A stretch of DNA of 26,252 bases, taken from Nitrospinota bacterium (lineage in GTDB: Bacteria > JADFOP01). Location of the stretch: NCBI GenBank assembly GCA_022562795.1, contig JADFOP010000031.1:1-26252 (forward strand). The letters are read 5' to 3'. The translations under genes and the position numbers were made by a program. The notes under the pieces were generated by a model. It was not told where the DNA came from. It did not search any database and saw only the letters and a list, made by a program, of their open reading frames with translations. Positions within the stretch are counted from its first letter, which is position 1; the number at the start of each line of letters is the position of its first letter. Below are positions 1 through 26,252 of this stretch, piece by piece.

Positions 1-1
1 A

Positions 2-310
2 ATCCGTAAGATCCCCATCCTTGGCGATATTCCTATCCTCGGGGCGCTCTTCCGCCAGGTGCGCCACAGCCGTACGGAGACCGAGCTGCTCATCGCTGTG
101 ACTCCCCGGCTGGTTAAGCCCCTAGGTCCCCAAGAGGTCATTCCCATGCCGGGCGACGAGGCCGTCTACGACCCCAATGATTTCGAGCTCTTTCTCCTCG
201 GCAAGATGACCCATACGGAGCTAGGCAAGAAGACAAAGGAACAAAAGGCCATGAATGAGTTCCTCAAAGCCCAGGCGGGACCTGGCGGGTATTTGGGGTT
301 CATCAAATGA
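2..310 (+). CDS. cpaC: Tad/Flp pilus outer-membrane secretin (CpaC/RcpA), C-terminal end only
   Basis: The frame is open from base 2, so the gene starts before the window. The first residues read IRKIPILGDIPILGALF, followed by RTETELLIAVTPRLVKPL. This is the classic end of the secretin barrel domain of type II/IV secretion and Tad systems. Secretins form the outer-membrane channel through which the pilus leaves the cell. After the secretin signature there is a hydrophilic tail of about 60 residues. The stop TGA overlaps the ATG of the next gene (ATGA), which indicates translational coupling to tadD. Assignment to the Tad subtype rather than type II secretion rests on the neighbours, which are all Tad genes. 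The N-terminal domains cannot be seen. Confidence 0.9.
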   Translation: MRKIPILGDIPILGALFRQVRHSRTETELLIAVTPRLVKPLGPQEVIPMPGDEAVYDPNDFELFLLGKMTHTELGKKTKEQKAMNEFLKAQAGPGGYLGFIK

Positions 311-1152
311 CCACGCAAAAGACGCAAGGGAGAGTGTCTCGGGCCGCGGGCTTTCTCGTAGCCTTAGCCCTCGTCGGCGGGTGCGCCTCGAAGCCCAAGA
401 GTGCCTTGAACTCGCGCCCTTCGCCCTCTCCCAACAGGCTGGACCTGCTCGACATCAGGTCTCACGGCAAGGATCTAAACCACAAGGGCATCGTCAACAA
501 GCACCTGGTGCGTTATTTTGTGGGCAGCGGTCAGTACGTCCTGGCACTGAAACACAATGAGACGCTGCTTAAAAAGGACTCCAATGATGCCGAGCTTCAC
601 TTCCTCAAAGGCTACGCCCTCCGGGAGCTAGGCCGCTATGAGGTAGCTGTTAAAGAGTTGAAGACCGCAGCCAAACTCCACCGGAACTACGCCGAAGCCT
701 GGAACGCCCTGGCAGTGACCTACGACCGGATGCGTAAGCCCGATGAGGCCGAGAAGGCATTCTTGCAAGCCCTCAAGATTACACCGACCTCGCCCAAGTA
801 TCTCAACAACCTGGGGTTCTCCTACTTCAGCAGAGGCCAGTATGACAAGTCCGTCGAGGCTTACAAGAAGGCCCTCGCCTCCTACCCCAACAACGTTCTA
901 ATTCACAACAATCTCGGCTTCGCCTACGGAATGCTCGGCCGTTACGAAGAGGCCATGGCCGAATTTAAACAGGCCGGTCGCGACGAGGTGGCTTACAACA
1001 ACCAGGGGTTCGTCTATCACATGCTCGGCTACAACGACCAGGCCAAGGTCATGTATGCCAAGGCGCTCGAGTCCAATCCTAAGTTCACCAAAGCTCGAGA
1101 CAACCTTCGGATATTGGAAAATGAGGGGAACGGCGCCTCTAGTGCGCCGTAA
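307..1152 (+). CDS. tadD: TPR lipoprotein of the Tad pilus locus (TadD-like)
   Basis: The 281-residue product starts with a lipoprotein signal; the lipobox LVGGC places the lipidated cysteine at residue 26. From about residue 75 to 270 it is a string of roughly six TPR units (for example YLNNLGFSYFSRGQYDKSVE and the repeated NNLGFAYGMLGRYEEA pattern). TadD proteins are TPR lipoproteins thought to help secretin assembly, much like pilotins such as PilF. The gene overlaps the secretin gene by four bases and is followed after 19 bases by another lipoprotein gene, so the three are probably one operon. TPR proteins are common, so the TadD name depends on position; the domain content itself is clear. 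Confidence 0.8.
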   Translation: MTTQKTQGRVSRAAGFLVALALVGGCASKPKSALNSRPSPSPNRLDLLDIRSHGKDLNHKGIVNKHLVRYFVGSGQYVLALKHNETLLKKDSNDAELHFLKGYALRELGRYEVAVKELKTAAKLHRNYAEAWNALAVTYDRMRKPDEAEKAFLQALKITPTSPKYLNNLGFSYFSRGQYDKSVEAYKKALASYPNNVLIHNNLGFAYGMLGRYEEAMAEFKQAGRDEVAYNNQGFVYHMLGYNDQAKVMYAKALESNPKFTKARDNLRILENEGNGASSAP

Positions 1153-1171
1153 GGAGGAGGTGGCTTACAAG

Positions 1172-1450
1172 ATGAAGAAGTTCTGGACAATCGGCATTAT
1201 CGGGCTCATGGTCGCCTTCTTTTTGACCGCCTGCAGCCGAGCCCAAACCAATCCTTACCATGGGGTCTCCTCGAAGATGAACTTCGGGCGCCAGATCATC
1301 AACCCCGAGGCTCCCGCCGAGGAGGAGTTGCCCGCGACTTCCGGCGCCATAGGCGAAGAAATATATAAGCGACACGCCGATACCTACCAACAAGCCATCC
1401 CACGAAGGCTACATGGGACAACTATTCGCGGTGGTATCAAGTCCAAGTAG
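1172..1450 (+). CDS. Small putative lipoprotein at the end of the Tad secretin operon
   Basis: This is a 92-residue protein. A strong ribosome site (AAGGAGGAGG at 1151-1160) sits directly on the tadD stop codon and selects the ATG at 1172; an in-frame GTG at 1160 would be inside that site. The N-terminus has a lysine pair, a hydrophobic stretch and the lipobox LTAC, so Cys21 is the likely lipidation site. The mature part is short, polar and basic at the end, with GEEIYKRHADTYQQAIP in the middle. I do not recognise a family. Position suggests an accessory envelope component of the pilus secretin. It is the last + strand gene before the convergent tadC. Confidence 0.65.
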   Translation: MKKFWTIGIIGLMVAFFLTACSRAQTNPYHGVSSKMNFGRQIINPEAPAEEELPATSGAIGEEIYKRHADTYQQAIPRRLHGTTIRGGIKSK

Positions 1451-1583
1451 GGGTTCGCTGTAGAGCCGCTACCCGCTTCCTAGACACTTTCCACACATAG
1501 CTTTCCCACGACGAATATAACTCCGCCAACGGGTTGAAGCCATTCCCGCTACACAGCAATCCTGGATGGAAACGCGAAAGGGC

Positions 1584-2537
1584 CTACTTCGCTAACGAGG
1601 GTAGGACGCTATCGATAATCTTGATTACACCTGGGCCGATGACAATCAAAAAAGTGGCTGGCAGGATGAAGAGCACCAGTGGGAACGTCAGCTTGACGGT
1701 CGTCTTGGCCGCCTTCTCCTCCGCGGCCTGGCGCCGTCTGGTCCGAATTGTGTCGGCTGAGATTCGCAGGGCTTGGGCTATCGAGGTGCCAAACCTATCG
1801 GCCTGGATCAGGACTGTCGCCAGGCCGCGGAGGTCCTCGAGGCTGTTGCGCTCTCCAAGGTTCCCCAGAGCCTTCTGGTAAGGAATTCCGGTGTTCATCT
1901 CGAGCGAAACGAGAGCGAGTTCTTTAGCCAATTTCGGAGCGGTGTGTTCTATCTCCTCCCCCACCCGCTTGAGCGCCATATTGAGCCCCAGGCCGGCCTC
2001 GACGCATACAATGAGAAGGTCGAGGGCGTTCGGCAATGACTTGTTCAGGGCATCGTTGCGGCGATTCGTCACAATTCTTAACCACAGGTTGGGAGCATAG
2101 AGCCCCAGGGCCGTACCCCCTCCAACGGTGATGATTACGTTGAGGAGATTTTGAGCTCCCGCCAACGAGTAGGCCACCCCCAGACCTCCCAATAGTAGAG
2201 CCCCCGCGGCTTTCATACCAAAGAAGAACATCGGGGCCTTGGAGCTTCGGTAGCCGGCGTAAGAGAGTGTTTTCCTGAGGCCTGTGACCTTCTGCTGCTC
2301 TTTGGGCGCCGTTAACCGGCTCAGAGAGCTCATGGCCTTTTCCAATTGCTTTTCCATCTTCCCGTGTTTGCCCTGATCCTGTACCCCTATGCCCTGAAGT
2401 CTCTCCGAGACAACATCCGACGTAGTCTTCTTGAAGGCTTGACTTAGGAACACTCCCACGCCCCCAATGGCCAAGACGGCGACGGTCATCATGAGGTAAA
2501 AGAGGGTGTTCGGATCAGATGTAAAGAGGTCCATCAT
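1584..2537 (-). CDS. tadC: Tad pilus inner-membrane platform protein TadC
   Basis: The 317-residue product has an N-terminal membrane segment, a cytoplasmic stretch, two more hydrophobic segments around residues 105-150, and a type II secretion F (T2SSF) domain. The domain contains NALDLLIVCVEAGLGLNMAL, then LALVSLEMNTGIPYQKAL and RFGTSIAQALRISADTIRTR, with a final membrane helix near the end. TadB and TadC form the inner-membrane platform that couples the TadA motor to pilin polymerisation. The ATG follows AGGAGG at a seven-base distance, and that site overlaps the tadB stop codon. It is the last gene of the minus-strand Tad operon and meets the small lipoprotein gene tail to tail. Confidence 0.9.
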   Translation of the reverse strand: MMDLFTSDPNTLFYLMMTVAVLAIGGVGVFLSQAFKKTTSDVVSERLQGIGVQDQGKHGKMEKQLEKAMSSLSRLTAPKEQQKVTGLRKTLSYAGYRSSKAPMFFFGMKAAGALLLGGLGVAYSLAGAQNLLNVIITVGGGTALGLYAPNLWLRIVTNRRNDALNKSLPNALDLLIVCVEAGLGLNMALKRVGEEIEHTAPKLAKELALVSLEMNTGIPYQKALGNLGERNSLEDLRGLATVLIQADRFGTSIAQALRISADTIRTRRRQAAEEKAAKTTVKLTFPLVLFILPATFLIVIGPGVIKIIDSVLPSLAK

Positions 2538-2548
2538 GATACGGCCTC

Positions 2549-3517
2549 CTAGATATCAATTGAAACAATCTTCTTAATCAACAGGGCTCCGAGTATCACA
2601 AGCCCACCAGCGGTGTAAAGCATGATATTGCCGAGGGGGGTGGTAAAGAGCGGCTCCATGTAATTAGGGCTAAGGTAGTTGATAATAAAACCCATACCAA
2701 TTGGCAATAGTCCCAACAGCCAACCGCTCAAGCGTCCTTCACCCGTCAGGGCCTTGATATGGCCCCTGAGCTTGAAGCGCTCCCGAATTGTGTAGCTAAG
2801 TTTGTCCAAAACCTCGGTCAGATTGCTACCTACATCCCACTGGATGAGCACGCTGGTGACGAAGAGCTTCATGTCCATGTTGTCGCACCGGTGTAAGAGG
2901 TTCTACAGTGAGTCCTTCATGCTCACCCCCAACCGATTCTCCTCGTTGATTTTTCTAAATTCGGTGCTGATGGGAGCTGAAAACTCCTTGGCTACCACCT
3001 CGAAGGCCATTGAGAGAGCGAAACCCGTCCGCAGGCTGCGGACGATAGTGTCGAGCGCCTCGGGCAGCTGCTTCGTGAGCTTTGACATCCGGTGCCGCTT
3101 GGCCAATTTAAGGTACAACCAGGGCCCTATGATACCTGCGACAAGGCCCAGCAGAGCATAAAGAGGACTCTTGGTGACCACGAAAACCACCGAGGAGCAG
3201 CTCCAGGCGGCAATGACGACGAGGAGCAAGAAGCGGTCCAGCAACATCCTTGTGCCTGCCTGGTCGAGCAAGGTGTCAAGAGAATTGGAAAAGGGCAAAA
3301 GAGCAAGAAACTTGTGAACAGCAGGGTTTTTCGAAAAGACGTTGACCCAGAGGATGCCGCCGCCAGGCTTCTTTTCGGTGGCCCCGACCCGAATGGCCTG
3401 AAGGCTTTCTCTGATAGACTTTTCGGTCTTATCGGCCTTGCTGCGCATCTGTAGATAAATGGCCTCTCCGAGCAGCGCCACGGTAGCGAAGGCAAATAGG
3501 AAGAGAACGTTCTTCAT
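2549..3517 (-). pseudogene. tadB: Tad pilus platform protein TadB, interrupted by one in-frame amber codon
   Basis: Reading frame 3517 to 2549 gives one TadB-like protein of 322 residues except for a TAG at 2905-2903 (codon 205). Before it come two N-terminal membrane segments and a T2SSF start (LPEALDTIVRSLRTGFALSM, then NEENRLGVSMKDSL). After it, in the same frame, come NLLHRCDNMDMKLFVTSVLI, then ERFKLRGHIKAL and two membrane helices ending LLIKKIVSIDI. The family normally has Glu or a similar residue where the stop falls (pattern xAL-E-NLxxR), so a GAG-to-TAG or CAG-to-TAG change explains it. The ATG overlaps the tadA stop (TGATG). Restart at the ATG at 2878 is possible, but no good ribosome site precedes it. 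This could be a true pseudogene, a strain variant or a base-call error. Confidence 0.8.
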
Positions 3518-4878
3518 CAGGAACTTGAAACCTCTTTATGAACGGTGAAGGTGTTCTCGGGAAGATGCACCCCGAACGACTCCAGCCTGTCCATGCAGCG
3601 AGGGCGGATGCCCGTGGCCTGAAAGACCCCTACCACTGAACCGTTGTTATCCACCCCCAGTTGGCTAAAGATAAAGATATCCTGAGTTGTGAGGATATCC
3701 CCCTCCATCCCTGTAATCTCCGCGATGCGCGTCACTTTGCGCTTCCCGTCGGATAAGCGGTTCGCCTGGACGATGATGTCGAGGGCCGACCCTATCTGCT
3801 GACGGATAACCCTTTCGGCCAGGTCGAAGCCCGCCATAGTCACCATAGTCTCCAGCCGGGAAAGAGCGTCCCTGGTAGTGTTGGCGTGAATGGTGGTAAG
3901 GCTCCCATCGTGGCCGGTGTTCATGGCCTGGAGCATATCGAGGGCCTCCCCCGACCTGACCTCGCCTATAATTATACGGTCCGGCCGCATCCGAAGGGAG
4001 TTCCTCACCAGGTCGCGCTGAGTGACCTCGCCCTTGCCCTCGATGTTGGGAGGCCTCGTCTCAAGCCTCACGACATGCGGCTGCTGCAGCTGCAGCTCGG
4101 CGCTGTCCTCGATAGTGACGATGCGCTCGCCCTCGGGAATGGAGCCGGACAGGGCGTTAAGAAGAGTCGTCTTGCCGCTGCCCGTCCCGCCCGATATAAG
4201 TATGTTGAGCTTCGCCCGAACGCAACCGGCTAGAAAGGTCACCATCTCTTCCAAAATGCTATCGAACCGAACCAGGTCTTCAAACTTAAGCGGGTCGGTC
4301 CCAAACCGGCGAATGGAGAGAGTCGGCCCATCTATGGCCAGGGGCGGAATGATGGCATTGATACGGCTGCCGTCGGGAAGCCGGGCGTCCACCATCGGAG
4401 AGGACTCGTCGATACGACGCCCCACCGCCGAGACGATGCGGTTGATGATATTGAGCAGGTGCTCGTCGTTCTTAAACCGGACGTTGGTACGTTCGAGCAG
4501 GCCGTTGCGCTCGATCCAAACCGAATTGTAGTTGTTGACCAAGATGTCGCTGATGGTCGGATCGCTGAGGAGCGTCTCCAGGGGGCCGTAACCGAGGGCT
4601 TCGTTCAAAACCTCCCCGACGAGCCTCTCCCGCTCAATTTGGTTAAGCGGGACGTTCTCACCTTGGATTATCTGGGTAAGGGCCGAGCGGATTTCCCTCC
4701 TGATCTCCTCTTTGTCCAGGGCATGGAGGCTTACGAGATCGATGTTGTCGACGAGCTTCCAGTGAATCTCGCCCTTGAGCTTTTGATAGAGGTCGTCGCT
4801 CTCATGAGAGACTGGCTGGTCGTTATTCTCTCCCGCCGTGTCTTGAACCACTGACTGGCGAAGACGGCTCCTCAACAT
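3517..4878 (-). CDS. tadA: Tad pilus assembly ATPase TadA/CpaF
   Basis: This is a 453-residue secretion ATPase of the PulE/VirB11 superfamily that powers pilus polymerisation from the cytoplasmic face. Visible motifs: the N-terminal domain signature [20 protein letters not shown] (about 95-114), Walker [10 protein letters not shown] (230-238), Asp-box region ([10 protein letters not shown], 254-263), Walker B RIIIGEVR with Glu306 (301-308), and the His box TTIHANT with His331. Length matches CpaF proteins. The ATG is served by GGAGG inside the end of tadZ, with stop and start three bases apart. The 3' end overlaps the tadB start, so tadZ-tadA-tadB are translationally coupled. Confidence 0.95.
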
Positions 4879-4881
4879 GGG

Positions 4882-6057
4882 CTAACTCCCTCCTCTCTTC
4901 TTCAAGAAGCCTAAGAGACCCGAGCTCTCTTCTACCTCCGGCTTTACCTGCGTTAGAGCGGCGCACAGTGACGCAATCTCTTGGGTTAGTTTCGCCTTCG
5001 GGTAGGCTTCCTGTAGGAGCCTGCCGGTGTTGATGGCCTCCATCGTCTCCTGCTCCATATTACAGAGCGTAGCGGCGATGGGCCAATTCAAGGTCTTCTT
5101 GATATTCTTGACCGAAAAAACCTTCGCCTTTTTTGCGAACCGGTTCAAGACCACCTTGATCTTGGCTCTGTCATATCCAAGCTGTTCGAGGAGCTCGAGG
5201 CAGCGCTTGGTGTTTTTGAGGCCCGGCACCGTCTGAAGCGTAACGAGGACAATGGTGTCGGCGGAGTCCATGGCGGCCAGGAAAATGTCGTCAATGGCTT
5301 TTAGGCAGTCAACGACTATAAAGTCGAAGTGGCTGCGCAGGCTTTGAAGAACACGGGTGACGTGCTCGCCCGTCACCTCCTCGGCTCCCTCGTAGGACCT
5401 GGGAGTCCCCAGGACGAATAGGCCAGAGGCGTGTCTGGCCAGGGACGAATCGAGAAGCTCCCCGTCGATCCGGCTTATGTTCTGGATGAAATCTGTAACT
5501 GTAAAGTTGGCCTCCAGATTCAGAAAATAGGAGACGTCTCCCTTGTAGAGGTCCAAATCGAAGAGGATGCTTCTCTGCTTTGGACTCCTGGCTAAATAGC
5601 CGGCCAGGTTAGTCGCCATAGTGGTGGTGCCGCAGCCCCCCAGCAGGCTGAATACGCTGATGACCTTGCCCCCCTTGTCCCTGTTCTCCTGCGCCTTGCA
5701 TATCGATCGGATCGTACGCTCAACGACCTCCTTGTCTTCTGGCAAAACGAAGAAGTCACGAACTCCGAGCCGCACCGCCTTAAGGATGAGGTCGGGGCTT
5801 TTCTCCTTGCTAAGAGCGAATACATGCATCTCCGCATGCTCTACCTTCAACTGTTCGATGATGGCCAAGGCCTTGTCGGGGTCCTGGCTCAAATCGACGA
5901 AGAGAACGGCAGGTTTTTTGTCCGTGACCAACATGTAGCCCGATTGGTAGTCGGCAGCGTTGCCCACGACCTTAATCGCGGACTCCACGGACTTTCCCAT
6001 CTCCTCCCTAATTGCAGCATCGGCTGAAATGATGACGCAACCTTCTTGGCTCACCAT
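4882..6057 (-). CDS. cpaE: Tad pilus localisation ATPase-like protein TadZ/CpaE
   Basis: The 391-residue product has two domains. Residues 1-120 resemble a response-regulator receiver fold (VLFVDLSQDPDKALAIIEQL, then AVRLGVRDFFVLPEDKE). Residues 131-375 are a ParA/MinD-type domain with P-loop-like LLGGCGTTTMATNLA (about 138-152), switch-like ILFDLDLYKGD and Walker B-like FIVVDCLKA. The P-loop lacks both the signature lysine and the usual GKT/GKS; Thr occupies that place, as in a number of CpaE/TadZ proteins. TadZ marks the pole or site where the Tad machine assembles. It lies between cpaB and tadA in the usual Tad order. The ribosome site is weak (AAAGAGAG region). Confidence 0.9.
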   Translation of the reverse strand: MVSQEGCVIISADAAIREEMGKSVESAIKVVGNAADYQSGYMLVTDKKPAVLFVDLSQDPDKALAIIEQLKVEHAEMHVFALSKEKSPDLILKAVRLGVRDFFVLPEDKEVVERTIRSICKAQENRDKGGKVISVFSLLGGCGTTTMATNLAGYLARSPKQRSILFDLDLYKGDVSYFLNLEANFTVTDFIQNISRIDGELLDSSLARHASGLFVLGTPRSYEGAEEVTGEHVTRVLQSLRSHFDFIVVDCLKAIDDIFLAAMDSADTIVLVTLQTVPGLKNTKRCLELLEQLGYDRAKIKVVLNRFAKKAKVFSVKNIKKTLNWPIAATLCNMEQETMEAINTGRLLQEAYPKAKLTQEIASLCAALTQVKPEVEESSGLLGFLKKRGGS

Positions 6058-6076
6058 CGTATCTCTCTTTCTATCT

Positions 6077-6916
6077 CTAGAAGTGTTCTAATCCACGCGT
6101 AGAGCCTCTAATCAATTCAACAGTCACCGGCGGAGGCAATGAAGGGGCTGATGCTGGCTCAACTTTGGGCTTTGGCTTAGGCGGCGTCCAGCCGATGAGG
6201 CGGACAGGAGTCGAGCCTTTTGTATTGACCGGAGATTGATCGAGCGTGTTGCGCATAGCCAGCTGAATGTCGTTGCGGCTCGCCAACGCGAGCTTTTCAG
6301 CATCGGCAGGACCCACCAAGAGGGTTACGGCGCTCACGCGCTTGGGCTTGCCATTCTCACGGGTGATCTCTTGACCGACGGCAAGCACAGGCACACGCTG
6401 AAGAACCGTTTTGGTAATAACACCCTCGCCCTTTATTGGCTCCATGGTCACGATAACATCCACGAGGTCGCCTGGCTTGATGAAGCCCGCCACGCCGATG
6501 ATCTCGTTAACCCGGACGGCCACGGCCCGTTGACCCTTGGGGATTATCGCCGCCAGTCCCGTCCCTCCGCCTTTCGGAATCAGGTGACCTTCCAAGATGG
6601 GCTCGCCGGCGAGAATCCTTCGCGCCGCCGCCCGTCCCACCACTTTCTTGGAGTCCTGGAAGGCACCCTTAAGGAGGGCCTTCTTCGGCCAAGGAGCAGT
6701 TTTCACATCACTAGTGGTGACGGTCATACCCGGTGCAATTTCGCGCTCGGCGACCGCCAAGGTGGTGAAGCCCTCGCGGGCCAGCTTATCCCTGAGAGCG
6801 GCCGACATTTGACTCTCCCGCAGATTCATGTAGCGGGTCATCAAAAAGATGGTCAGAAAGCCGGCTGCAACGGCCCCTACGAGTACGAGGACTCGAAGGT
6901 TTATAAAGCGTCCCAT
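6077..6916 (-). CDS. cpaB: Tad pilus assembly protein CpaB/RcpC
   Basis: The 279-residue product has an N-terminal membrane anchor (about residues 8-27), a SAF domain (about 51-112) and the CpaB/RcpC region with the family signature GVAGFIKPGDLVDVIVTM. After this comes TVLQRVPVLAVGQEI, and a proline-rich tail closes the protein. CpaB/RcpC is a periplasmic, membrane-anchored protein that associates with the secretin CpaC and may bind peptidoglycan through its SAF domain. A strong ribosome site (GGAGGAGGAGG) directly precedes the ATG. It lies 24 bases after cpaA and 19 before cpaE, on the same strand. Confidence 0.92.
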   Translation of the reverse strand: MGRFINLRVLVLVGAVAAGFLTIFLMTRYMNLRESQMSAALRDKLAREGFTTLAVAEREIAPGMTVTTSDVKTAPWPKKALLKGAFQDSKKVVGRAAARRILAGEPILEGHLIPKGGGTGLAAIIPKGQRAVAVRVNEIIGVAGFIKPGDLVDVIVTMEPIKGEGVITKTVLQRVPVLAVGQEITRENGKPKRVSAVTLLVGPADAEKLALASRNDIQLAMRNTLDQSPVNTKGSTPVRLIGWTPPKPKPKVEPASAPSLPPPVTVELIRGSTRGLEHF

Positions 6917-6940
6917 GACCTCCTCCTCCCTTCGGTAAAC

Positions 6941-7450
6941 TTAAAGTGGAGAGCCCCAAATAACAAAGCCCAGCGTGCCAGCGGCAATTGCTAGGCTGTA
7001 GGGCATGTGCGGTTTATCTCGGGAAGCTAGCGGGTAACGCCCCCGAAAAGTTATGAAGCAGACCAGGTCCTCGTAGATGGTCTTCATGAAGTTGGCGCCC
7101 TTTCCACCCGAGGCTACTATCATCCCCAGAGCTAAGACACCTCCCGCCAGTCCGCTATAAACCGTGGCGATGAGGATGTTCTTGGGGCCGAGCCATGCCC
7201 CCAGGCCCGCCAGCAGTTTCACGTCGCCTCCGCCCATCCCTCCGAGCATGTATGGGACGAGGAGAACCCCTAAGCCAACGGAGAGGCCAAGGGCGCTGGA
7301 CTTCAAACCAGGAAGTCCAGTAGTGGCCAGGTGGAAGACAAGACCGCCCACGGCTGCGGGCACGGTAAGGACATTGGGAATCTTCCGTGCCCAAAGGTCC
7401 GTCCCCACTGCGATGGCGAGAATTATGAGGATGACGATATTTGTACTCAT
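6941..7450 (-). CDS. cpaA: Tad prepilin peptidase TadV/CpaA (A24 family)
   Basis: The 169-residue polytopic membrane protein matches the short A24 peptidases of Tad loci, which lack the N-terminal methylase domain of PilD. The two catalytic aspartates are visible: Asp18 in AVGTDLWARKIPN and Asp76 in the GxGD-type motif GGMGGGDVKLL. It should cut the leader from the Flp pilin encoded just upstream. The ATG has only a poor ribosome site (AAGG directly next to it), which with the hairpin in the flp-cpaA gap may keep its level well below that of the pilin. Confidence 0.92.
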   Translation of the reverse strand: MSTNIVILIILAIAVGTDLWARKIPNVLTVPAAVGGLVFHLATTGLPGLKSSALGLSVGLGVLLVPYMLGGMGGGDVKLLAGLGAWLGPKNILIATVYSGLAGGVLALGMIVASGGKGANFMKTIYEDLVCFITFRGRYPLASRDKPHMPYSLAIAAGTLGFVIWGSPL

Positions 7451-7481
7451 CCTTGCTTCGAAGGCTCCATCAAAAGATTTC

Positions 7482-7522
7482 AGGCAAGGCCCACAGCGAC
7501 GGGGACCAAAAGCCGCTTGCCT
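7482..7522 (-). terminator. Possible attenuating hairpin between flp and cpaA
   Basis: AGGCAAG (7482-7488) pairs with CTTGCCT (7516-7522), a perfect 7-bp stem with a 27-base loop. Read on the minus strand, the stem is followed by TGAAATCTTTTG, a modestly T-rich stretch. The loop is long and the T-run is broken, so full termination is unlikely. Partial termination after an abundant pilin transcript would make sense. Confidence 0.25.
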
Positions 7523-7556
7523 TTCCCCGAGCGCTGCAGGCCGAAAAGAACCTCGT

Positions 7557-7742
7557 TTAGTTCGATGACGGAATCGTCGCGCTGAGCGTGGTGTTCACGC
7601 CGCCGAACACGCCGTTCAACGTAGTACCGAGGGTCTGAACGGTCAGAATGATGGCAGCCGCAATGAGGGCTACCAAGAGGCCGTACTCAACCGCCGAGGC
7701 CCCATCTTCGTCCTGCATGAACATCTTGAGGTGCTTTATCAT
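7557..7742 (-). CDS. flp: Flp-type major pilin
   Basis: This is a 61-residue prepilin. The short leader MIKHLKMFMQDEDG ends in glycine, followed by ASAVEYGLL, the Flp signature with Glu at +5 and Tyr at +6 of the mature protein. A hydrophobic helix rich in Ala, Ile and Leu follows, then a short tail. The processed pilin would be 47 residues, normal for Flp. The ATG at 7742 is chosen because GGGAGGAAGG lies about six bases upstream and because the leader has the right length; a longer frame upstream has no support. It is the first gene of the minus-strand Tad operon and lies about 120 bases downstream of a sigma-54 promoter. Confidence 0.95.
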   Translation of the reverse strand: MIKHLKMFMQDEDGASAVEYGLLVALIAAAIILTVQTLGTTLNGVFGGVNTTLSATIPSSN

Positions 7743-7860
7743 GGTGTCCTTCCTCCCAAAGCTTATTGTGCGATCTAACTTCTGGAAGGGTCGGAATTTC
7801 TGAGCACCCCCAAGGCACCCATTCCCTTCCACTTTGATCGGCTATTCAGCTATAGAGTTT

Positions 7861-7876
7861 AGCAAGGCCCGTGCCA
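7861..7876 (-). promoter_or_regulatory. Sigma-54 (RpoN) promoter of the flp-tad operon
   Basis: On the minus strand the sequence is TGGCACGGGCCTTGCT. It matches the published consensus TGGCACRNNNNTTGCW at every fixed position, with -24 GG and -12 GC in correct spacing. It points at flp; the start of transcription would fall near 7850, giving a leader of roughly 105-110 bases. Sigma-54 control of pilins is well known from PilS/PilR-regulated pilA, and here a PilS/NtrB-like kinase is encoded just upstream. Confidence 0.75.
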
Positions 7877-7982
7877 CGCTTGGTCCCTGCCTTCCCATAT
7901 TATCGTACCGGCATGGATACAGCCTTGGAACTGCTTGATAATAAAACAGATAGGAAATGGACCGGGCAGCGTAGCACCCCTC

Positions 7983-7998
7983 AGCATTTCAGAATGCT
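7983..7998. promoter_or_regulatory. Small dyad, candidate enhancer-binding site
   Basis: AGCATT-TCAG-AATGCT is a perfect 6-bp inverted repeat. It lies about 110-135 bases upstream of the sigma-54 promoter, a typical distance for the binding site of a sigma-54 activator. The role is inferred from spacing and symmetry only; a 6-bp dyad can arise by chance. Confidence 0.3.
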
Positions 7999-8157
7999 TG
8001 TTTTGGTTGGAGCTGGGATGCTATCTTTTCGTAAAGGACTAGAGGATATGATCAAAGTATCCCGCTTACTTTAGGATCCCTTCCACATTCACAAGACCGT
8101 AGAGAGGCTAACTTTTTGGTCCCATACAGCGCCCCGGTCGAGAATCAATCGGGGTTA

Positions 8158-8277
8158 TTAGGTCCCATCGAGCAACCCAACCTTTGTCATCAACGCCATC
8201 TCTAGATAATCGGGATTGGACTGTTTAGCAATAATATCAAAGGCCCCACCGGTCACTTAGCCCTTTATCCCCATCAT
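8158..8277 (-). pseudogene. Possible remnant of a response-regulator gene after the sensor kinase
   Basis: An ATG overlaps the kinase stop codon (ATGA), the usual layout for a kinase followed by its regulator, but the frame ends after six codons (MMGIKG, TAA). The same frame then continues GGAFDIIAKQSNPDYLEMAL and ends MTKVGLLDGT. This resembles the end of a receiver domain, where GAFDYIxKPFDPDxL around the conserved Lys is typical; here the usual Lys-Pro is Lys-Gln. No phosphorylated Asp region or output domain is present. I read it as a regulator gene with most of its length deleted. The similarity is short, so chance cannot be excluded. Confidence 0.35.
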
Positions 8278-10031
8278 TCATCTTCCGTGCCCAATCGGAC
8301 GACGAAGGCCGCGCCACCGTCGGGGACGTTTTCGGCCCAGATCGACCCGCCGTGAGCCTCGACGATGCCTTGACAGATCGAAAGCCCCAAGCCCGTCCCC
8401 TTCCCCTCGTCCTTTGTTGTGAAGAAGGGGTCGAATAAATTCTTCAAGTCCTCAGTGGCGATGCCCTCGCCTGTATCTTCGACCCGAAGCTCAATAAACA
8501 TCTGCCCATTGGTCTGGACCGCCTTGGTGGTGAGTGAGAGGCGGCCCCCGTCTGGCATGGCGTCCTTCGCGTTGGTTAGCAGATTGAGGACCACCTGCTG
8601 GAGCTGGTCCTGGTCGACTAAGCCCCGTGGCAGTTCATCTGAGAGCTTCGACTCCACTTCAATGTTTTGTATTCGTAGACCGTGTTCGACGAGGCTGAGA
8701 GTGCGCTTAATCGATTCGTTGAAATCGATAAGGCGGCGCTCGGGCTCTCGCTGGCGGGAGAAGGAGAGGAGGTCGCGGGTGATCTTCGCAATCCGGTTGG
8801 CATGCTTCTCCATGATTCGCAGGCGTCGAGTAACCTCCGGGGGAGTGTCGGGATTGCCGATCAACGTGTAGAGACGCAGAATGATGACGTTCAGGGGGTT
8901 CAGTATTTCGTGAGAGACGCCGGCGGTCAGCAGACCCACAGAGGCCATCTTCTCTGCGCGGACGAGCTGCTCCTCCGACCTCTTGCGCTCACGGAGATCC
9001 TTGCTGAAACCCACGGCCCCAACCTCTTGGCCCTCCTCATCGTAGAGAATGGACGCCGAAATCAACACCGGGATGCGGGTCTCGTCCTTCGCACGGAAGG
9101 TGGTCTCGAAAGCCGAGACCGTACCGCCCCCCTCGCGCATCCGGCGCATCACCTCTTTCGCATCCTCCTCGCTCTCGTAGAGCACCGGACCTTTTCTGCC
9201 GATGACCTCCTCACGCCGATAGCCCGTGAGGGCCTCGGCGCCCTTGTTGAAGAGCACAACCTTTCCTGCCTTATCGGTCTTAACGATTGCGTCTGTGGAA
9301 CTCTCGATGAGTCTTTCGAGATTTTGCTTGGCCTGAACCAGCTCTTTTTGGGATTTATTAAGGTTGTCCTCGGTCTTGGCCATTATAAACGCCATTAGAA
9401 TAATTCCCACCATCAGGGCAAAACCTACAACAAAGAGGAAGGTGGAATAGCGCCTGACTTGCCTATCAAAGCCTCGTATTCTGTTTTTGATATTGTAGTA
9501 AGTCTCAAGCGCGCCAACTACTGAACCGTCTATCAAGATTGGAACGTTCGTCCGAACTATATAAACGGTCTCTTTCTTGCCCTCCGAATCTTCTATGTTT
9601 TTTCGTAAAAGATTAGTTTGAGCAACCCCTTTGGATATGCTGTCGGTAAAGTATCTTTCTCGATTTATTTCTCCTCTCTCTCTCGGATCGGAAGAATAAA
9701 TAGTATTGCCTGATTTCGTGTAAATCTTCAGCTTCATCACGTCGAGTCTGTTTTCTATCTGTCTGACCTGCCTTAAGAGATCGCCTTGAAGGTCGGCTCT
9801 TTTCAATTCTACCTTGCCTGATCCGAGGGACAACGCTATGTCACGCGCTGAACCCCCTGCTTCAATTTTAATTTCGTTAATTGTAGACCTAGTCACTACA
9901 GGATTGATGATACTAATATTTATCGCCGAATACGTCGTTATTACCAATAGGGATAAGATGAGAATGATCCTTAAGAACTTGTTCTTGGAATAAATACGCA
10001 GGTTTTTTATTGTCTCGCGTATTTTATTCAC
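8274..10031 (-). CDS. PAS-containing membrane sensor histidine kinase, NtrB/PilS-like
   Basis: The 585-residue product runs in this order: membrane helix (about 20-42), periplasmic sensing region (43-195, with IYTKSGNTIYSSDP and RYFTDSISKG as in Cache-type folds), second helix (195-217), coiled linker, and a PAS domain (about 237-350). A HisKA domain follows with VSHEILNPLN, His374 being the phosphorylation site. The HATPase_c domain has N box NLLTNAKDAM (483-492), DTGEGI (519-524) and GTGLGLS (545-551). The start is GTG, preceded by GAGGGGGAAG. No intact partner regulator lies in the window; the frame directly after the stop looks like a regulator remnant. The position upstream of a sigma-54 promoter suggests a past or present role in pilus control. 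The N-terminal ~230 codons look more AT-rich than the catalytic part. Confidence 0.88.
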   Translation of the reverse strand: MNKIRETIKNLRIYSKNKFLRIILILSLLVITTYSAINISIINPVVTRSTINEIKIEAGGSARDIALSLGSGKVELKRADLQGDLLRQVRQIENRLDVMKLKIYTKSGNTIYSSDPRERGEINRERYFTDSISKGVAQTNLLRKNIEDSEGKKETVYIVRTNVPILIDGSVVGALETYYNIKNRIRGFDRQVRRYSTFLFVVGFALMVGIILMAFIMAKTEDNLNKSQKELVQAKQNLERLIESSTDAIVKTDKAGKVVLFNKGAEALTGYRREEVIGRKGPVLYESEEDAKEVMRRMREGGGTVSAFETTFRAKDETRIPVLISASILYDEEGQEVGAVGFSKDLRERKRSEEQLVRAEKMASVGLLTAGVSHEILNPLNVIILRLYTLIGNPDTPPEVTRRLRIMEKHANRIAKITRDLLSFSRQREPERRLIDFNESIKRTLSLVEHGLRIQNIEVESKLSDELPRGLVDQDQLQQVVLNLLTNAKDAMPDGGRLSLTTKAVQTNGQMFIELRVEDTGEGIATEDLKNLFDPFFTTKDEGKGTGLGLSICQGIVEAHGGSIWAENVPDGGAAFVVRLGTEDE

Positions 10032-10534
10032 CGCACACTTCCCCCTCTAACCCAGACAAACGATCCTTTAGAATTGAGGGATTCGGCGGGGGCGTCGGCC
10101 AAGCAGGCTGCTGGCAATCCGATATGGTTGAGCCAGGCCGAGGGAGCAGGCTTAGGCCCGCCCCATGCGGTGTTGAGCGAAGGGTCGCCTGGATGGCAGA
10201 TGGCGGGAATAGGGAAGTCGGCCTTCGCGAGGCAGACAAACGCCACCGTATCGTGGAGAATGTGGGTTAATGAATACGCGCCCACTAGAGGGCTCCCAGC
10301 CCTGGGCCCGTGGGCAAAAACGCGAACTTAATGTCTATATACTACAAAAGGAAGGAGTTGGCAAGCATTTTTTGAGGTAATTTCTTAGGATAAGTGCAAT
10401 TTGGATCTTCCCGCTGTCCCCTGCACCCTCGTGCCAGAGCTCGTCGACGCACCGTCGTTAGGGGGGTTTCATTCCCCTCAAGGATTGGATACTCTTGGGA
10501 TATGTTGGTTCGACTCCCATGGAGGGAAAGAACT
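10032..10534. other. Intergenic stretch with no supported gene
   Basis: About 500 bases between the divergent kinase and dUTPase-fold genes. Several 65-90-codon frames exist on both strands, but none has a ribosome site and a recognisable domain. The minus frame 10285-10028, reading LTHILHDTVAFVCLAKADFP, looks protein-like in composition, but I cannot assign it. The AT-rich part at 10325-10400 may hold promoters for one or both flanking genes; I could not define a good one. Confidence 0.4.
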
Positions 10535-10999
10535 ATGGCGCAACAACGGTTCCTTACAGGCGAGGAGGTCCTCGCATTGCTCACCGGCCTCATCCACCCG
10601 CCCAAGCAGGTCGGGCCTGCGAGTGTTACCCTGACCGTCCGCGCAGTGGAAAAGGTGGTCGGTCCCGGCTCACTCGACTTCGGCGGCAGTGAGTGGCAGC
10701 CCGTGGAGACCGAACCCGTCGAGGCGGTCAAGACCGATACCCAGGAGCCCTACGGCTGGTGGGACTTGGGTCGGGGACGTTACCGGTTGGCATACAATGA
10801 GGCTGGGGCGGTCGCCGATGGTCACATCGGCCTTCTCGCGCCCTGGGCCGAGGCGGTATCGAGCGGGCTCATCCATCCGACGGTTTTCCTGCCTCCTGGA
10901 GCCCAGATCTCATCCATCGTGGTCGCCGTTGGGGCCTTTGGGATCAAGATCAAAGAAAACGCCCGCGTGAGCGAGCTGGCCCTATATCGTCTTGGATGA
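10535..10999 (+). CDS. dUTPase/dCTP-deaminase-fold protein, probably without the standard activity
   Basis: The 154-residue product resembles small trimeric dUTPase/DCD proteins. It has an opening like QVGPASVTLTV (compare QxxPAS-DL), then GRYRLAYNEAGAVADGHIGL (81-100), and a final IKIKENARVSELALYRLG (137-154), matching the usual end hxGxRIaQLvhxr. The motif that normally carries PRSS/R and contacts the triphosphate reads APWAEAVSSG (102-111), so catalytic residues seem to be missing. In canonical enzymes this fold removes dUTP or deaminates dCTP. The ATG at 10535 is chosen over earlier codons because GGAGGG lies eight bases upstream. It stands alone between divergent and convergent neighbours. 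The fold is fairly likely, the function open. Confidence 0.6.
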   Translation: MAQQRFLTGEEVLALLTGLIHPPKQVGPASVTLTVRAVEKVVGPGSLDFGGSEWQPVETEPVEAVKTDTQEPYGWWDLGRGRYRLAYNEAGAVADGHIGLLAPWAEAVSSGLIHPTVFLPPGAQISSIVVAVGAFGIKIKENARVSELALYRLG

Positions 11000-11065
11000 A
11001 AAGCTCCTAATAGCGAGGCCGGGCCGGGGAGCCGTTGGGCGCCCCTCCGACAGGCTAAGCCGCCA

Positions 11066-11767
11066 TCACCGGATGTCCAGGAAGAAGGCCTCGGCTTGGG
11101 TGGAGATATCAAGGCCAAGGGCGGCCCGAAGGCAGATGACAAGGCATCGGCCCAAGGCCCGCCAGGGCCCCATGGCGAGGAATTTTCGACCCGAGGTCCT
11201 AACGGGCGACCAAATCAGGTGGACCCGCTCAGCCCGTGCGAGGCGGGTGGAGAACTCGAGGTCTTCGGCCGGAGCCTCCTCGTCAAAGCCCCCAAGCCGC
11301 CTGAAGAGCTCCCTGCCTACGAAGATCGCCTGATCGCCGTAGGGCACCCGGCTCACCCGGCACCTCATATTATCCAGCAGACTCACTAACATGAGAACAA
11401 AGCGCCGCTCGAGGAAGGCGTGCCGGAAGGCCCCCGCCACTCGGTCCGGCCCCACCTTTTCGGCCAGCTTGGCTATGCGTTCCAGCCCCCCTGACGGCAG
11501 GAAAGTGTCGGCGTGGAGGAAGAGCAGCGTCCGACCTCTGGCGGCCAGGGCGCCCCGGTTCATCTGGAGGGCCCGCCCCTTGGGGCTCTCCAGCAAGCGG
11601 ACGGCTGGGAACGAGCGCGCCACCGCCGCAGTCTTATCGGTGCTGGCGCCGTCGACGACGAGGACCTCGAAGGAGCCAGACTGGGCGAAGAGGTGGCCGA
11701 GTGTTCCGGGAAGCAAGGCCTCCTCATTGTAGGCGGGGATGATTACAGAGATTGCCGGTGCGTCCAT
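11066..11767 (-). CDS. Family 2 glycosyltransferase, TIGR04283-like (rSAM/selenodomain-associated)
   Basis: The 233-residue GT-A protein has ISVIIPAYNEEALLPGTL (6-23), VVDGAST (37-43), SPKGRALQMNRGALAARG (61-78), LLFLHADTFLP (81-91, metal and nucleotide-sugar binding), GAFRHAF and VPYGDQAIFV. This order and wording match the small glycosyltransferases that in other genomes sit next to radical-SAM/selenodomain proteins; none of those partners is visible here. The acceptor is unknown. The ATG has no recognisable ribosome site, and a 13-bp inverted repeat ends nine bases before it. A later start would remove the conserved first strand, so I keep this one. Confidence 0.8.
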   Translation of the reverse strand: MDAPAISVIIPAYNEEALLPGTLGHLFAQSGSFEVLVVDGASTDKTAAVARSFPAVRLLESPKGRALQMNRGALAARGRTLLFLHADTFLPSGGLERIAKLAEKVGPDRVAGAFRHAFLERRFVLMLVSLLDNMRCRVSRVPYGDQAIFVGRELFRRLGGFDEEAPAEDLEFSTRLARAERVHLIWSPVRTSGRKFLAMGPWRALGRCLVICLRAALGLDISTQAEAFFLDIR

Positions 11768-11775
11768 AGAATTAT

Positions 11776-11855
11776 GAAGCGGGGCCGGGTCTTGGGGATT
11801 GTGGGAGTGAGGGATTGTCGGAGATAGATGGAGGGAGAAAATCCGGCCCCGCTTC
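11776..11855. repeat. Perfect 13-bp inverted repeat just upstream of the glycosyltransferase start
   Basis: GAAGCGGGGCCGG (11776-11788) pairs exactly with CCGGCCCCGCTTC (11843-11855) across 54 bases. On the minus strand the stem closes nine bases before the glycosyltransferase ATG, and the loop is pyrimidine-rich. There is no T-run, so it does not look like a simple terminator. It may control translation start, protect an mRNA end, or bind a protein. Confidence 0.6.
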
Positions 11856-11942
11856 CACTACCTTAAACACCGCAGAGGGTAGAAATGTTCCACGAAATGA
11901 GGGGGGAGGGGAAAAAAGGAATAGGAGCAGCGTCAGACCCCC

Positions 11943-12914
11943 CTACTCCCCCACCCTCTGCACCATTATTCTTTCTCGCTGGAGCTTATAGAGGAGACCT
12001 TCGGGGCCCTCGACGAAGACGTCTTCCTGCGTCTTGGCGAGCAGCTTGGCCTGCATGGGGATTCGGGCCCCGTCGATGTAGATGTTGGCGAGCGCCCCGT
12101 CCATGGGGTAGGCTTTGGCGGTCGCCTCCTTGAGGGCGGGCTGTAGGTCGAAAATCTTCTTTCGCTTGGCTCGGAACCGCCCCAGGTTGTCCCTGGCCTT
12201 ACTGAAAGACGAGTCGGCCTGCAGGGCCATCTTGTATTGATGGAGGGCCCTGGTTACGAACCCCTGCTGCTCGTAAAGGTAGCCGAGGTTGTTGTAGGCG
12301 TCGGGGAAGTAGGGGTTGGCCTTGATCATCTCCTCGTATTGGTTGGCGGCCGCTTCGAGTCTTCCAAGCTCCAAGTAGATAAGCGCCAGGTTGAAGCGGG
12401 GCTCAAGGATATTGGGGTCGAGCACAAGAGCCCGGACGTAGGCCCGCTCGGCCTTGTTGAGCTCACCGTCTTCGAAATAGGCGAGCCCCAGGTTGCTGTA
12501 CGTTTTGGGGTTTCTGGGGTTGATTTTGAGAGCGGCCCTGAACGCTTTGACCGCCTCGCCGTAGCGGCCCCGCTTGGACAGCGCCACGCCGAGCATGATG
12601 CGGCCCTTCTCGTAGCGGGGCTTGAGCTCGGCGGCCCGCTGGAGGCTGGCGATGGCCTCATCCACCCGGTACTTTTTCAGTTGGACGAGCCCCACGTTGT
12701 AGTGGGCCAGAGCGAGGTCGGGGTCAACCTTCAGGGCCTGCCGCCAGAGGCTGAGGGCCTCGTCGAGGCGACCCGCTTCGTAGGCATCGAGCCCCTGGTT
12801 ATAAAGCTTGACGGCGGAGAGGCCGGCGGGAGCAATACGTGGGGAAGCGAGGAGGGCGAGGGCGACCAAGAAAAGAGCCCAGGGGGCGGGGCGCATCCGG
12901 CGGCGGCGGTTCAT
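11943..12914 (-). CDS. Exported TPR-repeat protein
   Basis: The 323-residue product starts with basic residues and a hydrophobic signal segment ending in IAPAG, so it is probably exported. From about residue 37 to 240 there are six TPR units in a row (for example YNQGLDAYEAGRLDEALSLW and YSNLGLAYFEDGELNKAERA). A C-terminal domain of about 80 residues (FDLQPALKEATAKAYPMDGA onwards) follows that I do not recognise. The ATG at 12914 is set by GAGGAGG seven bases upstream; the longer frame from 13010 lacks a ribosome site. It resembles tadD in general form but lies 10 kb from it and is divergent from NAD kinase. TPR proteins usually hold complexes together; no partner is indicated. Confidence 0.75.
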   Translation of the reverse strand: MNRRRRMRPAPWALFLVALALLASPRIAPAGLSAVKLYNQGLDAYEAGRLDEALSLWRQALKVDPDLALAHYNVGLVQLKKYRVDEAIASLQRAAELKPRYEKGRIMLGVALSKRGRYGEAVKAFRAALKINPRNPKTYSNLGLAYFEDGELNKAERAYVRALVLDPNILEPRFNLALIYLELGRLEAAANQYEEMIKANPYFPDAYNNLGYLYEQQGFVTRALHQYKMALQADSSFSKARDNLGRFRAKRKKIFDLQPALKEATAKAYPMDGALANIYIDGARIPMQAKLLAKTQEDVFVEGPEGLLYKLQRERIMVQRVGE

Positions 12915-13047
12915 CGTGAGCCTCCTCAGGCGCGCAGAAGCGCGCTGAAGCAATGTGCAGGCCTCCCGACTCCCTCCACCCCTGAGGTGCGCTCGTTCGC
13001 ATTGTACCACAGCGTTCTAAGCAGGCCAACGCCACCCCAAAAGTCCC

Positions 13048-13077
13048 TTGCCCGCCCTCGGCGGGGTGTGCTATTCT
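13048..13077 (+). promoter_or_regulatory. Candidate sigma-70-type promoter of nadK
   Basis: TTGCCC (13048-13053), an 18-base spacer and TATTCT (13072-13077), preceded by TGTGC as in an extended -10. Transcription would begin near 13084, about 50 bases before the nadK ATG. The match is moderate. Confidence 0.35.
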
Positions 13078-13134
13078 GGATTGGGCCGATTCCCGGCCCG
13101 CCACCCCTTTAGGGATTAGGCTTTCCGCGACCGC

Positions 13135-13989
13135 ATGAAATCCATAGGCATCATCTCCAAACCCCACCACGCCGAGGCCAAACGCGTCCTCGAGGAGCTG
13201 GTGCCCTGGCTCGCCGAGCGCGGCAAGTCGGTGGTCATGGACGTAGATACCGCCGCCCTGGTTGGCGAGACAACGGGGGTTGAGAAAGACCGGCTCCCCG
13301 ACGAGGTGGCGATGATTATCGTCCTCGGCGGCGACGGGACCTTCCTAAGCGTCGCCCGCCTCATAGAGGGCCGCGACGTCCCGCTGCTCGGGGTCAACCT
13401 GGGCGGCCTCGGCTTCTTGACGGAGGTGACCCAGGAGCAAATCTTCGAGACGCTCGGGGAGATTTTCGAGGGCAACTACGGCGTGGGCGAGCGGCTGCTC
13501 CTTCAGGCGCACGTCCACCGCGACGACGAGCGGATCGCCGAATACCGGGCCCTCAACGACGTGGTCATCAACAAGGGCGCGCTGGCCCGCATCATCTCGC
13601 TGGAGACCTACGTAAACGGCGTCTACGTCAATACCTTCGCCGCCGACGGCATCATCATCTCGACCCCCACGGGCTCGACCGCCTACAACCTGGCGGCCGG
13701 CGGGCCGATCCTCTCTCCGGAGCTGGGGGCCCTCATCATCAACCCCATCTGCCCCCACACCCTCACCAACCGGCCCCTGGTGCTGCCCGAAGATGTGACG
13801 GTCGAGGTCGTCCTGAAGGCCGAGGGCGAGGATGTGCTGCTGACCCTCGACGGCCAGGTGGGGTTCGCCCTGCGCTACGACGACGTGGTCGAGGTCCGCA
13901 AGGCCCCCGAAACCGTGAAGCTCATCGAGCCGCCCCGGCGCAACTACTTCCAGGTGCTTCGGACCAAGCTCCGCTGGGGCGAGCGCTGA
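13135..13989 (+). CDS. nadK: NAD kinase
   Basis: The 284-residue enzyme phosphorylates NAD to NADP, the only route to NADP in most bacteria. The hallmarks are all visible: GGDGTF (65-70) with the catalytic Asp67, GVNLGGLGFLTEV (86-98), LNDVVINKG (139-147, the NE/D motif) and DGIIISTPTGSTAY (170-183). LIINPICPHTLTNRPLVLP closes the conserved region. Length is typical of bacterial NadK. No strong ribosome site precedes the ATG, yet the first strand KSIGIISKP is right for the family, so the start is probably correct. It is divergent from the TPR gene and followed by a repeat-rich gap. Confidence 0.96.
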   Translation: MKSIGIISKPHHAEAKRVLEELVPWLAERGKSVVMDVDTAALVGETTGVEKDRLPDEVAMIIVLGGDGTFLSVARLIEGRDVPLLGVNLGGLGFLTEVTQEQIFETLGEIFEGNYGVGERLLLQAHVHRDDERIAEYRALNDVVINKGALARIISLETYVNGVYVNTFAADGIIISTPTGSTAYNLAAGGPILSPELGALIINPICPHTLTNRPLVLPEDVTVEVVLKAEGEDVLLTLDGQVGFALRYDDVVEVRKAPETVKLIEPPRRNYFQVLRTKLRWGER

Positions 13990-14033
13990 AAGAGGGCGGG
14001 ACTACCCAATAATTATCAACAACTCAAAACTCC

Positions 14034-14062
14034 TTGACAATTTTGCCAGGGGGTTGGATAAT
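14034..14062 (+). promoter_or_regulatory. Strong sigma-70-like promoter with no clear gene behind it
   Basis: TTGACA (14034-14039), exactly 17 bases, then GATAAT (14057-14062): perfect -35, five of six at -10, ideal spacing. Transcription would start near 14069 and run into the palindrome and repeats at 14155-14439. The only frame on this strand is a 58-codon one from GTG 14110 to 14286 that runs into the repeat DNA. Confidence 0.5.
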
Positions 14063-14154
14063 GTCTCAATACGCCACCCAAACCGTATTTATTTGTCCTT
14101 TAGGGAGCAGTGAAAGGTCGTATGTTTGTCCGCCAGAATATCCAGGATATAAGG

Positions 14155-14180
14155 AGTCGGGGTCAGGGGCGACCCCGACT
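14155..14180. repeat. Perfect 10-bp palindrome (hairpin)
   Basis: AGTCGGGGTC (14155-14164) and GACCCCGACT (14171-14180) flank a six-base loop. It resembles dispersed palindromes of the REP type rather than a terminator, since no T-run follows on either strand. Confidence 0.6.
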
Positions 14181-14229
14181 ACCCATATATAAACCCCCTC
14201 CGAATACACGGTTCACCCTCCCAGCCCAC

Positions 14230-14325
14230 GGACAGGGACAAGCCCTGTCCCTACACAACAAGAGAACGAAGACTTCATTAGCTTAATTCTATGTAGGGAC
14301 ACCCCTCGTGGGTGTCCGGCCTTTA
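14230..14325 (+). repeat. 96-bp dispersed repeat, copy 1
   Basis: It begins with the palindrome GGACAGGGACAAGCCCTGTC (stem GGGACA... with CCCTGTC), has a core with AACAAGAGAACGAAGACTTC, and ends with a second palindrome-like arm ATGTAGGGACACCCCTCGTG running to GGCCTTTA. Copy 2 has the same length and differs at only about ten positions. On the minus strand it gives the familiar false peptide VGTGLAPVR. Confidence 0.85.
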
Positions 14326-14343
14326 CCGGGTATCCGGGGATGC

Positions 14344-14439
14344 GGACAGGGGCAAGCCCTGTCCCTACATAACAAGAGAACGAAGACTTCGTTAGCATAA
14401 ATCTATGTAGGGACGCCCCTCGTGAGTGTCCGGCCTTTA
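14344..14439 (+). repeat. 96-bp dispersed repeat, copy 2
   Basis: It aligns over its full length with 14230-14325 in direct orientation; 18 bases separate the copies. Differences are scattered single bases (for example GGGGCAAG for GGGACAAG, GTTAGCATAAA for ATTAGCTTAAT). The substitutions leave the terminal stems largely paired, as expected for a structured repeat. A third, truncated head (GATGCGGACAGGG) occurs near 14550. Confidence 0.85.
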
Positions 14440-14514
14440 GGGCATTAAGGTCTGCTAGGTGGTGTCGGGGTGCTGCAGGCAGCGGGGCAAGCCCCCAAGG
14501 GGGCTGGGTCGCAA

Positions 14515-14590
14515 GTCCGCCTCAGGCGGAGTCGGCCCGACTACCCGGGGATGCGGACAGGGACCGTAGGTCCGCCTCAGGTGAAGTCGG
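14515..14590 (+). repeat. Short direct repeat, second copy overlapping the enoyl-CoA hydratase stop
   Basis: GTCCGCCTCAGGCGGAGTCGG at 14515-14535 recurs, with two changes, at 14570-14590. The second copy contains the stop and last codons of the minus-strand hydratase gene. The first copy has a perfect TCCGCC/GGCGGA stem. Just before it AGCCCCC/GGGGGCT (about 14490-14505) makes another hairpin. Confidence 0.55.
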
Positions 14591-15365
14591 GCTCGCGCTT
14601 TTCCCGGAAGGCGGAGAGGCCTTCGGCCCGGTCGGGCTGGGTGTATACGTAGGCCATCTGCTCGATCTCGAAGTTGAGGCCGCCGGCGAGGTCCATCTCG
14701 ATCCCCCGGTTGAGGCTCCGCTTCATGGCGGCGAGCGACACCCAGCTTACCTTTACGAGGGAGCGGGCCAAGGAAACCGCCTCATCCATAAGCCGGTCGG
14801 CGGGGACGACATTGGTTACGAGCCCTACCCCAAGGGCCTCTTCGGCCGAGAGGCGCCGGCCGGTAAGGAGCATGTCCATGGCCCAGGCACGCCCCACGAT
14901 ACGGGGCAGAAGCTGCGTGCCGCCCCAGCCGGGCATGACTCCGTGGGCCGCTTCGGGGAAGAAGTAGGTCGAGTCGTCGGCCCCTATGCGGATGTCGCAG
15001 GCGCAGGCGAACTCCAGCCCGCCGCCGACGGCCAGGCCGCCCACGGCGGCGATGAGGATGGTGTCCATCCCCCGCATGGTGTGGATTATCTCGTGAGCCT
15101 CGCGGGAGTAGAGCTTGCCCTGGTGGACGTCTTTTTCGGACATCTCCTTGAGGTCTCCCCCCGTGCCGAAGGCCCGCCCGGCTCCTGTGAGGATGGCGAC
15201 CCGGGCCTCGCGGCTGTCGCGCAACCAGGTGATGAAGCGGCGGAAGCCCGCAAGCATAGGGGAGTTCATTGCGTTCAAGGCCTCGGGCCGGTTGAAGGTG
15301 CAGGTGACGATCCGCCCGTCGTCCGGGTCGCGCTCAATACGGATGGTCTCAGGATATCCGCTCAT
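14577..15365 (-). CDS. Enoyl-CoA hydratase/isomerase family protein (crotonase fold)
   Basis: The 262-residue product has the crotonase features in order: NRPEALNAMN (25-34), GAGRAFGTGGDLKEM (61-75, oxyanion hole strand), AVGGLAVGGGLEFACACDIR (107-126) with Glu118, and FFPEAAHGVMPGWGGTQLLP (135-154) with Glu138. The two glutamates match the catalytic pair of enoyl-CoA hydratase, so hydration of 2-enoyl-CoA is plausible; related family members catalyse other CoA reactions. The C-terminus ends AFREKREPDFT, a common hydratase ending. GGGGGA lies before the ATG. The gene stands alone, so no pathway can be named. Its stop codon lies inside a short repeat. Confidence 0.9.
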   Translation of the reverse strand: MSGYPETIRIERDPDDGRIVTCTFNRPEALNAMNSPMLAGFRRFITWLRDSREARVAILTGAGRAFGTGGDLKEMSEKDVHQGKLYSREAHEIIHTMRGMDTILIAAVGGLAVGGGLEFACACDIRIGADDSTYFFPEAAHGVMPGWGGTQLLPRIVGRAWAMDMLLTGRRLSAEEALGVGLVTNVVPADRLMDEAVSLARSLVKVSWVSLAAMKRSLNRGIEMDLAGGLNFEIEQMAYVYTQPDRAEGLSAFREKREPDFT

Positions 15366-15578
15366 AGAGTCCCCCTAGCGTGGCGCCTGGCCACGATGCC
15401 GAAAGGTTTTAGATTGTTAAGGATTCGGCCGCCCGTGCCGCCCACCGCGGCGGGCCGCGTCGCTCATCATACGAAGGAGGGGGCGGGCAGGTCAAATGGA
15501 ATGGGGATGGAGAGGGAGATCGGCTTTCACGATAGCCAGAGAAATCCAAAGCGCACGGCCCGGAAGCGTTTCCGCGCG

Positions 15579-15674
15579 GGTTGCGATTTTTCGGCTTTTT
15601 CCGCGTTTTTCCGGGAATTTCCGAATTAAAGCTCCGGTTGCGATTTTTCGGCTTTTTCCGGGAATTTCCGAATT
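15579..15674 (+). repeat. Two-copy tandem repeat upstream of the Memo gene
   Basis: Copy 1 (15579-15627) and copy 2 (15636-15674) both begin GGTTGCGATTTTTCGGCTTT and end GGGAATTTCCGAATT. Copy 1 carries ten extra bases, an internal duplication of the TTTTTCCG motif. The period is 57 bases. The T-rich runs contrast with the GC-rich surroundings. The -35 element of the candidate Memo promoter begins at the end of copy 2. Confidence 0.8.
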
Positions 15675-15701
15675 GACCCTTCTGGTGCGTTCCGATACGA
15701 T
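15673..15701 (+). promoter_or_regulatory. Candidate sigma-70-type promoter of the Memo-ATPase operon
   Basis: TTGACC (15673-15678), 17 bases, TACGAT (15696-15701). The start would be near 15708, some 40 bases before the TTG start codon at 15747. Confidence 0.4.
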
Positions 15702-15746
15702 GGGAGCCGTTTGACCGACCTTTATCAACAATAAGGAGCGGCCCCA

Positions 15747-16997
15747 TTGGAGAATCCCCGCCTCAGGCCTCTTGAGGCCTTTCCGGTGGAGCACGAGCGC
15801 CGGCAGATGATCTGCTTGCGCGACCCCCACGGCTACCTCGAAGAGCCCTTCTACGTCGCGGCCGAACTCGGAAGCATCCTTCAGCACCTCGACGGGACCA
15901 ACTCGCTGCGCGATATCCAGGCCGCCCACATGCGACAGCACGGCGAGCTACTGCACACCGAGCAGCTCGAGGCCTTTGTGCGCGAGCTCGACCAGGCGCT
16001 TCTGCTGGAGAGCGAACACTTCCGGTCCTTCGTTGCCGAGACTCAAGCTGCCTTCAAGCGCCTGAAGGCCAGGCCCCCGGCCCTTGCGGGCAGCTCATAT
16101 CCTGAGGAAGCCCAAGAGCTCAACGGCCTGCTGGCCGACTTCTTCACGGCGCCGGGCGGCCCAGGCGCCCTTACCACCGACGGCGGGCCGCCCGATGGAC
16201 GCCTTGCAGCGATCGTGGCCCCGCACATCGACTACGCCCGCGGCGGGCCCTGCTACGCCCACGCTTACAAGGCCCTCAGGGAATCTTGCCAGGCACGTTG
16301 CTTTGTCATTCTCGGAACCTGTCACCGGCCGACGAAGTATCCGTTCGTCTTGACCCGCAAGGCCTTCCAGACGCCCCTCGGCGTGGCGCCGACCGACGGG
16401 GGCTTTATCGACAGCCTCCAGGCGCGGGTGGACTACGATCTCTTCGCCGACGAGTTCGCCCACCGCTCCGAGCATACCATCGAGTTCCAGGTCCTGTTTC
16501 TCCAATACATATTGGCCGGACGCCAGCCTTTTCGGATCGTCCCGATTCTGGTGGGCTCTTTCCACGAGGCCGTCTTAAACGGTTCCTCTCCCATGACCGT
16601 GGAGCCAATCGGGCAGTTCATCGAGGCATTGCGCGAGACACTCGATGAGGAGGCCTCTGGGGGGATCTGCGTTGTGGTCAGCGCCGACCTCGCTCACGTC
16701 GGGCCTCAATTCGGAGACCCAGCGCCGTTGGGCCAGAGCGATTGGGACCGTGTACGACAGGACGATCTGGCATTAATGGACCACGCCGTGGCGGCCGATT
16801 CCGAGGGCTTCTTCCAAGAGATCGTCTCCCAAGGCGACCGCAACCGCATATGCGGCTTCCCACCTATTTACACGATGCTCGCGGCCCTGGACGACGGTGT
16901 GGAAGGGGGGCTGCTCAACTACGGGCAGTGGCCCAGCGCGTACGGAACCGTCACCTTCGCTAGCCTCGCCTTCTCAAGGCCCGAGGTGGAGGGCTGA
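15747..16997 (+). CDS. Memo-family protein (AmmeMemoRadiSam system protein B) with an N-terminal extra domain
   Basis: This is a 416-residue protein. The start is TTG, chosen because AAGGAG lies eight bases upstream and no ATG fits. Residues 112-410 are a Memo domain: LAGSSYP (113-119), IVAPHIDYARGG (156-167) with His160, VILGTCHRP (187-195) with His193, SEHTIEFQVLFLQ (241-253), SADLAHVGPQFGD (312-324) with His317, and CGFPPIY (369-375) with Cys369. The three His and the Cys match the metal-site positions of Memo. Residues 1-105 form an extra domain (LEEPFYVAAELGSILQHLDG, then SLRDIQAAHMRQHG) that looks helical and may be PqqD- or winged-helix-like. Biochemical role in bacteria is unknown. 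The stop is six bases from the next ATG, and GGAGGG for that gene lies inside its 3' end. Confidence 0.85.
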   Translation: MENPRLRPLEAFPVEHERRQMICLRDPHGYLEEPFYVAAELGSILQHLDGTNSLRDIQAAHMRQHGELLHTEQLEAFVRELDQALLLESEHFRSFVAETQAAFKRLKARPPALAGSSYPEEAQELNGLLADFFTAPGGPGALTTDGGPPDGRLAAIVAPHIDYARGGPCYAHAYKALRESCQARCFVILGTCHRPTKYPFVLTRKAFQTPLGVAPTDGGFIDSLQARVDYDLFADEFAHRSEHTIEFQVLFLQYILAGRQPFRIVPILVGSFHEAVLNGSSPMTVEPIGQFIEALRETLDEEASGGICVVVSADLAHVGPQFGDPAPLGQSDWDRVRQDDLALMDHAVAADSEGFFQEIVSQGDRNRICGFPPIYTMLAALDDGVEGGLLNYGQWPSAYGTVTFASLAFSRPEVEG

Positions 16998-17003
16998 GAC
17001 CCT

Positions 17004-18362
17004 ATGGACGACGACATTCAACACGACCCTTCTCCTGAAATGCCCGACCAACCCTCCGACACCCCACCCCCGTCTCAGAGCCAGCCCTCCTTTTTAGCAA
17101 TGCCAACCACCATTGAGGAAACAGGCCTGAATGAGGGCTTCCTCCTGGACCTACTCCCCAAAGTTCTCTACACGGTAGGCTCCTTGAGCGGATACCAGCT
17201 CTGCGATCGCCTTAAGCTCGCTCCGACCGTGGTCAACGCTCTCCTTGTTAAACTTAAGAAGGAGAAGCTCATCATGGAGTCGCCGGGGGCGGGCTCGCAT
17301 CCGTTGGAGTTCATCAACACTTTGACCTCCGAGGGAGCGCAACGGGTTCGGGAATCAATGGGGACAAGCATGTATGCCGGTCCGTGCCCCGTGCCCCTGG
17401 AGGTCTATTCCGAGGCCGTCAAGGCTCAATCTATAAAAGGGCGGATGAAGTTGGTGGATAGGGCCCGTTTGGAAGAGGGATTGGCCCACCTCGTTGTGGA
17501 CGATGAGTTAATAGAGCGCATAGGTCCGGCGATTAATACCTTTCGGTCCCTCTTCATTTTCGGTCCCGCGGGCGGAGGGAAGACGGTTATTGCCAAAGCC
17601 ATCGGGAACATGATGTCCGAGGAGTACTACCTCCCTCACGCCATTGCCGTTGACGGTCAGGTCATCAAGCTCTTCGACCCGGTCAACCACATCTCCCTCG
17701 ACCCGCCAGGGGTGGACGGCGCCGAGGCTCCTGGTGGGGATCGGCCGGCGGCGGACCCTCGGTGGCTCAGGTGCCAACGCCCCGTGGTGATTACCGGGGG
17801 TGAGCTGACCCTCGAGATGCTTGACCTAGCCTTCAATCCGCTCGTCAAGTACTACGAGGCGCCCCTCCAGCTCAAGGCCAACGGCGGGATGTTCCTGGTG
17901 GACGACTTCGGTCGCCAGCTGGTCTCTCCCCGGGACCTGCTCAACCGCTGGATAATCCCAATGGAGGAGCGACAGGACTACCTCACCCTCCACACGGGCC
18001 AAAAGTTCCCCGTGCCATTTGATATCCTAACTATCTTTGGGACCAACATCGAGCCGCGCGACTTGGTGGACGAAGCCTTCTTGCGCCGAATCCCGTTCAA
18101 GGTGGAAGTCAAAGACCCCACGCCCGACCAGTACCATTCCATCTTCGACCGGGTCTGCGAGGAGCGTGAATTAGAGTACGACAAAGATGTTGTGGATGGG
18201 TTGCTGGAGCGTTACTACCGTCCTCAGGACAAGCCCCTTCGGGCATGCCATCCGAGGGATTTGGTGGAGATCATCATCGCGCGCGCAGACTTCCTGAAGG
18301 AATCACCTAGGGTGACTGAGCAGACCTTGGCGGAGGCCTGGAAGACCTACTTCGTAGATTAA
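17004..18362 (+). CDS. AAA-type ATPase with N-terminal winged-helix-like domain
   Basis: The 452-residue product starts with a Pro/Ser-rich disordered stretch (1-30). A helical domain like a winged helix follows (about 45-115; YQLCDRLKLAPTVVNALLVK, then LTSEGAQRVRE), and then an AAA core. Walker A is FGPAGGGKT (186-194), Walker B-like MFLVDDFGRQ (296-305; Asp-Asp rather than Asp-Glu), sensor-1-like ILTIFGTNIEP (341-351), and DEAFLRRIPFK (357-367) is the probable arginine-finger region. From memory, relatives with this DDFGRQ and NRWIIPMEER wording are sometimes annotated as ATPases linked to Flp pilus assembly; I cannot verify this. It is cotranscribed with the Memo gene and converges on fbpC. 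The target of the ATPase is unknown. Confidence 0.7.
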   Translation: MDDDIQHDPSPEMPDQPSDTPPPSQSQPSFLAMPTTIEETGLNEGFLLDLLPKVLYTVGSLSGYQLCDRLKLAPTVVNALLVKLKKEKLIMESPGAGSHPLEFINTLTSEGAQRVRESMGTSMYAGPCPVPLEVYSEAVKAQSIKGRMKLVDRARLEEGLAHLVVDDELIERIGPAINTFRSLFIFGPAGGGKTVIAKAIGNMMSEEYYLPHAIAVDGQVIKLFDPVNHISLDPPGVDGAEAPGGDRPAADPRWLRCQRPVVITGGELTLEMLDLAFNPLVKYYEAPLQLKANGGMFLVDDFGRQLVSPRDLLNRWIIPMEERQDYLTLHTGQKFPVPFDILTIFGTNIEPRDLVDEAFLRRIPFKVEVKDPTPDQYHSIFDRVCEERELEYDKDVVDGLLERYYRPQDKPLRACHPRDLVEIIIARADFLKESPRVTEQTLAEAWKTYFVD

Positions 18363-18459
18363 CCGCCCAGGTTGGAAATGCCAAGTCCTCTTTTTGGGTT
18401 AGACGCCCTCCTACCGCCAAGATACCCGGTTCAGGCAGTTGCTCCTCTCTATATTGCCC

Positions 18460-19491
18460 TCACTCCTCCAGCGCGGAGGGCGTCTGGACGATGGTCAAGC
18501 CCACCTCGTCCCCCACCTGGTGAGGCCATATCCCGTTCGCAAGGCAGGAGCAGTTGACACGAAGACCATCGACCTCCACTAAGTAGACCTCTCCCTCCTG
18601 GCCCAAGAACATCCGATGGATGAGGCGGCCCCGGATCGTTCCGAATGGGTCGATTTGTAGGTCCTCGGGCCGCAAAGCTAGAGTTACCGGTCCATCGGGC
18701 CTGAACATGGGGAAGGTGCCGAGGGCGGTCTCCACCTGCCCGTCCTTGACCTGGCCCTCCAAGATTAGAGCTTTTCCTAGGAAGGAGGCGACGAACCGGC
18801 TGCGGGGCCGTCGGTAGACGACTTCCGGGCGGCCGACCTGTTCGAGCCGCCCATCCTTCATGACGGCAAGCCGGTCGGCGACCTTCATGGCCTCGGCGCG
18901 GTCGTGGGTGATGTAGAGGGTCGCCACGCCGAGCTGGCGCTGGAGCACCTTGAGCTCGATGATCATCTCTTTTTTGAGCCGGGCCTCGATGGCGCCCATC
19001 GGCTCGTCCAAGAGCAGGATTGAAGGCTGTGGGGCGAGGGCCCTGGCTAGAGCCACCCGCTGTTGCTGACCGCCTGAGAGCTCGTGAGGGTACCGTTTTG
19101 CAAATGAGCCAAGCTCCACCTTCTCAATTATCGCTTGGACGCGCTGGGTCTTGGTCTCGGAGTCGAGCCTCCGGAGGCCGAACGCGATGTTCTCCTCGAC
19201 GGTCAGGTGAGGGAAGAGGGCCAAGTCCTGAAAGACTATCCCGACCCCGCGTCGCTCCGGCGGCACGAAGGTTTTTCCATCGGCTAGGACCTTACCCTCC
19301 ACCTCTACCGTCCCGGCACAAGGCACCTCAAATCCAGCGATGAGGCGTAACGTGGTGGTTTTCCCGCATCCGCTGGGGCCCACGAGGGCCACGATCTCCC
19401 CCTTCTCCACGCTGAGGGTGAGGCCGTCCACTGCGGGAGGGTCGTTCGGGGCGTATCGTTTTGTCAGCCCTTCGAGGCGAAGGAGGCTCAT
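18460..19491 (-). CDS. fbpC: Ferric-iron ABC transporter, ATP-binding subunit
   Basis: The 343-residue product has an ABC ATPase domain followed by a C-terminal TOBE-like regulatory domain (from about 240; VTLALRPEDLQIDPFGT). Motifs: Walker A GPSGCGKTT (38-46), Q-loop VFQDLALFP, signature LSGGQQQRVALARAL (138-152), Walker B ILLLDEP (158-164), switch His196 in ITHDRAEAM. The D-loop, usually SALD, reads GAIE. ERRGVGIVFQDLALFPHLTV is typical of the iron, putrescine and sulphate importer branch. It follows the permease gene by 10 bases with GGGGG before the ATG. Iron as substrate is inferred from FbpA and the Fur boxes. Confidence 0.9.
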   Translation of the reverse strand: MSLLRLEGLTKRYAPNDPPAVDGLTLSVEKGEIVALVGPSGCGKTTTLRLIAGFEVPCAGTVEVEGKVLADGKTFVPPERRGVGIVFQDLALFPHLTVEENIAFGLRRLDSETKTQRVQAIIEKVELGSFAKRYPHELSGGQQQRVALARALAPQPSILLLDEPMGAIEARLKKEMIIELKVLQRQLGVATLYITHDRAEAMKVADRLAVMKDGRLEQVGRPEVVYRRPRSRFVASFLGKALILEGQVKDGQVETALGTFPMFRPDGPVTLALRPEDLQIDPFGTIRGRLIHRMFLGQEGEVYLVEVDGLRVNCSCLANGIWPHQVGDEVGLTIVQTPSALEE

Positions 19492-19501
19492 CTATTCCCC
19501 C

Positions 19502-21157
19502 TTAAGAACTCCAGGCGATGTCCCTGGGGCGCCACAGCGATAGGAGAAGCCACGGCACCGCCACGAGGCCCACCAATGTCAAGGCCAGAGCGGCTGCGCG
19601 GGGCTCCGGTCCGATGTCCATCGTGTATATCCAAATTCGTACAGGCAGCGTGTCGAAACCGGGAGGACGGACGATGAGGGTCGCCGCCAGCTCCCGCATG
19701 GAGAGGATGAATACCAAGACCCATCCCCCCAAAAGGCCCGGCCGGATAAGCGGGAGGATAACCTCCCAGAAGGTTCTAAGCGGCCCCCGTCCGAAACCCC
19801 GGGCCGCCTCCTCGAGAGAGAGGGGAAGCTGCTCGAGCGCCGCCTTGACCGATTGAAATGCCGGGGTGGTGAAGAGGATGACGTATCCTAAGGCCACAAC
19901 CAGCGGCGAAGCATAGACCCAAGGCAGGGCGGTGTGAAAGAACCCCACCATGCCCAGGCCTAAGGCGGTGCCGGGGATCGCGTAGCCGACCTGAAAGAGC
20001 GTGGAGGCCCCCCAGCCCCGGCGTCGGCGCTCCTGAAACCACCCGACGGCTAGGGCGAGGAGCAGTGCCAAACTCGCCCCGAGGGCGGCCATCCAGAGGG
20101 AGTTCAGTATCACTCTCCATTCGAAGCTCAGCAAGGAGACGATCTCGCTCGCGCCGATTCGGGATGCCTGGAGAGCCAGAACCAGCAAGGGAAGAAAGAA
20201 GGAGCAGCTAAGTACCAGAGCCACGAAGCAGTAAGCGATACTGCGAGCCCCCCTCCCAAGGGGAATGCGCTCTGGGGGCCTGCTTCTGGCGGTGACTTGG
20301 GTGTACCTGGCCCGACCCAGAAATTTAAGCTGAACAAGTAGGATACCAACGGTCATGACGACCAACACCACCGAGAGCCCCGCCGGAATCGTCCAATCCA
20401 TCGTCCCCTGAACAAAGTCGTAAATAACAGATGTAAGCGTTCGGACCCGCAGCAGAGAGACCACCCCGAAATCGGCCCAGCTGTACAGAAAGACCATGAG
20501 ACTACCGGCGAGGAGCGCGGGGCGGAGCAGGGGAAGGATGACGCGGCGCGCGACCTCCCATCGGCCCATCCCGGCGGCCTGGGCCACCTCCTCTAAGGCG
20601 GGGTTGGCTCGATCCAGACCCGCTCGCACAAGCAGGTAGATATACGGGTAGGTGAAGAGGCTCAAGACCCAAGCGGCTCCCCAGAGGCTGTAGATGTTAA
20701 ACACTTGGAGTTTAGAGGGCTGCTGGCCCGCCAATCTGGCCACCAAGTGGTTGACGAAGCCCGTCGGAGCCAGGAGGATTTGATAGACCAGGGCCCCAAT
20801 ATAAGGGGGGATCGCTAAAGGAAGGGGTGCGAGCCAGTGGATTAGCCCTCTTCCGGGCAGATCGGTCCTGGCAGTGATCCAAGCCATCGGAACCGCCCAC
20901 ACCAGGGCCAACCCTGTGGTGATGACGGCCAAAACGCAGACCCGAGCAACGATCCGGTGAAGGCCGAGCTCACCCATCCTGGTAAAGAATTCCCCAAGCC
21001 CTAGGCCGAGACCCTTCCAGGCCAGAAACGCCAGGGGCCCCAAGATGGTGGTCGCCACGACTCCCGTCAGAGCGAAGCCCGAGAGGTGCCTGAGGCGGTC
21101 CCCCTCCAGAAATCCTTGGAGTCGGAGGGCCGTCCTAAGGGATAAGGAGCGCTCCAA
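19502..21157 (-). CDS. fbpB: Ferric-iron ABC transporter, fused double permease
   Basis: The 551-residue membrane protein has about 12 hydrophobic helices, made of two BPD_transp_1 halves. Each half carries the EAA loop that docks the ATPase: LEEVAQAAGMGRWEVARRVI (188-207) and LEEAARGFGRGPLRTFWEVI (about 448-467). This duplicated form is the rule for FbpB/SfuB/AfuB iron permeases. The start is TTG at 21157, preceded by GGAGAAG; the gene overlaps the end of fbpA by 23 bases, so translation is probably coupled. The alternative, a later start, would remove the N-terminal cytoplasmic stretch only. Confidence 0.92.
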   Translation of the reverse strand: MERSLSLRTALRLQGFLEGDRLRHLSGFALTGVVATTILGPLAFLAWKGLGLGLGEFFTRMGELGLHRIVARVCVLAVITTGLALVWAVPMAWITARTDLPGRGLIHWLAPLPLAIPPYIGALVYQILLAPTGFVNHLVARLAGQQPSKLQVFNIYSLWGAAWVLSLFTYPYIYLLVRAGLDRANPALEEVAQAAGMGRWEVARRVILPLLRPALLAGSLMVFLYSWADFGVVSLLRVRTLTSVIYDFVQGTMDWTIPAGLSVVLVVMTVGILLVQLKFLGRARYTQVTARSRPPERIPLGRGARSIAYCFVALVLSCSFFLPLLVLALQASRIGASEIVSLLSFEWRVILNSLWMAALGASLALLLALAVGWFQERRRRGWGASTLFQVGYAIPGTALGLGMVGFFHTALPWVYASPLVVALGYVILFTTPAFQSVKAALEQLPLSLEEAARGFGRGPLRTFWEVILPLIRPGLLGGWVLVFILSMRELAATLIVRPPGFDTLPVRIWIYTMDIGPEPRAAALALTLVGLVAVPWLLLSLWRPRDIAWSS

Positions 21158-22178
21158 ATCGCTTCTCCACTATGGGTTCGAAATCGGCCATCCGCGCCTG
21201 GGTCACGGGGGCCCGCTTGAACTCTCCGAGGCCCTTCACCCCTTTTTCCTCGCCGACGGGCCGCACGCCGTTCAGGAGAGGGATCTCATACTTTCCTTTC
21301 ACGAGCAGCAGGTTCCCTCTGGGCTGGAGTAGGAAGTCTATGAACCGCGTGGCCTCGTTCATGTGAGCGGCGCCCCGGATGATGGCCGCGGTGATGGTCG
21401 CCATCGGAGTACCCATCTGTCCCGCCCCCTGGTCGGGGTAGAGAATTCCTATGGGGCTTTCTGGGTCTTCATCAAGATGGATCATGTAGTAGTAGTGGTT
21501 GGTAATCCCCAATGGGTACTCCCCCCTGGCCACGGCACGGCGCACTTCGGTGTTGTTTTTCAATACCTTGAGGCCGTTGGCCTTCAAGGCGCGTACGTAC
21601 TTCGTGGTAAAGTCCTCGCCTTTCAGGGCCATGATGGCCGCCAACCAGCTCACTGTGGTCCGCTCTGCCATGGAGGCCAAAGCCACTTTCCCTTTCCACT
21701 TCGGGTCGGTCAGCTCGAAGAAGGATGTGGGGAGGTCGATGCCCTTCAACAAGTCCTTGTTATACAGAATCACCCGGACCCGGCCGGTGACTCCCACCCA
21801 GGAGCCGTCGGAGGCCCTGAACTCGGAGGGAACCGCCCCGAGGTGCGGGGAATCATAGAGGGCCAGGAGCCCTTTGCGCCTGAGCAGTTCTGCAATTCCG
21901 GCTGCTGTTCCTACGAAAACATCACCCAGTGGATCGCCCTGCTCGATTTCGATCCGGCGGGCCAGCTCTCCAGCTTTCCCCGTCAGCAGTGTGACCGTTA
22001 TCCCTGTCTCATCTTGAAATGCCTGAATGGTGGGGCGAATTAAATTCTCTTTGCGAGCGGAGTAAACCACTAGGTCCTTTTTCGCCTGAGCCATCTTCGG
22101 GGCGAGCCCCACCCCCGCCAGTGCGGCGAAACACAACGCAATCGCTCCCGCCACAACGCGCAGTACTCTCACATTCAT
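21135..22178 (-). CDS. fbpA: Ferric-iron ABC transporter, periplasmic binding protein
   Basis: The 347-residue product has a signal peptide (about 1-32, ending MAQAKK) and then the type II periplasmic-binding fold seen in FbpA: LVVYSARKENLIRPTIQAFQ (36-55), FVGTAAGIAELLR (88-100), NYYYM-type motif in ITNHYYYMIHL (225-235). The tyrosines at 229-231 are where FbpA proteins hold ferric iron. The His and Glu ligands known from Haemophilus FbpA are not in their places (YSARKE, FVGTAAG), so this belongs to a tyrosine-dominated subclass. The ATG at 22178 is chosen because AAAGGAG lies eight bases upstream and the signal peptide then begins properly; the longer frame from 22211 adds a charged stretch. 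Two Fur-box-like palindromes lie upstream. Confidence 0.9.
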   Translation of the reverse strand: MNVRVLRVVAGAIALCFAALAGVGLAPKMAQAKKDLVVYSARKENLIRPTIQAFQDETGITVTLLTGKAGELARRIEIEQGDPLGDVFVGTAAGIAELLRRKGLLALYDSPHLGAVPSEFRASDGSWVGVTGRVRVILYNKDLLKGIDLPTSFFELTDPKWKGKVALASMAERTTVSWLAAIMALKGEDFTTKYVRALKANGLKVLKNNTEVRRAVARGEYPLGITNHYYYMIHLDEDPESPIGILYPDQGAGQMGTPMATITAAIIRGAAHMNEATRFIDFLLQPRGNLLLVKGKYEIPLLNGVRPVGEEKGVKGLGEFKRAPVTQARMADFEPIVEKRFGALLIP

Positions 22179-22237
22179 AAATGCGCTCCTTTCGTCCCTG
22201 CTCGGCCTCATGGCCTGTGAAGCGGAGTGAGCTTGTT

Positions 22238-22256
22238 ATTGATTCTCATAATCAAT
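22238..22256 (-). promoter_or_regulatory. Fur box 1 upstream of fbpA
   Basis: ATTGATTCTCATAATCAAT, a 19-bp inverted repeat with the TGATTCTCATAATCA core common in Fur-regulated promoters. It lies about 60 bases before the fbpA start, within or near the promoter. Confidence 0.7.
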
Positions 22257-22349
22257 TGTCTGGGCAACAATCGACACACTTACTTTTCCTCTAGCGCCAT
22301 CACTGGGCTAGCTGTTATATTATGGGTTCGAAATCAACCGAAGCTAATT

Positions 22350-22368
22350 GATATTGATAATCAATATC
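22350..22368 (-). promoter_or_regulatory. Fur box 2 upstream of fbpA
   Basis: GATATTGATAATCAATATC agrees with the classical Fur box GATAATGATAATCATTATC at 17 of 19 positions and is almost perfectly symmetric. It lies about 170 bases before fbpA. It could also act on the plus-strand gene at 22575. Confidence 0.75.
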
Positions 22369-22574
22369 GTATGCCTACAAATACAATATGGTATCTTACA
22401 TAGAGATGTCAAGACCCCCACATGCACTTTCTTTTAACGAACTTACAAGGGAAAAGATGCAATTTGGCAGACTCATTCTGGTCGCTACCCGCCACCTTTC
22501 CCCCCACCGGCAACTTAGAGCGCTCTTCCAAAATCCTGCGCTCCGCCCCTCTCGTCATTTAACCACCTAATCCC

Positions 22575-23210
22575 GTGCCTGCCGATCCCGTCCAATTCTC
22601 CGACGAAGAGCTCGCCCATCTTCAGGAAAGGGACTTCTTTTACACCCGGAAAGCCATACGGGAGAAGCTCCGCGGCCTTATGAGCGCCCTCAGAGAAGAG
22701 CTCCTGCCTCTGTGCGAAGACTCTGCAGGCTGGCTCGTCCCTGACGGGGTCGATACCGCCGTCGGACAGCTGGCCGGGGGCGAGTACTACAGGGACCTCC
22801 CTTATGTGTACCTTGACATGCCGAAGCACTTCTCACGCGATGCCACGTTTACCTTCCGCTGGATGGCCTGGTGGGGCCACTACATCTTCTTCGCCTTCAT
22901 CTCCCAAGGCCCGACCATGGCTCTCCATACCGAGCGTCTCTTGGAGGCCTGGGATGCCTTTTCAGCCCAAGGGCTCTTAATCGCCCAGAGCGAGGACCTC
23001 TGGGACTGGCGGGCGGAGCCGGGCAACGTCATGCCCATTGAGGAGGGCCATCGCGAGGCCGCCTCCGTGCTGCTCGCTCGGTGCCCTTTTCTAAAGCTCA
23101 TGCGGGTGTTGCCGTTCGACGATCCGATCGTTTCCGAACGAAGAGTACTCGACGAAGCGGTCGCCTTCTTCACCCTGCTTAAGCCCCTCTTTGCCGCCGA
23201 GGACCCTTGA
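22575..23210 (+). CDS. Hypothetical protein of unknown family
   Basis: The 211-residue soluble protein is not one I recognise. The frame is open from 22563 and codon use matches the neighbours, so it is likely real. The start is probably GTG at 22575, but no ribosome site is visible; the next in-frame Met is at residue 36. The sequence is rich in aromatic residues, with EYYRDLPYVYLDMPKHFSRD (about 75-94), then FTFRWMAWWGHYIFFAFISQ, and acidic, helical parts on both sides. No signal peptide or clear membrane helix. It lies downstream of the Fur boxes on the opposite strand from fbpA and 85 bases before the UPF0173 gene. Function cannot be named. Confidence 0.65.
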   Translation: MPADPVQFSDEELAHLQERDFFYTRKAIREKLRGLMSALREELLPLCEDSAGWLVPDGVDTAVGQLAGGEYYRDLPYVYLDMPKHFSRDATFTFRWMAWWGHYIFFAFISQGPTMALHTERLLEAWDAFSAQGLLIAQSEDLWDWRAEPGNVMPIEEGHREAASVLLARCPFLKLMRVLPFDDPIVSERRVLDEAVAFFTLLKPLFAAEDP

Positions 23211-23235
23211 GGGCCAGCTTTTGCTGTGGTAGGGT
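23207..23235 (+). promoter_or_regulatory. Candidate promoter of the UPF0173 gene
   Basis: TTGAGG (23207-23212, overlapping the previous stop codon), 17 bases, TAGGGT (23230-23235) with TGTGG before it. Spacing is right; the -10 match is weak. Confidence 0.3.
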
Positions 23236-23295
23236 GACCTGCGCATCAACCACACCGTCCCACGATACCAATCAACGATAGAGGAGGAACGCCTC

Positions 23296-24027
23296 ATGGC
23301 ACCGACCGGCGATCTCGCCATCACGTGGCTAGGCCACTCCACCTTCACCCTCACCACCCCAGGCGGCAAGACGGTGCTCATCGACCCGTGGGTCGAGGGC
23401 AACCCGGCCTGCCCCGAGGAGGCCAAGTCCTTCGATGCCATCGACATCATGCTCATCACCCACGCCCACTTCGACCACATGGGCGACGCCGTGGCCCTCG
23501 CCCAGGCCCATGGTCCTCAGGTGGTCGCGATTTTCGAGATCTCCCAGTGGTTGGAGGCCAAGGGGGTGGAAAACTGTAACCCGATGGGCAAGAGCGGCAC
23601 GGTGGAGGTGGGGGGGATCAAGGTGACGATGGTGGAAGCCCAGCACAGCGCCGGGCTCTTGGACGACGACGGCCGACTCATATACGGCGGCGAGCCGGCG
23701 GGCCTTGTCGTGGAGCTTGAGACGGGCCTAAAGCTCTACCACGCCGGGGATACGGGCGTCTTTTCCGACATGGCCCTCATCAGCGAGCTGTACGAGCCCG
23801 CCATCACTCTGCTCCCCATTGGGGATCGGTTCACCATGGGGCCCCGAGAGGCCGCCTACGCCTGTAAGCTGTTGAAGCCAAAGCTGGTCATCCCCATGCA
23901 CTACGGCACTTTCGGGCTCCTTACGGGGACGCCTGAAGAGTTCCAGGGGCTGGTCGAAGGAATGGACTTTGAAGTGGTTGTGCTCACACCCGGAGCCACC
24001 CACACCGTGAGTGGCGGGACGCTCTAG
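23296..24027 (+). CDS. UPF0173-type metal-dependent hydrolase (metallo-beta-lactamase fold)
   Basis: The 243-residue product carries the UPF0173/UlaG-like pattern: ITWLGHSTFTL (9-19), VLIDPWVEGNP (27-37), THAHFDHMGD (55-64, the HxHxDH metal motif), VEAQHSAGL, LYHAGDTGVFSDMALI, LLPIGDRFTMGP and IPMHYGTFG near the end. Metal-binding His and Asp residues are all present. The natural substrate of this family is mostly unknown. GGAGG lies about nine bases before the ATG. It is followed by a good intrinsic terminator, so it forms the end of its transcription unit. Confidence 0.92.
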   Translation: MAPTGDLAITWLGHSTFTLTTPGGKTVLIDPWVEGNPACPEEAKSFDAIDIMLITHAHFDHMGDAVALAQAHGPQVVAIFEISQWLEAKGVENCNPMGKSGTVEVGGIKVTMVEAQHSAGLLDDDGRLIYGGEPAGLVVELETGLKLYHAGDTGVFSDMALISELYEPAITLLPIGDRFTMGPREAAYACKLLKPKLVIPMHYGTFGLLTGTPEEFQGLVEGMDFEVVVLTPGATHTVSGGTL

Positions 24028-24054
24028 AGCTTCTTTCCCATTTGGAATTACGTA

Positions 24055-24088
24055 GGCCCGGGCAGCTCTGGCTGGCCCGGGCTTTTTT
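24055..24088 (+). terminator. Rho-independent terminator after the UPF0173 gene
   Basis: GCCCGGGCAG (24056-24065) pairs with CTGGCCCGGGC (24072-24082) with one bulged C and a short loop, followed by six T (24083-24088). The stem is very GC-rich. It stops plus-strand transcription before the convergent trmJ gene. Confidence 0.85.
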
Positions 24089-24106
24089 GTGGGGCGGAAG
24101 GGGGAT

Positions 24107-24877
24107 TCACCCCTCGGTCGGCGGTGTGGCTGGGGACCGCTCCCGTAAGGAGCCCTCCTCGATGTACCACCGCATCTGCTGGAAGATGCCCCTAATGATG
24201 CGGACTTCCCGATCGGTCAAGCCAGCCCTGCCGAACATCTGGCGTAGCGCAAACATGATGTGATCGGCGTGAGAGCCCTGGAGGAAGCCTATCCGTTCGA
24301 GCTCGGGGCGCATTTGCTCGTACATGGCCTCTAGGTCCGCGTGGGAGGCCAGCGGCGTCGCCCCCCCGGGAGGCCCGCTCCCCTCGGAGGCCAAGTAGCA
24401 CTCGTAGCAGACGATGAGGACCGCCTGGGCCAGGTTGAGGGAGCTTACGGACGGCTCGGCCGGGATCGTGCATATGCCCTGGCAGAGGGACAATTCCTGG
24501 TTGGAGAGCCCCCGGTCCTCGGGCCCGAAGACCAGGGCGACCCGGCTGGCCGCTCCAACGGCGATCCAGTCGCGGGCTAGCTCGCGGGGCGGCTTCGCTG
24601 CGGAGCGCATGGGCCCGCCTCGTCGGGTCGTTGCCACAACATGTCCGCAGTCGGCCACCGCATCGGCCAAGCTCTCGAAAAGCTCGGCGGCCTCTAGCAC
24701 GTCCCGGCCCTTCATGGACATCTTCCGGGCCTCGGGGCCGTACCACTCGCCAGGGTTAACGAGCCGAAGACGGCCGAATCCCATGTTCTTCATCGCGCGG
24801 GCAACCGAGCCCACATTGGCCGGGCCTTGGGGCTCGACAAGGACCACGACGAAAGCGTCCAGGGGAGTGGCGTTCAC
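24107..24877 (-). CDS. trmJ: tRNA/rRNA 2'-O-methyltransferase, TrmJ-like (SpoU family)
   Basis: The 256-residue enzyme transfers a methyl group from SAM to the 2'-hydroxyl of RNA. The three SPOUT motifs are present: VEPQGPANVGSVARAMKNMG (14-33; Asn21 and Arg27), VFGPEDRGLSNQEL (116-129) and SLNLAQAV (146-153), which forms the knotted SAM site. VEPQGPANVG and the C-terminal LRQMFGRAGLTDREVRIIRG are typical of TrmJ, which methylates position 32 of tRNAs; a close paralogue with another target is possible. The start is GTG at 24877, overlapping the stop of the upstream frame (GTGA). That end of the upstream frame probably belongs to the real genome. Confidence 0.88.
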   Translation of the reverse strand: MNATPLDAFVVVLVEPQGPANVGSVARAMKNMGFGRLRLVNPGEWYGPEARKMSMKGRDVLEAAELFESLADAVADCGHVVATTRRGGPMRSAAKPPRELARDWIAVGAASRVALVFGPEDRGLSNQELSLCQGICTIPAEPSVSSLNLAQAVLIVCYECYLASEGSGPPGGATPLASHADLEAMYEQMRPELERIGFLQGSHADHIMFALRQMFGRAGLTDREVRIIRGIFQQMRWYIEEGSLRERSPATPPTEG

Positions 24878-25515
24878 GACGGAGGACCTCCGGAGGCCGG
24901 GCGGCAGCGGATACGGCCGTCGGCGGCCTCGATGCGGACGGGCAAGAGGTGCTCGATGACGTGGGCGTTGGTCGTCACGTGGTCGGTGATGGCGTGCGTG
25001 GTGTAGACCCCCCCGCCGGCCAGCGCCAGTTCACGCGCCGTATCGCCGCTGGAGACACGCAGCGCCGGGGTGATCCGCCAGCTCTCGCCCAGCGCGTGGC
25101 GCAGCTTGGGGGTGTATTTCAGCGGCTTGGAAGGGTCGAGTGGGGCCAGGGTCGCCAGGCGGATCTGGCTGCGCGGCGGCAGCACCCAGCGGATTGGCTT
25201 GTCCGGTGCGCCGACGGCGTTCTGCACGCCAGTCAGTTTGAGCTCCACATCGACCGGGGCGAACAGGTCGTTGCGCACCACGAGGGTTTCGCCGCCGGCA
25301 TGCTTGCGGGTTTCCAGCTTTACCTGGGTGTCGAGCTTCTCGACCATTCGATCACTGAAGGTGAACACGCGCGCACCCGGTGCAGCCTGGTCGCTGTAGG
25401 TGACCACGCCGTTGGCGTCGGTGTACTTGTAGATGGTGAGGGCCGAGGCAGGCATGGCCAGCCAGAACAACCCAAGAGCAAGAAAGGTGCGCCCCAACAT
25501 AACGGCAGACTTCAT
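24874..25515 (-). CDS. Probable chimeric frame: Pseudomonas-like DUF4124 protein joined to unrelated C-terminus
   Basis: Residues 1-25 are a signal peptide (ALGLFWLAMPASA). Residues 26-50 (LTIYKYTDANGVVTYSDQAA) are a DUF4124 start. Up to LKYTPKLRHALG (about residue 140) it reads like the N-terminal part of gammaproteobacterial, Pseudomonas-type M23 peptidases. There the family would go on to the peptidase domain with its HxH zinc motif. Instead the frame continues ESWRITPALRVSSGDTAREL, LALAGGGV, similar in style to a LysR effector domain, and then VYTTHAITDHVTTNAHVIEH to the end. No peptidase motif exists. I think two or three unrelated pieces are fused, most likely by assembly. The last ~40 codons, which overlap trmJ by four bases, may be the end of the genuine upstream gene. 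Confidence 0.45.
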   Translation of the reverse strand: MKSAVMLGRTFLALGLFWLAMPASALTIYKYTDANGVVTYSDQAAPGARVFTFSDRMVEKLDTQVKLETRKHAGGETLVVRNDLFAPVDVELKLTGVQNAVGAPDKPIRWVLPPRSQIRLATLAPLDPSKPLKYTPKLRHALGESWRITPALRVSSGDTARELALAGGGVYTTHAITDHVTTNAHVIEHLLPVRIEAADGRIRCRPASGGPPS

Positions 25516-25665
25516 GTGGTTATGTATTCAGAGGGCTGCAGACTAGCAGCGCAGCGGTAGATGCGCGAGCCACCGACTGTCAGCCTGTGAAATGGTTCAT
25601 CGCGCCATCGGCCTTTCCAGACGGTCGGTCGCTTCGCTGTTCTACCCCGGCTGCCTTGGAAACAG

Positions 25666-26252
25666 CTAGGCGCCCGGCACGAAGTGGCGCTGAGCGGTAC
25701 CCCGAGCGATCAGCCGGGACAGGTAATCGAGCTTTTGCGGATCGCGATCGACGAAGCGAAAGGTCAATTGCAGCCACTCACTGTCCGGCTTGGGTTCCAG
25801 CGCTGCGACCGCGTGCAGATAGCCATTGAGGCGTGCCACCTCCCCGCCTTCGCCCTGCTCCAGATCGAGCACTGCGCTCTCCAGCACCTGCGGTAGCGTC
25901 TCACCGCGCCTGACCACTAGCAGCCCCTCTTTGAGACTGAGGGCCTTGATGACGCACGCAAGCGTCCCGCTCGCCAGGCGCAGCTGGCCTTGGCCGCGAC
26001 CGCCACTGGCTGCTGTTGGTTTGGCTGCGCCCGGCTGCACGAGCGGCGCGGCGAAACCGGGCGCCGGTGACACGGCCGCCGCAGCAGATGCCGGTTTGAT
26101 GACTTCAGCCTTACCGCCCGTCAACGCAGCCAAGGAATCGTTAGCCATGCCGGTGTTGGTCGGCCGTGCCGGTGCGCTGGCAGCCAACGCACCGAGCTTG
26201 CCGGCCCTTCCAAGGGCCTTGCGGACCTTGGTGGTCAATTGTTCGTTGGAGA
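25666..26252 (-). CDS. Partial Ala/Pro-rich protein, possibly with a degenerate PilZ-like C-terminal domain
   Basis: The frame is open to the window end, so the N-terminus is missing; the TTG at 26238 is read as Leu within SNEQLTTKVRKALGR, not as a start. Residues up to about 95 form an Ala, Pro and Gly-rich linker. The last ~100 residues are compact: LASGTLACVIKALSLKEGLL, later SEWLQLTFRFVDRDPQKLDY and a basic tail ending FVPGA. The strand-and-end pattern recalls PilZ domains, but the RxxxR motif is not evident. Codon use and style fit Pseudomonas, as in the neighbouring frame, rather than the rest of the window. Function unknown. Confidence 0.5.
   Translation of the reverse strand, partial: SNEQLTTKVRKALGRAGKLGALAASAPARPTNTGMANDSLAALTGGKAEVIKPASAAAAVSPAPGFAAPLVQPGAAKPTAASGGRGQGQLRLASGTLACVIKALSLKEGLLVVRRGETLPQVLESAVLDLEQGEGGEVARLNGYLHAVAALEPKPDSEWLQLTFRFVDRDPQKLDYLSRLIARGTAQRHFVPGA

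Follow-up and report, generated by a model that had tools for sequence, protein, structure and literature searches.

The element TGGCACGGGCCTTGCT at positions 7861-7876 on the minus strand of the window, i.e., the whole 26,252-nucleotide stretch of Nitrospinota DNA analyzed here, is very probably the -24/-12 element of a genuine sigma-54 promoter that would serve flp and also, at least partly, the downstream genes tadV-cpaB-tadZ-tadA-tadB-tadC, with an enhancer, an activator and a histidine kinase completing the explanation. Part of this best explanation is that the promoter module has been copied before at least four other flp genes of the same genome, with one additional copy at a contig end, and that one sigma-54 regulon comprises several pilins together with the Tad machinery. 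In what follows, the window's own genome, assembled in 84 contigs, is referred to as G000, in which the window is contig C31, a same-genus relative as G001, and a member of the class as G002.

A consensus sigma-54 element upstream of flp

The earlier note on this DNA had placed an exact sigma-54 consensus at this position, approximately 120 bases before flp, and this was confirmed. The element has 0 mismatches to TGGCACG-N4-TTGCW and ends 119 bases short of the flp start codon (ATG at 7742), before which stands GGGAGGAAGG. By matrix scan, it attained a score of 19.9, the matrix maximum, and was the only site in the 26-kb window to exceed 13 of 19.9, with the runner-up at 12.6; these scores are relative only, given that the matrix is approximate, with weights set after the published consensus. 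If the C of GC is taken as -12, transcription of flp is predicted to start near 7850, giving a leader of approximately 108 nt. No RNA family was identified by Rfam within 7400-8350. An exact consensus match within the window alone is unlikely to arise by chance but is not proof, and it is the genome-wide and comparative tests that decide whether the site is judged to be real.

The rpoN gene, the presence of which the earlier note had asked to be checked, was found in G000, with a match to PF04552 and a TIGR02395 score of 449 bits versus a cutoff of 277. In addition, nine regions of the genome strongly matched the sigma-54 activator domain, and the GAFTGA loop was intact in seven of the eight activators examined. 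Exact consensus sites numbered seven genome-wide, compared with one for the backward-read pattern that was used as a control. Three of the seven lie before flp genes and one before glnB-glnA, a textbook sigma-54 target. When up to one mismatch was allowed, 30 sites were found on both strands, versus 19 in the control.

Other sites in the genome deserve mention in their own right. Near-consensus sites precede the predicted start of lptC by 47-53 bp in both genomes of the genus, i.e., TGGCACAGAAATTGCT (L130, G000 C4:67505-67520, minus strand) and TGGCACAGATATTGCT (L202, G001 C663:14973-14988, plus strand). As the gene order in G000 is lptC ... lptB-rpoN, so that the lptC with such a site is followed by lptB and rpoN, the latter may lie within its own regulon in this genome. 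Two more exact sites, at L016 (G000 C1:8578) and L018 (C10:5024), stand before a 68-aa ORF and a FecR-like ORF; common TTGACGCA motifs are present upstream of both, and these sites may represent a second regulon.

The promoter recurs at other flp genes of the genome

G000 has seven Flp/Fap genes, and at six of them a site with no more than one mismatch is oriented toward flp and lies 37-136 bp before the start used, against an expectation of 0.007 calculated from the genome-wide site density (30, both strands). The sites are exact at the flp genes of the window, C10 and C19, and have one mismatch at those of C78, C75 and C4 (TGGCACATAATTTGCT). The flp gene on C30 is the only one of the seven without a site at this level. 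An extra copy of the promoter is present at the end of C54, where the flp gene would fall past the contig.

These promoters are partly recent copies of one another, or homologous, with that of the window being 74% identical to that of C19 and 71% to that of C75 over 218 bp. Their agreement is thus not independent, and the probability based on 0.007 overstates independence; when homologous promoters were counted as one group, the chance of the observed pattern was approximately 5e-6. Duplication explains part of the repetition. The C10 and C78 promoters, however, have diverged outside the elements: both are 80-82% identical to the window promoter inside the elements and about half identical outside (82% and 52%, respectively, for C10). 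C10 (L119) also contains the rest of the Tad system, i.e., flp, tadE, tadG-like genes with DUF7305 and a divergent rcpA secretin gene, with its own exact sigma-54 promoter. A weak site on this contig, TGGTACATAATTTGCA (score 13.3), faces rcpA and is only suggestive.

Architecture of the flp promoters

Five promoters (C31, C10, C19, C78 and C75) were aligned over 190 bp upstream, with dyad coordinates counted from the first base of the -24 element. The most conserved 16-base segments were a distal dyad block and the -24/-12 element itself. Among these five paralogous promoters, 14 of the 18 columns in the block of the candidate activator site (UAS) and 10 of the 16 in -24/-12 were invariant, compared with 50 of 221 elsewhere. 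The dyad, with the consensus TTGAT-N6-ATCAA, starts at -178 to -180 in six promoters, i.e., the five that were aligned and that of C54. In the window it takes the form of an imperfect dyad, TTGAT-CATATC-CTCTA, at 8040-8055 on the minus strand.

Between this candidate UAS and the -24/-12 element is an IHF-like site, TATCAAGCAGTTC (7928-7940, minus strand), which matches WATCAANNNNTTR with one mismatch and is held within a longer conserved block, TTTTATTATCAAGCAGTTCCA, at 7926-7946. The IHF consensus lies at -62 to -64, being exact in C10, C75 and C54 and having one mismatch elsewhere, including the window; in several promoters, the IHF-like reading is off consensus at the last base. An IHF-like site is found at the same distance in the G001 C133 and C33 promoters, both of which are without a dyad at -178 to -180. 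A dyad-like match at -358 in C33 was not counted, as it falls within the coding sequence of the activator. In the C4 promoter, the -24/-12 element occurs without the dyad/IHF-like layout. With respect to IHF itself, the beta subunit was detected in G000 above the curated cutoff, while the protein closest to IHF alpha scored slightly under the cutoff. The order of these putative elements, i.e., dyad, IHF-like site and -24/-12, is the classical enhancer-promoter layout, in which an IHF site is frequent though not required.

Candidate kinases and activators

The candidate sensor is a membrane histidine kinase, encoded upstream of flp at 8274-10031 on the minus strand, with two predicted transmembrane (TM) segments (by hydropathy) and PAS, HisKA and HATPase domains. 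On the basis of the two TM segments, we rejected its identity as PilS. Relatives of this kinase flank the flp gene on C75 (62% and 88% identical) and occur on C82 (57% identical), where the kinase gene is directly followed by that of a receiver-AAA+ activator, cut by the contig end ahead of its HTH. A related pair is found on G001 C33, in which the gene for a kinase with 61% full-length identity to that of the window overlaps the gene for an activator, itself 74% identical to that of C82; this activator is followed by an IHF-like block and TGGCACCGACTTTGCA, and the gene behind the site is a 69-aa ORF, not flp. Single receivers that are 50-58% identical to the C82 receiver adjoin flp at C75, C4 and G001 C133.

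A further activator, on C19 (L115:4953-7259), lies directly upstream of an flp gene with an exact site and has the domain order REC-PAS-GGDEF-AAA+-HTH. Its ATPase part is 92% identical to that of the C82 activator over 151 aa, and its ATPase and HTH are 75% identical to those of a C3 activator over 353 aa, the GAFTGA motif being intact in all three proteins. Within the GGDEF domain of the C19 activator, the RxxD motif is intact and the active site is degenerate, with KGEEL instead of GGEEF. On C3 (L117:4383-8610), the C19-type activator has as neighbours a CcmP-like microcompartment shell gene, an aldehyde dehydrogenase gene and a TadG-like gene that shares 67% identity with one of the C10 tad locus.

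No complete activator gene was found to be linked to the window kinase. The pairing of this kinase with the C82/C19-type activator family is nevertheless well supported by gene neighbourhood, and phosphotransfer between the two is predicted. An NtrC-type activator would bind the dyad at 8040-8055, IHF would bend the DNA at about 7934, and the ATPase of the activator would open the sigma-54 polymerase sitting at -24/-12. The activator most likely comes from the small paralogous family comprising those of C82, C19 and perhaps C3, and would be phosphorylated by the kinase family that includes the product of the gene at 8274-10031. Given that this promoter layout recurs before most of the other flp genes of the genome, pilus production is probably switched on by this shared sensor/activator family. 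As a tentative extension of this model, one dyad/IHF/-24/-12 cassette may have spread before at least five Flp genes, accompanied by duplicated genes for kinases, for receivers that stand alone and for activators with a common ATPase/DNA-binding half and different sensor halves. The pilin promoters could then be the meeting point of several signals, c-di-GMP possibly among them, that set which Flp pilins are made, together with the Tad machine.

A genuine sigma-54 promoter might instead respond to another activator, i.e., the NtrC of C18 or one of the activators of C43, in which case the Tad system would follow a nitrogen or global signal and not the local kinase family. The C18 activator is indeed near NtrC (TIGR01818 score of 531.8 versus a cutoff of 558.6), C43 has three further activators and, as described above, glnB-glnA has an exact site of its own. 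The glnB promoter, however, is without the flp-type dyad TTGAT-N6-ATCAA, while a C19-type activator is encoded directly upstream of one flp gene and kinases and receivers from the same families occur on either side of flp genes, all of which makes control by such an outside activator unlikely.

Extent of the operon

The flp gene (7557-7742, minus strand) encodes a Flp/Fap pilin of 61 aa (PF04964, E 4.5e-17). It is followed on the same strand by genes for a tadV-type prepilin peptidase (6941-7450; PF01478), CpaB/RcpC (6077-6916; PF16976), a TadZ/CpaE-like protein with a degenerate receiver and a ParA-type ATPase (4882-6057; PF13614, PF00072), the TadA/CpaF ATPase (3517-4878; PF00437), which is 73% identical in the same-genus relative, TadB (2549-3517) and TadC (1584-2537; PF00482). 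With these, the Flp/Tad (type IVc) locus set of flp, prepilin peptidase, CpaB, TadZ, TadA, TadB and TadC is complete. The tadB gene has one in-frame stop codon (2903-2905) and is uninterrupted in G001; the stop may impair the encoded machine, or it may reflect an error in the assembly at this base.

The proposal of the earlier note that the whole Tad operon depends on an activator held in part. The promoter is directed at flp, and we infer that it extends its control to the whole operon. Against this, flp and tadV are separated by a stable RNA hairpin (7488-7542, minus strand; -46.5 kcal/mol for 7455-7556, z -2.8), which could possibly act as a partial terminator or as an mRNA stabilizer, the transcript past flp being lowered or protected. 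Moreover, the kinase gene lies on the same strand as flp with approximately 530 bp between them, and since no terminator-like site was found on the minus strand in this gap, read-through from the kinase gene into flp is possible. The -24/-12 element may thus be real and provide a conditional boost, with flp being transcribed mainly by kinase read-through or from an unrecognized sigma-70 promoter. We consider this improbable in view of the conserved enhancer architecture and of the gap itself, which has no sigma-70-like match on the minus strand. That TGGCACGGGCCTTGCT is a chance match or a functionless fossil is a very remote prospect, for although one-mismatch sites in the rest of the genome occur at close to background frequency (30 in all versus 19 in the control), sites are enriched at flp genes and the elements are selectively conserved between diverged copies.

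Conservation in other genomes

Searches of the genus, order and phylum reached two other genomes only, the phylum being represented by three genomes in the searched collection. The expectation that relatives would keep the element, and in the same place, was borne out to a limited extent. In addition to the other flp genes of G000, a site is present before the C133 flp of G001 (TGGCACCGAACTTGCT) and at rcpA in this relative, while three of its four flp genes are without one. The G001 tad locus, on C399, contains tadE, tadV, cpaB, tadZ, tadA, tadB and tadC, with rcpA on the other strand; there is no flp in front of the tad operon and no strong site at the operon start. The single strong site on this contig points at rcpA and has a related upstream block. 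Based on the sites at the C133 flp and the C399 rcpA, the genus is predicted to keep sigma-54 control of Tad components, but not the exact linkage of promoter to operon. Neither flp nor tadA was found in G002, which cannot therefore inform conservation.

Beyond the phylum, a survey of 80 Tad loci yielded 32 flp genes, which were analyzed by matrix scan. A strong site, TGGCACAGCCATTGCT, was detected at one of the 32, i.e., 54 bp before the flp gene of a Candidatus Binatia locus (L053:2640), together with three weaker sites, versus one on the reverse strand. With a single strong site in this sample, a widespread sigma-54 rule for flp was rejected.

Comparison with known systems

The principle of a sigma-54-controlled Flp/Tad operon is already known from Desulfovibrio vulgaris, in which the Flp pilin genes DORF39640-DVU2116, with cpa/tad genes behind them, are among the targets of the sigma-54-dependent regulator DVU2114, as are DVU3342-3345 (PMC3333781). 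The sigma-54 regulome of this organism includes DORF39640-DVU2129 (PMC4641369). The statement in the earlier note that an RpoN promoter at a Tad locus is much less described was a fair one, but a promoter of this kind had thus already been published. The novelty lies in the lineage, in the recurrence of the promoter and in the family of kinases and activators. As is predicted here, the D. vulgaris activator is a sigma-54 activator of the two-component type aimed at Flp pilin and tad/cpa genes. Unlike the DVU2114 regulon, the system described here has its promoter module, which includes an IHF-like site and the TTGAT-N6-ATCAA dyad, at several flp genes, and would involve a number of paralogous kinases and activators.

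A histidine kinase and an NtrC-type activator likewise act on a sigma-54 pilin promoter in the PilS/PilR systems of type IVa pilA (Pseudomonas, Geobacter and Myxococcus). Here, in contrast, the pilin is of the Flp/Tad class. PilS, moreover, spans the membrane six times ahead of its PAS domain, while the window kinase has a large extracytoplasmic part and is predicted to contain two TM segments. Nif-type enhancer promoters have the same order of elements (UAS, IHF, -24/-12) at similar spacing, but differ from the flp promoters in dyad sequence and target genes. Two-component control of flp/tad is also exerted by PprB at the P. aeruginosa tad locus and by a system in Pectobacterium. PprB is not known to be a sigma-54 activator. 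The Pectobacterium regulator is of the OmpR type, again not a sigma-54 activator (PMC3767616). We also sought a direct RpoN effect on flp/tad for Pseudomonas fluorescens, in which none is listed.

The departure from these known systems is the putative use of a single enhancer-promoter cassette at several flp genes, in combination with a duplicated kinase/receiver/activator family that includes a GGDEF activator. Our literature search found no paper on such a replicated cassette architecture, this being weak evidence that none exists. There are few organisms in which the control of Tad pili is known, and in this uncultured lineage, a whole set of Flp pilins appears to be under one activator-dependent promoter type, for which regulator candidates and DNA sites for testing can now be named. 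Together with its precedent in Desulfovibrio, this suggests a wider, if scattered, distribution of sigma-54 control of Tad pili.

Follow-up and report, generated by a model that had tools for sequence, protein, structure and literature searches.

We analyzed a 26,252-base window of DNA, which is an entire contig (C31) of a 2.15-Mb draft genome of a Nitrospinota bacterium. For comparison, we used a sample of 386 genomes, in which this organism is represented by one relative of the same genus (G001, 85% complete) and one of the same class. At the center of the locus, a gene for a Memo-family protein is followed on the same strand, after a gap of six bases, by a gene for an AAA+ ATPase (Table 1). 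The initial annotation had proposed these two genes as an undescribed two-gene unit, possibly connected to pilus assembly, and our analysis confirmed both open reading frames and the gap between them. A Tad/Flp pilus locus lies on the same contig, approximately 9.2 kb from the ATPase gene. On the other side, an ABC transporter operon (18460-22211, reverse strand), which encodes a solute-binding protein (SBP_bac_6) and a TOBE_2 ATPase, converges on the AAA+ ATPase gene. The gap before the Memo gene contains two overlapping direct repeats of 46 and 40 nt (15574-15689); related sequence occurs at 13 other sites in the genome, so these repeats belong to a dispersed family.

Table 1. Features of the Memo-ATPase locus and the Tad/Flp locus, numbered from the first base of the window.
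Feature	Position	Strand	Basis or remark
Tad/Flp locus	1584-7832	-	Pfam, translations, comparison with same-genus genome
TadC	1584-2537	-	Tad locus
TadB, in-frame stop	2549-3517	-	Tad locus
CpaF	3517-4878	-	Tad locus
CpaE	4882-6057	-	Tad locus
RcpC/CpaB	6077-6916	-	Tad locus
Prepilin peptidase (CpaA)	6941-7450	-	Tad locus
Flp-type pilin	7557-7832	-	Tad locus
AAGGAG, likely ribosome-binding site for the TTG at 15747	15733-15738	+	Sequence; inference
Memo gene, predicted RRE + Memo fusion	15747-16997	+	TTG start, 416 aa
Predicted RRE/PqqD-like domain of Memo protein, residues ~1-105	15747-16061	+	AF2, VIA-align, hhalign
Memo domain, LigB-type fold	16062-16994	+	Pfam PF01875, MEMO1 7kq8 match, conservation in 60 relatives
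Metal residue H160	16224-16226	+	Equivalent of MEMO1 H49
Metal residue H193	16323-16325	+	Equivalent of MEMO1 H81
Metal residue C369	16851-16853	+	Equivalent of MEMO1 C244
AAA+ ATPase gene	17004-18362	+	ATG start, 452 aa; Tad-associated family
Winged-helix-like N-domain of ATPase, residues ~44-118	17133-17357	+	AF2 model
Walker A GPAGGGKT, residues 187-194	17562-17585	+	Alignment; most relatives GPPGNGKT
Walker B MFLVDDFG, residues 296-303	17889-17912	+	Alignment

Residues 111 to 394 of the Memo protein match Pfam PF01875 (E = 6.7e-43, 147.3 bits against a cut-off of 27). An AlphaFold2 (AF2) model of the protein, calculated with 60 relatives, has a pLDDT of 96 and a pTM of 0.93, and its residues 105 to 412 superimpose on iron-bound MEMO1 (7kq8) with a Z-score of 32.3 and an rmsd of 2.4 over 275 residues at 26% identity. 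The same region matches LigB-type extradiol dioxygenases with Z-scores of 16 to 18. In MEMO1, the metal residues are H49, H81, and C244 (PMC11081632); we identified the counterparts of the two histidines by pairwise alignment and that of the cysteine by a conserved CG motif in the alignment. The two histidines are invariant and the cysteine is at least 90% conserved among the 60 relatives, which agrees with the earlier proposal that the His-His-Cys metal site is intact. The ion in this site is probably iron (or copper). Some Memo matches contain TGA or TAG stops, for which we considered selenocysteine; in the five fetched loci where such a stop was seen, we rejected this candidate because the stop is the natural C-terminal end.

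The protein shares its fold and metal residues with MEMO1 and the Memo family but differs from them in having an extra N-terminal domain. Its Memo domain also passes the cut-off of TIGR04336 (AmmeMemoRadiSam system protein B). Unlike in the AmmeMemoRadiSam system, neither of the usual partners, AMMECR1 and radical SAM, is encoded near the Memo-ATPase pair, as the initial annotation had noted. The AMMECR1 gene of this genome is on contig C14, and a second, canonical Memo gene is on contig C4. This canonical Memo (287 aa, positions 1918-2781 of locus L261) adjoins a glutamyl-tRNA synthetase-like gene and has a histidyl-tRNA synthetase-like gene nearby, and we recognized no AMMECR1 or radical SAM gene among the open reading frames listed around it.

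The extra N-terminal domain comprises about 100 to 105 residues, in line with what had been read from the sequence. A direct Pfam scan of this domain in the window gave no match, and the Pfam PqqD model (PF05402) directly matches only 2 of 60 members, so the fold was revealed only by profile and structure comparison. In the AF2 model, three strands are followed by three helices between residues 10 and 83 (E10-16, E19-25, E35-38, H39-46, H54-65, H71-83; pLDDT 93-98). Structural comparison of residues 1 to 96 with VIA-align returned TbiB1 (Z = 9.1), TigE (Z = 8.5), and PqqD (Z = 7.9), with ThcOx, TruD, and MccB as further matches. We then compared a profile of 59 N-domains with 25 PqqD-family sequences from other genomes using hhalign, which gave a probability of 97.6, an E-value of 4.7e-12, and a score of 65, against a highest score of 16.3 in 50 column-shuffled controls. 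Because a Z-score near 8 alone could reflect a common arrangement, we base the assignment on the profile test and the list of matches together. By these comparisons, the N-domain is a predicted RRE/PqqD-type peptide-recognition fold, and we refer to the protein as RRE-Memo.

The N-domain has the fold and element order of known RRE/PqqD domains (TbiB1 5v1u, PqqD 5sxy, TigE 8vpo) and, by analogy with them, probably binds a short peptide segment. It differs from them in being fused to Memo with no conserved RiPP enzyme or precursor gene alongside, and in that the Memo fusions have a strongly conserved N-terminal PxLR motif. Fusions of the same two domains, RRE and PF01875, are named in one sentence of the RRE-Finder update, which calls them "unprecedented" in RiPPs (PMC12710340); the architecture is therefore not new, and what our data add is a measurement of the solo gene context and the lack of conserved neighbors.

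We detected the fusion of this N-domain with Memo in 66 of the 386 sampled genomes, or about one in six. Among neighbors of at least 60 aa around 60 fetched Memo-fusion loci, none is conserved except common regulator-type and TPR proteins. In several pairs of genomes from the same family, the Memo gene alone aligns at the locus, and the region upstream of the Memo gene (15377-15672) gave no blastn match between the two genomes of the same genus. Overall, RRE-Memo looks like a solo gene.

The ATPase gene encodes the winged-helix-like N-domain proposed for it, which the AF2 model resolves into helices and strands H44-58, H63-70, H74-86, E90-93, E104-107, and H109-118. Conserved motifs in 27 sequences include G187-T194, D300/D301, sensor 1 N348, and an Arg-finger pair, R361/R362. 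No Pfam model reaches its cut-off on this protein, and the best NCBIfam match is IteA (19.7 bits against a cut-off of 510), placing the ATPase in an AAA+ family that has no Pfam or NCBIfam model of its own. The closest structural match is Pyrococcus furiosus Q8U0N8 (8p49, Z = 17.6), and other matches are of the Lon, MCM, and NtrC types and NorQ (Z about 13.5 to 15.4, with NorQ at about 14). We considered the label "MoxR family" and dropped it because Z-scores hardly separate the Lon, NtrC, and NorQ types; we claim no subfamily. The protein shares the AAA+ fold and all catalytic motifs with ATPases of the Lon, MoxR/NorQ, and NtrC types and with Q8U0N8, but it differs from them in its own winged-helix N-domain, its Tad association, and the fact that no curated family fits it.

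Homologues of the ATPase were detected in 20 of the 386 genomes and the Tad marker RcpC/CpaB in 85. RcpC is present in 18 of the 20 ATPase genomes, compared to 4.4 expected (Fisher p = 4e-11, not corrected for lineage). Of the remaining two genomes, G333 has CpaF beside the ATPase, and G139, without RcpC and without a clear CpaF, is the only exception. In 23 further ATPase genomes, RcpC was found in 19 at E ≤ 0.001 and in 16 over the cut-off; five of these genomes were preselected for adjacent tad genes, and the count without those five is 15 of 18. The ATPase gene is located inside or next to tad genes at 7 of 26 loci in one set and 7 of 80 in another, for a total of at least 14. These linked loci occur in Acidobacteriota, Chloroflexota, Gemmatimonadota, and other families, and they show at least three layouts (ATPase-CpaF; TadB-TadC-ATPase; prepilin peptidase-ATPase-RcpC). 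Most ATPase genes in Chloroflexota are not adjacent to tad genes. In the mostly Chloroflexota set, a glycerophosphodiester-phosphodiesterase-like gene lies just downstream of the ATPase at 46 of 80 loci, in most cases at a distance from tad genes.

These data bear out the suggested link between the ATPase and Tad/Flp pili. The papers searched did not attach to this family the Flp-pilus label that the initial annotation gave for relatives of the ATPase. In a Vibrio Tad operon, VP2426, a "Predicted ATPase with chaperone activity," lies between the prepilin peptidase and RcpC (PMC7859628), as the ATPase does in our locus L135; we liken the two by label and position. The genome of the same genus has tad genes and no detected ATPase, and the ATPase is therefore not universal in Tad systems. 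We infer that it is an optional accessory of Tad/Flp pili. Within the Tad locus of the window, the tadB frame is interrupted by a stop some 204 codons in, leaving open reading frames of 204 and 109 aa. The match in the same-genus genome (60% identity) is uninterrupted, and the stop may be either a real nonsense mutation or an assembly error.

The proposed two-gene unit did not hold up. We found no ATPase near the Memo fusion at any of the 60 fetched loci, and no Memo near the ATPase at any of 106 loci (0 of 26 and 0 of 80), a few of which have a contig end close to the ATPase. The 60 loci include the syntenic locus of the same genus, where an enoyl-CoA hydratase gene and the Memo gene align with the window at 83% and 79% nucleotide identity, respectively. 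Synteny stops at window position 16969, and other genes come next; Memo thus keeps its location there, but the ATPase is missing. About 8 kb of these other genes separate Memo from the ABC transporter operon, which is accordingly not adjacent to Memo in that genome. Considering all 386 genomes, the Memo fusion and the ATPase occur together in five, compared to 3.4 expected (p = 0.24). The suggested pilus connection of the pair stands for the ATPase alone: 18 of the 66 Memo-fusion genomes have Tad, compared to 14.5 expected, and we rejected a Memo-Tad link because this enrichment is not significant (p = 0.17).

We consider it most likely, with a probability of roughly 0.85, that two unrelated conserved genes are adjacent here by chance, one for an RRE-Memo enzyme that stands alone and the other for an AAA+ ATPase that is an accessory of Tad pili, although the counts behind this reading come from genome samples that are not phylogenetically independent. 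The six-base spacing suggests co-transcription in this genome, which counts against chance adjacency, and the distance of the ATPase from the tad genes could argue for one larger neighborhood. Should the pair work as a real unit in this lineage, Memo might be remodeled or loaded by the ATPase, in the manner of MoxR-type metal-insertion helpers. In keeping with this idea, the genes are closely spaced on one strand, Memo has a metal site, the structural matches of the ATPase include NorQ, and MoxR-like AAA+ proteins, NorQ among them, carry out metal insertion (PMC13036017). However, the pair occurs in no other genome surveyed, the same-genus locus has no ATPase, and only 4 of the 65 other fusion genomes have the ATPase anywhere, which makes such a unit very improbable. 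Even less credence attaches to a single pilus-related locus of Memo, ATPase, and Tad, in which Memo would help to assemble the pilus or modify the pilin. The tad genes on the same contig and the strong Tad association of the ATPase fit this idea, but the Memo-fusion genomes are not significantly enriched in Tad, and in the same-genus genome Memo is on contig C111, no closer than 22 kb to its ends, with tad on contig C399.

Each gene considered separately also has an alternative, and we regard both of these as improbable. RRE-Memo could be a RiPP-tailoring enzyme whose nearby precursor peptide gene was overlooked by ORF calling, as its canonical predicted RRE fold would allow, and RRE fusions are often found together with RiPP enzymes (PMC12710340). 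This proposal is countered by the 60 loci without a conserved neighbor of at least 60 aa (common regulator-type proteins aside), by the same-family pairs in which only the Memo gene is conserved, and by the unmatched upstream region. The association of the ATPase with Tad could likewise be lineage bias only, given that both are common in Chloroflexota, Acidobacteriota, and Myxococcota, that the ATPase loci retrieved by name come mostly from Chloroflexota, and that the genome sample is not corrected for phylogeny; linkage to tad genes at 14 or more loci, in several phyla and different layouts, argues otherwise.

In the chance-neighbor reading, the RRE domain of the solo RRE-Memo would bind a short peptide segment, and the Memo domain, with iron or copper in its His-His-Cys site, would act on what the RRE domain delivers. 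The ATPase with its winged-helix N-domain would be an optional Tad/Flp accessory that most likely forms a ring and remodels or chaperones a pilus protein. The two genes are possibly co-transcribed in this genome, and nothing points to a shared function. A more specific version of this reading is tentative: RRE-Memo may be a widespread solo enzyme in which the RRE domain brings a peptide or protein tail, the product of a gene at another site in the genome, to the Memo iron site, and the ATPase may be an undescribed accessory motor of some Tad pili.

Memo proteins are found in organisms ranging from archaea to humans. No dioxygenase activity of MEMO1 was detected with the substrates tried (PMC11081632), and a common bacterial Memo with a predicted peptide-recognition domain suggests a kind of substrate to seek. 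If the specific version is true, RRE-delivered peptides or protein tails would be the first defined substrate class of the Memo family. As for the ATPase, what had been an annotation label is now an association of Tad pili with an unnamed family of AAA+ proteins, and this association can be tested. RRE-Memo is likely to be a metal protein directed by peptides, and the ATPase belongs to an uncurated AAA+ family of putative Tad accessories; each merits attention separately.
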